Positions 1-64,000 of a stretch of DNA of 64,000 bases are shown piece by piece. The notes under the pieces were generated by a model. That model saw nothing but the letters and a program-made list of their open reading frames with translations. It had not been told where the DNA came from and searched no databases. Positions within the stretch are counted from its first letter, which is position 1, and every line of letters starts with the position of its first letter. The position numbers and the translations under genes are program-made. The stretch comes from Thiohalorhabdus sp. Cl-TMA (GTDB taxonomy: Bacteria; Pseudomonadota; Gammaproteobacteria; Thiohalorhabdales; Thiohalorhabdaceae), in the NCBI RefSeq assembly GCF_041821045.1, contig NZ_JBGUAW010000009.1, positions 62,001 to 126,000 of the forward strand, written 5' to 3'.

Positions 1-1
1 C

Positions 2-304
2 GACGCCGTCGCCTGGGCCCGGGAGGTGACCGAGCGCGGCGCCGGTGAGATCCTGCTCACCAGCATGGATCGGGACGGCACCAAGGACGGCTTCGACCTG
101 GCTCTGACCCGCACGGTGGCCGACTCCGTCGCGGTCCCGGTGATTGCCTCCGGGGGCGTGGGAAATCTGGACCACCTGGTGGAGGGGGTGCGCGACGGTG
201 GCGCGGACGCGGTCCTTGCGGCCTCCATCTTCCACTTCGGCGAGCACTCGGTGGCGGAGGCCAAAGCGGCCCTGGCCGCCGCGGGGATCGAGGTGCGGCA
301 ATGA
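2..304 (+). CDS. hisF: Imidazole glycerol phosphate synthase subunit HisF (3' part only)
   Basis: This is the C-terminal 100 residues of HisF, the cyclase subunit that closes the imidazole ring and releases AICAR in histidine synthesis. The 5' part lies outside the window. The frame is open from base 2 and carries the family signature [13 protein letters not shown], with the conserved active-site Asp of the second half-barrel, followed by the phosphate-binding VIASGGVG loop and the AASIFHFGE segment near the end. The stop overlaps the next start (ATGA at 301-304), so translation is coupled to hisIE. Family assignment is secure. Confidence 0.96.
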
Positions 305-1023
305 GCGCGGAGAATGACTGGCTCGACGCGGTCAAATGGGATGCCCAGGGCTTGGTGGTGGCCATCGCCCAGGAGATGCAGACGGGTGAGATCCTCATGC
401 AGGCCTACATGAACCGGGAGGCGCTGGAGACCACCCTGCGCGACGGTTATGCAACCTATTGGTCCCGGTCCCGGTCCAAGCTGTGGCGGAAGGGGGAGAG
501 CTCCGGGCATCTCCAGGCCGTGGAGGAAATCCGGCTGGACTGCGACAATGACACCGTGCTGCTTCGGGTGCGCCAGACCGGTCCGGCTTGCCACACCGGT
601 CGGGCCAACTGTTTCTTCCAGCGCCTGGAGGACGGCGCCTGGGTGAAGACCGAGCCCGTTCCCCCCGCCCGGTCCGGGGAGTCGGCAAGCGCCGGCCGGG
701 AGGTTCTGGACCGGGTCGCGGCCATCCTGGAGGAGCGCAAGACCGCGCCCGCGGAGGATTCCTACGTGGCCTCCCTCTACGCCAAGGGCCGCAATAAGAT
801 CCTCGAGAAGGTCGGCGAGGAGGCCACCGAGGTCCTGCTGGCCGCCAAGGACGGCGAGAAGGATCGCGAGGCGCTGGTCTCGGAAACGGCGGACCTGTGG
901 TTCCATTGCATGGTGATGCTCGCCGAGCAGGGGCTGAGTCCGGAAGCGGTGCTCGACGAGCTGGATCGCCGCTTCGGCACTTCCGGACACACGGAAAAGG
1001 CGGCCCGGGGCGGCGCCGGGTGA
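301..1023 (+). CDS. hisIE: Bifunctional phosphoribosyl-AMP cyclohydrolase / phosphoribosyl-ATP pyrophosphatase HisIE
   Basis: A 240-residue fusion that catalyses steps 2 and 3 of histidine biosynthesis. The N-terminal half (about 1-125) is the HisI cyclohydrolase, with [17 protein letters not shown] and the metal-binding DCDNDT and C-H-T-G-R-x-N-C segments. The C-terminal half (about 135-230) is HisE, a MazG-like all-alpha pyrophosphatase with KVGEEATEV and ETADLWFH. The start overlaps the hisF stop by 4 bp. An acidic/polar linker separates the domains. It is the last histidine gene here; tatA follows after 46 bp. Confidence 0.96.
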
Positions 1024-1069
1024 GCCGGCGGCCGCCTGCATTCGCAATCAAACCTAATGAGGAAGGGCC

Positions 1070-1312
1070 ATGTTTGGTGGATTCGGCATTCCCGAGCTGT
1101 TAATCGTCCTGGTCATCGTGCTGGTGTTCTTCGGCGCCGGGAAGCTGCCCGAGATCGGCAGCGCCCTGGGCAAGGGCATCCGCGGCTTCCGGCAGTCCAT
1201 GGACGACGGCGAGTCCAAGGACGAGAAGAAGGATCCGGATAGCCTGGAGCACGACAAGGGCGAGACCATCGAGGGCAGCACGGTGGGCCAGAAGGAAGAA
1301 GAGAAGAAATAG
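1070..1312 (+). CDS. tatA: Sec-independent translocase protein TatA
   Basis: An 80-residue TatA. One N-terminal membrane helix (about 3-21) is followed by the [20 protein letters not shown] amphipathic helix and a charged, acidic/lysine-rich tail, which is the standard TatA layout. It oligomerises to form the conduit for folded twin-arginine substrates in the inner membrane. It is preceded by AGGAAGGGCC just before the ATG. The neighbours tatB and tatC complete the translocase. The hisIE-tatABC order is a common gammaproteobacterial arrangement. Confidence 0.95.
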
Positions 1313-1380
1313 CCACCTCCCTTTATCCCGCGCCGGGGCCCATGGTCCCGGGGCGCGCCTTTTGAGGTTCCCTTCGGGCC

Positions 1381-1872
1381 ATGTTTGATATCGGCTTCAT
1401 CGAGATGCTGGTCATCGGCCTCATCCTCCTGCTGGTGGTGGGTCCCGAACGCCTCCCGGAGGTGGCCCGCACGGTGGGCGGCTGGGTCCATGAGGCCAAG
1501 AAATACCTGGACGGCATGAAGTCGGAGCTGGACCGGGACCTCAATCTGAGCGAGCTGCAGCGGGAAACCCGGGAGTCCTTCGAACGGACCCGAAGCTCCC
1601 TGGACGACCTCGACCGCGATACCCGCGAATCCACCGACCTTTCCCGGGCCCCCGCGGGGGACGCATCCGACTCCGCCGGGGACGGGGGGCAGGGGCCGGC
1701 GGACCGCTCCGTGGCGGCGGAGGATCCGGAGCCGTCCGCCGGGCAGCAGGGCAACGGAGCCCGCTCCGACCCGGAATCCGGGGAGGTGGCCGATGCGGAA
1801 CAGGAGGCCGCCGATGACATGGAGCGGGAGCTGAACCAGGACCAACCGCAGGACCAGCGGCACCGTGACTGA
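1381..1872 (+). CDS. tatB: Sec-independent translocase protein TatB
   Basis: A 163-residue TatB, the substrate-receptor partner of TatC. It shows the N-terminal helix MFDIGFIEMLVIGLILLLV, the conserved GPERLPEVARTVG hinge and amphipathic helix (distinguishing TatB from TatA), then a long coiled and highly charged C-terminal region rich in Asp, Glu and Arg. That tail is low-complexity and typically poorly conserved. The end overlaps the tatC start by 8 bp. Confidence 0.94.
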   Translation: MFDIGFIEMLVIGLILLLVVGPERLPEVARTVGGWVHEAKKYLDGMKSELDRDLNLSELQRETRESFERTRSSLDDLDRDTRESTDLSRAPAGDASDSAGDGGQGPADRSVAAEDPEPSAGQQGNGARSDPESGEVADAEQEAADDMERELNQDQPQDQRHRD

Positions 1873-2623
1873 CCCAAGCGAGAACTCGGATACCCTGGTC
1901 GGTCACCTCCTGGAGCTGAAGTCCCGGCTCACGCGGGCCCTGGCCGGCGTTCTGGTGGGCTTCCTGGCGGCCTATCCGTTCAAGGAACGGATCTTCGAAT
2001 TCTTCATCGCCCCCATGACCCGGGTCCTGCCCGAAAAGTCCTCCTTCATATTCACCAACCCCGGGGAAGCCTTCTTTACCTATCTCAAGGTCAGCCTTCT
2101 GACCGGTTTCCTGCTGGCCATTCCGGTGGTGATGTACCAATTCTGGGCCTTCGTGGCCCCCGGCCTCTACAAGAACGAGCGCCGGTTATTCTTCCCCATG
2201 CTGATCCTGTCCATCTTCCTCTTCCTGTTCGGGGCGGCCTTCAGCTTCTTCCTGGTCTTCCCGCTGGCATTCCAGTTCCTGGTGGGCTTCGCCAACGACC
2301 AGATCATGGCCATGCCCACCATGAGGGAATACCTGGGCTTCTCGCTGACCCTCATCCTGGCCTTCGGCGCGTCCTTCGAGATCCCCATCGTCTGCATGGC
2401 CCTGGTGCGCCTGGGCATGGTCACCGTGGACGGCATGCGTGCCAAGCGCCGGTACGTGTTCGCCGGTGCCTTCGTTTTGGCGGCGCTGATCACCCCGCCC
2501 GACGTGATCTCCCAGCTCCTGCTTGGCTTTCCCGTGTGGCTGCTCTACGAGCTTGGCATCGTGCTCTCGCGCTACGTGACTCCGCAGGAGGAGGATACGG
2601 AATCCGCGGGCGAGGAGTCCTGA
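1865..2623 (+). CDS. tatC: Sec-independent translocase protein TatC
   Basis: A 252-residue polytopic membrane protein with about six transmembrane helices. It begins with the GHLLELKSRLTRAL cytoplasmic motif that recognises twin-arginine signals and contains the family segments around FYLKV-like (FFTYLKVSL) and FGASFEIPIV. The start is GTG at 1865, inside the tatB end, so translation is coupled. Only a short acidic tail follows the last helix. The nearby Rieske protein (3726) carries an RR signal and is a likely client. Confidence 0.95.
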   Translation: MTDPSENSDTLVGHLLELKSRLTRALAGVLVGFLAAYPFKERIFEFFIAPMTRVLPEKSSFIFTNPGEAFFTYLKVSLLTGFLLAIPVVMYQFWAFVAPGLYKNERRLFFPMLILSIFLFLFGAAFSFFLVFPLAFQFLVGFANDQIMAMPTMREYLGFSLTLILAFGASFEIPIVCMALVRLGMVTVDGMRAKRRYVFAGAFVLAALITPPDVISQLLLGFPVWLLYELGIVLSRYVTPQEEDTESAGEES

Positions 2624-2709
2624 GCGCGGCCCCGCCGTTACCTTTCGGGCGTATTTTCATCGGCGTATTGTCCGCCTGCGAGCCCACCCGGATGATTTGA
2701 GGATCGGAA

Positions 2710-3471
2710 ATGGCAGTGGAACTGAACCAGCTTGCCGCCTACTGCAACGATTTCCTTGAAGTGGAGGCGGTAACGGATTTCTGCCCGCAGGGCCTCCAGG
2801 TGGAGGGCCGATCACCGGTGCGCTCCATCGTTTCCGGGGTAACCGCCTGCCAGGCGCTGCTCGATGAGGCGGTGGCCGCCGAGGCGGATCTGGTGCTGGT
2901 GCATCACGGCTACTTCTGGAAGGGTGAGGACCCCCGTGTGGTGGGCATGAAGGGCCGGCGTCTGCGCACGCTCCTGCGCAATGACCTCTCGCTGCTCGCC
3001 TACCACCTACCCCTGGACCGCCACCCGGTGGTGGGCAACAACGCCGAGCTGATGCGGGTGCTGGAAGTGGAGGGCGCCGTGCCCTTCGGCCGGCTCGGCG
3101 GAGTGGCCATCGGCATGGGCGGGCAGCTGGCCACCCCCACCGATCCGGGCGTCTTCCTGGAGCGGGTGGAGGGCCGCCTGGAAACCCGGATTCTGCACGT
3201 CGCCGGACCCCAGGAGCGGATCCAACGGGTTGCCCTCTGCAGCGGAGGGGCGCCGGATCTGGTGGAGGAGGCCGCGGAGGCCGGCTATGACTGTTACCTG
3301 ACCGGAGAGTCCAACGAGCGCTCCACGCACATGGCCCGGGAGATGGGGATCCATTTCATCGCCGCCGGCCACCATGCCACCGAGCGTTTCGGTGCCGCCG
3401 CCCTGGGCCGGCATTTGGCCGGGGAATTCGGCCTTCAGCACAGGTTCGTGGATATACCCAATCCGGCCTAG
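2710..3471 (+). CDS. Nif3-like dinuclear metal centre protein (YbgI/NIF3 family)
   Basis: A 253-residue member of the Nif3/YbgI family, toroidal hexamers with a dinuclear metal site. Visible family marks are the DFCPQGLQVEG N-terminus, the metal-binding LVHHGYFWKG, HLPLDRHPVVGNNAEL, and the C-terminal CSGGAPDLVEEA and HHATERFG motifs. The family is sometimes labelled GTP cyclohydrolase 1 type 2, but the cellular role is not firmly established. GAGGATCGGAA precedes the ATG. It is closed by the terminator at 3570-3595. Confidence 0.9.
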   Translation: MAVELNQLAAYCNDFLEVEAVTDFCPQGLQVEGRSPVRSIVSGVTACQALLDEAVAAEADLVLVHHGYFWKGEDPRVVGMKGRRLRTLLRNDLSLLAYHLPLDRHPVVGNNAELMRVLEVEGAVPFGRLGGVAIGMGGQLATPTDPGVFLERVEGRLETRILHVAGPQERIQRVALCSGGAPDLVEEAAEAGYDCYLTGESNERSTHMAREMGIHFIAAGHHATERFGAAALGRHLAGEFGLQHRFVDIPNPA

Positions 3472-3488
3472 ACTTTTTCCGGATTTAT

Positions 3489-3511
3489 AAGTATTATTTT
3501 ATAAAATACTT
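3489..3511. repeat. AT-rich inverted repeat downstream of the Nif3 gene
   Basis: AAGTATT (3489-3495) and AATACTT (3505-3511) form a perfect 7-bp inverted repeat around an ATTTTATAA core. Such an AT block is striking in GC-rich DNA. It could be a bidirectional terminator, an operator or the AT-rich part of the petABC promoter region. Confidence 0.5.
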
Positions 3512-3569
3512 TTATGGTGCCAAAGACCTGCCTGGCCTTGACCGAATGCCCTTGCATGCAGGAACCTAT

Positions 3570-3595
3570 GCCGGCTAAGAAGCCGGCTTTCCTTT
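3570..3595 (+). terminator. Rho-independent terminator after the Nif3 gene
   Basis: A perfect 7-bp stem GCCGGCT/AGCCGGC with an AAGA tetraloop is followed by the T-rich tract TTTCCTTT. It lies 100 bp after the stop at 3471 and separates the Nif3 gene from petABC. Confidence 0.8.
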
Positions 3596-3725
3596 GTTGT
3601 GCCCCCGGTTTCGCACGGAATATTCCCTTTGGCGGAGCTTTCTTCGCCCCAGGCCCTTTGTATCCGACCGAATATTGTGATTTCCCGTTCTCGCGATCGA
3701 AGCCTTTCCCGTCCTAGGAGGAGCT

Positions 3726-4316
3726 ATGAGTACGGACAGTGTGAACCCCAACCGCCGACGGTTCCTGAACTGGACCGCTGGCGTGGTTGGGGCCGTAGGC
3801 GTGGGGTACGCGGCTGTCCCCTTCATCCGGAGCATGTCGCCCAGCGCAGCCGTCATGGCCCAGGCCACCACAACGGTGGACATTTCCAAGATCCAGAAGG
3901 GTCAGCGCATCACCGTGATGTGGCAGGGCAAGCCGGTCTGGGTGGTCCGCCGCACGGATGAGATGCTGGAAACCCTCGAAGATCCCAAGGTGGTGCGACA
4001 GCTCAAGGACCCCGAATCCTCGGCCTCCGAGCAGCCGGAGTTCGCGGCCAACGACTACCGATCCCGCAAGCCGGAATGGCTGGTGATGATTGCCATCTGC
4101 ACCCACCTGGGCTGCATTCCCAGCTACCATCCGGAATCCGGCGGTAACTTCTGGTCGGGCACTTGGAAGGGCGGCTTCTTCTGCCCCTGCCATGGTTCCG
4201 GCTACGACTTTGCCGGACGGGTCATGGAAGGCAGTCCCGCGCCGCTCAACATGGCGGTTCCCTATTACGAATTCCTCTCCGATAGCGAAATCCGCATCGG
4301 CGAGGCCGTGGGCTAA
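3726..4316 (+). CDS. petA: Ubiquinol-cytochrome c reductase Rieske iron-sulfur subunit
   Basis: The 196-residue Rieske protein of the bc1 complex, anchored to the membrane with the [2Fe-2S] domain in the periplasm. The N-terminus has a twin-arginine motif (NRRRFLNW, residues 9-16) and an uncleaved hydrophobic anchor. Cluster-binding box 1 CTHLGC is at 125-130 and box 2 CPCHGSGY at 153-160, giving two Cys and two His ligands. AGGAGGAGCT precedes the ATG. It is the first gene of petABC. The Tat signal links it functionally to tatABC upstream. Confidence 0.97.
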   Translation: MSTDSVNPNRRRFLNWTAGVVGAVGVGYAAVPFIRSMSPSAAVMAQATTTVDISKIQKGQRITVMWQGKPVWVVRRTDEMLETLEDPKVVRQLKDPESSASEQPEFAANDYRSRKPEWLVMIAICTHLGCIPSYHPESGGNFWSGTWKGGFFCPCHGSGYDFAGRVMEGSPAPLNMAVPYYEFLSDSEIRIGEAVG

Positions 4317-4327
4317 GGGGGAGCAAC

Positions 4328-5536
4328 GTGAACCGAGTGATCGAATGGGTCGATGCCCGCTATCCGCTAATGCGGAACATTCGCGAGCACCTGACCGAGT
4401 ACTATGCACCGAAGAACTTCAACTTCTTCTACTTCTTCGGCTCCCTGGCGCTGCTGGTGCTGGTGGTGCAGATCCTGTCCGGGATCTGGCTGACCATGCA
4501 TTACAAACCGGACGCCGACCTGGCCTTCTCTTCCGTCGAGCACATCATGCGCGACGTGAACTACGGCTGGCTGATCCGGTACATGCACTCCACCGGCGCC
4601 TCGGCCTTCTTCGTGGTGATCTTCCTCCACATGTTCCGCGGCCTGATGTACGGCTCCTTCAAACAGCCGCGCGAGCTGGTATGGGTGGTGGGCATGCTGA
4701 TCTACCTGGTGCTCATGGCCGAAGCCTTCATGGGCTACGTGCTGCCCTGGGGCCAGATGTCCTACTGGGGCGCCCAGGTGATCATTAACCTGTTCACCGC
4801 CATCCCGTATTTCGGTGCTGATCTGGCGGAATGGATCCGGGGCGGATTCTCCATCGCTGATCCGACCCTGAACCGCCTGTTCGCGCTTCACGTGGTGGCA
4901 CTGCCCATCGTGCTGCTCGCCCTGGTGGCCGTGCACCTGATCGCCCTGCACGAGGTGGGCTCCAACAACCCCCTCGGCGTGGACATCAAGAAGCACAAGG
5001 ATGAGAGCGGCAAGCCGTTGGACGGCATTCCCTTCCATCCCTACTACACCGTGAAGGACATCTTCGGCGCGGTGGTGTTCCTGTTCGTGGTGTCGGTGAT
5101 CGTCTTCTACCTGCCGACCTTCAACGGGATCTTCCTGGAGCACGACAACTTCAAGCAGGCCAACCCGCTCCAGACCCCGGCCCACATCAAGCCGGTGTGG
5201 TACTTCGGTACCTTCTACGCCATCCTGCGCGCAGTGCCCGACAAGCTCACCGGCGTGGTGCTTATGTTCCTGGCCATCGCCCTGCTGTTCCTGCTGCCCT
5301 GGCTGGACCGGTCCAAGGTCAAATCCTGGAAGCTGCGGCCCATCTACAAGCAGATGGTCATCCTGTTCGGCATCAGCTTCCTGGTGCTGATGTATCTGGG
5401 CGCACAACCGGCAACCGCGACCTACACCATGTTCGCGCGGATCTTCACCGTGATTTACTTCGCGTTCTTTATCGCGCTGCCGTTCGTGTCCAAATGGGAA
5501 AAGCCGAAACCGGTTCCGGAAAGGGTGACTGAGTGA
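4328..5536 (+). CDS. petB: Cytochrome b of the bc1 complex, with a PVWY Qo motif
   Basis: A 402-residue cytochrome b, the quinol-oxidising membrane core of the bc1 complex. It has eight or so membrane helices and paired haem-ligand histidines in the RYMHSTGASAFF/FLHMFRG and LFALHVV/VHLIALHEVG helices. The Qo-site motif, usually PEWY, reads P289-V290-W291-Y292 here, so the glutamate associated with proton exit at Qo is replaced by valine. The rest (the YAILRAVPDKL segment) is typical. The stop overlaps the petC start by 4 bp. Confidence 0.97.
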   Translation: MNRVIEWVDARYPLMRNIREHLTEYYAPKNFNFFYFFGSLALLVLVVQILSGIWLTMHYKPDADLAFSSVEHIMRDVNYGWLIRYMHSTGASAFFVVIFLHMFRGLMYGSFKQPRELVWVVGMLIYLVLMAEAFMGYVLPWGQMSYWGAQVIINLFTAIPYFGADLAEWIRGGFSIADPTLNRLFALHVVALPIVLLALVAVHLIALHEVGSNNPLGVDIKKHKDESGKPLDGIPFHPYYTVKDIFGAVVFLFVVSVIVFYLPTFNGIFLEHDNFKQANPLQTPAHIKPVWYFGTFYAILRAVPDKLTGVVLMFLAIALLFLLPWLDRSKVKSWKLRPIYKQMVILFGISFLVLMYLGAQPATATYTMFARIFTVIYFAFFIALPFVSKWEKPKPVPERVTE

Positions 5537-6255
5537 TGAAGAACTGGATCGCAGCTATCGTGATGGGCTTCGTCGCCCTTCCGGGCCTGGCGCAGGCCGC
5601 TGGCGGCGAGGCGGATCTCATGCACATGGAGGTGGACTACTCCAAGGAGACCTTGCGGGACGGCGCCAAGACCTTCATGAATAACTGCCTGGGCTGTCAC
5701 TCCGCCAAGTACTACCGCCTCAAGAACCTGGTGGACGACCTCGGCATGTCCAAGACCATGGTCGAGGACAAGCTCATGTACGGGCTCACCGACGTCAATC
5801 AGCACATGATGTCGGCCATGTCGCAGGAGCAGGGGACCGACTGGTTCGGCGCGGCGCCGCCGGATCTGTCCCTGACCTCCCGGGTCCAGGGCACCGACTG
5901 GATCTACACCTACCTCCTGCGGTTCTATAAGGATGACGGCGCGGCCACCGGCTGGAACAACCATGTGTTCCCCGAGGTCAGTATGCCCAACGTCCTGTAC
6001 CACATGACCGAGCAGGCCCCCGGCTACTACGCCGCCATGCCCAAGCCGCATCATGGCGAGGGCGAGGCCGAATATCCGGAAGTGCCCGAGAAGCTCGATC
6101 AGAAGGTGCAGAACCTGGTGTCCTTCATGGCCTATCTGGGCGATCCCTCGGTCCTGGCCAGGCATTCCATGGGCCCCTGGGTGCTGCTCTTCCTTGCCGT
6201 GCTGGGCGTTCTCACCTATCTGGTGAAGAAGGAGTACTGGCGGGATATCCACTAG
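5533..6255 (+). CDS. petC: Cytochrome c1
   Basis: A 240-residue cytochrome c1, which passes electrons from the Rieske centre to soluble cytochrome c. It has a Sec signal peptide (about 1-22, ending ALPGLAQAA), a single CxxCH haem-c site (C52-C55-H56 in NNCLGCHSAKYYR) and one C-terminal membrane anchor (about 214-233) followed by a short KKEYWRDIH tail. Translation is coupled to petB. A strong terminator follows. The sspA/sspB genes often found after petC are absent; a BTAD regulator sits there instead. Confidence 0.96.
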   Translation: MMKNWIAAIVMGFVALPGLAQAAGGEADLMHMEVDYSKETLRDGAKTFMNNCLGCHSAKYYRLKNLVDDLGMSKTMVEDKLMYGLTDVNQHMMSAMSQEQGTDWFGAAPPDLSLTSRVQGTDWIYTYLLRFYKDDGAATGWNNHVFPEVSMPNVLYHMTEQAPGYYAAMPKPHHGEGEAEYPEVPEKLDQKVQNLVSFMAYLGDPSVLARHSMGPWVLLFLAVLGVLTYLVKKEYWRDIH

Positions 6256-6280
6256 AGTCCGGCAGTCCGAGTACGGCCCG

Positions 6281-6313
6281 AAAAGCCCCGCTTCTCCGGA
6301 AGCGGGGCTTTTC
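6281..6313 (+). terminator. Rho-independent terminator of petABC
   Basis: A perfect 13-bp stem (AAAAGCCCCGCTT/AAGCGGGGCTTTT) around a CTCCGG loop, followed by TCTTTG. It lies 25 bp after the petC stop. Confidence 0.93.
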
Positions 6314-6408
6314 TTTGCTCTGGTAGGGGGCGTGCGCGGGGATGGAAGTGGCCGGTGGTTGGCCGTACCCTGGTACGGTCCCGCACAGACACCGGAAGGG
6401 GGAATGGT

Positions 6409-9400
6409 TTGCCCCAGCTGTATATCCGGACGCTCGGCCGCATGGCCGTGCTCCGTGACGGAGAGCCACTGCCCGGCCTCGGGGAGGGCAAGGTCGCCGC
6501 GCTCCTCGCCTATCTGGCGGTGGAGCGGGGGCAGCCGCACGAGCGGGAGCGGCTCGCCGGTCTTTTCTGGCCCGAGCAGCCCGGGAGCAGGGCGCGGAAC
6601 AATCTCCGTCAATCCCTGCACCAGCTGCGGCGGATTCTGGAAGGCGTGGAGGCGATAAGAAGCGATCAGCGGACGGTACGATTCGATCCGCAAGGAGACG
6701 TGACGGTGGACGCCGCGTACCTGGAGGCGCCGCTTCCGGAGTGCACGGATCCCGACCGGCCTTTCTACTACGCGGGGCCTTTCCTGGACGGGATCCGCCT
6801 CGGCAACGGCATGGAGGAGCTCGAGTCGTGGCTTCGTGCCGTGCGGGAGCGGTTCCACAAGCGCGCGGCCGCTTATATGGAACGATTGGCCGACTGCTGC
6901 CGTACCCTCGGCCGGCCGCAGGACGCCCTGCATTACGCCGGACGCTTGGTGGAGGTGGATCCGTGGCACGAGGGGGGGCACCGGCTCATCATGGAGCTCC
7001 TGGCGGAGCAGGGCAGGCGGGAGGATGCCCTGGTGCACTACCATAGCCTGGCGGATCTGCTCGGGCGGGAGCTGGGTGTCGCCCCCGAAGAGGAGACGCA
7101 AAGGCTCCGCGACAGGCTACGCGGGGCGGGGTCTGGGGAAGTAGGCGCGTCTGAGGTACCTGTCAGGGCGACTCATCCGCCGCCGGGCAGGGTCCGGATC
7201 GCGGTGCTTGCGTGCCGCGTCACCTTCCCCGGCGAGCGGGATCCGGAAGCGGCGGCGGCCCGGATCGCCCCCATGGCCCGGGCGGTGGACCGGGTGGCGA
7301 AGCGCTACGGAGCGCGGGTTATCCGCCCTCACGGCGGGAATTTCCTCATCTATTTCGGCCTCGGGGAGGATCGCGAGTGGATGGCGGTACATGCCGTCCG
7401 GACCGCCCTGCAGCTGCTGGAGGAGAGCGGCGAGGGCGGGGCGGAAATGGAGCCCCCGTTCGATATGCGGCTAGCGGTTCATATGGGGGCGACGGTCCAA
7501 TTCGACGCCGGTCCGGAAGAGCCGGACGCTTCCGGCATGGTGACCGGACCGGCGTGGGCGGCGGCGGCTCACGCCGGTCCCGGAACGGTGCTTGCTACCG
7601 AGCCCGTGCGGCGTGCGGTCAGGGAATTTTTCCAGTTCCACGAGACGGAGATCCGCGTTCAGGATCCCCAGGCCCCCTCCTCGGAGGGCTCCTGGGGCCT
7701 GCGCGCGGTGGAGGCTGAGCGAGCCAGCGGCGGCTGGGAGACGGCCGGTCGGTTGGTGGGAAGGGACCGCGAGCTGGACTGGCTCACCAAATGCTGGCGT
7801 GACGTGGAGGGGGGACGGGGACGGGCGGTTCTGCTACGCGGGGAGGCCGGGATCGGCAAAACCCGGCTGGTGCGGGCCATGGCCGAACGGCTGAGCGGCC
7901 GGACGGGGACTGTACGGGAATACCGCTGCCTGCCCATGCACCAGGACGATCCTTACCATCCCTTCACCGCCGGCGCTTTTCCCGAGCTGCTCGGGCTCGG
8001 CGAGTCGGACGACGCTGCGACGCGGATCACCAAAATAGAGCGCTTTCTGGCCGGTTACCCGAGGGTGCCCCGCCAGGGCCCCTATCTGCTGGGCCGGCTT
8101 TTCGGACTCCCCGTGGAAGCGCATTATCCGGACCCGGGGCTGACGCCGGCGGAGGAGGGCAGGCGGCTTCGGGAGGTGATCCTGGAGGTGGCCTTCTCCC
8201 GGGACCGGGAGGGGCCGCAGGTGCTGGTGGTAGAGGATCTCCACTGGGCCGATCCGTCCACGCTGGCGGTGCTGGAGCGCATGGTTCATCGCCTGACGAC
8301 GGAGCCGCTCTTCCTCGTCCTGACAGCGCGCCGGATGCCGGAGTGGCAGCTTTCCGCGGGAGAGGCCGTGGAGCTTCTGGACATCCCGCCCCTGGAAGAG
8401 GCGCAGGTGGTTTCCCTGATCGCCTGCGCCACCGGCGAGCGCCATCCTCCGGAGCGCCTGTGCCGCAGCGTACAGGAATGGAGCGACGGGATCCCGCTAT
8501 TCGCGCTGGAGCTGCTGCGGGAGATCCGGGAAGCACCGCCTCCGGAACGCTCCATGCCCTCCATGCCGGAGACCCTGGAAGACATCTTCGGCGCGCGCCT
8601 CAGCCGCCTTCCGGAACGGGGTCCGCTCATCCAGCTGGCCGCCACCATCGGCCGGGATTTCCCCGCCTCCCTGCTGGCCCATGCCGCGGGCCTTTCCAGG
8701 GGGGAGCTGGACGCGGCCCTGGCGGATCTGGACCGGGAAGGCATCCTGGGCCCCATCGACGCCAGCGGGGGCAACCGGCTCCAGTTCCAGCACGTGCTGC
8801 TGCAGGAGGCCGCCTACCGCAGCCAGCTCCACGAGCGGCGGCGGGCCAATCACGCCGCCGTCGCCGCGGCCATAGAAGCCCATCATCCCGACATTGAAAA
8901 GAGTCAGCCGGCCTGGCTCGCCCATCACCTGACAGAGGGGGGTAGGGCGGGAGACGCCCTTCCCCCCTGGCTCCAGGCCGCCCGGCAGGCCTGGCGGCAG
9001 GTGGCCAATGCCGAGGCAGTGGATCTATGTCTCAAGGGGCTGGAGGCGGCGCGGACCTCCGCGGCGGATACCGGACCCAAGGAGCGGGAATTGCTGTTGA
9101 TCCTGGGCCGGGCCCGGATGGCACTGCGCGGTTACAGTGCCCCGGAGGTGGAGGCGGCCTTCCGGGGGGCGCTGGACCTCTGCGCACCCGGCGCGGCCCG
9201 GGGCGATCGTTTCCAGGCCCTTTGGGGGCTGTGGCTCGGGGCGGCCACCCGCGAGGGGCACGCTCACGCGCTGGAGATCGCCGAGGAGCTGCAATCCCTG
9301 GCGGCCAAGCTGGGACCGCCCTACGGCGGTGCCGCCGACTATGCGGTGGGCTGCACCGCCTACTGGCTGGGGGACCTGCAGAGGGTCGAGACCGCGGCGC

Positions 9401-10227
9401 GGCGCGGCGCTGGGCGGGAGAGCCAGCCGGACGGCCTGGAGGATCCTCTGGCTGGACGAGACCGCGTGGCCCGCTTCGGCCTCGACCCTGCGGCCTTGAG
9501 CCTGTGTTATCTGGCCCTCGCCTATTGGCACTTTGGTTATCCGGAGACGGCGGTTACGGTCAGCCGGGACGCATTGGAGGTGGCCGAGGCCCACGGTCAC
9601 CCCTATTCCCTGGGGGCCGTGCTTGCCTATTGCATGGCGATAGCATTCCTCCGCCAGGATGTGGCGGAGGTCCGCAGGTTTGTCCGGCGGATGGAGCAGC
9701 TCGGGGATTCCGCGGGGGGGCCTATCCATTGGGGCTGGGCCTGGCTTCATGCCTCCTGGGCGGATGCGGTGGAAGGCTGGGAGACGGCGACGGGCCCGCT
9801 GGTGGAGGGCACTGAGAACATGTGCCGGGGCGCCGCGGGCATGGGAGCGACGGCACTGAACCGCATGGCGGAAGCCCTGGCGCTCCTCGGTCGCGACGCG
9901 GAAGCGCGGGCCGTGGTGGCCCGTGGGCTGGATTCGGCCACAGCGGTGGGGGATCGGGTCACCGTGCCCGAGCTGCTCCTGACGCGTGGGCGGATCCGGG
10001 CGCGGGAGGAGCCGGAGGCGGCCGAGCAGGACCTGCGTCGGGCCCTGACCCTGGCCGGGGAGATGGGCTCCGTTGGCTACGGGGCCCGCATCGGGAGCCT
10101 GCTGGGACGGCTCCTGCTCGGCCAGGGCAGGGAGGGGGAGGCGAGGCGGCTGGCGGCCCCGCTCCATAACGGCCTGAAGGAGGGCCGGGACGGATTGGAA
10201 ACGGGCTGCCTGGGCCGCCTGCTGTGA
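6409..10227 (+). CDS. Giant BTAD-family regulator with degenerate cyclase-homology domain, STAND-type ATPase and TPR region
   Basis: About 1272 residues. Order: OmpR-like winged helix (about 1-90) and bacterial transcriptional activation domain (BTAD, about 95-240) as in SARP/AfsR regulators; a class III nucleotide-cyclase homology domain (about 264-414); a STAND/MalT-like ATPase with Walker A GEAGIGKT (478-485) and Walker B VLVVEDLHWAD (605-615); then a long helical TPR-like sensor region. In the cyclase domain the first metal Asp position reads Arg (VLACRVTF) and the usual GDG is GGN (HGGNFLIYFG), so catalysis is unlikely. I prefer the TTG start at 6409 behind GGAAGGGGGA because it aligns with the N-terminus of the paralogue at 35407-39198; GTG at 6355 is the alternative. 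The effector is unknown. Confidence 0.88.
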   Translation: MPQLYIRTLGRMAVLRDGEPLPGLGEGKVAALLAYLAVERGQPHERERLAGLFWPEQPGSRARNNLRQSLHQLRRILEGVEAIRSDQRTVRFDPQGDVTVDAAYLEAPLPECTDPDRPFYYAGPFLDGIRLGNGMEELESWLRAVRERFHKRAAAYMERLADCCRTLGRPQDALHYAGRLVEVDPWHEGGHRLIMELLAEQGRREDALVHYHSLADLLGRELGVAPEEETQRLRDRLRGAGSGEVGASEVPVRATHPPPGRVRIAVLACRVTFPGERDPEAAAARIAPMARAVDRVAKRYGARVIRPHGGNFLIYFGLGEDREWMAVHAVRTALQLLEESGEGGAEMEPPFDMRLAVHMGATVQFDAGPEEPDASGMVTGPAWAAAAHAGPGTVLATEPVRRAVREFFQFHETEIRVQDPQAPSSEGSWGLRAVEAERASGGWETAGRLVGRDRELDWLTKCWRDVEGGRGRAVLLRGEAGIGKTRLVRAMAERLSGRTGTVREYRCLPMHQDDPYHPFTAGAFPELLGLGESDDAATRITKIERFLAGYPRVPRQGPYLLGRLFGLPVEAHYPDPGLTPAEEGRRLREVILEVAFSRDREGPQVLVVEDLHWADPSTLAVLERMVHRLTTEPLFLVLTARRMPEWQLSAGEAVELLDIPPLEEAQVVSLIACATGERHPPERLCRSVQEWSDGIPLFALELLREIREAPPPERSMPSMPETLEDIFGARLSRLPERGPLIQLAATIGRDFPASLLAHAAGLSRGELDAALADLDREGILGPIDASGGNRLQFQHVLLQEAAYRSQLHERRRANHAAVAAAIEAHHPDIEKSQPAWLAHHLTEGGRAGDALPPWLQAARQAWRQVANAEAVDLCLKGLEAARTSAADTGPKERELLLILGRARMALRGYSAPEVEAAFRGALDLCAPGAARGDRFQALWGLWLGAATREGHAHALEIAEELQSLAAKLGPPYGGAADYAVGCTAYWLGDLQRVETAARRGAGRESQPDGLEDPLAGRDRVARFGLDPAALSLCYLALAYWHFGYPETAVTVSRDALEVAEAHGHPYSLGAVLAYCMAIAFLRQDVAEVRRFVRRMEQLGDSAGGPIHWGWAWLHASWADAVEGWETATGPLVEGTENMCRGAAGMGATALNRMAEALALLGRDAEARAVVARGLDSATAVGDRVTVPELLLTRGRIRAREEPEAAEQDLRRALTLAGEMGSVGYGARIGSLLGRLLLGQGREGEARRLAAPLHNGLKEGRDGLETGCLGRLL

Positions 10228-10228
10228 A

Positions 10229-11584
10229 TCAGCCCCCGCGCACCTTGGGCAGGCGGTGCAGGGCGGCGTCGATGGCCTCGGCGGGATACTCGTAGTTCTC
10301 CAGGGCACCCGAGAAGTACTTGTCGTAGGCCGCCATGTCGAAATGGCCATGGCCGGAGAGGTTGAAAAACAGGGTCTTTTCCTCACCGCTCTCCTTGCAG
10401 CGCAGCGCCTCGTCCATGCAGGCCCGGATGGCGTGGTTGGTCTCCGGGGCGGGGATGATGCCCTCCGCCCGGGCGAAGGTGACGCCGGCCCGGAAAGTCT
10501 CCACCTGGGGCACGGCGACGGCCTCGAGGAGGCCCTCGTTGTAGAGCTGGGACACCAGGGCCGAATCGCCGTGATAACGCAGGCCGCCGGCATGGATGGA
10601 CGGCGGCATGAAGTCGTGGCCCAGGGTGTACATGAGGGTCAGCGGCGTCAGGCCCTGGGAATCACCGAAGTCATAGGCGTAGTGGCCGCGGGTTAGGGTG
10701 GGGCAGGATGTGGGCTCCACCGCCACCAGCCGGACCTCCTTGCCGGACGCTTTGTCGGCCAGGAAGGGGAAGGCCGCGCCGCCGAAGTTGGAGCCGCCGC
10801 CGCATGGGGCGAAGACCATGTCCGGGTAGTCGCCCACCTTGTCGAACTGCTTCTTGGCCTCCAGGCCGATCACCGTCTGGTGCAGGAGCACGTGATTGAG
10901 CACGGAGCCCAGGGCGTAGTTGGTGTCCTCGCGCCCCGCGGCGTCCTCCACTGCCTCGGAGATGGCCAGGCCCAGCGATCCGGGGTTTTCCGGATCCTCG
11001 GCCAGGGCCTTGCGGCCGGCCTCGGTCCGGTCGGTGGGGCTGGGGAGGACTTCGGCGCCCCAGGTCTGCATCATGGAGCGCCGGAAGGGCTTCTGCTCGT
11101 AGCTCACCTTGACCATGTAGACGCGTACGTCCAGGCCGAACATCTCGCCGGCGAAGGCCAGTGAGGAGCCCCACTGACCGGCGCCGGTCTCGGTGGCCAG
11201 CCGGGTGAAGCCTTCCCGCTTGTTGTAGTAGGCCTGGGCGATGGCGGAATTGGGCTTGTGCGAGCCGGCGGGGCTGACGCCTTCGTACTTGTAATAGATG
11301 CGCGCCGGCGTCCCCAGCGCGGCCTCCAGGCGGTGGGCGCGGTACAGGGGGGCCGGCCGCCACAGCGCATAGGCCTCGCGCACCGGCTCGGGGATCTCGA
11401 TCCAGCGGTCCGTGGCCACCTCCTGCTCGATGACCCGCTGCGGGAAGATCGCCGACAGTGCCTCCGGCCCCACCGGATTGCCGTCCGGTCCGAGCGGCGG
11501 AGCGGGCGGATTGGGCATGTCGGCCACCACGTTGTACCAATGGCGGGGGATCTCGTTCTCTTCGAGGAGGATCTTGGTCTGCAC
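10229..11584 (-). CDS. trpB: TrpB2-type tryptophan synthase beta-like PLP enzyme
   Basis: A 451-residue TrpB2-family enzyme of the PLP fold-type II group, which makes tryptophan from indole (or related substrates) and serine. It has the PLP lysine in [13 protein letters not shown], the [10 protein letters not shown] substrate loop, the phosphate-binding CGGGSNFGG and the C-terminal [10 protein letters not shown]. The length and the [18 protein letters not shown] inserts mark TrpB2 rather than canonical TrpB. No trpA is nearby. The start is GTG at 11584 behind AAGGAGCG; the open frame continues upstream to 11851 without family homology. The stop lies 1 bp from that of the convergent BTAD gene. 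Confidence 0.92.
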
Positions 11585-11699
11585 TGCGCGCTCCTTGAAC
11601 CGCGGGGCGCTCCTGGACGCCCGGGGGCTAGTGGGGTTGGCGGTATTGTAGGCTGGAATGAGCCCGGCACGAACCCCGTCATGATAAAGGCGCGAAGGC

Positions 11700-13025
11700 A
11701 TGGGGAACCTGCTTCGATCGCTGTACCAATTCGTCTGGGAGACCGATCCCGGCTCCCGGCGGCCGCGCCGCGCCGCGGTGCGCGTGCTGCGGCTGCTCCA
11801 TGTGCTGGGGCGGGAGGTGGTATGGGAAGGCCGGATTCCCGACCAGGCCACCAGCCTGGTCTACACCACCCTGCTGGCCCTGGTGCCCCTGCTGGCGGTG
11901 GGCTTCTCGGTGCTCAAGGGCTTCGGGCTGCACACGGAGGTCTATCCCCTGCTGGCGGGGGCCTTCGAGCCCCTCGGGGAGGCCGGGACGCGCATGGCGG
12001 AACGGCTCATGGGCTTCGTGGAGGACGTGAACGTGGGCGTGCTGGGCGCGGTGGGGGTGGTATTCCTCCTGTATACGGCCATCTCCCTGGCGCAGAAGAT
12101 CGAGGATGCCCTGAACGAGCTATGGGCGGTGCGCCGCCTGCGGGGCTACGTGCAGCGGATCGTCGGTTACCTGAGCATCATCACCGTGGGCCCGCTCCTG
12201 GCGGTGGGCTCTCTGGCCCTGTCCGCCTCGGTGCTGGGCAGCGAGCGGGTTCAGGCCCTCATCGCCATAGGCCCGCTGGGGGCCGTCATCACCTTCTTTC
12301 TGACCATCCTTCCCTATCTGCTGGTTATACTGGCCTTTACCTTCGTTTACCTCATCATTCCCAATGCGCGGGTGGAGGTGAAGGCGGCCTTCATCGGCGG
12401 GCTGGTGGCCGGGGTCCTCTGGGAGACGGTGGGCTGGATCTTCGGCGCCATGGCCGTGGGGTCCACGCGCTACTCCGCGGTCTATTCCAGCCTGGCCATC
12501 CTGGTGGTGTTCATGATCTGGGTATTCCAGAGCTGGCTGATCCTGCTGTTCGGGGCACGCCTGGCCTTCTATGTACAGCATCCCGAATCGCTGCGGCGCT
12601 CGGGCAGCACCCGCATAAGCGCCCGCCTCGCGGAGCGGCTGGCGCTGCTCATGATGGCCCGGATCGTCCGGGACTATCTCCAGGGCGAGCGCCTGCCCTG
12701 GACCTCCGACCAGCTGGCGGAATGGATGGAGGTGCCGGTGCAGGTGGTGGAGCGCATCGCCGAGGATCTCCGGAAGGCGGGACTCCTGCTCGCCACCGGG
12801 GGCGAGCCGCCGGGCCTCGTGCCCGGCCGCAGCCCCGAGCGCATCCCCATGCGCGAGCTCATGGAGGCGGTGCGGTCGGCGGGCGGAAACGAGGTGGTGC
12901 CGCCCTACCGCCTCCCCGAGGACGCTCTGGTGGACCGGTACATGAACGCCTGCGAGCAGGCCTGCGAGGAAACCCTCGGGCGGACCACCGTGGTGGACCT
13001 GGCAGGCGGGCCGGCCGCCACCTGA
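11700..13025 (+). CDS. YihY/BrkB-family inner-membrane protein, copy 1
   Basis: A 441-residue protein of the YihY/UPF0761 (formerly RNase BN) family. About six membrane helices fill residues 35-290, with the family's [17 protein letters not shown] entry helix. The C-terminal 150 residues form a soluble extension with a winged-helix-like stretch ([30 protein letters not shown]). The molecular function of the family is not established; the RNase BN label is historical and wrong. It starts 115 bp from the divergent trpB2. Its paralogue follows after 27 bp. Confidence 0.88.
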
Positions 13026-13052
13026 TCGGCCGCGCCGGACACGGGGAAGGGT

Positions 13053-14420
13053 ATGGCGAACCGCTGGGAGCGGCTTGTCCGCAAGATGAACCGGATCCTC
13101 TGGGAGCAGGAGGTGGCGGCCCTGCCCTGGCACCGCCGGGTTCTGGTACGGACGGCGCAGATCCTGCGCGCGCTGGCCATCGACCTCTACGACGGCCGCA
13201 TGACCCAGCTCACCACCAGCCTGGTCTACACCACGCTGCTCTCCCTGGTGCCCTTGCTGGCCTTCGGCTTTTCGGTGCTCACCGGGCTCGGCATGCAGAA
13301 CCGCCTGGAGCCGCTGCTGCTGGGCTTCCTCGCACCGCTCGGCTCGGAAAGCCAGGATTTCGCCAATCGCATCCTGGGCTTCGTGGGCCAGATCGAGGTG
13401 GGCGTGCTGGGCACGGTGGGGCTGGGCTTCCTGCTTTTCACGGTGGGGTCCCTGATCTACAAGATCGAGACCGGCTTCAATTTCATCTGGGACATCCGGG
13501 AGGCCCGGAGCTGGCCGCAGAGCGTAAGCGGCTACCTGAGCGTGATCTTCGGCGGCCCCGTCCTGCTGTTCACCGCCACCGGCATGACCGCCGCCGTCCT
13601 GGACTCCCCGCTGTTCCGGGTCGTTTCCGGGCTGGAGCCCCTGGGCACCCTGGTAACTCTGGTCTCCCAGCTGATTCCCTATCTGCTGGTGATCGGGGCC
13701 TTCACGCTGTTCTACCTGCTGGTGCCGAACACTCCGGTGCCCCTGGTCAACGCCTTTACCGGCGGCGTGGTGGCCGGACTGCTTTGGCAGCTATCCGGAT
13801 GGGCCTTCGGCACCTTCGTGGCCACCTCCACCAACTACACCTTCATCTATTCGGGCTTCGCCATCGGCCTGCTGTTCATGATCTGGCTCTACCTGAGCTG
13901 GCTGATCCTGCTGGTGGGGGCCCGCATCACTTTCTACTTCCAGCACCCCGAGTACCTGGGCCAGCCCGACCCGGGCACCCCGCTACGCGGTCGGCCCCGT
14001 CAGCGCGCCGCGCTAACTGCCATGTTCCTGCTCTGCCGGAGCTTCCAGCGCCGGGAGCCGGCCTGGACCCTGGAACGGCTGGAGGCGCGTCTGGGCATTC
14101 CCCGCAATCCACTCAAGGGGGTGCTGGAGGACCTTCACCAGGCGGGCCTGATCGCGCCGACCCGGGACGAGCCCCCCGCCTTCCTGCCCGCCATGGACCC
14201 CTACGGCATCACCGTCAAGGCAGTCATGGACGCGGTTTCCCTGTCGCCGGGGAAGCGGGAGCCGCCGCGCTACCGCCTGCGCCCCCACCCGGTGGTGAAT
14301 CACGTCCTGGAGCGGGCGGATCGGGCCCTGGAGCGTGAGTTCGTGGACACCAGCCTGGGGGCACTGGTGGAGACCGGAGCGGAGGATGGGGACCAGCCCC
14401 GGGAGCTCGGGGCTGGCTGA
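13053..14420 (+). CDS. YihY/BrkB-family inner-membrane protein, copy 2
   Basis: A 455-residue paralogue of the preceding gene, sharing the [18 protein letters not shown] entry helix, the GVLGTVGLGFLLFTV region, the FIYSGFAIGLLFMIWLYLSWLILL helix pair and a soluble C-terminal region with a winged-helix-like stretch (WTLERLEARLGIPRNPLKGVLEDL). GGGGAAGGGT precedes the ATG. The two genes look like an old tandem duplication, because similarity is clear in the protein but broken at DNA level. Function unknown. Confidence 0.88.
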   Translation: MANRWERLVRKMNRILWEQEVAALPWHRRVLVRTAQILRALAIDLYDGRMTQLTTSLVYTTLLSLVPLLAFGFSVLTGLGMQNRLEPLLLGFLAPLGSESQDFANRILGFVGQIEVGVLGTVGLGFLLFTVGSLIYKIETGFNFIWDIREARSWPQSVSGYLSVIFGGPVLLFTATGMTAAVLDSPLFRVVSGLEPLGTLVTLVSQLIPYLLVIGAFTLFYLLVPNTPVPLVNAFTGGVVAGLLWQLSGWAFGTFVATSTNYTFIYSGFAIGLLFMIWLYLSWLILLVGARITFYFQHPEYLGQPDPGTPLRGRPRQRAALTAMFLLCRSFQRREPAWTLERLEARLGIPRNPLKGVLEDLHQAGLIAPTRDEPPAFLPAMDPYGITVKAVMDAVSLSPGKREPPRYRLRPHPVVNHVLERADRALEREFVDTSLGALVETGAEDGDQPRELGAG

Positions 14421-14564
14421 GCCCCTGTCCGCTTCGCCCGACCGGGCCGGACTGATATATTAGAATCTTTAGGTATACTGAAATCGGATAGCCGCGGGCG
14501 CGGTCCGCTCGGAGCTCTGCACCGGATCGAATGCCGGCACCGCGCGTTATGAGGAGCCCGATAC

Positions 14565-15425
14565 ATGGTCAAGAAGTTCATCGATAAACTGCGGGGCGTG
14601 GAGCGGGATGTGATCCAGGGCCCGGAGGACGGCGACGCGCCCTTCTACGCGGCCCAGGGCGACGAGATCGGATTCTTCCGAGCCGCCTATGACCAGCGCT
14701 TGCCGGTGATGCTCAAGGGCCCCACGGGCTGCGGCAAGACCCGCTTCCTGGAGCATGTGGCCCACAAGCTCGGCCGGCCGCTGGTCACCGTCTCCTGCCA
14801 CGAGGACCTCACCAGCTCCGACCTGGTGGGCCGGTTCCTCCTGCAGGGCGAGGAAACCGTGTGGCAGGACGGGCCGCTCACCAAGGCGGTTAAGGAAGGT
14901 GCCATCTGTTACCTCGACGAGATCGTCGAGGCGCGCACCGACACCACGGTGGTGATCCACCCGCTCACCGACCATCGCCGCCAGCTGCCCCTGGACAAGA
15001 AGGGCCAGATCATCGACGCCCACGAGGACTTCATGCTGGTGATCTCCTACAACCCGGGGTATCAGACCGTGCTCAAGGACCTGAAGCCCTCCACCAAGCA
15101 GCGGTTCGTGGGCTACAGCTTCGACTATCCCTCGGAGGCGGTGGAGCGCGAGATCGTGGCCAGGGAGTCCGAGGGCCTGGACGGAGACCTGCTCGAGAAG
15201 CTGGTGGCCGCCGGCCGTCAGGCCCGCAACCTCAAGGATCACGGTCTCGACGAGGTGACCTCCACGCGCGCCCTGGTCTACGCCGGACAGCTCATCCAGG
15301 CCGGCATGGAGCCCGTGGAAGCCTGCCGCGCCGCCATGGTCGCCCCCATCACCGACGACCCGGAGCTGTCCGAGGCGCTGATGGAGATCGTGCGGGCCCA
15401 CTTCGGCGCCGAGGCCACGGCGTAA
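14565..15425 (+). CDS. cbbQ: CbbQ/NirQ/NorQ-family MoxR AAA+ ATPase
   Basis: A 286-residue AAA+ ATPase of the CbbQ/NorQ clade. Walker A GPTGCGKT is at residues 52-59, Walker B ICYLDEI at 114-120, with the family segments [16 protein letters not shown] and a C-terminal CbbQ_C domain. With CbbO it remodels inhibited RuBisCO; the NorQ/NirQ relatives act on nitric oxide or nitrite reductase. The cbbO-type partner follows after a 161-bp gap that contains a foldback repeat. No RuBisCO or reductase genes lie in the window, so the client is inferred only. Confidence 0.9.
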
Positions 15426-15437
15426 CGGCAGGAATCT

Positions 15438-15566
15438 AACTGCCAAGGATGGCAAAAACAGCAAGATAATGAAGATTCTTAAGGGAAGCGAGGCTGGACG
15501 CCTCCGCTTTTGGAGAGAACTTCAGTGGTGCTTTTTGAGTCGTTTTACTTGGCGTCCTTGGCGGTT
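15438..15566. repeat. Foldback repeat A between cbbQ and cbbO
   Basis: The left arm (15438-15458) and right arm (15543-15566) are inverted copies: about 15 of 18 positions match between AACTGCCAAGGATGGCAA and the reverse complement of the right arm. Between them AAGCGAGG...CCTCCGCTT forms a second hairpin. The right arm CTTGGCGTCCTTGGCGG matches arms of the elements around the GxxExxY gene (41.9-42.75 kb). The element separates two genes normally close together, and its right end abuts the cbbO ribosome-binding region. Confidence 0.75.
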
Positions 15567-15586
15567 CAATAATTCGTGAAGAAGCC

Positions 15587-18103
15587 ATGACCGAAAACGA
15601 AGCCCTCCTCGAGATCGAGGAGATTCGCCAGCATCTGGAGGGGGTGAGCTTCGTCGCCCACCGCGACTCCACGGAGGTGCTGCCCACCGTCCAGGAGCGC
15701 TTCGGCGCCGAGGCGGCCCTGCACTGGCTGGAGCATGCCCGCGACCTGTTCTTTCACGACCGCGAGGCGGGCAAGGCCTTTATCCGCAATACGGAGCAGG
15801 CGGTGGCCGCCTGCGGCTGCCTGGACTGGGTGGAGCAGGCGGCGGCGTTTCTGCGCTGGCGGGGCTCCGACAAGGCCCTGGAGGCCTTCATGCCGCAGGT
15901 GGGCGAGGTGTACGCCGAGCTCGGTCCCGAAGGCGAGCGGATCTGGTTCGAGATCGGCGTCCGCTGGCTGGAGCGCCACCTGGATTCGGGCACCAGCTAT
16001 TTCCGCACCCCGTGGCGCGACCTCGCCGGCGGCAAGGGGGCGGCGGGCATGGAGGAGCTCCTCGCGCCCGCCGAGAAGCTGTTCCAGGAGCGCCGGGTGG
16101 CGCTCGGCAGCTACATCACCGGCGCCCTGCGGGTGCGCGATCTGGTGGGGCCGGAGGGCCTGGACCAGTGGGCACGGCGCGGCGCCGACATCCTCCAGGC
16201 CTCGCGGCAGCGCGGCGAAGCCTACTTCCGGCTGGAGAGCGCCGAGAGCGTCGGGCTGCTGCTGGAGGCGGTGCCCGGCTATCGGGTCCGGGACCACGCC
16301 CGGCTGCTGCAGATGCTGCAGACGGCCTGGTTCGGCCGGGCCCACCCCTTCGCGGAGAGCGAGTGGATCCCGGGGGCGGGCCGCCCCCTGGCGGACACCG
16401 ACGGCGAGGCCATCTACCTGCCTGCGGTCTTTCCGTCCCGCGACGAGGCGCTGCTGGCTGTGCTCCACGTGGCCGGCCATATCGAGCTGGGCACCTACGA
16501 TCGGGGGGCCATCGAGGCCCTGTTCCGGGAAGCGGGCATGGCCCATCCACCCCTGGAGGACGACCAGCGCATCACCTGGCGGCCCCTCTATGCCGCCTAC
16601 GGCGACGAGCTGTTCCGCTTTCAGCTGCTGTTCGACCTGTGCGAGGACCTGCGCGTGGATTCGGCCCTAGACCGGGTCCTCCCGGGCCATCTGCGCCGCC
16701 TGGAGGCCCTGGCCGGGCGGGGGGAAGCCCCCGAAGGGGCCGCCGCGCCCTACTGGCATCTGGCCCTGGAAAGCGTGCGCGGCGCCCTCGGGACGGCGGA
16801 GCTGGACGAGCGCCTGCGGCCGTTGCTGTCGCCGGAGGCGGCCCTGCTCGACGCCTTCCGCGTCGCCAACCGGCTCTATGCGGAGGAGGCCGACCTGCCC
16901 ACGCCGGATATCGGCGACCGGGACCGCGCCTATCTGCCCGGGCGTGGCCCCAATGCCTCCCGGCCCGTCTATCCCCGCAGTCTCGGTGAGGAGGACGAGG
17001 ATCCCTCCGCCTCCGACGGGCTGGAGGACAGCCGCGGCGAGGAAAGCGAGCGCCAGGAGGAGCAGGAAGGCGGCGAGACGCAGGAGGACCCGGACTGGTC
17101 CATGCCTCCGGAGGAGACCGGGGGCAGCGGTGGCCGCATCGGCGCCGGCATCAATACCGCCACCACGGTCTCCGGCAGGCGACGCCAGCGGCGCGCCGAC
17201 CAGGTGGGCATCGGCTATCCGGAATGGGACTACCGGGACCAGGACTACAAGCCGGACTGGGCCTGGGTCCAGGAAAAGGCCCTGGCGGAGTCGGATGCCG
17301 ACGGCGCCGCGGAGCTGCTCGCCGCGCACGGCGATACCCTGACCCGCCTCAAGCGCGCCCTGGAAATGCAGAAGCCTCAGCGTCCGGCGCCGCTACGCCG
17401 CCAGCTCGACGGCGAGGAGCTGGACGTGGAGGCGGCCATGGACTTCGTCACCGAAAAGCGGGCCGGCAACGCGCCCGAGCCGTACGTCTACCAGCACCGC
17501 GCCCGGGTGGAGCGCGACACGGCGGTGCTGCTGCTGGCCGACCTGTCCACCTCCATCATGGCGCCCTGCCAGTCGGGCGAGGGGCGGGTTGTGGACCGCC
17601 TGCGCGCGGGGATGCTGCTGTTCGCCGAGGCGCTGGACGCCCTGGGCGATCCATTCGCACTGGCCGGATTCGCCTCCAAGTACCGGGACGGCGTAAGCTA
17701 CTACCCCATCAAGGGCTTCGAGGGATCCCTGAACGCCGAGGTCCGCGGCACCATCGCCGGCATCAACGGCCGCCTCGCCACCCGGATGGGGGCCGCAATC
17801 CGGCATGCCTGCCGGCGGTTCGCGGGGGTACGCGCCGAACGCCGGCTGCTGCTGCTACTATCCGACGGGCGCCCGGCGGATTATGATGACGGCGGCGATC
17901 CCCGCTATCTCCACGAAGATACCCGCATGGCGGTCAAGGAGGCGGCAAGCCAGGGGATTCACCCCTTCTGCCTGACCCTCGACCCCTCGGGGGCCGACTA
18001 CCTGCCGGCCATATTCGGACCGGGGCATTACCTGGTCGTGGACCGGGTGGACGAGCTGCCGCGCAGGCTGCCGGAGGTCTATCTGCGGCTGCGGGCCGCC
18101 TGA
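15587..18103 (+). CDS. cbbO: CbbO/NorD-like von Willebrand factor A protein
   Basis: An 838-residue CbbO-type protein. The long helical N-terminal region (about 1-450) is followed by an acidic, low-complexity linker (about 465-510) and a C-terminal VWA domain with the MIDAS motif DLSTS near residue 652. CbbO is the adaptor that tethers the CbbQ ring to RuBisCO; NorD is the equivalent for nitric oxide reductase. The size and VWA position fit CbbO. The ATG at 15587 has GAAGAAG upstream. It is probably co-transcribed with cbbQ despite the repeat between them. Confidence 0.88.
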   Translation: MTENEALLEIEEIRQHLEGVSFVAHRDSTEVLPTVQERFGAEAALHWLEHARDLFFHDREAGKAFIRNTEQAVAACGCLDWVEQAAAFLRWRGSDKALEAFMPQVGEVYAELGPEGERIWFEIGVRWLERHLDSGTSYFRTPWRDLAGGKGAAGMEELLAPAEKLFQERRVALGSYITGALRVRDLVGPEGLDQWARRGADILQASRQRGEAYFRLESAESVGLLLEAVPGYRVRDHARLLQMLQTAWFGRAHPFAESEWIPGAGRPLADTDGEAIYLPAVFPSRDEALLAVLHVAGHIELGTYDRGAIEALFREAGMAHPPLEDDQRITWRPLYAAYGDELFRFQLLFDLCEDLRVDSALDRVLPGHLRRLEALAGRGEAPEGAAAPYWHLALESVRGALGTAELDERLRPLLSPEAALLDAFRVANRLYAEEADLPTPDIGDRDRAYLPGRGPNASRPVYPRSLGEEDEDPSASDGLEDSRGEESERQEEQEGGETQEDPDWSMPPEETGGSGGRIGAGINTATTVSGRRRQRRADQVGIGYPEWDYRDQDYKPDWAWVQEKALAESDADGAAELLAAHGDTLTRLKRALEMQKPQRPAPLRRQLDGEELDVEAAMDFVTEKRAGNAPEPYVYQHRARVERDTAVLLLADLSTSIMAPCQSGEGRVVDRLRAGMLLFAEALDALGDPFALAGFASKYRDGVSYYPIKGFEGSLNAEVRGTIAGINGRLATRMGAAIRHACRRFAGVRAERRLLLLLSDGRPADYDDGGDPRYLHEDTRMAVKEAASQGIHPFCLTLDPSGADYLPAIFGPGHYLVVDRVDELPRRLPEVYLRLRAA

Positions 18104-18258
18104 GCTGTCCCGGGTCGGCGCCTTGCTGCGCCTGACTCCCCGTCTCGCGGAATTGCAGCGAATGCTTGAACCGGGACACCAAAGCCCCTATATAGAGACC
18201 GGTGCCGGCATGCCGTGCCGGCTGTCTTTCGTCTTTGCCCTATGGAGGACTGTAATCC

Positions 18259-18501
18259 ATGCCCACCTACGAATATGCCTGTTCCTCGTGCGGTCACCAG
18301 TTGGAAGTGAAACAGCGCATCAGCGAGGATTCCCTCACCGAATGTCCCGAATGCAAGGAGCACGGCCTGCGCAAGCAGCTCAATAACGCCGGCTCCTTCG
18401 TGCTCAAGGGCGGTGGCTGGTACAAGGACGGCTATTCCAGCTCGAAGGAGCGGCAGAGCGAATCCTCCTCCAGCGGGAGCAGTACGGGCACGGATTCCTG
18501 A
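18259..18501 (+). CDS. FmdB-family zinc-ribbon regulatory protein
   Basis: An 80-residue FmdB-family protein. It begins MPTYEYACSSCGHQLE with a CxxC pair, followed by a second pair in CPECKEHGLRKQL, forming a small zinc ribbon, then GSFVLKGGGWYKDGY and a serine-rich tail. FmdB was named as a putative regulator of formamidase/amidase genes, but its role is generally unproven. TATGGAGGACTG lies upstream of the ATG. Confidence 0.88.
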   Translation: MPTYEYACSSCGHQLEVKQRISEDSLTECPECKEHGLRKQLNNAGSFVLKGGGWYKDGYSSSKERQSESSSSGSSTGTDS

Positions 18502-18547
18502 ATCCGCCCGCCCCGGGGGGCGGCGCTCGCGTACCACGGAGGCGGCC

Positions 18548-19048
18548 ATGGCCACCCGCTGGATGCGCGGACTCCTGGAGCGGATCGGCCGGGAGCCCGA
18601 TCAGAACAACTTGCAGAAAGCCTTTTTCGACCGCTATACGGGCCGCACCCTGCTCGTGCACGACGGCCTGCCGCAGGGCTGGCTCGGCAAGCTGGTGCAC
18701 GAGCCCGGCGGGGGCGGCCATTTCCGCATCGACGTGAGCGGTCCGGCGTTCCGGCCGGGCACGCCGATACGCAGGCTGTATCCCGTACAGTGGCTGGTGC
18801 GCGAGCATATCCTGCCGCTCGGGCTGCCCCGGCCGGTGCTGGTGAAGGTGGAGGACCGCGACCATCTGCGTGCGCGGCATCTGCGGCGCCATGGCGGCGT
18901 CTGTGATCCCGCGGAGGTGGGCATGATCCTGGAGGATATGACCGAGCGGCCCCACGCCCTGCTGTATCCCGAGGAGGGCGGTTTTTCGGTGGATTGGGTC
19001 CTGGATCCGGAAGACAATCTAGTGGACACGCCCTACGGGCTCATCTAG
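18548..19048 (+). CDS. Hypothetical protein
   Basis: A 166-residue protein I do not recognise. There is no signal peptide or membrane helix. The central part is beta-rich (LLVHDGLPQGWLGKLVHEPGG...HFRIDVSGPAF), and the charged VKVEDRDHLRARHLRRHGG segment has no Cys-based metal motif. The ATG at 18548 follows ACGGAGGCGGCC, a good ribosome-binding site; an in-frame extension to 18413 would overlap the FmdB gene and is unlikely. It is closed by a strong terminator. Confidence 0.65.
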   Translation: MATRWMRGLLERIGREPDQNNLQKAFFDRYTGRTLLVHDGLPQGWLGKLVHEPGGGGHFRIDVSGPAFRPGTPIRRLYPVQWLVREHILPLGLPRPVLVKVEDRDHLRARHLRRHGGVCDPAEVGMILEDMTERPHALLYPEEGGFSVDWVLDPEDNLVDTPYGLI

Positions 19049-19069
19049 CGTAGTAGGGACTGATTTTTT

Positions 19070-19101
19070 GCGCCTCCGCCCCTGACGGCGGGGGCGCTTT
19101 T
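19070..19101 (+). terminator. Rho-independent terminator upstream of the mrp leader
   Basis: An 11-bp stem (GCGCCTCCGCC/GGCGGGGGCGC with one G-T pair) and a CCTGAC loop, followed by TTTT. It closes the 18548-19048 gene. Confidence 0.85.
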
Positions 19102-19106
19102 GGTCT

Positions 19107-19300
19107 ACAGCCCATGCTTCCATCATGGGCTGTAAATGCCCGCTTCCGGTACCCCGAAGGTGTTCCCTTCCCTGGAAATGGCGGTATCCGGGCTTTCATG
19201 CCCGCTCCCGGATGTCAGGGAGTCAGGGTGGGCATTGCCCATGACTCCCGGATGCCCGGGACCGAAGGAGTGAATTCTCTGAACGGGACCGCCCGGCCGG
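19107..19300 (+). promoter_or_regulatory. Candidate structured 5' leader of the mrp operon
   Basis: Between the terminator and mrpA there are several inverted repeats. A perfect 10-bp hairpin ACAGCCCATG/CATGGGCTGT occupies 19107-19133. GGGAGTCA...TGACTCCC encloses TGGGC-ATT-GCCCA around 19219-19250. ATCCGGGC...GCCCG...GGAT lies in between. CTCCCGGATG occurs twice as a direct repeat. This suggests a folded leader or operator array controlling the antiporter operon, perhaps in response to Na+ or pH. It is not matched here to a known riboswitch class. Confidence 0.4.
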
Positions 19301-19330
19301 CGGCCCCTGCGGTGGTGGGAGCGTTAGCGG

Positions 19331-22174
19331 ATGAGCCTGCTGGCCCTGGTCCTTCTCCCGTTGCTGGGGGCCTTGCTGCCTTTGATCGGCGGGCATCGCC
19401 GCCATCGTGCCAACGCAGCCTGGGCGGCCGCGGTCCTGGGGGTCACGCTGGCCATGGTGCTGCCCTACGGTGGCGCAGTGCTCGGTGGCGAGGTGTTCGT
19501 GGAGCGCTGGACCTGGCTGCCTTCGGCGGGGCTGGACCTGGCCTTGCGCCTGGATGGACTCAGCCTGTTGTTCGTGTTCCTGGTGCTCGGCATCGGGCTG
19601 CTGATCGTCCTCTATTCCTATTACTACCTGCCTGAGCGCGCCCCGCTGCACCGCTTCTATGTGCTCTTCCTGCTGTTCGCGGCGGCCATGCTCGGCTTGG
19701 TTCTGTCGGAGAACCTCCTGCTGCTGGTGCTGTTCTGGGAGCTCACCAGCCTCAGCTCCTTCCTGCTGATCGGCTTCTGGAACCTGAACCCCGCTGCCCG
19801 CCAGTCGGCGCGCATGGCGCTGGTGGTCACCGGGGGCGGCGGCCTGGCCCTGCTCGCCGGCGTGCTCTTGCTCGGCGAAGTGGCGGGTGGCTACGACCTC
19901 ACCACGGTGCTGGCGGCGGGGGAGGTGGTGCAGGCGGACTCGGCCTATCCCTGGATCCTGGGCCTGATCCTGCTGGGGGCTTTCACCAAGTCCGCCCAGT
20001 TCCCCTTCCACTTCTGGCTTCCCCAGGCCATGTCCGCGCCCACGCCGGTGAGCGCCTACCTCCATTCGGCCACCATGGTGAAGGCCGGCGTCTTCCTGCT
20101 AGCCCGCCTTTTCCCCACCCTCGCCGGAACCAATCTGTGGTTCGCTCTGGTGACCGGAGTGGGCCTCCTGACCCTGCTGTTCGGGGCCTTCTTCGCCCTG
20201 TTTCGGCACGATTTAAAGGGGCTTCTGGCCTATTCGACCATCAGCCATCTGGGCCTGATCACCATGCTATTCGGCCTGGGTACGCCCCTGGGCGCGGTGG
20301 CCGGGGTCTTCCACATAATTAATCACGCCATCTTCAAGGCCTCCTTGTTCATGGCCGCCGGGATCGTCGAGCACGAGACCGAAAGCCGCGACATGCGCCA
20401 GCTCAACGGCTTGTTCGGCTACATGCCGCACACCGCCTTGCTGGCCATGGTGGCCGCCGCTGCCATGGCGGGGGTGCCTCTGCTGAACGGTTTCCTGAGC
20501 AAGGAGATGTTCTTTGCCGAGACCCTGCACCTCGGGGCGCCGGCAGGGCTGGGTATGCTGCTCCCCGCCGCCGCCGTGCTCTCCGGGGTGTTCGCGCTGG
20601 CCTACTCCCTGCGCTTCATCCACGACGTATTCTTCAACGGCGAGCCGGTGGGGCTCACCAAGCAGCCCCACGAACCGCCGCGCTACATGCGGGTGCCCAT
20701 CGAGGTGCTGGTGGCGCTGTGCTTGCTGGTGGGCATCCTTCCGGGGTGGACTGTGGCCCCGTGGCTGGTCATGGCCGCGGAAGCGGTGGTCCAGGGGCCG
20801 CTGCCCTATTTTGACCTGGCCGTCTGGCACGGCTTTACGCCGCCCTTCTTCATGAGCGTGGCCGCCCTGGTGGGCGGAACCCTACTATACGCCGCGCGGT
20901 ATTGGGCCTATCGCTGGCATGATCGCTTGGTTCCCGTAATCGAACCGATAGTCCGGTACGTGCGCATGGAGGAGCTGGCGGTCGGGCTGGGCGCACGGGC
21001 GGGGCGTTGGCTGGAGACCGGTTCCCTGCAGCGCTACCAGTTCCTGCTGGTGGCAACGGTGGTGGCCCTAGCGGCGGCAGGTTGGCTCAATGGCGCACAG
21101 CCGTTGGCCCTGCCCGCCCCGGGGGGCGATCCCGGCTCGTCGGTGATCATGATCGCCCTGGGCCTGGCCTTCGGCGCGGGTGCCACGGTGGTCCTGCGGC
21201 GGCGCCGCTTCCTGGCGGTGCTTTGGCTGGGCGTAGTGGGTCTGGGCGTGGCCTTGTTCTTCGTCCGCTTTGCCGCGCCGGATCTGGCCCTGACCCTGCT
21301 CACGGTGGAATTGGTTACCGGCGTCCTGTTGCTGCTCGCCTTGTATTTCCTTCCCCAGCGCAGCCCGGTGGATTCGGGGGTGCCGCGCCGCTGGCGGGAC
21401 GCTGTCCTCGCCGGCCTGACAGGAGTGGCGGTGGGCGGGCTGCTATGGCGGGCCCTGGTTGCGGACCCCGCCCGGATCGGCAGGCAGTTCCTGGAGCTTA
21501 GCCTCCCGGAAGCGGGCGGCGGAAACGTGGTAAACACCATCCTGGTGGACTTCCGCGGCTTCGACACCCTCGGTGAGATCACCGTGCTGGCCATCGCCGC
21601 GGTGGGTATCCTAACCATGCTGCGCGGCTTCTTGATCCCGCCCGGCCCGGAGCTGCGCGGTATGCCTTGGGACAGGGACGCGCACCCCCTGGTGCTGGTG
21701 ACCATCTCCCGTGCCCTGCTGCCGCTGGCCCTTGTGGTGTCGCTGTTCCTCCTGGTGCGCGGCCACCACGAGCCGGGCGGCGGCTTCGTCGCCGGCCTGG
21801 TCACGGGCATCGGCCTGATCCTTCAATACCTGGCCAGCGGCAGCCATTGGGTGCGGAAACGGCTGCACCTCCGCTACCGCCCCCTACTGGCCGTGGGCCT
21901 GGGAATCGCCACCGGAACGGGCATGCTGGCCTGGGTATGGGGAGATCCCTTCCTGGCCTCCGCCCATGGCCATTTCCACCTACCCGTGCTCGGTGACATA
22001 CCCTGGGCCACCACCCTCCTGTTCGACATCGGCGTCTATCTGACCGTGGTGGGAGCGGTGACCCTGATCCTCGCCGAGCTGGGGCGGCTCGGCCAGAAGC
22101 TGGATGCGCGGTCCTTCCCGGCGACGGGGGAGGGCGAGAGGCAGAAAGGAGCGGGAAGCGAATGGCCCTGGTAG
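19331..22174 (+). CDS. mrpA: Mrp-type Na+/H+ antiporter subunit A with fused MrpB-like domain
   Basis: A 947-residue membrane protein homologous to NADH dehydrogenase subunit NuoL. The proton-conducting antiporter domain spans about 60-480, with the conserved helices LLVLFWELTSLSSFLLIGFW and FHFWLPQAMSAPTPVSAYLH. A DUF4040-like segment lies around 620-680. The last 160 residues (about 785-930, with LLVRGHHEPGGGFVAGL) are an MrpB domain, so A and B are fused and no separate mrpB exists. The complex exports Na+ in exchange for H+. ATG overlap links it to mrpC. Confidence 0.93.
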   Translation: MSLLALVLLPLLGALLPLIGGHRRHRANAAWAAAVLGVTLAMVLPYGGAVLGGEVFVERWTWLPSAGLDLALRLDGLSLLFVFLVLGIGLLIVLYSYYYLPERAPLHRFYVLFLLFAAAMLGLVLSENLLLLVLFWELTSLSSFLLIGFWNLNPAARQSARMALVVTGGGGLALLAGVLLLGEVAGGYDLTTVLAAGEVVQADSAYPWILGLILLGAFTKSAQFPFHFWLPQAMSAPTPVSAYLHSATMVKAGVFLLARLFPTLAGTNLWFALVTGVGLLTLLFGAFFALFRHDLKGLLAYSTISHLGLITMLFGLGTPLGAVAGVFHIINHAIFKASLFMAAGIVEHETESRDMRQLNGLFGYMPHTALLAMVAAAAMAGVPLLNGFLSKEMFFAETLHLGAPAGLGMLLPAAAVLSGVFALAYSLRFIHDVFFNGEPVGLTKQPHEPPRYMRVPIEVLVALCLLVGILPGWTVAPWLVMAAEAVVQGPLPYFDLAVWHGFTPPFFMSVAALVGGTLLYAARYWAYRWHDRLVPVIEPIVRYVRMEELAVGLGARAGRWLETGSLQRYQFLLVATVVALAAAGWLNGAQPLALPAPGGDPGSSVIMIALGLAFGAGATVVLRRRRFLAVLWLGVVGLGVALFFVRFAAPDLALTLLTVELVTGVLLLLALYFLPQRSPVDSGVPRRWRDAVLAGLTGVAVGGLLWRALVADPARIGRQFLELSLPEAGGGNVVNTILVDFRGFDTLGEITVLAIAAVGILTMLRGFLIPPGPELRGMPWDRDAHPLVLVTISRALLPLALVVSLFLLVRGHHEPGGGFVAGLVTGIGLILQYLASGSHWVRKRLHLRYRPLLAVGLGIATGTGMLAWVWGDPFLASAHGHFHLPVLGDIPWATTLLFDIGVYLTVVGAVTLILAELGRLGQKLDARSFPATGEGERQKGAGSEWPW

Positions 22175-22503
22175 TGGCGGTGACGGTGGGCTGGCTGACG
22201 GCGTGCGGGATCTACCTCCTGCTGCGGGCCCGGACCTTTTCGGTGATCCTGGGCCTGGCCCTCCTGTCCCACGCCGCCAACCTGACCCTGTTCTTCTCGG
22301 GAGGCATCCCGGCGGAGGCGTCCCCGCCCCTGATCCACGGGGAAGGGCATGGGGAGGCTTACGCTGATCCCCTGCCGCAGGCCTTGGTTCTCACCGCCAT
22401 CGTGATCAGTTTCGCCATGACCGCCTTCGCGCTGATCCTGGCCCTGCGCAACCGCCGTGCCCTGAAGAGCGACCACGTGGACGGTCGGCGGGAGCAGCGA
22501 TGA
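22162..22503 (+). CDS. mrpC: Mrp Na+/H+ antiporter subunit C
   Basis: A 113-residue NuoK-like subunit with three membrane helices (about 1-22, 27-47, 72-96) including the GLALLSHAANLTLF segment typical of MrpC. AAAGGAGCGGGAAGCG precedes the ATG, which lies 13 bp inside mrpA. It overlaps mrpD by 4 bp. It forms part of the membrane core of the complex. Confidence 0.92.
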   Translation: MALVVAVTVGWLTACGIYLLLRARTFSVILGLALLSHAANLTLFFSGGIPAEASPPLIHGEGHGEAYADPLPQALVLTAIVISFAMTAFALILALRNRRALKSDHVDGRREQR

Positions 22504-24014
22504 ACGCCCTGGCCGTCATTGCCCCGGTGGTGCTGCCCCTGGTGGTGAGCGCCCTGCAGCTGGCCCTGCGCGGCATGGGGGCGCAGCGGGTCCTGGGGGT
22601 CGCCTCCACCCTGGCCCTGAGCCTGCTGGCGGGCTGGCTACTGTACCTTGCCGCCGAGGGTCCCCAGGTGTATCAGGTGGGCGGGTGGAGCCCCCCGCTG
22701 GGCATCGTCCTGGTCCTCGATCGCCTGAGCGCCTCGCTGCTGGCGGTGACCGCCCTGATCGCCCTGGGCAGCCTGATCTTCGCCACCGGAGGCACGGACA
22801 AGCACAGTCACGCCTTCCATCCCCTGTTCCAGTTCCAGCTGATGGGCCTCAACGGGGCCTTTTTGACCGGCGATCTCTTCAATCTGTTCGTCTTCTTCGA
22901 GATCCTGCTGATTGCCTCCTACGGCCTCCTCCTGCACGGCGGCGGAGGGCGCAGGAGCCGGGTGGCCTTCCACTACGTGACGCTCAACCTGACGGCCTCC
23001 CTGTTCTTCCTGGTGGGGCTGGCGGTACTCTACGGAGCCGCCGGCACCCTGAACATGGCCGACCTGGCCCGCACCTTGCCCGAGCTGCCGCGGGAATCGG
23101 CGGATCTGGCCCGGGCGGGCGGTCTGGTGCTGCTGGGGGTGTTCGCCCTGAAGGCGGCCATCTTCCCGCTCTATATGTGGCTGCCGGCCGCCTACGGGGC
23201 CGCCATGGCACCGGTGGCCGCACTGTTCGCGGTGATGACCAAGGTGGGCATCTATGCCGTGCTGCGCCTGGACAGCCTCCTGTTCGGTGCGCTGCCGGGG
23301 CCCGGTCTGGAATTCCTGCTGCTCTACGCCGGCCTCGCCACCCTGCTGGTGGGCGCATTGGGGACGTTGGGGGCCGCCCGGCTCAATAACATGGTCAGCT
23401 ATCTGATGCTGGTGTCCATCGGCACGCTGCTGCTGGGCTTCGGCGCTCGGGAGGGCCAGGGGATGGGCGCCGCGCTGTATTATCTCTTCCATACCACGCT
23501 GCTCACCGCGGGCCTCTACCTGCTGGTGGGGGTGATCGCCCGCCAGCGCGCTCCCCTGGGTGACCGCCTCCAGGCCGGTGCCGCGCTCGCCCAGCCCACG
23601 GCGCTCGGCCTCCTGTTCTTCATCGGGGCCATCGGCGTGGCGGGGCTGCCGCCGCTCAGCGGCTTCCTCGGCAAGCTGCTGATCCTCCAGGCGTTCCTCA
23701 CCGAGCCGTTCATGGTCCCGGTTTATTTCGGCGTGCTGTTCGGCGGCTTTATGGTGATCCTGCCCCTGGCGCGGGCCGGGTCCACCCTGTTCTGGAAACA
23801 GGGCCTGGATCCGGGGCCGGTGCGGGCCGCCGGCGTACGTACCCTGGGGCCCGCCGCGGCCCTGATCCTCAGCACCTTGGTACTTGCCCTGGGGGCCGGT
23901 CCCACCGCCCGGTGGGCCGAGGGAACAGCGGCGGAGATCCGGCAGCCGACCTCCTATATCGAGGCGGTTCTGGGGCCGGAAGCGGACGCGTCCGGCAGGG
24001 AGGAGAGGCCATGA
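22500..24014 (+). CDS. mrpD: Mrp Na+/H+ antiporter subunit D
   Basis: A 504-residue NuoM/N-like antiporter subunit with about 14 membrane helices. Conserved family segments include LFNLFVFFEILLIASYGLLL, the KAAIFPLYMWLPAAYGAAMAPVAALF stretch with its conserved Lys, and GLPPLSGFLGKL. It is the second large proton-conducting subunit beside MrpA. Coupled by ATGA overlaps to mrpC upstream and mrpE downstream. Confidence 0.94.
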   Translation: MNALAVIAPVVLPLVVSALQLALRGMGAQRVLGVASTLALSLLAGWLLYLAAEGPQVYQVGGWSPPLGIVLVLDRLSASLLAVTALIALGSLIFATGGTDKHSHAFHPLFQFQLMGLNGAFLTGDLFNLFVFFEILLIASYGLLLHGGGGRRSRVAFHYVTLNLTASLFFLVGLAVLYGAAGTLNMADLARTLPELPRESADLARAGGLVLLGVFALKAAIFPLYMWLPAAYGAAMAPVAALFAVMTKVGIYAVLRLDSLLFGALPGPGLEFLLLYAGLATLLVGALGTLGAARLNNMVSYLMLVSIGTLLLGFGAREGQGMGAALYYLFHTTLLTAGLYLLVGVIARQRAPLGDRLQAGAALAQPTALGLLFFIGAIGVAGLPPLSGFLGKLLILQAFLTEPFMVPVYFGVLFGGFMVILPLARAGSTLFWKQGLDPGPVRAAGVRTLGPAAALILSTLVLALGAGPTARWAEGTAAEIRQPTSYIEAVLGPEADASGREERP

Positions 24015-24511
24015 GGAGCTTCCTGGGACACTGGGTACCGCGGCCCTGGCTCGCCCTGGTACTGGCGGGGTTCTGGGTATTGCTGAACAATCGGTTGAGT
24101 CCGGGGGTGGTCGCCGCCGGTCTGCTGATCGGTCTGCTGGTGGCCGGGTTCACGGACCGGTTCTGGGGGCGGCCCACCGTCGTGCCCCGCCGTCCCCTGC
24201 TGGTGCTGCGGTTGCTGGGGCGCCTGCTGGGGGACATCGTGGTGGCCAATCTGTCGGTGGCGGCCCTGATCCTGCGCTGGTGGCGCAGCCCCCGCTCCGC
24301 CTTCATCGCCTATCCGCTGCGGCTCAGGGACCCGGTGCCGGTCACCATCCTGTCCAGCCTCATCTCCCTGACCCCGGGGACGGTGACCGTGGATGTGGAC
24401 CGCGAAGGGGGGCGCCTGTGGATCCATTGCCTGGACCTGCAGGACGAGCAGGCCCTGATCGAGCGCATCCGGCAACGCTATGAGCGGCTTCTCGAGGAGA
24501 TCTTCCCATGA
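24011..24511 (+). CDS. mrpE: Mrp Na+/H+ antiporter subunit E
   Basis: A 166-residue MrpE. Two or three N-terminal membrane helices (about 12-55) precede a cytoplasmic domain with ISLTPGTVTVDVD and the LWIHCLD segment, both diagnostic for MrpE. I chose the ATG at 24011, which overlaps the mrpD stop and follows GGGAGGAGAGGCC; a longer reading frame begins inside mrpD at 23912. Confidence 0.92.
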   Translation: MRSFLGHWVPRPWLALVLAGFWVLLNNRLSPGVVAAGLLIGLLVAGFTDRFWGRPTVVPRRPLLVLRLLGRLLGDIVVANLSVAALILRWWRSPRSAFIAYPLRLRDPVPVTILSSLISLTPGTVTVDVDREGGRLWIHCLDLQDEQALIERIRQRYERLLEEIFP

Positions 24512-24780
24512 TCCTGCTGTATGCCGGCTGGACCGCCGTGGCCTGCATGGTGCTGGCCATGATCCTGAACCTGTGGCGGATCCTAAAGGGGCCTTCGCTG
24601 CCTGACCGGATCCTGGGCCTCGACACCATGTTCATCAACACCATCTCCCTGTTGATCCTGCTGGGCGTCCTGCGGGGCGGCACAGCCTTCTTTGAGGCCT
24701 CGCTGCTGATCGCCCTGCTGGGCTTCGTCACTACTATTTCCTTCAGCAAGTACCTGTTGCGCGGGGACATAATCGAATAG
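24508..24780 (+). CDS. mrpF: Mrp Na+/H+ antiporter subunit F
   Basis: A 90-residue, three-helix subunit with the MrpF marks LWRILKGPSLPDRILGLDT and NTISLLILLGV. It overlaps mrpE by 4 bp and is followed by mrpG after 9 bp. MrpF is required for assembly of the complex in the species studied. Confidence 0.92.
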   Translation: MILLYAGWTAVACMVLAMILNLWRILKGPSLPDRILGLDTMFINTISLLILLGVLRGGTAFFEASLLIALLGFVTTISFSKYLLRGDIIE

Positions 24781-24789
24781 GAGAGGGGC

Positions 24790-25098
24790 ATGGTGCTCGA
24801 GCTTACCGTGGCGTTCTTTCTCCTGGTCGGCGCGGTATTCGCGCTGATCGGCTCCATCGGCTTGGCCCGGCTGCCCGATTTCTACGCCCGACTGCATGGA
24901 CCAACCAAGGCCACCACCCTCGGGGTGGGGGGCATGCTGGTGGCCTCCATGATCCATTTCAGCGCAGTCGGGGGGTGGAGCTTTCACGAGCTGCTTGTGA
25001 TTCTGTTCCTGTTCCTGACCGCCCCGGTGAGCGCCCACCTCATGGCCAAGGCGGCGCTTCACCTGGAAAAGCGGGACAGCGACGAGGAATCAGCGTAG
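24790..25098 (+). CDS. mrpG: Mrp Na+/H+ antiporter subunit G
   Basis: A 102-residue, three-helix MrpG/PhaG protein with GSIGLARLPDFYARLHGPTK, the family signature, and the C-terminal LTAPVSAHLMAKAAL helix. AGGAGAGGGGC precedes the ATG. It is the last gene of the mrp operon; the next gene is convergent. Confidence 0.92.
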   Translation: MVLELTVAFFLLVGAVFALIGSIGLARLPDFYARLHGPTKATTLGVGGMLVASMIHFSAVGGWSFHELLVILFLFLTAPVSAHLMAKAALHLEKRDSDEESA

Positions 25099-25123
25099 GG
25101 CCCTTGGAAGTGAGCCCGGTAAG

Positions 25124-26953
25124 CTAGGAGGCTCGGGTGGTCGCCGGCTCCTCCGGCGCCTCCTCTTCCTCGGGGGCGGGGATATAGCAGATCACCCGGT
25201 CACCCAGACGGGGCTCGCTGGTCCGGTCCGGCGAGTGGAGGATCAGCTCGCCGTTCCGGCGCAGGAGGAGCAGGGTCTCGCTGCCCTCGGGGCAGTAGGG
25301 CCCGCGGGGGTTGGATCCGGTGATCCAGTACTGGTCGAAGTGCCAGCCCAGATAGTAGCGCCGGGTCATCTCGTCGTAGGTGGCGTCCATGCTGAAGGCG
25401 GTGCGCCCGCGGACCTCCTGGCTGAACTCCGGGGTATCCTCCTCGGTGCCTTTGCTGGCGGGCAGCTGGAAGACGTGGCGCCGCCCCAGCTCGTGCGCGA
25501 AGCGGGTGCAGACCAGGGCGTTGTAGGCGGGGTTGTCGGTGGCCGCCAGGAGGTTGCCGATGCCTGCCAGGTCCAGCTGCTGGCGGCCCAGCTCGGACAG
25601 GATCTCGCCCACATGGGTGGGCACGCCTACGGCCTGCGCGGCGTGGAGCCGGTGGGCGGAGGAGTCGGCGAGGATCACGCGGACGCCCTCCTCGTGGAGC
25701 CGCTGCGCCAGCTGGATGGACCAGGGGCTGGCGCCCACTAGCAGCAGACCGTTGGGGCTGGCCGCGGTGAGGCCGAGCTTCCGGGCCAGGGGCCGGATGG
25801 TCAGGCCGTGGAGGAGGACCGTGATCAGGATGATGGCGAAGACCAGCGGGAAGATGAGGTTGGCCTGCTCGTAGCCGGCCCGCGCCAGGTTCTGGCCGAG
25901 AATCCCCGCCATGGCCGCCGCCACCACGCCCCGCGGGGCGATCCACGCCAGGAGCAGGCGCTCCCGGAGGCGGATGCTGGAGCCGAGCGTGGACAGCATC
26001 ACCGCCGCCGGGCGCACGGCGAACAGCACCACGCCGACGAAGGCGGCGCTGCGCCAGTCCAGCTGGGCCAGGGTCTCGGGCTCGATGTCGGCGGTGAGGA
26101 CCACGAAGAGCAGCGTGATCAGGAATACGACGATGTTTTCCTTGAAGCGCCGCAGGTCCAGGGCATCGGCCAGCTCCATGTTGCCCATGACCAGGCCCAT
26201 GGCCGTGGCCGCCAGCAGCCCCGCCTCGTGGAGCATGGAGTTGGCCAGCACGTAGACCAGCATGACGAAGGCCAGGAGCCCCGGGGCCTTGAGGAACTCG
26301 GGGACCAGCCCGGTGCGGAACAGTCGGCCCAGGGCCCAGCCCACGACGCCGCCGAGCAGGGAGGCGAAGATCAGCGCGCCCAGCAGCTGGAAGGTGAGGT
26401 CCCACAGCGTTCCCTGGCCGGTCCCGCTGCCCAGGGCGTACTCGAAGCTCAGAATGGCCAGCAGGGCGCCCAGGGGGTCGTTGATGATCCCTTCCCACTT
26501 GAACAGGGAAGCGGGCCGAGGCGAGAGCTTGGCATGGCGCAGCAGCGGTCCGACCACCGTGGGGCCCGTGACCACCAGGATGGCGCCCAGGGTGATGGCG
26601 AGCGGCCAGGCCAGCTCGGCGATGTAATGGGCGGCCAGGGAGGCGAAGATCCAGCCCAGCACCACGCCCAGGGAGATGAGCCGCAGGACGCCGCGCGCCA
26701 CCCCCTCGATCTCCGATCGCTTGAGGCTGAAGCCGCCCTCGAACAGGATAATGGCCACCGCCAGCCCCACGAGCGTGTGATAGAGGGGCCCGAAGTCCGC
26801 GGTGGGGTTGAGCACGCCGAGCCCGGGGCCCAGCGTGATGCCGCAGACGGCGAGCAGGACGATGGCGGGGAAGCCGAAGCGCCACGCCACCCACTGCGCG
26901 AAAATGCCGAGGACCACGGCCAGGGTGATTCCGACTTCGAGGGTAGGGACCAT
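25124..26953 (-). CDS. CPA1-family cation/proton antiporter with TrkA-N/RCK domain
   Basis: A 609-residue antiporter. About 12 membrane helices (1-400) carry the CPA1 motif EGIINDPLGALLAILSFE with the ion-binding Asp, and FEGGFSLKRSEIEG. A cytoplasmic TrkA-N (Rossmann) domain (about 415-535, beginning GLLLVGASPWSIQLAQRL) and a short C-terminal domain follow, so ion transport may be gated by a nucleotide. AGGAGG sits 8 bp before the ATG at 26953; the frame extends further upstream without homology. Substrate (Na+, K+) cannot be told from sequence. Confidence 0.88.
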   Translation of the reverse strand: MVPTLEVGITLAVVLGIFAQWVAWRFGFPAIVLLAVCGITLGPGLGVLNPTADFGPLYHTLVGLAVAIILFEGGFSLKRSEIEGVARGVLRLISLGVVLGWIFASLAAHYIAELAWPLAITLGAILVVTGPTVVGPLLRHAKLSPRPASLFKWEGIINDPLGALLAILSFEYALGSGTGQGTLWDLTFQLLGALIFASLLGGVVGWALGRLFRTGLVPEFLKAPGLLAFVMLVYVLANSMLHEAGLLAATAMGLVMGNMELADALDLRRFKENIVVFLITLLFVVLTADIEPETLAQLDWRSAAFVGVVLFAVRPAAVMLSTLGSSIRLRERLLLAWIAPRGVVAAAMAGILGQNLARAGYEQANLIFPLVFAIILITVLLHGLTIRPLARKLGLTAASPNGLLLVGASPWSIQLAQRLHEEGVRVILADSSAHRLHAAQAVGVPTHVGEILSELGRQQLDLAGIGNLLAATDNPAYNALVCTRFAHELGRRHVFQLPASKGTEEDTPEFSQEVRGRTAFSMDATYDEMTRRYYLGWHFDQYWITGSNPRGPYCPEGSETLLLLRRNGELILHSPDRTSEPRLGDRVICYIPAPEEEEAPEEPATTRAS

Positions 26954-27365
26954 GCGGTCCGCCTCCTGCTGCTTGGGGCCCGGAAAGCGCCTTCCCGCAC
27001 AGGCCCGTGTTGAACTGCCGGCAGATAGCCTGGGGGCATTCCGGGGCCGGGCGGCCCGCGCCGAACCCCCAGCGCTAGCGGGGCGAACCATCGCCGAGAA
27101 AAAGAGCGGGCAACTATAACAACCTCGAAGTACGAAGGGCACCGGTTTCGATCGCATAAGGAATATCCCGGATGCCATGGACAGTCGCCACGGATGGCGG
27201 CGGACAATTCCCGGGGAAAATGCCCCTTCCGGACACCGTGTCCTTGGACTCCGGGGGCCCGTTCACGGGAAACTATGGGCCGGCCACGATTTCCACGCCC
27301 CGAGTCGCGGGGCAGTATAGGGGTCCTCCCATGCCGAATAGCCCCTTTCCCCGGTGCTCCCGGGC
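26954..27365. other. Divergent intergenic region between two antiporter genes
   Basis: A 412-bp region that should hold the promoters of both antiporter genes. On the minus strand TATAGT (27113-27118) is a possible -10 box but has no convincing -35. GGACACCGTGTCC (27231-27243) is a perfect inverted repeat with a single central base, and GGGCCC...GGGCC forms a second weak fold around 27265-27290. No gene is supported here. Confidence 0.5.
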
Positions 27366-28595
27366 ATGAGCACGGATTTCGCCCAGGCCCATGCCCTGTG
27401 GATCACGCTGGTGGGCGGGGCGGTGGTGCTGTCCACGCTGCTCAAGTCCCTGCTCGGCCGAGCCGGCATCCCGCCGCTCATCGGCTACCTGCTGCTGGGC
27501 TTCCTCCTGAGTCTCGTCGATTCCCGCTGGGGCGTGGTGACGGAGCCGGTGCGCCACGCCTTCGCCTTCCTCGCCGACGTGGGGATCATCGCCCTGCTGT
27601 TCCGGGTGGGGCTGGACAGCCATCCGGGCAAGCTGGTGGCCAAGCTGCCCCGGGCCAGCATCATCTGGGCCGGAGACATAGCCCTATCGGCCCTGACCGG
27701 ATTTGCCGCCGCCTTCTGGGTGCTGGATCTGGCCCTGATCCCATCGCTGGTCCTGGCCGCCGCCCTGACCGCCACGAGCCTCGGGGTGGCCGTGCCGCCC
27801 TGGCAGGAGGCCCGGGCCCTGAACAGCGCCACGGGACAGCTGCTGGTGGACGTGGGCGAGCTGGACGACCTGTCCGGTGTGGCGTTCATGGCCCTGCTCC
27901 TGGTGATGGTGCCCATGCTCCATAACGGCGGCACGGTCTCCGCCGGCATCATCGGCGGAGCGGTGGCGCTGTTCGTCGCAAAGCTCGTCGCCTTCGCCGG
28001 GTTCTGCTACCTGTTCGCCCGCTACGCGGAGGCGCCCCTGACCCGCGAAGCGGCACGCCTGGAGCCGGCCCCCGGACGCATGCTCACGGTGGCGGGCGTG
28101 GGCCTGCTGATCGCCGCCCTGGGCGGCTGGCTGGGCTTCTCTCTGGCCATCGGAGCCCTGTTCGCCGGGCTCACCTTCAGCCGCGATCCCGCCGCGGTGC
28201 GTACGGAGGCCAATTTCGAGGACCTCTACGAGTTCTTCGTGCCCTTTTTCTTCATCGGCATCGGGCTGGAGATGGAGCCCGCCTCCCTGGCGGAGGGGGC
28301 CGGAATCGGCGGACTGCTGCTGCTCACCACGGTGCTGGCGAAGGTGGCCGGGGCCGGTCTGCCGGCCTGGCTGGTCGCCGGGACGGGCGGCGCCGCGCTG
28401 ATCGGGGTCAGCATGGTGCCCCGCGCCGAGATCACCATGGTCATCCTGGACCAGGGCCGGCAGCTCGGAGACTGGGCCGTGCCGCCCGCCGTCTATGCCG
28501 CAGGTGTGGTGGTGACCGCCGGTACCTGCCTGATCACGCCGCTGGCCCTGCGGCCGCTCCTGCAACGCCTGCAGCCGGAGAAGGAGGAGGCATGA
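27366..28595 (+). CDS. CPA2-family cation/proton antiporter
   Basis: A 409-residue KefB/GerN-like antiporter with about 12 membrane helices and no cytoplasmic nucleotide-binding domain. IPPLIGYLLLGFLLSL, LLVDVGELDDLSGVAFMALL (acidic ion-binding pair) and MVPRAEITMVIL near the end fit CPA2. Neither possible start (GTG 27354, ATG 27366) has a clear ribosome-binding site; I use the ATG. The stop overlaps the next start by 4 bp. Confidence 0.85.
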   Translation: MSTDFAQAHALWITLVGGAVVLSTLLKSLLGRAGIPPLIGYLLLGFLLSLVDSRWGVVTEPVRHAFAFLADVGIIALLFRVGLDSHPGKLVAKLPRASIIWAGDIALSALTGFAAAFWVLDLALIPSLVLAAALTATSLGVAVPPWQEARALNSATGQLLVDVGELDDLSGVAFMALLLVMVPMLHNGGTVSAGIIGGAVALFVAKLVAFAGFCYLFARYAEAPLTREAARLEPAPGRMLTVAGVGLLIAALGGWLGFSLAIGALFAGLTFSRDPAAVRTEANFEDLYEFFVPFFFIGIGLEMEPASLAEGAGIGGLLLLTTVLAKVAGAGLPAWLVAGTGGAALIGVSMVPRAEITMVILDQGRQLGDWAVPPAVYAAGVVVTAGTCLITPLALRPLLQRLQPEKEEA

Positions 28596-29347
28596 TCCGC
28601 GATTTTCTCACCGGAATGGGCTTCATGGCGGAGGGCTTCCGGATCGTCGCCCGGCCCGGTATGCGGCGCTACGCAGCCGCCCCGGTACTGGTCAGCCTGG
28701 TGGTCTTCCTGGGGCTGGCGGCGCTGCTCGGCTGGGGCTTCGATACCTGGATGGCCGCCCTGCTGCCGGCCGGATGGGATTGGCTGGAGTGGCTGCTATG
28801 GCCGCTGTTCGCCGTGGCCATCATTCTGGTGTGGGTATTCACCTACATCCATCTCACCAACCTCATTGGCGCCCCCTTCAACGACCTGCTCGCCGAGCGG
28901 GTCCTTGCCGAAACGCGCGGCACGCCGCATCCCGAAGGGAACTGGTCGCAGCTGCTCCGGGACGGGGCCCGGGCGGCGGCCAACACGGTGGCGGTGCTGG
29001 TCTACTCCCTGCGCTGGGCGATCCCCCTGCTGGTGCTGACCCTCATCCCCGGCCTCAATCTGGTGGCGCCCGCGCTCTGGCTCGTCTTCAACGCCTGGCT
29101 GCTGGCCCTGGAATACGCCGATTATCCCCTGGGGGCGCGGGGACTGGCCTTCCGGGAGCAGCGCGCCCTGGTGGCCCGCGAGCGGCCCGCCGCCCTCGGC
29201 TTCGGGCTGGCGGCGCTGGTTGCCACCAGCATCCCCGTGGTGAACCTGGTCGCCATGCCGGCGGCGGTGGCCGGCGCCACGCGGCTGTTCGCCGAGCGCG
29301 TCGGAACTTCCGCCGCCCCGGAGGTATCCCAGGAGCCGGACGCTTAA
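28592..29347 (+). CDS. cysZ: CysZ/EI24-family membrane protein
   Basis: A 251-residue EI24-domain protein. It begins with FLTGMGFMAEGFRIVARPGMRRYAAAP, has four long membrane stretches, the LIGAPFNDLLAERV segment and the GLNLVAPALWLVFNAWLLALEYADYP motif seen in CysZ. CysZ imports sulfate for cysteine synthesis, but EI24 proteins also exist without that role and no cys genes are nearby. It is coupled (ATGA) to the CPA2 antiporter, which might instead hint at an ion-homeostasis role. Confidence 0.8.
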   Translation: MIRDFLTGMGFMAEGFRIVARPGMRRYAAAPVLVSLVVFLGLAALLGWGFDTWMAALLPAGWDWLEWLLWPLFAVAIILVWVFTYIHLTNLIGAPFNDLLAERVLAETRGTPHPEGNWSQLLRDGARAAANTVAVLVYSLRWAIPLLVLTLIPGLNLVAPALWLVFNAWLLALEYADYPLGARGLAFREQRALVARERPAALGFGLAALVATSIPVVNLVAMPAAVAGATRLFAERVGTSAAPEVSQEPDA

Positions 29348-29441
29348 CCGCCGTCGCCCTCCTTGCCGGTTCCGCCCCGCGGGGGTTAAAAACGGGGGAG
29401 GGCGTTCGCCCTTCATCCATTTCGCCAGGAGGTTCCGCATC

Positions 29442-29651
29442 ATGGACGAAAGCCGCAAAGATCCCAGCCTGCCCCAGGTCGTCGGCAGCGTGCTGGCGGC
29501 CATGTTCGGCGTTCAGAGCCGCCGCAACCAGGAGCGCGATTTCGGCAGCAGCAGCGCCACGCCCTATATCCTCACGGGCCTGATCATGACCCTGCTCTTC
29601 GTGCTGGGGATCTGGGGCCTGGTACAGCTGATTCTGGGCCTGGCCGCCTGA
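29442..29651 (+). CDS. DUF2970 small membrane protein
   Basis: A 69-residue protein with the DUF2970 pattern: LPQVVGSVLAAMFGVQSRRNQERDF, a short polar linker, then one C-terminal membrane helix (about 46-67). CCAGGAGGTTCCGC precedes the ATG. The function of the family is unknown. Confidence 0.82.
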   Translation: MDESRKDPSLPQVVGSVLAAMFGVQSRRNQERDFGSSSATPYILTGLIMTLLFVLGIWGLVQLILGLAA

Positions 29652-29665
29652 GGCGTCCTGGCGCC

Positions 29666-31195
29666 CTATCGGTCCGCCTTCTCCCTCCCCGGCCCGGCCG
29701 CTCCGTAGCCGCGGAATCCGCGCAGGATCCAGAAATGATAGGTATCGGTCTCCTCGGCGCTGCGCCGGATGGTGACCGTGCCTACCGCCCTTCGCTCCTC
29801 GAAATAGGGCGCCAGCGCTTTCCCCGCCCCGGCGTCCCCGGTTACCAGCAGGAAATCCGCCCACCAGCGGCCCCGGATATCGGTGGTCAGGGCATAGTGG
29901 TTGTCGATGTCACCGCCGGGATTCCAGAAGCCGTAGCGCTCCGGCGGCGGACGGAGGTGGAACAGCAGCTCGGCCAGCACGAAGCGGTCCGCCGCCAGCA
30001 GCCGCGCCCCGGGGTGGCGCTGACGGGTCCGGTCCACCGCCGCGGCGAGCTGGTCCCAGCCCCGGATGCGGGCCCGGGGGTCGAGACGGTGGGGGATCTC
30101 TTGCACCCCCATGGCGCGGGCAATGTCCTGGTAGTGGTAGAGGGACAGGCCGAGCAGGACGTTGACGGCCAGGCCCACCGCCAGCAGGCGGGGCCGGCGC
30201 TGCAGCAGCCAGCCCACCACCAGGATGGTTCCGGACAGGTAGATCGGCGCCGCCCAGTTGGCGTGGGCCTCCGCGAGCAAGCTCTGCAGGCCGATGACCG
30301 CGAGCAGGGGCACGGTGAAGGCGAGCAGGATGCGCTCCGGCTCCCGCCGGTACACGCCGTCCCGGCCGGCGATCAGCACCGCGAGCACCCCCATGAGCAC
30401 CGGCCCGAAAACCCCGAACTGGGCGCCCAGGAAGGCGGCGAGGTGGTCCGGATGGAACAGGGCCTCGTCCAGCTGCGAGATCTCCGCGGTATGGAGGAAG
30501 GAGATGAAGCCGTTGCCGACGTTCCAGAGCAGGTTGGGCAGGAACAGGAGGAAGCCCGTCAGCGCGGCCAGGTAGGGGCCGGGGCGCGCCAGATGGGGCC
30601 GCAGGGGGCGAGCGGCGAGCAGGTAGAGGGCGGCGCTGGCGGCGAAGGCCACCATGGTGTACTTGCTGAGCAGGCCCAGCCCCAGGGCCGCGCCCACGCC
30701 CAGCCAGTGGCGATAGCGGCCGCTTTCCAGGGCGCGCAGGAAGAACCAGAGCCCCGCCGCCCAGAAGAACAGCAGCGGCACGTCGGTGTTGATGACCATG
30801 GAGCCGAAGAAGATGCCCGGGAGGGTGGCGAAAGCCATTCCCGCGACCAGGGCGGTCCGGGGGCCGTACAGGCGGTTGGCCACGGCGAACAGGATCAGGC
30901 TGGTGGCCGGGTAGAGCACCAGGGAGGCCGCCTTCACGCCGATGGCCGTATTGCCCGCCAGCGCCGTAGTCGCGGCGATCAGCCAGGCCACCATGGGCGG
31001 TTTGGAGTAGTAGCCCCAGTCGGGGTTCCAGGACCACGTGAAGTAGTAGGCCTCGTCGCCGTACAGGCCCAGGTCCAGGCTCAGGAGGACCGCGAGCCGA
31101 TAGGCGGTTAGGCCGACGAGGAAGAGGGTCAGCAGGGCCAGCGCGGAGCGGGTGCTCAGGACCAGGGCGGGCCGGGACAGGGTCGATTCCATCAT
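29666..31195 (-). CDS. ArnT-like (GT39/GT83) membrane glycosyltransferase
   Basis: A 509-residue integral membrane glycosyltransferase of the ArnT/PMT type, which uses polyprenyl-phosphate sugars on the periplasmic side. The first periplasmic loop has LGLYGDEAYYFTWSWNPDWG with the catalytic-type Asp-Glu pair, then YYSKPPMVAWLI; about 11 membrane helices and a C-terminal soluble domain follow. The target (lipid A, protein, or other glycan) is not evident from neighbours. ATGs at 31195 and 31192 are both possible; TTG at 31231 is less likely. Confidence 0.85.
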   Translation of the reverse strand: MMESTLSRPALVLSTRSALALLTLFLVGLTAYRLAVLLSLDLGLYGDEAYYFTWSWNPDWGYYSKPPMVAWLIAATTALAGNTAIGVKAASLVLYPATSLILFAVANRLYGPRTALVAGMAFATLPGIFFGSMVINTDVPLLFFWAAGLWFFLRALESGRYRHWLGVGAALGLGLLSKYTMVAFAASAALYLLAARPLRPHLARPGPYLAALTGFLLFLPNLLWNVGNGFISFLHTAEISQLDEALFHPDHLAAFLGAQFGVFGPVLMGVLAVLIAGRDGVYRREPERILLAFTVPLLAVIGLQSLLAEAHANWAAPIYLSGTILVVGWLLQRRPRLLAVGLAVNVLLGLSLYHYQDIARAMGVQEIPHRLDPRARIRGWDQLAAAVDRTRQRHPGARLLAADRFVLAELLFHLRPPPERYGFWNPGGDIDNHYALTTDIRGRWWADFLLVTGDAGAGKALAPYFEERRAVGTVTIRRSAEETDTYHFWILRGFRGYGAAGPGREKADR

Positions 31196-31285
31196 CCTTT
31201 CCGGGTAGCACGGGCCGAAAAGCCCGGCCAATTGGGGTCCGCCCTTTCCGGCGACGGGTCCGTCCGCGCTATCCGCGTCTTGCGG

Positions 31286-32302
31286 CTACCCGGAGACCGG
31301 ACCGGCCACTACGCTCCGGGGGGCGTCCCGGGCGAAGCCGCGCAGGTTGGCAATGGTCACGTCCAGGATGCGCTGCAGGGCCTCGCGGGTATCGAAGGCC
31401 GAGTGGGGGGTGATGAAGACATTGCGCATGCGCAGCAGCACGTGGTCCGCAAGCAGGGTGCGGTAGTCGTATTCCCGCTGGAACAGGGAGCGGAGAACCT
31501 CGGACTCCTCCCGGATCACCGGCTCCTCGGGCAGGACGTCCAGGCCTGCCGCCCGCACCTTGCCCGACGCCAGCGCCTGCAGCAGGGCGTGCACGTCCAC
31601 CAGACCGCCCCGCGCGGTGTTGATGAGCACAACCCCGTCCTTCATGCATGCGAAGGCCCGCTCGCCGATCAGTCCGTGCGTTTCCGGCGTTTCCGGGACA
31701 TGAAGGCTCACCACGTCGGCGTGTGCGAGCAGTGCGTCCAGATCGCGGTAGGCAAAGCCCAGCCGTTCGGCGGCCTCCGGGTCCGGGTATTTGTCGTAGG
31801 CCAGCCGCTCCATGCCGAAGCCCCGCGCGATCTCCAGCACATGGCGGCCGATGGCGCCGGTGCCTACCACCCCCAGGGTCCGGCCGCGCAGGTCGAACCC
31901 TTCCAGCCCTTCGGGCGAGAAGTCGCCCCGCCGGGTGCGGTCGATGGCCTCGGTGAGGTTGTGGCTGATGGTCAGAAGGAGGCCGAAGACGTGCTCGGCC
32001 ACGGTATTCTCGCCATAGCTCGGCACGTTGCAGACGGTGATTCCCCGCTCCCGGCACGCGGCCAAGTCGATGTGGTCATGGCCGGTGGAGCGCGTGGTCA
32101 CCACACGCAGGCGGGGGAGGGCGGCGAGCACCCCGGGGCCAATCTCCGAGTAGATGAAGGTGCAGACGGCTTCCGCGTCGGCGTGCTCGGCCGCGTTGGC
32201 GGCTTCAAGGGGCTCGCGGTGATAGGTGATCCAGTGCTCGGATTCCAGCTCTGCCAGGGCCTCGGCCTCCCAGGACTCCACCTCGAATACGGCGATCCGC
32301 AT
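31286..32302 (-). CDS. D-isomer specific 2-hydroxyacid dehydrogenase (D-lactate dehydrogenase-like)
   Basis: A 338-residue NAD-dependent dehydrogenase. The NAD fold has GVVGTGAIGRHVLEIARGFG with the GxGxxG loop, then acidic D after the second strand (YDKYPD). Catalytic residues are visible: Arg in TTRSTGHDHID and NTARGGLVD, Glu in LDVLPEEPVI, His in FITPHSAFDT. The layout resembles fermentative D-lactate dehydrogenases. The ATG at 32302 follows GGAGGGGGGTC. It is 126 bp downstream of metK on the same strand, but a shared function is not obvious. Confidence 0.88.
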   Translation of the reverse strand: MRIAVFEVESWEAEALAELESEHWITYHREPLEAANAAEHADAEAVCTFIYSEIGPGVLAALPRLRVVTTRSTGHDHIDLAACRERGITVCNVPSYGENTVAEHVFGLLLTISHNLTEAIDRTRRGDFSPEGLEGFDLRGRTLGVVGTGAIGRHVLEIARGFGMERLAYDKYPDPEAAERLGFAYRDLDALLAHADVVSLHVPETPETHGLIGERAFACMKDGVVLINTARGGLVDVHALLQALASGKVRAAGLDVLPEEPVIREESEVLRSLFQREYDYRTLLADHVLLRMRNVFITPHSAFDTREALQRILDVTIANLRGFARDAPRSVVAGPVSG

Positions 32303-32428
32303 GACCCCCCTCCGGCTTCCCGAGCACTGCGGCATTGGCTGGGAACAGCGTACCGCCAAGGAGCGATGAGGCCTATTGGGGACAGGGGGCGGAGTACGAC
32401 GGGTGGTCCCGAAGGCTCGGGCTCCGCT

Positions 32429-33577
32429 TCAGGTCAGTGCCGCGAGCAAGGCGTCGGTCCGGTCGGTTCGCTCCCAGGGGAAGAGCGGGTCGGGGCGCCC
32501 GAAGTGGCCGAAGCGGGCGGTCTCGGTGTAGCGGGGGCGCTGCAGGTCCAGGGTGTCGATGCAGCCACGGGGGGTGAAATCGAATACCGCGCGCAGCACC
32601 GTGCCGAGGTGCTCGTCCGCCACGCTGCCGGTGCCGAAGGTGTCCACCGCCACCATGACGGGCTCCGCCACGCCGATGGCGTAGGCCAGGCGCACCTCCG
32701 CGCGGCGCGCCACGCCGGCGGCCACCAGGTTCTTGGCGGCATAGCGGGCCATGTAGGCGGCGGAGCGGTCCACCTTGGTGGGGTCCTTGCCGGAGAAGCC
32801 GCCCCCGCCGTGCGGCCGCTGGGGTCCGTAGGTGTCCTGGATGATCTTGCGGCCCGTAACTCCGGCATCCCCCTTGGGCCCGCCGATGACGAAGCGACCC
32901 GTGGGATTGATCAGGAGGCGGTCGGCGGGCGGTAGCCAGCCCGCGGGCAGTACCGGCCGCAATAGCTCCTCCACCACCGCCTCGCGCTCCTCGGCGGGAT
33001 TCGCCTCGGGTCCGTGCTGCAGGGAGACCACCACCTTATCGAGACCCACGGGGCGGTCGTCCCGGTAGCGCACCGAGAGCTGGCACTTGCCGTCGGGCCG
33101 CAGCCAGGGCAGCCGCTCCTCCCGGCGGGCATCGGCCTGACGCGCCATGATGCGGTGGGCGTAATGCTGTGCAGCCGGCATCAGGGTGTCCGTCTCGTCG
33201 CAGGCATAGCCCACCATGATGCCCTGGTCCCCGGCACCGAGCTCCCCGCCTTCCCGGTCCACGCCCCGGGCGATGTCGGGACTCTGGGCCTCGATGGCGT
33301 CCACCACCCCGACACCCTCCGCGCTGAAGCCCAGCCCCTCGCGGTCGTAGCCGATCTCGCCGACCACTTCCCGGACCCAGGCGGCGAAGTCGGTCCGGGC
33401 GTCGGCGGTCACCTCGCCGAGCAGGACGACGAGTCCGGTCTTCACCGCGGTCTCCACGGCCACCCGGGCATGCGGGTCCTGCGCCAGCAGGCGGTCGAGG
33501 AGGCGGTCGGAGACCTGGTCGCAGACCTTGTCGGGGTGGCCCATGGCCACGGATTCGGCGGTGTATACGGATTCCAT
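32429..33577 (-). CDS. metK: S-adenosylmethionine synthetase
   Basis: A 382-residue MetK, making SAM from methionine and ATP. Family motifs are complete: SVAMGHPDKVCDQ, GAGDQGIMVGYACDET, the ATP/phosphate loops GGPKGDAGVTGRKIIQDTYG and GGGFSGKDPTKVDRS. The length is normal. The open frame runs 70 codons upstream, but MESVYTAESV at 33577 is the family start. I saw no SAM-riboswitch pattern in the 230 bp upstream. Confidence 0.96.
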   Translation of the reverse strand: MESVYTAESVAMGHPDKVCDQVSDRLLDRLLAQDPHARVAVETAVKTGLVVLLGEVTADARTDFAAWVREVVGEIGYDREGLGFSAEGVGVVDAIEAQSPDIARGVDREGGELGAGDQGIMVGYACDETDTLMPAAQHYAHRIMARQADARREERLPWLRPDGKCQLSVRYRDDRPVGLDKVVVSLQHGPEANPAEEREAVVEELLRPVLPAGWLPPADRLLINPTGRFVIGGPKGDAGVTGRKIIQDTYGPQRPHGGGGFSGKDPTKVDRSAAYMARYAAKNLVAAGVARRAEVRLAYAIGVAEPVMVAVDTFGTGSVADEHLGTVLRAVFDFTPRGCIDTLDLQRPRYTETARFGHFGRPDPLFPWERTDRTDALLAALT

Positions 33578-33806
33578 GCGCTGCTCCGGGAGAAGGGAAT
33601 CCTCAGAATAGGTGCGCAGCGGCGGGCTGTCCATGCGTGGAAGGCGCCATTCCCGCCGCTGGATCAAGGTCGTGGTGGGGGAAGGGTTCCGGCAATCCGC
33701 CCGATCGGGGACAATGAAGGTCCGGAGCTTTCGCGGCCGTTTCCGGGCAAGGGTCCGCGCCGCGGCCGCCGCCCGGCGAGTGCCCACGAGGATCAGGGAG
33801 AATAGG

Positions 33807-34511
33807 ATGCTTCCCGTCTGGATTTTCCGCCATGTGGCCCACGAAGGGCCCGGCTATTTCGCCGATTTCCTCCGCGCCCGGGGCCTCCCCTTCGAGGTGG
33901 TGGCCGTGGACGCCGGGGAGCCGGTGCCGTCCCGCCCCGACGGGGCCAGCGGGCTCGTCTTCATGGGCGGACCCATGAGCGTCAACGATCCGCTGCCCTG
34001 GGTTCCCGCGGAGGTGGACCTGATCCGCCAGGCCCATGCCCGGGGCATGCCGGTGCTGGGCCATTGCCTGGGCGGACAGCTCATCGCCCGGGCCATGGGC
34101 AGCACGGTGGGTCCCGGGGAGGCGCCGGAGATCGGCTGGTTCCCGGTGGACCGGGTGCCCGGGGAGGCCGCGGATTCCTGGCTGCGGGATCTGCCCGGGC
34201 GGTTCGAGGTGTTCCACTGGCACGGCGAGCGGTTCGGGCTGCCCGCGGGCGCCAGTCCCCTGCTGACCAACGGGCATACGCCTTCGCAGGGATTTGTCTC
34301 CGGAAATTGTTTGGCCCTACAGTGCCATGTGGAAATGAAGCCGGATCTGGTGCGCGACTGGGCGGAGATCAACGCCGCCCAATTGGCCGAGCCCCGGCCG
34401 TCCACCGTGCAGGGCCGGGAGGAGCTCACCGATGGTCTGGAGGAGCGCTGCCGGAGCCTGCACAAGGTGGCCGATCAGCTCTATGGGCGCTGGGTCGAAG
34501 GCCTGTCCTAG
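33807..34511 (+). CDS. Class I glutamine amidotransferase-like protein
   Basis: A 234-residue GATase1-fold protein. The nucleophile elbow is PVLGHCLGGQLIARA (Cys), the glutamine-site loop FMGGPMSVNDPLPWV, and the catalytic His-Glu pair lies in ALQCHVEMKPDLV, so the triad is complete. FHWHGERFGLP is typical of the stand-alone GuaA-like group whose acceptor is unknown. The ATG follows CAGGGAGAATAGG. No synthetase partner is adjacent. Confidence 0.85.
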   Translation: MLPVWIFRHVAHEGPGYFADFLRARGLPFEVVAVDAGEPVPSRPDGASGLVFMGGPMSVNDPLPWVPAEVDLIRQAHARGMPVLGHCLGGQLIARAMGSTVGPGEAPEIGWFPVDRVPGEAADSWLRDLPGRFEVFHWHGERFGLPAGASPLLTNGHTPSQGFVSGNCLALQCHVEMKPDLVRDWAEINAAQLAEPRPSTVQGREELTDGLEERCRSLHKVADQLYGRWVEGLS

Positions 34512-34595
34512 GTCTTCCGGATTTCCGGGGACGCTGTCGGGGGCGGGCGGTGGAGCCCGGCGCGGCGCGAACCGGTTGGCAGGGAGGAGGTGGCT

Positions 34596-35363
34596 ATGGT
34601 CCGCGGTGTCCTGCTGGATCTCAGCGGGGTCCTCTACCAGGGGGACCGGGCGCTTCCGGGTGCGCCCCGTTCCGTGGAGTCCCTGCGGCAATCGGGGCTC
34701 CCCCTGCGCTTCCTCACCAACACCACCCGCAGCACCAGCGATGCCCTGCTGAAGAAGCTCTCCGGGCTCGGCTTCGATCTGCCCGCCGACCAGCTCTACG
34801 CCGCCCCCCGGGTGGCCCGCGATTACCTGCACCGGCACGGCCTGTCCCCCTTCCCGGTGATCCATCCCGATCTGCGGCCGGAATTCGCCGATTGTCCAGA
34901 ACGGCAGGCCGATGCCGTGCTGGTGGGGGACGCGGGGCCGGGCTTCACCTATGAGCGGCTGAACGGGGCCTTCCGGCTGCTGCTGGAGGGCGCGCCCCTG
35001 CTCGCCATGGGGCGTAACCGGTATTTCCGCGAGGAGGACGGCCTCAGCCTGGATCAGGGGCCCTTCGTGGCCGCCCTGGAATACGCCGCGCAGACACGGG
35101 CCGTCATCCTTGGCAAGCCGGCTCCCGCGTTTTTCGAGGCGGCGCTGCGGAGCCTGGACCTTCCGGCCGGGGAGGTCGTCATGGTGGGGGACGATGTGGA
35201 GTCCGACGTGCGCGGCGCCCTGGATAACGGCCTTCAGGCCGTGCTCGTCCGGACGGGCAAATTCCGAGCCGGGGACGAGGCGGCGGTGGCGGGCTCGGGG
35301 GCCGTGGTCTGCGAGGATCTGGAGGAGGCCGCGCGCTGGATCCTCGAGCGGGCGCGCACCTAG
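34596..35363 (+). CDS. HAD-IIA phosphatase, LHPP-like
   Basis: A 255-residue HAD-superfamily IIA hydrolase close to the phospholysine/phosphohistidine/pyrophosphate phosphatase (LHPP) group. Motif I is LLDLSGVLYQGD, with Ser at the second-Asp position as in LHPP; motif II is FLTNTTRS; the Lys in GKPAPAFF and the motif IV acids in VGDDVESDV are present. GGGAGGAGG is ideally placed for the ATG at 34596 rather than GTG 34590. It is convergent with the second BTAD regulator. Substrate unverified. Confidence 0.82.
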   Translation: MVRGVLLDLSGVLYQGDRALPGAPRSVESLRQSGLPLRFLTNTTRSTSDALLKKLSGLGFDLPADQLYAAPRVARDYLHRHGLSPFPVIHPDLRPEFADCPERQADAVLVGDAGPGFTYERLNGAFRLLLEGAPLLAMGRNRYFREEDGLSLDQGPFVAALEYAAQTRAVILGKPAPAFFEAALRSLDLPAGEVVMVGDDVESDVRGALDNGLQAVLVRTGKFRAGDEAAVAGSGAVVCEDLEEAARWILERART

Positions 35364-35406
35364 CCGAAGCCCCGGATTTTCGGAGCGGGCCGGCCGCTTC
35401 GCATGG

Positions 35407-38400
35407 TCATGGCTCCGAACCGACCCGGTCCGCCATGAGACGCCGTGCCTCCCGGACATCCGGTCCCGCCGCTCCGTCCGGAAAGCGACCGAGGGTCTCC
35501 GCCAGTCGCGCCCCGTTCTCCGGCCCATCCAGGCGCGCCAGCTCGGTGGCCGCGCGCAGCTCCCAGAGGAGCGCCCCCTGCGCGCGCGCCAGGGCGGCGG
35601 CCTCCCGGAAAAGTGCCCCGGCACGCCAGGGCGTGTCCTCGGCGAGTCGGCCCCGCATGCGCAGGATCTCCGGCTTGTAGAAGACATCCCCCACCCGCCC
35701 TATGGTGGCCTGTGCCTCCTCGAAGGCGCGGATCGCCGGCTCGCGGTTGCCCAGCCGTAGATGGGCGTCACCCAGCAGGGCCAGGAAGGCCGTGCCCGCT
35801 CCCGACATGGCCTTGCGCATGCCCTCCAGGCTGCGCTCCAGCGGTGCCATGCCGTCCGCGTGGCCCCGCGCCACCCGCGCCCACCCGTACAGCGCGGACC
35901 CGGAGGCCTCCCAGAGGCGGAACCGGTAGCGTTCGGCGAGCTGCAGGACTTCCTCCGCCCATTCCCCGGCCGTCTCGCCGTCGCGCAGGAAAAAGGCCCC
36001 CATGGCGGCGAAGGTTAGGACGAAGGCCAGGGTGGGGGGATGATCCACTTCCCGGGCCCGGTCAATCGCCACGTTCATGGTCTCGGCCGCCGCGGCCGTA
36101 TGGCCCAGCAGGGACTGGGGCCAGCTCCGGAAAGCATAGCCGGTGATGGCGGGATTCTCCCCGAAGGAGCGCACCAGGAAATCGTGGTCCTCGGGACGAT
36201 AGGCGGCCACGGCCGTGTCCAGATGGGTAAGGGCCTGCTCCGGGGCACCCGTCATGAATCGGGTGTTTCCGGCGGCCAGATGGGCGGTGGTTCGCAGGGC
36301 GGGCTCCTGCAGGCGCTCGGCGATCTCCAGCAGGTGGCCGCTCAGGATCTTGGCCTCCTCGTAGCCGGAGTGCGAGCTGGCGCCCAGCCATAGCCCCCAC
36401 AGGATCTGGAAGCGGGAGCACTCGTCCGTGCCCGGACGCAGGAGCCGCAGGGCCCTGCGGAAGGACCGATCCGCCTCCGCGGATCCGTAGCCGTGCAGCG
36501 CCAGCGAGGCGAGCCCGCCGCCCAGGTGCATGCTGAGCTCCCGCTGCTTGCGGGTGTCATCCCAGGGGGTGCGCTCGGCCAGGGCCTCGGCCGCCGCGAA
36601 ATGCTCCAGCGCCTCCCGGTGGGCCGCCTCGTCCAGGGCGCGCCACCCGGCCTGTATCCAGGCCTCGAGGGCGGTGTCCGGAAGCTCGCCGGAGGCGGCG
36701 TGCCGGGCCACGAGCTGGGGACGCTCGCGGGCGGTTTCCGGGAAGCGCTCCTGCAGAACCTCCACGATCCGCCGGTGGGCCGCCCGGCGGTCGCGATGGA
36801 GCTGGATCTCGTAGGCCGCCTGCTGGAAAAGGGCGTGCCGGAAGCGGTATCCCATCTTCCGCGACTCGGGGCTGGCCTCCAGGATCCCCGCCTCCACCAA
36901 TCGGCGCAGGTGGCCCGCCAGGCTTGCCCGGTCCAGGGTGGTTATGGCCGCCAGCCATTCCTCCGAAAACTCCCGGTCCAGGGTGGCCGCGAGCTGCGCG
37001 ATGCGCTTCGCCGGGCCCAGGACTTCCAGGCGGGCCCAGAGGAGCTCCTGCAGGGTGGCGGGTATCTGCGAATCGCCCTCCGCGGCGGCCGGGGTGTCCC
37101 GGTAGGTCCGGATCAATTCCTCCAGGAACAGGGGGATGCCCTCCGCGCGCTCCAGAATCCGCGTCCGCACCGCATCGGGCAGGGGCGTGCCGCTCTCCAG
37201 GGCGGTCAGGAGGGTCCGGCTCGTCCGGGCATCGAGGGGTGGCAGGTCCAGGAAGGTCCAGTCCCGCGGGGCGGTTACTTCCTCCCCGGAGCGGCTGGAG
37301 GCGAGGACGAGCACCGGCAGGTCGCGAACCGCGTCGGGGAGGCGGTTTACCAGGTCGCGAGTCCCCGAATCCGCCCAGTGCAGATCCTCCAGCAGGATCA
37401 GGACCGGCTGCCGGGCGGCGCGCTCGGTAACGATCTGCAGGCAGGTCTCCTGGATGCGGAGCCGTTCCCGCCGCGGGTCGGGATCCCGGTGCGCCCGGTC
37501 CGGGTCCGATTGCCCCAGCAGCCGGCCCAGCAGGCGGGTGGCATCGGGATTCGGCAGCTCTTCCAGGTGGGTATCCAGGAACCGTTGCGCGACTGCCGGG
37601 TCCGGTTTCCCGCCGGCGCCGAGGCGCCGGGCCAGGAGCTCCGTTACCGGACCGAAGGGAACGGAATGCGTTTCGCTGCGGCAGCGGAGCTCGTGGATCA
37701 CGAAATCGCCCTGGGCCGCCAGCCGTCTGCGAACTGCCTCCAGGAGGCTCGTCTTGCCTACCCCCGCCTCGCCGCGCACCAGCACCAGCTGCTCCCGCCC
37801 CGCCCGGGTGTCCCGGACATGGCGCCAGAGCGTGCCGAGCTCCCGCTCCCGGCCCACGAAGGGAGTCGGCGACCGCTTCTCGACGCCCGATTCCCGGGCG
37901 CTCCGGCCTTCGAGGCGGAACAGGTCCCCCGTCAGGGGCTCGAAGCGGAAGGCCGCTGAGGTTAGCGTCCGGATCCGGGATGTCACCACGATCTCCCCGG
38001 GCGCGGCCCGATTGCGGGCTTCCATGGCCTGCTCGGTGGCGAGGCCGGCGGGGTCGGGCACCTCGTGGTCCGTTCCGGTAATAATGGTCTCCGCGTGGAT
38101 GCCCACACGCAGGGCCTCCGCGGCATCCGGCTCTTCCCGCAGGGCCATGGCGGCCTCCAGGGCGTCCCGGGAGGCCTCCTCCCGGGCGGCGGGGAAGCCG
38201 AAATAGGCCAGCAGGGTGCCGCCGTGGGGACGCAGGTAGTGGCCGCCCCACCCCTGCACGTGGCTCGCGGCCCGCTCCAGCAGGCGGCCCAGCAGGCGGG
38301 CCCGCTCTTCCGGGTCCATCACCCCGCGGGGCTGGTAGTCGCAGGCGAGGATGGTCACCTGGCGCCGTTCGGCGGCGAGGACCGGCTCGCCGCAATCCGC

Positions 38401-39198
38401 GAGGGTCGGCACGCCGGTCTCGCTTCCCACCCGGCCGTCCAGTATCCGGTCCCGCAGGGCGTCCGTGGTCTCCTCCGGGAGAACGCCGAGATCCGCGTAC
38501 AGGGTTTCACGGCACCGCTCGTACTGGCGCAGGGCGGCGTTGGTCTCTCCCTGTCGCGCCAGGATGCGCATGACCAGGCGGTGCCCTTCCTCCGCGCCGG
38601 GGTCCAGCGCCACGTGGCGGCGGGCGTAGCGCAGGGCGGTGGCCAGGTCGCCGCCCGCCTCGTAGTGACGGCTCAGCCGGCCCACCAGCTGCAGCGCCAG
38701 CCGGTGCAGGAAGGTGCGCTGTCCCTCCAGCCATTCCCGGAAGGCCTCCAGGGGGGGAGGGATGGGAAATTCCGCCAGGAACGGCCCCCGATACAGGGCC
38801 GCCCGCTGCTCCAGGATCGCCGGACTCTCCGTCGCGGGGTCGAGTGCGCCGCCGGATCCGGTGGCCGGGGACAGGAAGGCGGCCATGTCCAGCCACAACG
38901 CCACCTCGGGGTTCCAGCGGACCGTTTCCCGGTCCGTGACGAAGAGGCGCGTGTCTCCCGGCGACTCCAGCACCCGGCGCAGCTGGAACAGGGCCTGACG
39001 CAGGCTCGTGCGGGCGGCTGCCGGCTCCTGGTCGGGCCAGAACAGCCGGCCCAGGTGGCTGCGGGAGTGGGCTTGGCCCCTTTCAACGGCCAGATACGCC
39101 AGCAATGCGCGGGCCTTGAGCGCCCGCAGACCGGTTACGGGCCGTCCGGTATGGCTGACCGTCAATCCGCCGAGCAGCTTGATGGTGAGGTCGCCCAT
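35407..39198 (-). CDS. Second giant BTAD-family regulator with degenerate cyclase-homology domain, STAND ATPase and TPR region
   Basis: 1263 residues, same architecture as the protein at 6409-10227: winged helix (about 1-95), BTAD (about 100-250), cyclase-homology domain (about 280-430), STAND ATPase with Walker A GEAGVGKT (476-483) and Walker B VLILLEDLHWAD, then TPR-like helices to the end. Here the first metal Asp is kept (VTILACDYQ, D287) but the second metal site reads HGGTLLAYFG instead of HGDG, so catalysis is again doubtful. It is transcribed divergently from the HU gene. Target genes and effector are unknown. Confidence 0.88.
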   Translation of the reverse strand: MGDLTIKLLGGLTVSHTGRPVTGLRALKARALLAYLAVERGQAHSRSHLGRLFWPDQEPAAARTSLRQALFQLRRVLESPGDTRLFVTDRETVRWNPEVALWLDMAAFLSPATGSGGALDPATESPAILEQRAALYRGPFLAEFPIPPPLEAFREWLEGQRTFLHRLALQLVGRLSRHYEAGGDLATALRYARRHVALDPGAEEGHRLVMRILARQGETNAALRQYERCRETLYADLGVLPEETTDALRDRILDGRVGSETGVPTLADCGEPVLAAERRQVTILACDYQPRGVMDPEERARLLGRLLERAASHVQGWGGHYLRPHGGTLLAYFGFPAAREEASRDALEAAMALREEPDAAEALRVGIHAETIITGTDHEVPDPAGLATEQAMEARNRAAPGEIVVTSRIRTLTSAAFRFEPLTGDLFRLEGRSARESGVEKRSPTPFVGRERELGTLWRHVRDTRAGREQLVLVRGEAGVGKTSLLEAVRRRLAAQGDFVIHELRCRSETHSVPFGPVTELLARRLGAGGKPDPAVAQRFLDTHLEELPNPDATRLLGRLLGQSDPDRAHRDPDPRRERLRIQETCLQIVTERAARQPVLILLEDLHWADSGTRDLVNRLPDAVRDLPVLVLASSRSGEEVTAPRDWTFLDLPPLDARTSRTLLTALESGTPLPDAVRTRILERAEGIPLFLEELIRTYRDTPAAAEGDSQIPATLQELLWARLEVLGPAKRIAQLAATLDREFSEEWLAAITTLDRASLAGHLRRLVEAGILEASPESRKMGYRFRHALFQQAAYEIQLHRDRRAAHRRIVEVLQERFPETARERPQLVARHAASGELPDTALEAWIQAGWRALDEAAHREALEHFAAAEALAERTPWDDTRKQRELSMHLGGGLASLALHGYGSAEADRSFRRALRLLRPGTDECSRFQILWGLWLGASSHSGYEEAKILSGHLLEIAERLQEPALRTTAHLAAGNTRFMTGAPEQALTHLDTAVAAYRPEDHDFLVRSFGENPAITGYAFRSWPQSLLGHTAAAAETMNVAIDRAREVDHPPTLAFVLTFAAMGAFFLRDGETAGEWAEEVLQLAERYRFRLWEASGSALYGWARVARGHADGMAPLERSLEGMRKAMSGAGTAFLALLGDAHLRLGNREPAIRAFEEAQATIGRVGDVFYKPEILRMRGRLAEDTPWRAGALFREAAALARAQGALLWELRAATELARLDGPENGARLAETLGRFPDGAAGPDVREARRLMADRVGSEP

Positions 39199-39522
39199 GG
39201 TGGGTGTTCTCCCGTGATCCCCGGGGAATTTACAGCATATGCGCGGGGGGCTGAAGGGATGTCTTGGAAGCGGTTTAACGCTTTTCTAACAGGTGTCCGG
39301 ATAATAGCCGTACAGCGCCGACAGTGGCCTCGTGCCTTGGGCCCCAGGAGACGCAGCGGGCGGTGGGGGTGCTGTTGGCTGTTTGTGCGAGCCCGCTTGC
39401 CCGGACCGCCGTCCGCGGTGGCTTAACGTGTCCCCTGCCGGGCAGTTCCCGCGCCCGGAGCCATGCGGCTCACGGTATGGGCAATACATCGAGTGCACTC
39501 ATAAAAAAGGGAGCGTTACAGG
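39199..39522. other. Divergent intergenic region between BTAD regulator and HU gene
   Basis: 324 bp expected to hold both promoters. GAGTGCACTC (39491-39500) is a perfect 10-bp palindrome about 23 bp before the HU start, followed by an A-rich CATAAAAAAGGGAGCG stretch that includes the HU ribosome-binding region. A moderately AT-rich block (39270-39310) may serve the minus-strand gene. I see no gene. Confidence 0.5.
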
Positions 39523-39819
39523 ATGAGCAAGGAAGTATGGAACAAGGCCGATCTCGTTGACGCACTCCGCCGCAAGCGGCCCGAGCTCTCGAAGCAGGAG
39601 GTCAAGGCCCTCGTGGAGGACTTGATGGATACCGTCATGGACGTGGTGGCCCAGGGTGGCCAGGTCCGGCTATCCGGATTCGGCAAGTTCGAGGCCGTGG
39701 ACCGCGCGCCGCGTACCGGACGCAATCCGCACACTGGGGAGGAGGTGCCCATTCCGGCCACCAGCGTGCCGCAGTTCAAGCCCGGCAAGCTCTTCCGGGA
39801 AGGCGTGGAGGAGCGTTAG
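39523..39819 (+). CDS. hup: HU/IHF-family histone-like DNA-binding protein
   Basis: A 98-residue nucleoid protein. The helical dimer base (WNKADLVDALRRKRPELSKQEV) is followed by the beta arm GFGKFEAVDRAPRTGRNPHTG, with the DNA-intercalating proline in RNP, and a C-terminal FKPGKLFREGV helix. It looks like HU rather than IHF. GGGAGCGTTACAGG precedes the ATG. A terminator-like hairpin follows at 39853. Confidence 0.94.
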   Translation: MSKEVWNKADLVDALRRKRPELSKQEVKALVEDLMDTVMDVVAQGGQVRLSGFGKFEAVDRAPRTGRNPHTGEEVPIPATSVPQFKPGKLFREGVEER

Positions 39820-39852
39820 AGGATTTCCCGGGGCCGGCGGCCCCGTCCCTCC

Positions 39853-39873
39853 GAACCGTTCCCGGTTCTTGTT
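39853..39873 (+). terminator. Probable terminator of the HU gene
   Basis: GAACCG-TTCC-CGGTTC forms a perfect 6-bp stem and tetraloop, followed by TTGTT. The short stem and mixed T tract make this moderate. Confidence 0.55.
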
Positions 39874-40137
39874 CGGTCCGGCAAGCCGCTCCATCCCCCC
39901 GGAGCGGCATGCCCCCCGAGTCCTATCCGTCTCGCCGGCATTCCGGATAATCGTCGCCGAACCTTCCCGTCCATTACGGGCCGAACCGGCCATCGGTCCC
40001 GTCCCATTCGGGCAACGCTCCGCCCGGGCGCGGATCCCGGAAACCGTTTTCCCTCCGTCGATGCCTGCGCCTCGGGCGGATCCCGCCCGTTCCCCGCCGC
40101 GTTGTCCGGCACCTGTCCAGACCGGCCTCCCGAGCCC

Positions 40138-40184
40138 TTGCCCGTTCGCCCCATGTTCGCCTATATTGAGAACGTATTGAGAAC
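40138..40184 (+). promoter_or_regulatory. lexA promoter with GAAC-N7-GAAC LexA box
   Basis: TTGCCC (40138-40143), an 18-bp spacer and TATATT (40162-40167) make a plausible sigma-70 promoter. Directly after the -10, GAAC at 40170-40173 and GAAC at 40181-40184 are separated by exactly 7 bases. This direct repeat equals GTTC-N7-GTTC on the other strand, the LexA box known from Alphaproteobacteria, and it overlaps the expected transcription start, the classic repressor position. It implies autoregulation and SOS control of the cassette downstream. Confidence 0.75.
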
Positions 40185-40205
40185 GATAGGATCGGTGGAT
40201 CGGAT

Positions 40206-40808
40206 ATGACGCCACGCCAGCGGGAGATCCTGGACCTGATTCGCGCCGCCGTCGCCCGCGACGGGGTGGCGCCCACCCTGGAGGAGCTGGCCCGAGACGC
40301 CGGGGTCGCCTCCAAGGCCACGGTACACAAGCACCTTGCCGCCCTGGAGGCGGCGGGACGCCTGCGCAGTCATCCGGGCCGGGCACGGGGCCTGGAGCTG
40401 ACGGATGAGGGGGCCGGCGGTCTGGTCACGGTGCCACTGCTGGGCCGCGTGGCCGCGGGTCGGCCCATCGACGCCGTGGAGGAGCCGGAGACGATCCAGA
40501 TCCCCGAGGCCTTCCGCGGCAGCGGCGCCACCTATGTCCTCCAGGTGCACGGGGATTCCATGGCCGAGGACGGTATCCTCCACGGCGACTGGGTGATCGT
40601 GGAGCGCCGCGATACCGCCGAGGACGGTGAGGTGGTGGTGGCCCTGGTGGACGGTGGAGAGGTCACGCTCAAGCGCATTCACCACCACGGCGGGACCGTG
40701 GTGCTGGCGCCTGCCAATGCCGCCTATGCTCCGCTGGAGTACGACCCCGGGCGGGTTTGGGTGCGCGGCGTGGTAATCGGCCAGATGCGCTCCTACCGCA
40801 AGCGCTAA
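40206..40808 (+). CDS. lexA: SOS repressor LexA
   Basis: A 200-residue LexA. The N-terminal winged helix (1-70) has PTLEELARDAGVASKATVHKHL; its recognition helix differs from the E. coli type. The C-terminal S24 protease domain has the cleavage site A84-G85 (RVAAGRP), the catalytic Ser118 (HGDSM) and Lys156 (VTLKRI). It heads a mutagenesis cassette, imuB-like and dnaE2, as in the lexA2-imuA-imuB-dnaE2 operons of other proteobacteria. The imuB-like gene follows after 12 bp. Confidence 0.95.
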   Translation: MTPRQREILDLIRAAVARDGVAPTLEELARDAGVASKATVHKHLAALEAAGRLRSHPGRARGLELTDEGAGGLVTVPLLGRVAAGRPIDAVEEPETIQIPEAFRGSGATYVLQVHGDSMAEDGILHGDWVIVERRDTAEDGEVVVALVDGGEVTLKRIHHHGGTVVLAPANAAYAPLEYDPGRVWVRGVVIGQMRSYRKR

Positions 40809-40820
40809 CGGAGGCCCGCC

Positions 40821-41969
40821 ATGCATGCCGCCCGCGATGTCGCTTCCGTGGTCCTATCCGATCTGCCGGTGGCTCTGGTCCGCCGCGCCGACCCCGCCCT
40901 GCAAGGCCGTCCGGTGGCCGTGGCGCGCGGCGCCACGGTGGTGGCGGTATCGGCGGAGGCCCACGCCGAGGGGGTGGGTCCCGGTACGCCCGTATCACGG
41001 GCGCGGCACCGGGCGGTCGTGCGCCCGCTGGACCCGGAGGCCGTGGCCCGCGTCCGCGCCGAGGTAGGGGCCGTGCTCAACCGCTATACCCCACGGGTGG
41101 AGAGCGCGGGCGGTGGTGCTTGGTATCTCGACCTTTCCGGGACCCGCCGCTATTTCCGTAAACCGCCGGTGGACCTGCTCAGCGAAGCGTCCCTGGTATT
41201 GCGCGAGGAGCTGCGACTGCCGACGCGGGCCGCCATGTCCTCGGGCAAGGCGGTGGCGCGCATGACCGCGGCGCTGGGCGACGAGCGCGTGACGCGCATC
41301 CTGCCGGGCGCCGAGCCCAGCTTCGTGCGCGGTTTCCCGGTGTCCGTGCTTCCGGGCCTGGGCGCCGTGCAGCGGTCGCGTCTGGAGCGGCTGGGGCTGT
41401 ACCGGCTCGGCGATCTGGCCACGGTGCCCCTGCCGCGTCTGGAAGGGGTGTTCGGCGCCAGCGGACGGCTGTGGGGGCAGTGGAGCCGGGGGCTGGACCC
41501 GCGCCCGGTGGCCGGCTGGGCGGAAGAGGCCGATATCGATCAGTGGTACCTGAGCCTGCCGTTGTCGCCGCAGGAGCAGTCGCTGACCGCGGCGGGCCCG
41601 GCGCTTCTGGGTGCCGCCGAACGCCTGGGCCGCGCGCTCCGGGACCGTGCAGAGCGGGCCGGGCGGCTGCGTCTGACCGTGGTCCACCGCGATGGCGTGG
41701 AACGCGCCCGTAGTGCCCGGCTGGAGCCCACGGATCGCGATTTCGAGCTCTTCGAGGCCGCGAGCGCCTTGCTGCGGGCGATCTGGGAGCGGCGCGTGGC
41801 CGTGCGCCGGGTAACCGTGGCGGTGTCGGAGCGCATCAGCGGTGGCCAGGGCGAGCTGTTCCCCGCCGATGCGCGCATGGACCGCCTGTTGCGCGGCCTC
41901 GACGCAGTGCGCGACCGCTTCGGCGCGTACGCCGTGCAGTGGGGACGACGGTTGGACGGCGGTACCTGA
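40821..41969 (+). CDS. imuB: ImuB-like, probably non-catalytic Y-family polymerase protein
   Basis: A 382-residue Y-family (UmuC/DinB fold) protein. The two acidic catalytic motifs of active polymerases are missing: the N-terminal DxDxFFASVE-like segment reads VVLSDLPVALVRRADP, and the S-x-DE motif reads ESAGGGAWYLDLSGT. Such loss typifies ImuB, the adaptor of the DnaE2 mutasome. A clamp-binding-like QGELF pentapeptide lies at 343-347. GGAGG precedes the ATG. No imuA is present. Its length is shorter than typical ImuB (about 450-500 residues), so a DinP-like relative cannot be excluded. Confidence 0.8.
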   Translation: MHAARDVASVVLSDLPVALVRRADPALQGRPVAVARGATVVAVSAEAHAEGVGPGTPVSRARHRAVVRPLDPEAVARVRAEVGAVLNRYTPRVESAGGGAWYLDLSGTRRYFRKPPVDLLSEASLVLREELRLPTRAAMSSGKAVARMTAALGDERVTRILPGAEPSFVRGFPVSVLPGLGAVQRSRLERLGLYRLGDLATVPLPRLEGVFGASGRLWGQWSRGLDPRPVAGWAEEADIDQWYLSLPLSPQEQSLTAAGPALLGAAERLGRALRDRAERAGRLRLTVVHRDGVERARSARLEPTDRDFELFEAASALLRAIWERRVAVRRVTVAVSERISGGQGELFPADARMDRLLRGLDAVRDRFGAYAVQWGRRLDGGT

Positions 41970-41993
41970 TCCGGGAAAAGCGAAAAAACCTAT

Positions 41994-42163
41994 CGAATCG
42001 CCAAGTGCGTCATGAACGCCGAGGGAAGGAAATACGCCAGCGACCGGTACCTACCAGGGCGGGATTCGGGAAGGCCTTTCGGAATCCAGTACAGCCGGCT
42101 CGTCTGGCTGCTATTCAGGGGCTTCTTTTCGGCTTTCTTGGCGGTTCGGCATCTTCTGGTTTC
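41994..42163. repeat. Foldback-like repeat C, upstream flank of the GxxExxY gene
   Basis: CGAATCGCCAAG near 41994-42005 and the inverted CTTGGCGGTTCG near 42139-42150 match at 11 of 12 positions, framing about 130 bp. The right arm (GGCTTTCTTGGCGGTTCGG) belongs to the same CTTGGCG-type family as the elements at 15.44 kb and 42.58 kb. It is the least conserved of the three. Confidence 0.5.
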
Positions 42164-42187
42164 GTTGTTCGAGAAGGGGGGAGCGAC

Positions 42188-42565
42188 ATGGCTTTCGGTG
42201 CGCTATCCGACCGGGTGCTGGGCGCGGCCCGGGAGGTCCATCGCCGGCTCGGACCGGGTCTGCTGGAGTCCGCCTATGCGCAGTGCCTCGCCCACGAGCT
42301 GAGCCGCGCGGGGCTGGCCTTCGAGCGCCAGCATCCCCTGCCGCTGGCCTACAAGGACCTCCGAGTGGACTGCGGTTACCGGGTGGATCTGCTGGTGGAG
42401 GAAGCCCTGATCGTCGAGCTGGAGAGCACGGCGGAGACGGAAACGGAGCCGGCGCTCGAGGCGCGGCTGCTTACCTACCTGAGGCTCGCCGGCGTGGGGG
42501 AGGGGCTGCTCATCAACTTCAACGTGCCGGTGCTGAAGTTCGGCGTGCGGCGGGTGACCGCGTGA
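42188..42565 (+). CDS. GxxExxY-family protein (PD-(D/E)xK nuclease-like, catalytic Lys altered)
   Basis: A 125-residue protein with the defining motif G24-LL-E27-SA-Y30 and the typical LTYLRLAG...GLLINFNVPVLKFGVRRV ending. The family has a restriction-nuclease-like fold; its usual IVELK catalytic stretch reads IVELE (E77, E79), so the lysine is lost and nuclease activity is doubtful. AGAAGGGGGGAG precedes the ATG; the open frame to 41939 has no homology. It is flanked on both sides by foldback repeats and sits between imuB and dnaE2, suggesting insertion into the cassette. Function unknown. Confidence 0.85.
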   Translation: MAFGALSDRVLGAAREVHRRLGPGLLESAYAQCLAHELSRAGLAFERQHPLPLAYKDLRVDCGYRVDLLVEEALIVELESTAETETEPALEARLLTYLRLAGVGEGLLINFNVPVLKFGVRRVTA

Positions 42566-42577
42566 GCGGCGATCTGA

Positions 42578-42740
42578 GAAAACGCCAGGGAGCCAAGACG
42601 CCAAGGAAAAGCAACGACGGGAAGCGAATCCGGTCAGCCCAGAGACTGCGCGGGACACCGGAGGCCGGGGGAGACGGACTTCCGCTCGTCCTTTCTGTTT
42701 TTCTTGGTCTTTCTTGGCGTCTTGGCGGTTTGGCGTTTTC
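42578..42740. repeat. Foldback repeat B between the GxxExxY gene and dnaE2
   Basis: The left arm (42578-42611) and right arm (42709-42740) are inverted copies: GAAAACGCCA and GCCAAGACGCCAAG recur perfectly in the reverse complement of the right arm. The total length is about 163 bp. The arms share the CCAAGACGCCAAG / CTTGGCGTCTTGGCGG core with element A. It ends just before the dnaE2 ribosome-binding site. Confidence 0.82.
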
Positions 42741-42766
42741 CGTTTTTCTGCTTCCGGAGGACCGAA

Positions 42767-45700
42767 ATGCGCGCCGTCCATCTCTGCGCCCACTCCCATT
42801 ACTCTTTCCGCTACGGCATCGACAGTCCGCAGGCCCTGGCGGACGCCGCCGCCGCGCGCGGCATCGACGCGATCGCCCTCACCGACGTGGAGGGCCTGTA
42901 CGGCGCCGTGGATTTCTACCGGGCGGCGCTGGCGGCAGAGATCAAGCCCCTGCTGGGTGCGCGGCTGGCGGACGGCGAGCGGGACCCCGGCTGCGTGGTC
43001 CTGGCCCGGGACCGCTCCGGCTACCGGGCCCTGTGCCGGCTGCTGAGCGCCCGCCGGCTGGGCGGGGAATGGCGCGCCATCGCCCGGGAGGCGGCGGGGC
43101 ACCTGTTCTTCCTCGCCGGCAGCCGCGCCTGGGTGGACCGCCTGGACTGCGCGCCGCTGCGTGCCGCGCGGGCCCTGTTCGTGCGCCGGGTACCCGCGGA
43201 CCTGTGCCGTAATCGGGAAGAGCGCGCGGCGCGTGAGCGGTTGGCCCGCTACGCCCGCCATAGGCGCCTGCCCCTGGCGGCGGCCCTGGAGGCGGCATTC
43301 CTCGATCCCGAGGCCTTCGAGGCCCACCGGGTGGCGGTTGCCATGCGTGCCGGCACCACCATCGCCCGCCTGGATCCGGCACTGCATGCCCCCGAGCAGG
43401 CTTGGCTGCGCGACGCCGAGCATCTGCGCGCCGCCTACGTCGACGACCGCGAGGCGCTGGAAAACGCGCTCCACATAGCCGGCGCCTGCGCCGATCGGGT
43501 ACTCGACGGGATGCTGGATCGCCTGTGCTTCCCGCCTTTTCCGCTGGCGTCCGGCGAGGACGCCGCCGGGTATTTGCGCCGCCTGTGCCGGAGCGGCCTG
43601 CGCCGGCGCTACGGCGAGGTGGTGCCCCTGGAGGCGCAGCGCCGCCTGCAGCGCGAGCTGGCCGTGATCACGGATATGGGCTACGCCACCTATTTCCTGG
43701 TGGTCCGTGACATCGTGGAGGCCGCCGAGGCGCGCGGTATCCCCACCCTGGGGCGGGGCTCGGTGGCCAACTCCATCGTTGCCTACGTTCTGCGCATCAC
43801 CCACGTGGAGCCGGTGGCGCACGGCCTGTTCTTCGAGCGCTTCCTGAACCCCGAGCGCCGCGACCCTCCGGACATCGACCTGGACTTCCCCTGGGACCGC
43901 CGCGACGAGATGGTGGACTACGTCTACGCGCGCTACGGCGCCGAGCGGGTGGCCATGGTAGGTGCCTTCACCACCTTCGAATCGCGTGGTCTGGTGCAGG
44001 AGATCGGCGCGGCATTGGGCTTCGGCCGCGAGGAGCTGGCGGAGGTCTCCAGGCGCCTGCCGCGGGTGCCGCTGCATCGGCTGCCGCAGGCCCTGGGGGA
44101 GCATCCTGCCGGGATCGAGCTGCACCCGGACCGGGAGCCGCTGGCCACCGTGCTGCGCGTGGGAGCCTACCTGGACGGCAATCCCAAGGGTTTGGGCACC
44201 CATCCCTGCGGGCTGGTGATCGCGCCCGACAGGGTGGACGCCCGGGTGCCGGTGGAGCGCAGCCCCAAGGGCTTGGTAACCACCCAGTACGCCATGTATC
44301 CCGCCGAGGCGCTGGGCCTGATCAAGATCGATTTGCTCGGTAACCGCTCCCTCACGGCGCTGCTGGATACAGTGGCCGCGGTGCGCGCCGGACGCGGCGA
44401 GGCGGTGGACTTCGATGCCCTCGACCCCGCGGAAGACCCGGCCACCCGGGATCTGGTGGCGCGCGGCGCCACCATGGGCTGCTTCTACATCGAGTCGCCC
44501 TCCATGCGCCAAGTGCAGGCGCGCCTTGACTGCCGCGACTTCGAGACCCTGGTGGCCGCCTCCTCCATCATCCGGCCCGGTGTCTCCCATTCCGGGGTCA
44601 TGGAGCGCTTCATCCGCCGCCATCGCGGGGAGGAGCGAGTGGAGTACGCCCACCCCGCCCTGCGGGAGGTGCTCGACACCACCTGCGGCGTGATGATCTA
44701 CCAGGAGGACGTCATCCGGACTGTGGGGGTGGTCGCCGGCATGTCCCTGGGCGAGGCCGACGATCTGCGCCGCTGCATGTCCAAGAAGCGCGACTGGAAT
44801 GCCATGGAGACCTACCGGGCGCGCTTTGCGGAGGGCGCCCGCGAGCGCGGCGTTACGGAGGAGACCATCGAGCAGCTATGGACGGAGATCGAGAGCTTCG
44901 CCGGCTATGCCTTCTGCAAGGCCCACTCTGCCAGCTTCGCCCTGCTCTCCTTCCAGGTGGCTTACCTCAAGGCGCACTTCCCGGCGGAGTTTCTGGCCGC
45001 AGTGCTCGCCAACGGGGGCGGCTACTACGGTCCGCAGGCTTATGTGGACGAGGCCAAGCGCCTCGGCGTGGCGGTGCGCCCGCCACACGTGAACGGCAGC
45101 ACCGCGGCACCGCGCGCCGAGCCGGATCCGGAGGGCCGGGGCGGCTGGGCCATCCGCCTCGGTCTGGACCGGGTGCGCGATCTGACCGGCGAGGCGGCCG
45201 CGGCCCTGGCGGCGGAGCGGGGGCGGAACGGCGCCTTCGCCGATCTGGAGGACCTCATCCGCCGAGTGCCGGTGCTGGACCGGGCCGGGCTGGAGGCGCT
45301 GGTGGGCTGCGGCGCGCTCGACGGCCTGGGGTCGAGCCGCCGGGCGCTGTTCTGGACGCTGGAGGGCCGGGGGTGCGGCCACGGCCGGGCCACCGGCACC
45401 GGTGACCTGTTTCCCGCGGTTCCGCAGGATCCGGAGCCGGCGCCGGTGGCCGCCGAGAGCGCGGAGGAGCGCCTGCGCTGGGAGCTGGCCTACCTGGGGC
45501 TCACGGCCTCCGACCATCCCCTGGTCCTGTTCCGGCACCGCCTGGCGCCATGGCGCCAGGGCATGGTGGCGGCGGCGCGCCTAGCGGACCACCATGGCCG
45601 CCGGGTGCGGATGGCCGGCTGGCAGGTAACGCGGAAGTCCGCCCGCACACGCGCCGGGGATCGCCCCATGTGCTTCCTGACCCTGGAGGACCGCACCGGG

Positions 45701-45844
45701 CTCGGCGAATGCGTGCTGTTCCCCGACGCCTACGCCACCTACGGCGGCCTGCTGCACGGATTCGGGCCCTTTGTGACCGAGGGGGTGGTGCGCCTGGAGC
45801 AGGGAGTGGCGACCCTGGAGGTGGATTGGCTGCGGGCGGTTTAG
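42767..45844 (+). CDS. dnaE2: Error-prone DNA polymerase DnaE2 (ImuC)
   Basis: A 1025-residue C-family polymerase alpha subunit of the short, error-prone DnaE2 type. The N-terminal PHP domain starts AVHLCAHSHYSF, where the usual HxH reads C-A-H, so the metal site looks degenerate. The polymerase core has P368-DIDLDF with catalytic D369 and D371; the SGVMERFIRRHRGEE, FCKAHSASFALLSFQ and C-terminal OB-fold regions follow. CGGAGGACCGAA precedes the ATG at 42767. It performs translesion synthesis with ImuB during SOS. The repeats and GxxExxY gene separate it from imuB by about 800 bp, so it may need read-through or its own promoter. Confidence 0.93.
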   Translation: MRAVHLCAHSHYSFRYGIDSPQALADAAAARGIDAIALTDVEGLYGAVDFYRAALAAEIKPLLGARLADGERDPGCVVLARDRSGYRALCRLLSARRLGGEWRAIAREAAGHLFFLAGSRAWVDRLDCAPLRAARALFVRRVPADLCRNREERAARERLARYARHRRLPLAAALEAAFLDPEAFEAHRVAVAMRAGTTIARLDPALHAPEQAWLRDAEHLRAAYVDDREALENALHIAGACADRVLDGMLDRLCFPPFPLASGEDAAGYLRRLCRSGLRRRYGEVVPLEAQRRLQRELAVITDMGYATYFLVVRDIVEAAEARGIPTLGRGSVANSIVAYVLRITHVEPVAHGLFFERFLNPERRDPPDIDLDFPWDRRDEMVDYVYARYGAERVAMVGAFTTFESRGLVQEIGAALGFGREELAEVSRRLPRVPLHRLPQALGEHPAGIELHPDREPLATVLRVGAYLDGNPKGLGTHPCGLVIAPDRVDARVPVERSPKGLVTTQYAMYPAEALGLIKIDLLGNRSLTALLDTVAAVRAGRGEAVDFDALDPAEDPATRDLVARGATMGCFYIESPSMRQVQARLDCRDFETLVAASSIIRPGVSHSGVMERFIRRHRGEERVEYAHPALREVLDTTCGVMIYQEDVIRTVGVVAGMSLGEADDLRRCMSKKRDWNAMETYRARFAEGARERGVTEETIEQLWTEIESFAGYAFCKAHSASFALLSFQVAYLKAHFPAEFLAAVLANGGGYYGPQAYVDEAKRLGVAVRPPHVNGSTAAPRAEPDPEGRGGWAIRLGLDRVRDLTGEAAAALAAERGRNGAFADLEDLIRRVPVLDRAGLEALVGCGALDGLGSSRRALFWTLEGRGCGHGRATGTGDLFPAVPQDPEPAPVAAESAEERLRWELAYLGLTASDHPLVLFRHRLAPWRQGMVAAARLADHHGRRVRMAGWQVTRKSARTRAGDRPMCFLTLEDRTGLGECVLFPDAYATYGGLLHGFGPFVTEGVVRLEQGVATLEVDWLRAV

Positions 45845-46106
45845 TGGAGGCGGGGATTCCCCTTAGGGCTCCTTTCGGATGAGCCTCAGTCACGGAGTTA
45901 CGGAGTCAGAGCGCTGCTAAGGGATATCCCAAAAGATATGAGGATAAACCCTAAAAATATAAGTCCTTGCCCTGATTTCCCCCCGCTAGTGAATTTCCGA
46001 CACTGTCCCTGCCAATGCTGTCCAGGTGGGGGGCTGGATTGTCCTGATGCCGCTGACACGGACTCTCTGTGTCCTTGAGCCGGATGCATGGAGAAGAGAA
46101 GTTCCC

Positions 46107-47090
46107 ATGAATTACACGCACCCCCTTCCCTCCCTAGAGCAAATTCCTTTGCCACCAGAGCAGGTTGTTGAGGCCCTGCCACAGGGCCTGGTTGTGATCG
46201 ACAAGCAGGGCAGGCTCCAGTGGTACAACCACCAATTCCTGGAGCTCCATCCCGGGCTGGCGGGTAGGGGAGAAATCCTGACCGGGATAGCCCTCCACGA
46301 TTTATTTGCACAGGCGGTAAAGGCCGGGGATTACGTAGCCAGTACTCCCCCCTTGGGGGCGTTGCTGTCCGAATCCCGTACCGGTTCCGATATCGGCAGG
46401 GGAGACACGGAGGGCTGTTTCCTCCTCGGGGACGGGCGGTGGGTTCAGGTCCAAGGACGGCCGCTAAGTCAGGGGCGCATATTGACCTGGATTGACGTCA
46501 CGACCTTGAAGGAAAGGGAGCGGGCACTGGAGCTGCAATGGCGGGAGAGCGAGTACTACGCCTATCGGGACGGCCTTACCGGGCTGCCTAATCGGCAACT
46601 GGTGGAGGACCGATTGAGCCGGAGCTGTACCCAGGCCCGGCGCCAGGAGGGCGTGGTGGCGGTAATGTTCCTGGACCTGGACGGGTTCAAGCCGATCAAT
46701 GATACCTATGGGCACGCGACGGGAGACCGGGTCCTGCAGGCGGTGGCGGAGCGCCTTCTCCATTCCTTTCGGGAGGAGGACACGGTGGGGCGCATGGGCG
46801 GAGACGAGTTTGTGGGAATCTTCGAGCTCGATACCAAGCGGTCCCGGACCGCCGCAATCCGGATTGCTACCGTGCTCCTGGAGACGGTGCTTCGCGAGAT
46901 CCCCGTGCAGGGGCGCCGGGTTTCGTTAAGCGGCAGCGTGGGCATTGCCCTGTGTCCATGGGATGGCGTCGGCGTCGAGAAGGTGCTCGAGTGCGCCGAT
47001 CGCGCCTTGTACCGGGCCAAGGCCCAGGGAGGCAATACGTATATGTTCTGGGACGGGACAGCCACCGAGCTCCTGGGTGACCCGTACTGA
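46107..47090 (+). CDS. PAS-GGDEF diguanylate cyclase
   Basis: A 327-residue protein making cyclic di-GMP. A PAS-like sensor (about 20-135, LPQGLVVIDKQGRLQWYN) leads by a short coiled segment into a GGDEF domain (about 165-320). The active loop GGDEF is intact (231-235), and an inhibitory I-site R222-EE-D225 lies exactly five residues before it, so product inhibition is likely. There are no membrane helices, so it is cytoplasmic. The ATG at 46107 follows GAGAAGAGAAG. The next gene encodes an EAL-HDOD protein. Confidence 0.9.
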   Translation: MNYTHPLPSLEQIPLPPEQVVEALPQGLVVIDKQGRLQWYNHQFLELHPGLAGRGEILTGIALHDLFAQAVKAGDYVASTPPLGALLSESRTGSDIGRGDTEGCFLLGDGRWVQVQGRPLSQGRILTWIDVTTLKERERALELQWRESEYYAYRDGLTGLPNRQLVEDRLSRSCTQARRQEGVVAVMFLDLDGFKPINDTYGHATGDRVLQAVAERLLHSFREEDTVGRMGGDEFVGIFELDTKRSRTAAIRIATVLLETVLREIPVQGRRVSLSGSVGIALCPWDGVGVEKVLECADRALYRAKAQGGNTYMFWDGTATELLGDPY

Positions 47091-47186
47091 CCTACAGTGG
47101 GGCCCTTGTTTGCCGCGGTGGAAGGGCGCAATAAGGCGCGGAACCTGCTCAGAAGGCGGAAGGCCGCGGAAGAGGAGGAGAAGACC

Positions 47187-48389
47187 ATGGCGGGACTGCT
47201 CGTGGCACGCCAGCCCATTTTCGACCAAGAGCTTCAGCTGTCCGGTTATGAGCTCCTGTATCGCGGCCCCGGGCAGGACGGGTCGCCCGAGGAATGGGGC
47301 AACCGGGCCACTTCCGAGGTGCTGGTGAGCCTGCTGACGGGGGAAGAGCTGGAACGCCTGGTGGGCGGCCATCCGGTCTACGTGAATCTGACCCAGGAGT
47401 TCCTCCTCGACCTGCCCAGCCTCCCGCTGGTTCCCGAACGCATGGTGCTGGAGGTCCTGGAGGATGTGGTAGTGGACCCTTCATTGCTGGCTTCCGTGCA
47501 GGAGCTTGCCCGACAGGGCCACACCATTGCGCTGGACGATTTCGTGCTCCAGCCCGAGAATCGGAAACTGCTGGAAATGGCGGATCTGGTGAAGGTGGAC
47601 GTGCAAGCCCATGGATGGGAACAGCTGGCCGAGGTGGCATCCAGCCTGCGGCAGTATGGCGCCCGACTGGTGGCGGAGAAGGTGGAAACCCACGCGGAAT
47701 TCACCTTCTGCCGGTATCTGGGCTTCGATCTCTTCCAGGGGTTCTTCTTCGCCCATCCCCGGGAAGTGAGCTGCCGGCCCCTGTCAGGGAGCAGCCTTCA
47801 ATTGGTGAATCTTCTGGGGCGCCTGCATGACCCGGCGCTCACCCTGGAAGAGCTCATAGGGCTCGTGGAGCAAGACGTTTCCCTCAGTTATCGCCTACTG
47901 CGGCTCATCAACTCCTCCTATTTTCCGATCCATCGGGAAGTGGACTCCGTTGCCCGGGCCGTAGCCTACCTGGGGCTCAACCCGGTCCGCACCTGGGTGA
48001 CTTGGCTCGCCATGGCCAGGGTGGAGGACAAGCCCCAGGAGCTCATGATTACTTCGCTGGTGCGAGCCCGGATGGCTGCAGCACTCGGCCAGAATATGGG
48101 CAACCGGCCGCGGGATGGGTATTTCACCGCTGGGCTGTTCTCCTCCCTTGATGCCCTGGTGGATCGGCCCATGGCCGAGGTGGTGGCCTCTTTGCCCATC
48201 AGCGAGGATCTTTCAGCGGCCCTGCTTCGCCGGGATGGCCCCCTCGGGGAGGTTTTGGGTGTGGTCTTGCGTTTCGAGCGGGGGGAATGGGAGGTAAAGG
48301 ATGCTCTCCCGCTCGATTCCGAGGAAGTCGGCGCATCTTACCGCGAGGCGGTGGCCTGGGTGGAGGAATTACGGGAAGCCCTGGTGTAA
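47187..48389 (+). CDS. EAL-HDOD (YuxH-type) signalling protein
   Basis: A 400-residue protein with the family start LLVARQPIFDQELQLSGYELLYR, a degenerate EAL domain (about 1-195) and a HDOD domain (about 200-395). In the EAL part the EAL signature reads EVLE; IALDDF and the VKVD region are present, but several metal ligands are missing, so it probably binds or senses rather than cleaves c-di-GMP. GAGGAGGAGAAGACC precedes the ATG at 47187. It lies 97 bp after the diguanylate cyclase and is likely co-transcribed. Confidence 0.88.
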   Translation: MAGLLVARQPIFDQELQLSGYELLYRGPGQDGSPEEWGNRATSEVLVSLLTGEELERLVGGHPVYVNLTQEFLLDLPSLPLVPERMVLEVLEDVVVDPSLLASVQELARQGHTIALDDFVLQPENRKLLEMADLVKVDVQAHGWEQLAEVASSLRQYGARLVAEKVETHAEFTFCRYLGFDLFQGFFFAHPREVSCRPLSGSSLQLVNLLGRLHDPALTLEELIGLVEQDVSLSYRLLRLINSSYFPIHREVDSVARAVAYLGLNPVRTWVTWLAMARVEDKPQELMITSLVRARMAAALGQNMGNRPRDGYFTAGLFSSLDALVDRPMAEVVASLPISEDLSAALLRRDGPLGEVLGVVLRFERGEWEVKDALPLDSEEVGASYREAVAWVEELREALV

Positions 48390-48424
48390 GGGCAGCCCCG
48401 GAAACTACCAGGATTAGGGGTGTG

Positions 48425-48998
48425 ATGGGCAAGGAGCACAATAGCCACCAGACCACGCGATTGCTCCAGGAGCTGCACGAACGCTACTCCGCGGTGTCCG
48501 GCTACCTTCCTCTGCAGCGGCGCGTGGAGCGCGAGCTGAGCCATCAGCTGGCGGCCAGTGCCGTCCTGGCGAAAAATCGCCGCCCTGCGCCGCCATGTTT
48601 CCGATCCGCGTTACCTTCGCGCTGTGGCGCAGGGCGGCAAGCGCCATAACCTGTATGGGCTTCCCGTGGGGGAAATAACCGAACCGGAACGGGGCCATGC
48701 CCTGGCCGCACTGTATGGCCTGACCGAGGGGGATCCCAGCCAACAGCAGCAAGAGGACTTTGTCGCCGGCGTGCGTATGGTGCTTCTGAAGCAGGTGGCC
48801 GCCCGGTTTGGGGCTGGGGTCCAGGACGAAACGGCGGAGGTCCTGAGTGGTCAGCTCCTAATGCCGGATACCGTGGAGCACCTAGCCATATCCCTCCTTC
48901 AGTGCCCCCGGGTGGAGAATTGGCGCTCCGCCCTGGATGCCGCCACCTCGGAGGAGTCCCCATCGGACGAGCCCATAGTGCCCAAATGGCTGAAGTAG
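48425..48998 (+). pseudogene. ProQ/FinO-family RNA-binding protein, frame broken
   Basis: Two overlapping frames make one protein. The first (from ATG 48425, MGKEHNSHQTTRLLQELHER) covers the N-terminal helices; the second contains the ProQ core ALRRHVSDPRYLRAVAQGG and the YGLPVGEITEPERGHALAAL stretch and runs to 48998. They join without loss if one base is skipped in the A5 run at 48572-48576 (LAK then IAALRRH), giving about 190 residues. This is therefore a +1 break: a true mutation, a sequencing error in a homopolymer, or less likely programmed frameshifting. ProQ/FinO proteins are RNA chaperones for sRNAs. Confidence 0.7.
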
Positions 48999-49089
48999 CT
49001 CCGGCATGCCCCCAAGGCCCCCATAGCCCAGGGCATGATCCCCGGGGTTCCCGCCGTAAAGTCGCTGTGCTTGGTTTTGTTTCGCTTGT

Positions 49090-49109
49090 CTTCGTGCCCT
49101 TCGCGATTC
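49090..49109 (+). repeat. Possible relic of the CTTGGCG-type repeat arm
   Basis: The sequence CTTCGTGCCCTTCGCGATTC matches CTTGGCGTCCTTGGCGGTTC (right arm of element A) at about 15 of 20 positions. No inverted partner is visible upstream, so this is weak. Confidence 0.3.
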
Positions 49110-49141
49110 CCGGTCTCTTCCAGACTTCCCAGTAAGAGTCG

Positions 49142-49675
49142 TCAGCTGCGTCCTCCCTCCATCATCCACTGCGACCGCATGGGCCCTCCCTCCCCGTAGG
49201 CCGGATCCGCCGCAGGAACGGGCACGCCGGCGATGCGCTCCAGAGCGGCCTCGTGCTCGCCGGGGCGGCCGGTATTCATGTCCGGATCCTGCCCCGTCGG
49301 ATAGGCGCCCACACAGCGGAAGCCGTCGCGGGCCTCCAGGCATTTGTGGGCGGTGCCGGCGGGCAGGATCACCACGTCGCCAGCCTCCGCTTCGAGGGCC
49401 GGTCCCTCCGGACCGCCGAACTGGATCCGCGCGGAGCCAGTGAAGCAGCCGAGCACTTCGTGGGCCGTGCCGTGGTAGTGGTGGTAGCCGAACACGCCGA
49501 ACCGCCAGGCGGGCGGCCAGCCGTTGGTGGCGAAAACGCGCTCGATACCGTCGGGATCGCCGGCGGCGAAGGCACTGCGGTACACCAGCAGCGGCAGGGC
49601 GGGGTTGTTCGGATAGATGCCGTCGTCGCACAGCCGCCGGGCGATCACGTCGGGCGGATTCGGGGCGGTGCCCAT
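49142..49675 (-). CDS. Cupin-domain protein (YjlB-like)
   Basis: A 177-residue single-domain cupin. Motif 1 is GYHHYHGTAHEVLGCFTGSA and motif 2 GDVVILPAGTAHKCLE, with the His/Glu metal ligands in place. The C-terminal YPTGQDPDMNTGRPGEHE segment is typical of the YjlB-like group, whose activity is unknown. AGGAGGGGAGTC precedes the ATG at 49675. It is divergent from the SDR gene. Confidence 0.85.
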   Translation of the reverse strand: MGTAPNPPDVIARRLCDDGIYPNNPALPLLVYRSAFAAGDPDGIERVFATNGWPPAWRFGVFGYHHYHGTAHEVLGCFTGSARIQFGGPEGPALEAEAGDVVILPAGTAHKCLEARDGFRCVGAYPTGQDPDMNTGRPGEHEAALERIAGVPVPAADPAYGEGGPMRSQWMMEGGRS

Positions 49676-49792
49676 GACTCCCCTCCTGTTCGTACGCCGC
49701 ATGGAAGGGATCAGGATAACAGCACGTGCCTACCATGGCGTGGGCCCCGCGGCGGGCTTAGGGTGGGGGGAAAGGCGAGGCCGGAGGGCAGT

Positions 49793-50533
49793 ATGGAATT
49801 GCAGGACGCGGTGATCATCGTGACGGGCGCCGGGCGGGGGATCGGCCGGGCCACGGCGCTGGAGCTGGCCCGGGCGGGCGCCCGGGTGGTAGCGGTGGCA
49901 CGAACCGCCCACGGGGAATCGGGTGTGGCGGCCACGGTGGCGGCCGTGGAAGCGGCCGGAGGCCGGGCCCGTGCCGAGCCCGCGGATGTCCGCGACGCCG
50001 AGGGGGTCAAGGCCTTGATGGAGCGCGTGGCCGAGGCGGAGGGCCATATCGACGGGCTGGTGAACGGCGCCGCCGTCTTCGCAGGGGAGCGGGGGCTCCT
50101 GGATATCTCCCCGGACCAGTGGTCCGAGGTCCTGGATACCAACCTCACCGGAGCCTTCCTGTGCCTGCGGGCGGCGGCGCCGCACCTGATCCGCGCCGGC
50201 GGCGGGGTGGTAGTGAACATGACTTCCGGGGCCGCCGTGCGAACCGGATTCCTGAACGTGGCCTACGGGGTCTCCAAGGCGGGTCTGGACCGCCTGACCC
50301 AGGGGGCCGATGCCGAGCTGCGCAAGGACGGCATCCTGTGCGTATCGCTTTCGCCGCCGGTAACGCGCACGGAGACCGTGGAGGCCATTTACGGCTCCGG
50401 AACCGAGGACCTCTATGCCGCGGAGCCGGAGCGCACCGCGCGGGCGGTTCGGAAGCTCATAGTCCACCATGCGGCGGAACGGGCGGGGGGCGTGGTCACC
50501 GTTCGGGAGCTGATGGAGGGAGAGGCCGATTGA
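49793..50533 (+). CDS. Short-chain dehydrogenase/reductase
   Basis: A 246-residue classical SDR. The nucleotide-binding VTGAGRGIGRA (TGxxxGxG), the NGAA motif, the catalytic Ser in NMTSGAAV and the YGVSK (Tyr-x-x-x-Lys) are all present. Arg residues after strand 2 (VARTAHG) suggest NADP(H). Substrate unknown. GGAGGGCAGT precedes the ATG at 49793. The gene-free region follows. Confidence 0.88.
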   Translation: MELQDAVIIVTGAGRGIGRATALELARAGARVVAVARTAHGESGVAATVAAVEAAGGRARAEPADVRDAEGVKALMERVAEAEGHIDGLVNGAAVFAGERGLLDISPDQWSEVLDTNLTGAFLCLRAAAPHLIRAGGGVVVNMTSGAAVRTGFLNVAYGVSKAGLDRLTQGADAELRKDGILCVSLSPPVTRTETVEAIYGSGTEDLYAAEPERTARAVRKLIVHHAAERAGGVVTVRELMEGEAD

Positions 50534-50549
50534 GGGGCTATCCCCCTCC

Positions 50550-50640
50550 GTCAAGGGAAAAGTTTTTTCCGAATCCGGGAGAATAGTTTCCCACAGGGGC
50601 TGTGGAGAAGTTTGGGGAAAACGCTTTGATAGCTCGTCTG
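50550..50640. repeat. Imperfect direct repeat, copy 1, with CCACAG-GGG-CTGTGG hairpin
   Basis: It starts GTCAAGGGAAAA, contains a perfect 6-bp stem CCACAG/CTGTGG (50592-50606) flanked by TTTC and GAGAA, and ends near GATAGCTCGTCTG. The paired CCACA/TGTGG halves resemble back-to-back DnaA boxes. Confidence 0.7.
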
Positions 50641-50799
50641 AAGCCTTGCGGCGCCGGGCTTCCGGCGGATATGGTTAATATTTGTGCAACACAAAAAATC
50701 CTTTATAAACAAAATAGTAGGTTTATTTTCGGGCGCCCCGGGGGTTCAGCCGGGATCGGGGCCCCTTCGAGCTGGCAGGTGTTAAGGCTTGTGAACAAA

Positions 50800-50813
50800 T
50801 GTCAATATTGACA
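50800..50813. repeat. Perfect palindrome TGTCAATATTGACA, copy 1
   Basis: A 14-bp perfect palindrome directly after TGTGAACAA. The same 14 bases recur at 51172-51185. I do not recognise the binding protein. Confidence 0.8.
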
Positions 50814-50921
50814 GCAATGTCCGCTGTCCACGAACTGTCCATGAGAAGGCTGGAGTGACCTTCGGCTCCGGTCGGAACCTTCTCAAGGACCGTGCGGTGT
50901 ACAGCCTTCGAGCCCGCTGCA

Positions 50922-51013
50922 GTCAAGGGGAAAATTTTTCTGGAAGGATCCGGACGGTTTCCCCACAGAGCTTGTGGAAAAACCAGTGGAAAAGGTTTTG
51001 AGCGTTCGTTCGG
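50922..51013. repeat. Imperfect direct repeat, copy 2, with CCACA-GAGCT-TGTGG hairpin
   Basis: Related to 50550-50640 along its length (GTCAAGGGGAAAA at the start, ATCCGG, GTTTCCCCACAG, TGTGGA, GGAAAA, TTTTGA and CGTTCG towards the end). TGTGGAAAA at 50973-50981 is a consensus DnaA box on the minus strand. Confidence 0.7.
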
Positions 51014-51171
51014 GCCCCCGAGTCGTGGGCGAATCGGGAGCCCGGCTCATTCCTTGGGCAGAAAGGAAAAATACGAAATAACAAGGTACTGCGTGTAAGT
51101 TTACGACCAATAGGGATTTTTCGCCCCGCGCGGGGCCACGACAGCGCCGGATGTTGACGGATGGGCGCGGA

Positions 51172-51185
51172 TGTCAATATTGACA
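51172..51185. repeat. Perfect palindrome TGTCAATATTGACA, copy 2
   Basis: An exact copy of 50800-50813 at 372 bp distance. A half-match, GATGTTGACGG, lies 22 bp upstream. Confidence 0.8.
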
Positions 51186-51246
51186 GCCCCTTTCCGGAGG
51201 CGGCCGGCTGCCGCGAAGCGGGCTGTGTGGCTCCGGGAGGGAGCGT

Positions 51247-51277
51247 AAAAAAAACGGCCCGGCGGAACCGGGCCGTA
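51247..51277 (-). terminator. Rho-independent terminator of the chemoreceptor gene
   Basis: Read on the minus strand, ACGGCCCGG-TTCCG-CCGGGCCGT forms a perfect 9-bp stem followed by a run of at least eight T. It lies 26 bp after the chemoreceptor stop. Confidence 0.95.
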
Positions 51278-51303
51278 GCCTGATAAGCGGTACGGGGCGC
51301 AGC

Positions 51304-53172
51304 CTAGTCCAGCTTGAACTGCGCCACTTCCTCGGCAACCTGGCTGGCCATATGGTCCACCTGTCCCGCCGCTTGGCGGATCTGCTCGGTGGCGCTGGTG
51401 ACGCTGGCCACCGCGTCCTGGATCTGTCCCAGGTTCTCGGTGTTCTCGGCCATGGTGGCTGCCAGCTCCTCCGCGGCTGAGGCGATCTGGTTGGCCATGG
51501 AGTCGGTGGCCTCCGCCTGGGTGCTGATGGTCTCCATGGCCTGGCGGAGCTGGTCCATGGTGGTGGTGTTGCTGTCCACCTGACTGCGGAATTTCTCCAG
51601 GATGCCGCCGATCTCGCCGGTGGCCGAGGAGGTCTGCTCGGCGAGCTTGCGCACCTCGTCGGCCACCACGGCGAAGCCCTGTCCCGCCTCGCCGGCGTTG
51701 GCGGCCTCGATGGCGGCGTTCAGCGCCAGCAGATCGGTCTTCTTGGCAATGCTCTGGATGGTCTCGGTGATCTGGTTGACGCTTTCCGTGGTCTCGCGGA
51801 GCTCCTCCATCTGCCGACTGGCCTGCTCGGCGGCCTCCCGGCCGCTGTTGGATTCCCGGTTCACCTTGCCCGCGGACTCCGAGACCTCGGAGACGTTGCT
51901 GGCCACGTCCTGGACCACCTTGTTCACTTCCTGGGAGGAGCTGTTCACCTGCTCCACCTGGTCCATCTGGGAGCGGGCGTTCTCCTGGAGGCCCTCGGCG
52001 GAGGCGTTAAGCTCCTCGCTGGCCGCGGCCAGCTGGTTGGACTGCTCGCGGCTGTTGCGCATCCGATCCTGGAGCTTGTCCATGAGCTCGTTGAAGGCGG
52101 CGCTGGCGCGGCCGATCTCGTCCCTGCTGGATTCGTCCAGGCGTCTGGTCAGGTCGCCGTCGCCCGTGGCGATGTCATGGAGGCCGCTGGCCATGCGCTG
52201 CAGGGGCTGCGTCACCAGGCGCCCGGTGGCCATGGACAGGAGCAGAAGCACGGCCACCACGGCTCCGGCGAGCCCCACCATCTGAACCGAGACATCCCTT
52301 ACGACCCCGTTCCAGGCGGTGGTGACATCCTTGAACATGCGGATCCGGCCCACGGTTTCGCCGGAATAGTCCGTGAGGGGCATGGTGGCGGTCACGAAGG
52401 TTCGGTTCCCCACGTCCACCCATTTACCGCCGGCCTCTAAGGGGGATTGGCCAAGGACCTCGCGGACCTCCGGAGCGGAATAGTCGTAGTACACCAGATT
52501 GCCGCGCTTGAGGTCGGAGTTGCCTGCCTCAAAGCGTCCCGCGGCGCGGAACACCTTCTCGAAGATTCCCGCGGCGAAGGCCGTGCCGGTCTGTTCGGCG
52601 GCAGTCTCGAGGATGGCGTGGGCGCTGGAGCCGAGCTCCACCGTGCCCACCTGCTCGCCCTGATAGGTCACCGGCGCCACCAGCCGCAGACCGAGCCCGG
52701 CCCGGCCCACCTCCAGGCCCCGCACCCGCTTGCCGTCCTGGTTGGCCGTAACCACGGTTTTACGGAACCCGGAGAGGTCGTCGCCGTGCTTGCCGGGCTT
52801 GTGGGCCCGGAAGAAGCTGTGGCCGTCCGGGGTATGGAAGTGGAACTGCTGGATGCCGTATTCGTCGTGAAGACGTTGCTCGTAGAGCGGCAGGGTCAGA
52901 TCGGCCAGGCGCCGCCGGTCCCGTTCGGCAAAGGCCCGGACGATCTCCCGGTTCTCCAGCAGCAGGTCCATGGACATGGAAAGGCTGTTTGCCTGGGATT
53001 CGTAGGAGGCCTCCACCATCCGCTCGAAGGTGCGCAGGGAATCCAGGCTCCGCTGCTCGATGGCGCCCGTCGTGCTCCAGAACACGAAGGCGGCATTCAT
53101 CAGTCCGCCGAGGACGATGACCGGAAGCAGGAAGACCAGCAGCTTGCCGCGGACACTGTGCATCAGACGCAT
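51304..53172 (-). CDS. Methyl-accepting chemotaxis protein with periplasmic Cache-type sensor
   Basis: A 622-residue chemoreceptor. Membrane helices near 10-30 and 285-310 enclose a 250-residue periplasmic sensor of the double-Cache kind. HAMP (about 310-365) and a long coiled-coil signalling domain follow, with the hairpin [20 protein letters not shown] and [24 protein letters not shown] precedes the ATG at 53172. The ligand is unknown. Its signalling region shares a 135-bp identical DNA tract with the neighbouring receptor. Confidence 0.92.
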
Positions 53173-53276
53173 GGAGGTGCTCCCCTGTAGCAGGCATATC
53201 GAGGTATGTCCGGAGGAGTAACGAATTCCGGACAGTCGCCAGGGATGCAAAAACCTCGCCTAATGGCCTGCCGGGC

Positions 53277-54818
53277 TCATTCCAGGCGGAACTGCTGCGC
53301 AAGATCGGCCAACTGGCGGGCCAATGTGTCCACCTGTCCGGCGGCCTGCCGGATCTGCTCCACGGAATCGGTGACCGACGACGCGGCGCCGTGGATCTCT
53401 CCCAGGTTGTCGGTGGTCTCGCTCATTGTCGCCGCCAGCTCCTCCGCGGCCGCGGCGATCTGATTGGCCATCTGGTCCGTTCGCTCCGCATGGGAGCGGA
53501 TGGTCTCCATGGCCTGGTTCAGCTCTTCCATGGTGGCGGCGTTTTCGTCCACCTGGGCGCGGAATTTCTCCAGGATGCCGCCGATCTCGCCGGTGGCCGA
53601 GGAGGTCTGCTCGGCGAGCTTGCGCACCTCGTCGGCCACCACGGCGAAGCCCTGTCCCGCCTCGCCGGCGTTGGCGGCCTCGATGGCGGCGTTGAGGGCC
53701 AGCAGATCGGTCTTCTTGGCGATGCTCTGGATGGTCCCGGTGATCTGGTTGACGTCCTCGGTGGTCTCGCGGAGCTCCTCCATCTGGCGGCTGGCCTTTT
53801 CGGCGGCGCGGTTCCCCGTCTGGCTTTCCTGGTTCACCTGCCCGGCGGCCTCGGAGACCTCGGTGATGTTGTTGGCGACGTCCTGGACCACCTCGTTGAC
53901 CTGGCGGATGGAATCGTTGGCGTTGTCCACCCGCCCCACCTGGTCCTGGGCGCTTTCCTGAAGACCCTCGGCGGAGGCGGTGAGCTCTTCGCTGGCGGCG
54001 GCAAGCTGGTTGGACTGCTCGCGGCTGTCCCGCATCTGCTCTTGGAGCTTCTCCAGCAGGCGGTTAAAGGCCTGGGCGAGGCGTCCGGTCTCGTCACCCT
54101 GGCGGTCGGCCAGGCGCCGGGTGAGGTCGCCGCGCCCGGAGGCGATCTCGGTCAGGACCCCGGTCATTCCCTCCAGTGGTCGGGTGACGGATCGGCGAAT
54201 GAAGAGGAAGACCGCGCCCAGCAGCGGCATGCTGAGGAGCACGGCGATGAAGAACAGCTTGACGGTAAAGGAGCGGGCGGCGGAGAAGCTGTCCTCGAGG
54301 GGGATCTTCATGCTCACCGCGCCGAGCACCGCCCCCTCCTCGACGTTGGTATGGCACTGCAAGCAGTTCTTGCCCAGGTAATTGCGCCGGGCCTTGGTGG
54401 GGATCACGGAGCGAAGCAGCCCTTTTTCCGCGTTCACCCGGAACACGGGCTCGCCGGAATCCAGCGCCCGCCGTTCCAGGGAGCTGCGGGCCTGCTCCTC
54501 CTCGCGACCGGCGCCGTAGAGCGCCGCCACCTTGGCACCGCGGATCACCCGAAGGTCGTGCACGCTGCCCTGCTCCCGGATCTGATCCAGGAAGCTGCCG
54601 CGATTGTTCATCTGGCCGGTGATCATGAGGGTGGTCAGGCCGGCCATGGTGGTCTCATGGAGGGTGCGGGAGAAGTCCCGTGCCTGGTTGGTGGCCAGCT
54701 CGCGCTGTTCGAAGAAAACCCAGGCCACCATGCCGGTCCAGGCCACGATCAGTGCGGCCCAGATCAGGGCGGTGAGCCGGGCGCCCAGACTGCCGCGCAA
54801 GGCGCTGAGAAGTCGCAT
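53277..54818 (-). CDS. Methyl-accepting chemotaxis protein with c-type haem motif in the periplasmic domain
   Basis: A 513-residue chemoreceptor. Membrane helices at about 12-35 and 185-208 flank a periplasmic sensor with a CxxCH haem-c motif (C152-LQ-C155-H156 in [13 protein letters not shown]). This matches the family of haem-containing receptor sensors described in Geobacter and suggests redox, O2 or NO sensing. HAMP and a signalling domain with [19 protein letters not shown] follow. The start is ATG 54818 behind GGGGAGGACC. It is upstream of, and in line with, the other receptor. Confidence 0.9.
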
Positions 54819-54923
54819 GGTCCTCCCCGGAGGATTCGCCGTGGACCCCGAATCCCGTAGAAAATTTATGGAAAATCGGGGCGAGGATACCCGAGTGCGG
54901 ACAATGCGTCACGGCTGCCCGGG

Positions 54924-55508
54924 TTACAGGACGGACAGTCCGGCCGCCTCCAGCATGCGCACGGTGTGGATGAGGGGCAGGCCGGTGACCGTGCTGGGAT
55001 CGTCGCCCTCGGTGCGTACCAGCAGAGCCAGCCCGAGGCTCTCGGCACGGATGCTGCCGGCGCAGTCCAGGGGCCGGTCGCGCTCCACGTAACGCCGGAT
55101 CTGCTCGTCGGAGAGCTCCCGGAACACGGTCTTGAAGGGAAAAACCTCGGTCCGCAGGAACCCGGCGTTCTCGCAGCGTACGCAGATGGCCGTCTGGAAG
55201 GTGACGGTCCGGCCGGAGACCGACCGGAGCTGGGTGCAGGCGGTTTCCACGTCGCCGGGCTTGCCGAGGGCCCGGCCCTGGTGCGCGGCGCACTGGTCGG
55301 AGCCGATCACCACCGCCTCGGGGTGCTGTCTGGCCACGCCCGCCGCCTTCTCCTCGGCGAGGCGGGCCACCATGGCTTCCGGGGCCTCATCGGGCAGTGG
55401 CGTCTCGTCGGTCCCCGGGGGGATGGCCTGGAATTCCAGCTCCAGCTGCCGGAGCTGAGCGGCACGGTAGGGGGAGGTGGAGGCGAGGATCAGCGGGGGC
55501 GTATCCAT
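54924..55508 (-). CDS. maf: Maf/YceF-family nucleotide pyrophosphatase
   Basis: A 194-residue Maf protein, which hydrolyses non-canonical or methylated nucleoside triphosphates. LASTSPYRAAQLRQL (N-terminal S/T-R motif), DETPLPDEAPEAMVARLAEEKA, VIGSDQCAAHQG, and SIRAESLG...GDDPSTVTGLPL are present. TSPYR and DQCAAH resemble the YceF subgroup (m7GTP). GGAAGCCC precedes the ATG. It lies downstream of the NFACT gene on the same strand. Confidence 0.9.
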   Translation of the reverse strand: MDTPPLILASTSPYRAAQLRQLELEFQAIPPGTDETPLPDEAPEAMVARLAEEKAAGVARQHPEAVVIGSDQCAAHQGRALGKPGDVETACTQLRSVSGRTVTFQTAICVRCENAGFLRTEVFPFKTVFRELSDEQIRRYVERDRPLDCAGSIRAESLGLALLVRTEGDDPSTVTGLPLIHTVRMLEAAGLSVL

Positions 55509-55586
55509 GGGCTTCCTTTCGTTTGCTCGGGGCCGGCTCGGAACGGGGCGCGATCCCGGTGCGGTTCGGGCACACCGGCCCTGCCG

Positions 55587-57254
55587 TTAGGAGAGGTCCT
55601 CGGATTCCTCGTCGAGGGCCTCGGCCATGATGGTCTGGTAGTTGGTGTAGAGGGCCTGTCCGGGCTTGCCGTTGGGATGACGGCGGACGTACTTCACCTC
55701 CGTCCAGTCCACCTCCGCCTTGCGGTCCGCCTTGGGGCTGTGGGTGACCGCGAGGCGCGCCGCGTACGCCAGCACCTCGTCTCCGGGCAGCGGGTCCTTG
55801 CGGTCCCGGGGGATCAGCACGTGGGCGCCGGGCAAGCCCTGGACATGGAGCCAGATATCCCAGGGGCGCGCCCGGCGGAAGGTGAGCCAGTCGTTGGTGG
55901 CCCGGGTGGCGCCCACCAGGATGGTGTGCTCCCCGTACTGGACTTCCCGCGGCGGCTCCGGTCCCTCGGGGGAGCGCTTGCGGGTGCCGTGGCGCTCCTC
56001 CGCGGGCAGCGCTTCGAGCCGATCCAGCCGGTCGGTGATGGCCTCCAGGGTCTCCGGGTCGGCGTCTTCCAGGTCCTCCTCCAGACGCGCCACTTCGGCG
56101 AGGTCGCTCTCCGTTTCGAAGCGGCGGCGGGCCGCCAGCTCCTGCCCCCGCTCCGCCTTGCGGGCCTTGTTGAAGTAGCGCTCGGCGTCTTCCTGGTAGG
56201 AGCGTCCGGGCTGCACGGGGACCTGGATGGTGTCCGGCGGGTTGGACAGGTAGTCCGTGGCCGTGACGTTCTCCTCGCGGGCCACGCCCCCGCCCAGGCT
56301 GATCAGGGCCTGACCGTAGCGGCGGTACTCCTCCGGATGGGCGTGCCGGGACTGGTCCGCCAGGACCTTTTCCAGCCGATCCTCCAGCCGCTTGCGGTGA
56401 CCGCGCAGGCGACTTTCGAGGCGCTGGCGGGTCCGCTCCTCCCGGGCGTGCCGGATGGTGGCCTCGATGTACTCCGGCCAGGCCTCCTCCAAAGGGCCCG
56501 CGAGCCGGGGGGTTGCCCAGTTGGGGAGCGGAAAGGGGTAGAGGAAGCGCTTGCCGTCGTCTTCGTGGAGGTACCACTGCTCCGAGGGCTCGGTCAGGGC
56601 GGAGGCAGCGGTGGCCAGGAGCGCCGTCCGACCCTCGGCGGGGAGCTCGTCAAGGGCCTGCGCCAGCCGGGGTGGCACCGGAACCAGCCGTTGGGCCAGC
56701 TCCTTGCCGCTGCCGGAAAGATCCAGATCCGCCGGGGGCGCGCCCTCCAGCAGGCTCCAGCGGGCCGCTTCCGCCCCCGGCGGGGCCGGGGGCGGCTGGT
56801 AGGTCATGCCGGGCAGGAAGCGGGCATCGGGATCCGTGAGGTCGGGCCGGTGCAGCGGGCGGTCCACCCGGTCATCGCTGGTGAGCAGGGCGGCGTTGCA
56901 GCGCTTGCCCAGGAATTCGGCCACCAGCCCGCGGCGGTCGTATTTCCCGGTGAGCCGCTTGCGGGCGAAGCGCAGGACCAGGACCCGGTCGGGCCAGGGG
57001 TGCTCGATGGCCTCCAGGTGGAAGCCGGTCAGCCGCTGATGGAGGTAGCTCGGAAAGCCGCCTTCCGGCTCTTCCTGGCTCTCGCTCAGGGGGAACAGGC
57101 CCCGGAATTGGCCGGTCAGGGAAACGCGCAGCACAGGGGCGGCGCCGAAGCGCAATTCGGGGGCCTGCTCGGGGCCGGTCACGGCGCGCACGGCGCGGCC
57201 CGTGAACCGCGGCGCCAGGCTTGCCGCTGCGGCGTGTAGCTGGATAACATCCAT
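55587..57254 (-). CDS. rqcH: NFACT-family protein (RqcH/Rqc2-like)
   Basis: A 555-residue NFACT protein: NFACT-N domain (about 1-190), helical and coiled-coil region (about 230-390), and NFACT-R (about 415-520, with GATRATNDWLTFRRARPWDIWLH). In B. subtilis, RqcH binds stalled 50S subunits with peptidyl-tRNA and adds alanine tails; the Asp-Arg pair needed there corresponds to D89-R90 (HPWPDRVLVLRF). The family is common in Firmicutes and patchy in Proteobacteria. The ATG at 57254 matches the family start; GTG at 57269 is possible. No strong ribosome-binding site. Confidence 0.88.
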   Translation of the reverse strand: MDVIQLHAAAASLAPRFTGRAVRAVTGPEQAPELRFGAAPVLRVSLTGQFRGLFPLSESQEEPEGGFPSYLHQRLTGFHLEAIEHPWPDRVLVLRFARKRLTGKYDRRGLVAEFLGKRCNAALLTSDDRVDRPLHRPDLTDPDARFLPGMTYQPPPAPPGAEAARWSLLEGAPPADLDLSGSGKELAQRLVPVPPRLAQALDELPAEGRTALLATAASALTEPSEQWYLHEDDGKRFLYPFPLPNWATPRLAGPLEEAWPEYIEATIRHAREERTRQRLESRLRGHRKRLEDRLEKVLADQSRHAHPEEYRRYGQALISLGGGVAREENVTATDYLSNPPDTIQVPVQPGRSYQEDAERYFNKARKAERGQELAARRRFETESDLAEVARLEEDLEDADPETLEAITDRLDRLEALPAEERHGTRKRSPEGPEPPREVQYGEHTILVGATRATNDWLTFRRARPWDIWLHVQGLPGAHVLIPRDRKDPLPGDEVLAYAARLAVTHSPKADRKAEVDWTEVKYVRRHPNGKPGQALYTNYQTIMAEALDEESEDLS

Positions 57255-57263
57255 AGTCGGTAC

Positions 57264-57292
57264 TTGCACTCGGGGGAAGGATTTCGTAATTT
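57264..57292 (+). promoter_or_regulatory. Candidate promoter of rpiB
   Basis: TTGCAC (57264-57269), a 17-bp spacer and TAATTT (57287-57292) give a plausible sigma-70 promoter in an AT-rich stretch between divergent NFACT and rpiB genes. Confidence 0.5.
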
Positions 57293-57320
57293 AACTAGTT
57301 TATCAGTTGCCCAATTACCA

Positions 57321-57350
57321 GCCGAAGCGTACCTTCGGCATTGCATTTTT
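57321..57350 (+). terminator. Hairpin with T tract in the rpiB leader (possible attenuator)
   Basis: GCCGAAG-CGTAC-CTTCGGC is a perfect 7-bp stem followed by ATTGCATTTTT, within 25 bp of the rpiB start and downstream of the candidate promoter. It could attenuate rpiB expression. Confidence 0.5.
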
Positions 57351-57362
57351 CTGGAGGCGGGC

Positions 57363-57800
57363 ATGCGCATTGTAATGGCATCCGACCATGGCGGTCTCGA
57401 GCTGCGCCAGATGGTCCTGGAGCACGTACGCGAGCGCGGCTATGAAGTGGTGGATCTGGGAACCCACGAGGCCGCTAGCGTGGATTACCCCGATTATGCC
57501 GTGATGGCCGCGGAGAAGCTGCGCAACGGCGAGGCCGACCGCGCCGTCCTGGTTTGCGGCACCGGCCTGGGGATCAGCATGGCCGCCAACCGCCACAAGG
57601 GTATTCGTGCCGCGGTCTGCCACAACGAATTCGAGGCCCGCATGTCGCGGCAGCACAACGATGCCAACGTGCTGGTTCTGGGCGGCCGCGTGATCGGCCC
57701 CGGCTTGGCCGCGAGCATCTTCGATGCCTGGATGAGCGCCGAGTTCGAGGGCGGGCGCCACCAGAACCGCGTGGACAAGATCGAGTCCATCGACGGCTAG
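57363..57800 (+). CDS. rpiB: Ribose-5-phosphate isomerase B
   Basis: A 145-residue RpiB/LacA/LacB-family isomerase interconverting ribose-5-P and ribulose-5-P. It begins [16 protein letters not shown], has DYPDYA, the catalytic Cys in [15 protein letters not shown] (phosphate loop) and the [14 protein letters not shown]-like [11 protein letters not shown] region. The size is normal. TGGAGGCGGGC precedes the ATG at 57363. glyA follows after 89 bp; the rpiB-glyA-nrdR order is common. Confidence 0.94.
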
Positions 57801-57889
57801 CCGGCCGTTCCCCCGCCGCAATCGGCCTTCCCGGCGTGGGTCGGAGGCGGGCAACCAATCAGCGCCACCAGCAGCAGAAGAGAGGACCC

Positions 57890-59143
57890 ATGTACTCGAA
57901 ATCGGACTCCATTGCCAGCTACGATCCCGAACTGAACGAGGCGATCCTGAACGAGGGGAGCCGTCAGGAAGAGCATATCGAGCTGATCGCGTCCGAGAAC
58001 TCCACCTCGCCGCGGGTGATGGAGGCCCAGGGCTCCAAGCTCACCAACAAGTACGCCGAAGGCTATCCCGGCCGGCGCTATTACGGTGGCTGCGAGTACG
58101 TGGATGTGGTGGAGCAGCTGGCCATCGACCGGGCCAAGAAGCTGTTCGGCGCCGACTATGCCAATGTTCAGCCGCACTCCGGCTCCCAGGCCAACCAGGC
58201 GGTGTTCTTCTCGGTGCTGTCCCCGGGCGACACCATCCTGGGCATGAACCTGGCCCACGGCGGGCACCTGACCCACGGCGCCCCGGTGAACCTCTCCGGC
58301 AAGCTGTTCAACGTGGTGGCCTACGGCGTGGACGAGCAGAACGAGCAGATCGACTACGACCACGTCCGTGCCCAGGCCCAGGAGCACCGGCCCAAGCTGA
58401 TCATCGCCGGCGCCAGCGCCTATTCGCGCACCATCGATTTTGCCAGGTTCCGCGAGATCGCCGACGAGGTGGGTGCCTGGCTGCTGGTGGACATGGCGCA
58501 CATCGCCGGGCTGGTGGCGGCGGGCCTGCACCCCAATCCGGTGCCGCACGCCCACTTCACCACCTCCACCACCCACAAGACCCTGCGCGGCCCCCGGGGC
58601 GGCCTGATCCTCACCAACGACCCGGATCTGGCCAAGAAGGTGAACTCCAACATCTTCCCCGGCATCCAGGGCGGCCCGCTCATGCACGTGATCGCCGGCA
58701 AGGCGGTGGCCTTCAAGGAGGCCATGGAGGAGCCCTTCCAGTCCGACCAGAAGCAGGTGGTGCGCTCCGCGCAGGTCATGGCCGAGACCCTGGCCAAGCG
58801 CGGCTACAAGATCGTCTCCGGCGGCACCGACAACCACTTGTTCCTGGTGAATCTTTCCGACAAGGGCATTACCGGAAAGGACGCCGAGGCGGCCCTCGGC
58901 AAGGCCAACATCACCACCAACAAGAACGGCGTGCCCTTCGACAAGGAATCGCCCTTCGTCACCAGCGGCGTGCGCATCGGCACCGCGGCCATCACCGCCC
59001 GCGGCTTCAAGGACGCCGAGGCGGAGAAGGTGGCCGGCTGGATCGCCGACGTCCTGGACAATCCGGAATCCGAGGAGACCATCAGCTCGGTGAAGGAGCA
59101 GGTCCTGGAGCTCAACCGCCAGTTCCCCATCTACGACTTCTAG
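57890..59143 (+). CDS. glyA: Serine hydroxymethyltransferase
   Basis: A 417-residue PLP enzyme converting serine and tetrahydrofolate to glycine and methylene-THF. It has [24 protein letters not shown], the [12 protein letters not shown] loop, [11 protein letters not shown] and the PLP lysine in [15 protein letters not shown]. The length is typical. AGAAGAGAGGACCC precedes the ATG at 57890. It is first in the folate/riboflavin block leading to nusB. Confidence 0.97.
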
Positions 59144-59167
59144 CCGGCCACGGAAAAAAGGCACCTC

Positions 59168-59626
59168 TTGCGCTGCCCTTTCTGCAGTAACGAGGAAACC
59201 CGGGTCCAGGACAGCAGGCTGGCCGAGGGGGGCGCGGCGGTACGACGCCGCCGCGCCTGCCAGGCGTGCGGAGCGCGCTTCACCACCTTCGAGCGGGCCG
59301 AGATGCGGATGCCCCAGGTGGTGAAGGGGGACGGACGGCGCGAGCCCTTCAACGAGGAGAAGCTCCGCGCCGGCCTCATGCGCGCCCTGGAGAAGCGCCC
59401 GGTGTCCTCGGAGACCGTGGAAGGGGTGGTCCACGACATCAAGCAGCGTCTCATGCAGTCGGGCGAGAAGGAGCTGCCCTCCCGCCGCATCGGAGAATGG
59501 CTCATGGAGGCCCTGCGCGAGGTGGATGAGGTGGCTTTCGTGCGCTTCGCCTCCGTCTATCGCCGTTTCGAGGATGTGAATGCCTTCCGGGCGGAGCTGG
59601 ACCGGCTCAACAAGGGTGAGGACTGA
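59168..59626 (+). CDS. nrdR: Transcriptional repressor NrdR
   Basis: A 152-residue NrdR, the nucleotide-sensing repressor of ribonucleotide reductase genes. The N-terminal zinc ribbon has CPFC and CQACG pairs with [18 protein letters not shown]; an ATP-cone follows ([20 protein letters not shown]). The start is TTG at 59168, giving LRCPFC in place of the usual MHCPFC; no ATG is available upstream. It lies 24 bp after glyA. Confidence 0.95.
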
Positions 59627-59762
59627 CCCGTGCCCGCCGGTCCCCTGGGCGGGCCGGACCGGACGGGAGGAAGGGCTTCCGGCGCTTTCCGGACCGGCAG
59701 GGGCTCGCCGTTTCCCGGCCGGCTCTTAGCCGCTTCCTTCCTCCCCGCCGCGGACCGCACCC

Positions 59763-60884
59763 ATGGCTGATTCCCCGAGTCTCGCCGACCCTTCCGACAC
59801 CCGCCATATGCGCCGTGCCCTGGCCCTGGCCCGCAGGGGCGTGGGTTGGACGGATCCCAATCCCATGGTGGGCTGCGTGCTCGTGCGCGACGGGCGGGTG
59901 GTGGGCGAGGGCTACCATCCCCGGGTGGGCGGGCCGCACGCCGAGGCCTCGGCCCTGGAGCGCGCCGGTGAGGCCGCCCGCGGGGCCACGGCCTACGTGA
60001 CCCTGGAGCCCTGCAGCCACTACGGTCGGACCCCGCCCTGTGCCGACCGGCTGTTGGAAGCCGGGGTGGCGCGGGTGGTCGCCGCCCTGGAGGACCCCTA
60101 CGAGCGCGTCCAGGGCCGTGGCCTAGCCCGCCTGGATGCGGCGGGCATCGCCACCGAGAGCGGGCTGCTGGAGGCGGAGGCGGAGGGCGTGAACGCGGGC
60201 TTTTTCAAGCGCATCCGGACAGGAATTCCCTGGGTCACCCTGAAGCTGGCCACCAGCCTGGACGGCCACACGGCCACCGGCTCCGGGGAGAGTCAGTGGA
60301 TCACCTCCGAGGCGGCCCGTGCGGACGTGCACCGGCTGCGCCACGCCCATGCGGCCATCCTCACCGGCAGCGGCACCGTGCTCGCCGATGATCCCTCCCT
60401 TACCGCCCGCCTCCCGGAGGGCGGTGCCCACCCCTGGCGGGTGGTCCTGGACAGCCGGCTGCGAACCCCGCCGGGGGCCAAGGTGATCGCCGGCCCGGGA
60501 CGGGCTCTGGTGGTGGGAGCCCGGAACGCGCCGGATGGACGCAGGCAGGCCCTGGAGGACGCCGGTGCCGAGGTGCTGGGCCTGGATCCGGACGGCGAGG
60601 GCGTTCCGACTCTGGACGGGGTCTTCCGCGAGCTGGGCCGCCGCGAGGTCAGCTCCGTGCTGGTGGAATGCGGCGCCACCCTGGCCGGTGCCCTGCTGCG
60701 CGGCGGCTGGGTGGACCGCCTGGTCGCCTATCAGGCGCCCAGCATTATCGGTGTGGGCGGCCGGGGCATGTTCGACGGCCCGCCCATCGGCTCCATGGCC
60801 GAGCGGGTGGGGCTCCGGGTGCTGGAGCGGCGGAGCCTAGGCCCCGATCTGAAGCTCGTGGCGGTCCCCCGCCAAGGGGGTTAA
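59763..60884 (+). CDS. ribD: Bifunctional riboflavin biosynthesis deaminase/reductase RibD
   Basis: A 373-residue fusion: N-terminal zinc deaminase (1-145, with GGPHAEASAL and TLEPCSHYGRTPPC) and C-terminal NADPH reductase (150-370, with KLATSLDGHTATGSGESQWITS and a VLVECGATLAGALL segment). It carries out the deamination and side-chain reduction steps of riboflavin synthesis. The ATG at 59763 lacks a strong ribosome-binding site. It stands 136 bp after nrdR. Confidence 0.95.
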   Translation: MADSPSLADPSDTRHMRRALALARRGVGWTDPNPMVGCVLVRDGRVVGEGYHPRVGGPHAEASALERAGEAARGATAYVTLEPCSHYGRTPPCADRLLEAGVARVVAALEDPYERVQGRGLARLDAAGIATESGLLEAEAEGVNAGFFKRIRTGIPWVTLKLATSLDGHTATGSGESQWITSEAARADVHRLRHAHAAILTGSGTVLADDPSLTARLPEGGAHPWRVVLDSRLRTPPGAKVIAGPGRALVVGARNAPDGRRQALEDAGAEVLGLDPDGEGVPTLDGVFRELGRREVSSVLVECGATLAGALLRGGWVDRLVAYQAPSIIGVGGRGMFDGPPIGSMAERVGLRVLERRSLGPDLKLVAVPRQGG

Positions 60885-61064
60885 CTCCGAGGGGGTATGC
60901 GGCGCAAACGGGCCCGGAAGTGGGTTTTCCCGGAGCAAGCCGGACGGTATCCTTTGGAAGCAGAATATGGGCAAGGGGCGCCGCTGAGCGGTCTCCGCCC
61001 CTTGGCAAGAGCCCGCCCGATCCTGCCGTGGCCCGACGGCCAGGGCCGAACGAAGGTTGCGACC

Positions 61065-61736
61065 GTGTTCACAGGCATCGTCCAGGCAGTCGGCACCGTC
61101 CAGTCCATCCAGCCCGCGGCCGGCGATTGGCGGGTGTGGGTCCGCACCGGGGAGCTGGACCTGAGCGACGTGGCCCTGGGCGACAGTATCGCCGTTTCCG
61201 GACCCTGCCTCACCGTTGTGGCCCTGGAGGAGGGCGGCTTCGCCGCGGACGTCTCGGTGGAGACCTGGGAGCGCACCGCTTTCGCGGACCTGGCGGTGGG
61301 CGCGCGGGTGAACCTGGAGAAGGCCCTGCTCCCCACCACCCGTCTGGGCGGGCATCTGGTCTCGGGGCACGTGGACGGTCTGGCCGTGCTCGGCGAGCGC
61401 CGGCCGGAGGCGCGCAGCGAGCGTTTTGTCCTGGAGGTGCCCGGGGCCCTGACCCGGTACGTGGCGGAGAAGGGCTCCATCTGCCTGGACGGCGTGAGCC
61501 TGACCGTGAACGGGGTTTCCGGGAGCCGGTTCGACGTCAATCTGGTGCCGCACACCCTGGCCCACACCACGCTGGGCGACCGTCGGCCCGGTGACCGGCT
61601 CAACATGGAAGTGGATATCATCGCCCGCTACCTGGAGCGGCTCCTCCGGGGCGGCGAAGCGGGACCCGAAGGGGGTGGGCTGGACGCGGATTCCCTCGCG
61701 CGGGCGGGCTTCCCCGGGCTGGGGGAGGGCGGCTGA
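61065..61736 (+). CDS. ribE: Riboflavin synthase alpha subunit
   Basis: A 223-residue trimeric riboflavin synthase, dismutating two lumazines to riboflavin. Two barrel repeats are evident: FTGIVQAVGTV...LGDSIAVSGPCLTV and HLVSGHVDGLA...KGSICLDGVSLTVNGV. The start is GTG at 61065 (family start MFTGIV) behind CGAAGG; the open frame extends to 60897 without homology. The tail is about 15 residues longer than usual. Confidence 0.95.
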   Translation: MFTGIVQAVGTVQSIQPAAGDWRVWVRTGELDLSDVALGDSIAVSGPCLTVVALEEGGFAADVSVETWERTAFADLAVGARVNLEKALLPTTRLGGHLVSGHVDGLAVLGERRPEARSERFVLEVPGALTRYVAEKGSICLDGVSLTVNGVSGSRFDVNLVPHTLAHTTLGDRRPGDRLNMEVDIIARYLERLLRGGEAGPEGGGLDADSLARAGFPGLGEGG

Positions 61737-61916
61737 GGCGGCGGCTCCGAACCTCGGCGGGTCCGCAATGTCTTACCCGTAGCGTGCGCGTCCGGTCGCG
61801 GACAGTTCGCGGGACGCCAATCCCGACGCTGGAGAGACTCCGGGCACGAGCCCGCGGTCTGGAAACCAATCCCGCCCGAAGATTCGGGCACCCACCCGGC
61901 TGGCAGCAACGAGACC

Positions 61917-63206
61917 ATGGCCATCAGCTCCATTCCAGAACTGCTAGAAGATCTGCGCGCCGGCAAGCAGGTGATTCTCATGGACGACGAGGACCGCGAG
62001 AACGAGGGGGATCTCGTCCTCGCCGCCGAGCACGCCACCGCCGAGCAGATCAATTTCATGGCCAAGTACGGCCGCGGCCTGATCTGTCTGGCCCTGACCC
62101 CGGACCAGACCGATCAGCTCGAGCTTCCCCTCATGGTGCGCAACCGCGATGCCAAGCACGCCACCAACTTCACCGTCTCCATCGAGGCAGCGGAAGGGGT
62201 GACCACGGGCATCTCCGCCGCGGACCGGGCCCACACCATCCAGACGGCCATCCGCGAGGATGCCGGCCCCGAGGACCTGGTGCAGCCGGGCCACGTCTTT
62301 CCGCTGCGGGCGGTTGAGGGCGGCGTGCTGACCCGGACCGGCCACACCGAGGCCTCCGTGGACTTGGCGCGGCTCGCGGGCATGGAGCCGGCGGGCGTGA
62401 TCTGCGAGATCATGAACGACGACGGCACCATGGCCCGTCTGCCGGACCTGGAGACCTTCGCCGAGGAGCACGACCTCAAGATCGGTACCATCGCCGATCT
62501 GGTCCAGTATCGCATGGAGGCCGAGTCGCTGGTGCGCAAGGCGGTGGAAACGCGCCTGCCCACCGACCTCGGCGAATTCCGCGTGGTGGCCTTCGAGTCC
62601 GATGTGGACGACCGCGAGCACGTGGCGCTGGTACTCGGCGACATCAACGACGGCGAGCCGGTGCTCACGCGCATGCACTCGGAGTGCCTCACCGGCGACA
62701 TCTTCGGCAGCCGCCGCTGCGACTGCCAGTCGCAGCTGCACGGCGCCATGGAGCAGATCGCCGCGGAGGGCCGGGGCGTCATCGTCTACCTGCGCCAGGA
62801 GGGCCGGGGCATCGGCCTCATCGACAAGCTGCGCGCCTACAACCTCCAGGACGACGGCCGGGATACCGTGGAGGCCAACAGCGAGCTGGGCTACCAGGCG
62901 GATCTGCGCAACTACGGCGTAGGCGCGCAGATCCTGCGTCAGCTCGGCGTGCGTAAGCTCCGCCTGATGACCAACAACCCCAAGAAGATCATCGGCCTCC
63001 GGGGCTACGGCCTGGAGGTGGTGGAGCGGGTGCCGCTGATCTGCGCCACGCATCCCGCCAACGAACGCTACCTGGCCGCCAAGCGCGACAAGCTCGGCCA
63101 CATGCTTCCGCCCGAAGGCGAGCCCGTGGATACCCGGCGGGAGCGCGTGGACGCAACCATTCAACAAGAAGGCGCCAATCGTGGAGGGGCGAATGAAGAC
63201 CATTGA
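61917..63206 (+). CDS. ribBA: Bifunctional 3,4-dihydroxy-2-butanone-4-phosphate synthase / GTP cyclohydrolase II
   Basis: A 429-residue fusion feeding both precursors of riboflavin. DHBP synthase (1-200) has [24 protein letters not shown] and ICEIMNDDG. The GTP cyclohydrolase II part (205-400) has [18 protein letters not shown] with three Cys zinc ligands intact and [20 protein letters not shown], so both activities look possible. It overlaps ribH by 14 bp. I found no FMN-riboswitch pattern in the 180 bp upstream. Confidence 0.96.
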
Positions 63207-63660
63207 GGGCCAGCTGGACGCGAGCGGTCTCCGCTTCGGCCTGGTCGCCAGCCGGTTCAACAGCCTGGTGGTGGACCACATGGTGGGTGGGGCCGAGGAC
63301 ATCCTGGTCCGTAACGGGGCCAGCGGCGACGACCTGACTCTGGTCCGCGTGCCCGGCTCCTTCGAGATCCCCCTGGCGGCCCAGCGCATGGCCGCCAGCG
63401 GCCGCTTCGACGCGGTGATCGCCCTCGGCGCGGTGATCCGCGGATCCACGCCCCACTTCGACTACGTGGCCGCGGAGGTGAGCAAGGGGCTCGCCCAGGT
63501 GCAGATGGAGTCCGGAATCCCGGTGGGATACGGTATCATTACCACCGATACCCTGGAGCAGGCCATCGAGCGGGCCGGCACCAAGGCCGGCAACAAGGGT
63601 GCCGACGCCGCCATGGCGGCCATGGAGATGGTACGGGTCCTGGGGAAGTTCGAAGGCTGA
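63193..63660 (+). CDS. ribH: 6,7-dimethyl-8-ribityllumazine synthase
   Basis: A 155-residue lumazine synthase, forming the icosahedral or decameric shell enzyme that makes the riboflavin precursor. [53 protein letters not shown] and the catalytic His are present. GGAGGGGCGA precedes the ATG at 63193, within the ribBA end. Confidence 0.96.
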
Positions 63661-63664
63661 CATA

Positions 63665-63696
63665 GGCCCGGGCTCCCGGAGCCGGGAGCCCGGGCC
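63665..63696. terminator. Strong GC hairpin after ribH (no T tract)
   Basis: A perfect 14-bp stem GGCCCGGGCTCCCG/CGGGAGCCCGGGCC with a GAGC loop, 5 bp after the ribH stop. There is no following T run, so it may stabilise mRNA ends or cause pausing rather than terminate. Confidence 0.6.
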
Positions 63697-63716
63697 CCGC
63701 TCGTCGCGGCCCGGAT

Positions 63717-63759
63717 GGCCGCTCCCGCAATGGCCCGCGCGGCCAATGCAGGAGCGGTC
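63717..63759. repeat. REP-like inverted repeat between ribH and nusB
   Basis: The left arm GGCCGCTCCCGCAATGGCC and the reverse complement of the right arm (63741-63759) match at 16 of 19 positions, around a CGCGC loop. The form resembles repetitive extragenic palindromes; I see no second copy in this window. Confidence 0.5.
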
Positions 63760-63856
63760 GTCGTGGTCGCGGATCGTCTATTGCCGGGCCGTCGTCCGAC
63801 GACCCGTTTCCGAGATTCTTGGACAGAGTCCGTGCTCAGCAGGAATAATCCCGCCA

Positions 63857-64000
63857 ATGAATGAACGTCATCGCGCCCGCGAGGCCCTGGTTCAGGCCCT
63901 GTACCAGTGGAACTACAACCCGCTTGATCCCCGGGAGCTGGAGATGGAGTTCCTGGATGCCGGATATCTGGAAGGCACGGAGCGGGGCTATTTCCAGCAC
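63857..64000 (+). CDS. nusB: Transcription antitermination factor NusB (5' part only)
   Basis: The first 48 codons of NusB, cut by the window edge. MNERHRAREALVQALYQWN is the family N-terminus. NusB acts with NusE in rRNA antitermination, and it closes the ribD-ribE-ribBA-ribH-nusB order typical of this group. The ATG at 63857 follows AGGAATAATCCCGCCA. Confidence 0.92.
   Translation, partial: MNERHRAREALVQALYQWNYNPLDPRELEMEFLDAGYLEGTERGYFQH

Follow-up and report, generated by a model that had tools for sequence, protein, structure and literature searches.

A probable tandem pair of DARS-type DnaA-reactivation modules between convergent genes of Thiohalorhabdus sp. Cl-TMA

Convergent genes leave a gap that needs no promoter, which raises the question of what the ordered DNA in one such gap of Thiohalorhabdus sp. 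Cl-TMA might be. The window, the 64,000-nucleotide stretch of DNA analysed here, contains an SDR gene (+) facing an MCP (chemoreceptor) gene (-), and in the gap between them lie two units of a 372-bp tandem. The original prediction considered a replication origin, a captured plasmid origin, a terminus or partition site and duplicated small RNA genes, and named no described element with such a layout. Relatives have in fact been described, namely DARS1 and DARS2 of E. coli. We consider it very probable that the two units are DARS-type (DnaA-reactivating sequence) modules in tandem, predicted to convert ADP-DnaA to ATP-DnaA.

Compared with itself at an offset of 372, the segment 50550-50820 (271 bp) shows 53.5% identity, against a background mean of 25% (sd 4%) across offsets 300-450. 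The predicted recurrence of a segment of about 92 nt stands in this respect, but the two copies of that "92-nt repeat" are only 63% identical (58/92), and their identity is centred on DnaA boxes and a GTCAAGGG block. The 14-bp palindrome TGTCAATATTGACA does recur at exactly 372 bp (Table 1).

Both window modules have three DnaA boxes at 0/+14/+26, with box I opposed to boxes II and III. The reported fit to TTWTNCACA is perfect for box II of module 2, but this is the sole perfect box in the window, where 0.34 would be expected by chance. Single-box statistics are not significant; significance rests on the spacing of the triple. In known DARS elements, the mechanism of which is described in PMC8682772 and PMC4245941, the core consists of three boxes with I and II opposed, such that a head-to-head ADP-DnaA pair loses ADP (PMC8682772). 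As read from the sequence, this predicted three-box core, with boxes I and II opposed and the E. coli inter-box spacing, is present in both window modules.

Table 1. Features of the tandem, its flanks and the second DARS2 triple. Box scores are matches out of nine; offsets are from the start of box I.
Feature	Position	Strand	Remarks
SDR gene	49787-50533	+	left flank of tandem
Module 1 DnaA box I, TTTCCCACA	50587-50595	+	8/9; position 0 of DARS triple
Module 1 DnaA box II, TTCTCCACA	50601-50609	-	8/9; +14, head to head with box I
Module 1 DnaA box III, TTTTCCCCA	50613-50621	-	8/9; +26
Module 1 IHF-like site, AAACAAAATAGTA	50707-50719	+	7/9 to WATCARNNNNTTR; +120; weak alone
Module 1 DnaA box IV, TTGTTCACA	50790-50798	-	8/9; +203
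Palindrome TGTCAATATTGACA, copy 1	50800-50813	.	exact repeat
Module 2 DnaA box I, TTCCCCACA	50959-50967	+	7/9
Module 2 DnaA box II, TTTTCCACA	50973-50981	-	9/9
Module 2 DnaA box III, TTTTCCACT	50985-50993	-	8/9
Module 2 IHF-like site, TAACAAGGTACTG	51079-51091	+	7/9; +120; weak match
Module 2 degenerate sequence at box IV position, TGGGCGCGG	51162-51170	-	box IV lost
Palindrome TGTCAATATTGACA, copy 2	51172-51185	.	exact repeat
Intrinsic terminator of MCP gene	51254-51276	-	neighbour feature, outside the element
MCP gene (chemoreceptor)	51304-53178	-	right flank of tandem
Second DARS2 triple and IHF site, E. coli K-12	L042:3452-3583 (NC_000913, about 2969451-2969582)		

The core was searched for as TTNYCCACA-N5-TGTGGANAA-N3-TGTGNA, with at most two mismatches, in a sample drawn evenly over the class Gammaproteobacteria. 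This pattern occurs in 229/276 genomes, and its reversed form, used as a control, had no match in the class genomes sampled. Lengthening the first spacer by one base left matches in 3/276 genomes; lengthening the second left 18/276, several of which are loose matches to the original sites, the window's among them. In the phylum beyond the class the pattern was found in some families and is missing from many. In all modules of the genome studied here and of G001 and G002, the boxes are spaced and oriented as in E. coli DARS1 and DARS2, starting at 0 on the forward strand and at +14 and +26 on the reverse strand; single boxes are degenerate in some modules. Across 536 kb of sequence from the genus, triples scoring at least 22/27 were limited to the three DARS loci and one extra site in G001, 3 kb from its counterpart of the window locus. 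A BLAST search for relatives of E. coli DARS2 in the class sample gave two short matches only. According to PMC10380432, many proteobacterial species have conserved sequences resembling DARS1 and DARS2, so neither the DARS family nor its distribution is new.

The genome encodes five DARS-type modules at three loci (two tandem pairs and one single). In addition to the window locus (locus A), a second tandem pair at C1:290.4/290.8 kb (locus B), which neighbours an asparaginase-2 gene, was reached by a short exact match. Locus C is a single site at C1:324.1 kb, with a counterpart at C6:305.4 kb in G001 and possibly one in G002. All three loci recur in G001, where A and B likewise form tandem pairs, and in part in G002. 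A search of relatives at the DNA level located the element beside maf, in the same gene neighbourhood, in two genomes of the same genus. The expectation of an organised, conserved, DnaA-box-based element in a gap that needs no promoter was borne out. The palindrome is missing from the orthologous G001 modules, which have TGTCAA-like half sites only. In the genome studied here, the SDR gene and two chemoreceptor genes (49787-54818) lie between maf and a cupin gene. The maf-cupin gap of G001 is apparently filled by the DARS pair alone.

The DnaA boxes at the window locus adjoin AT-rich blocks, as might be expected if this were a replication origin or a captured plasmid origin. However, dnaA is on a different contig, at C1:49.8 kb, followed by dnaN and recF and preceded by yidC and mnmE (gene names taken from translations), and it is there that GC skew changes sign, from slightly negative before dnaA to mostly positive after. 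On the window contig the skew is positive through the locus without inversion, neither dnaA/dnaN nor other replication genes were found near the locus, and the same element is present at three loci. Both origin readings were rejected as highly improbable. The evidence also gives no support to a terminus or partition site. Duplicated small RNA genes sharing an operator (the palindrome) would fit the units of repeat and palindrome in the same order, and there is one weak promoter-like site at 51154-51181. Yet the locus has no Rfam match, its RNA folding is not unusual (z -0.55), no terminator was found inside the element, and conservation tracks the DnaA and IHF sites. This candidate was likewise rejected, and we give it almost no weight.

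Downstream of the core, further sites are held at set distances. The discovery set comprised 52 modules from across the class but outside the genus; 26 of them have a forward-strand IHF consensus (at least 8/9) at +117..123, whereas other windows of equal width average 0.55. This offset was fixed beforehand and then tested on 58 further independent modules, of which 41 have the consensus there (elsewhere, mean 0.76 and maximum 5). A fourth reverse DnaA box, first noticed in the discovery set, is at +200..206 in 44/58 of the independent modules; modules lack phylogenetic independence, so such counts are not probabilities. The distance from IHF site to box IV is 81-85 bp in 53/57 cases and 72-74 bp in 4, with about one helical turn between the groups. 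Module 1 matches the class-wide registers of both the IHF site and box IV, and has DnaA boxes on both sides of its weak IHF-like site. IHF-like sites at the set distance are weak in the window (7/9) and better in the locus B modules of this genome and G001 (8/9 at +119), where the boxes at +190/+191 are weak.

The palindrome has no role in the DARS model. It is at +213 of both modules, is retained in module 2 despite the loss of box IV beside it, and has no other occurrence in the 3.74-Mb genome at up to one mismatch. Class-wide, GTCAA is somewhat enriched after box IV (21/78, against 3.3 in shuffles). Because counts of 14-17 of 107 are attained by other stretches, we claim no class-wide GTCAA motif.

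An IHF site between the core and box IV recalls datA, in which IHF lies between boxes 2 and 3 (PMC4585315), and datA shares with the window the combination of DnaA boxes and IHF. The locus might accordingly be a DnaA titration site or a datA-like inactivation site, with boxes on either side of an IHF bend retaining DnaA or stimulating hydrolysis of ATP instead of nucleotide exchange; some titration of DnaA is to be expected wherever boxes cluster. However, datA has the opposite activity and no 0/14/26 triple (none above 21/27 in the E. coli datA region, the best being 5/9/7), whereas the head-to-head triple seen here is the DARS core. We regard this alternative as improbable; titration of DnaA could be the main role of these sites.

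The nearest described systems are those of E. coli. DARS1 (bioD-uvrB) has the three boxes at 0/+14/+26 in the orientations of the window modules, a 7/9 IHF-like match at +121 and an 8/9 box-like match at +203, both in the registers found in the window, but is single copy rather than a tandem pair. It has been described with only minimal stimulatory accessory regions (PMC8682772). DARS2 (rppH-mutH), the core of which was positioned using deletion primers printed in PMC4585315, also shares the core spacing and has IHF-like sites downstream (+105/+109). It differs in requiring Fis sites FBS2-3 and in having a strong box at +211 in the opposite orientation. A 5-bp shift of its IHF sites in the direction of the Fis sites is more harmful than a 10-bp shift, and its right half was dispensable in the same study (PMC4245941). 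A second and weaker triple lies in that right half, 316 bp after the first; it is degenerate (6/9, 9/9, 7/9) and is accompanied by a perfect IHF consensus at +119. In the part of the literature covered, we know of no description of this triple as a second module.

Tandems of modules that combine a core, an IHF-like site and box IV also occur in G209 (contig C206; three, about 324 bp apart) and G456 (C1:5094449 and 5094914; two, 465 bp apart). These arrays are independent tandems in distant members of the class. In G168 and G258 the tandem copies are of cores alone.

If the window modules act as DARS elements, ADP-DnaA would bind box I and box II in a head-to-head arrangement, box III being next to box II. 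The head-to-head contact would loosen ADP, and the released apo-DnaA would take up ATP for the next replication round. IHF at +120 would probably bend the DNA back, allowing DnaA on box IV (+203) to meet the core complex; we infer this loop because the distances are phased. Two copies may provide a higher reactivation capacity at one locus, or an extra, independently regulated copy. The genome also has Hda, which belongs to the opposing arm of the DnaA cycle. A second, weaker match to the DnaA C-terminal domain was seen in G001 (C8:178339-178530) and not in the genome studied here.

DARS itself is known, but the tandem arrangement and the fixed IHF/fourth-box layout seem to be new: in the literature searched we found neither tandems at two loci nor set positions for the IHF site and the fourth box. 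More broadly, DARS may at root be a four-box, IHF-bent module (0/14/26, IHF at about +120, box at about +203, helically phased) that spread over Gammaproteobacteria and was tandem-duplicated several times, leaving DARS1 as a decayed copy and DARS2 as a modified tandem pair. We hold this view tentatively, as slightly more likely to be wrong than right. If it is true, DnaA reactivation would generally include an IHF loop to a fourth box, a step largely lost from the E. coli model, and a general four-box/IHF geometry for DnaA reactivation is predicted. On the DARS reading itself, an unexplained repeat becomes a probable site of replication-timing control, and the core pattern allows such sites to be recognised from sequence in most members of the class.
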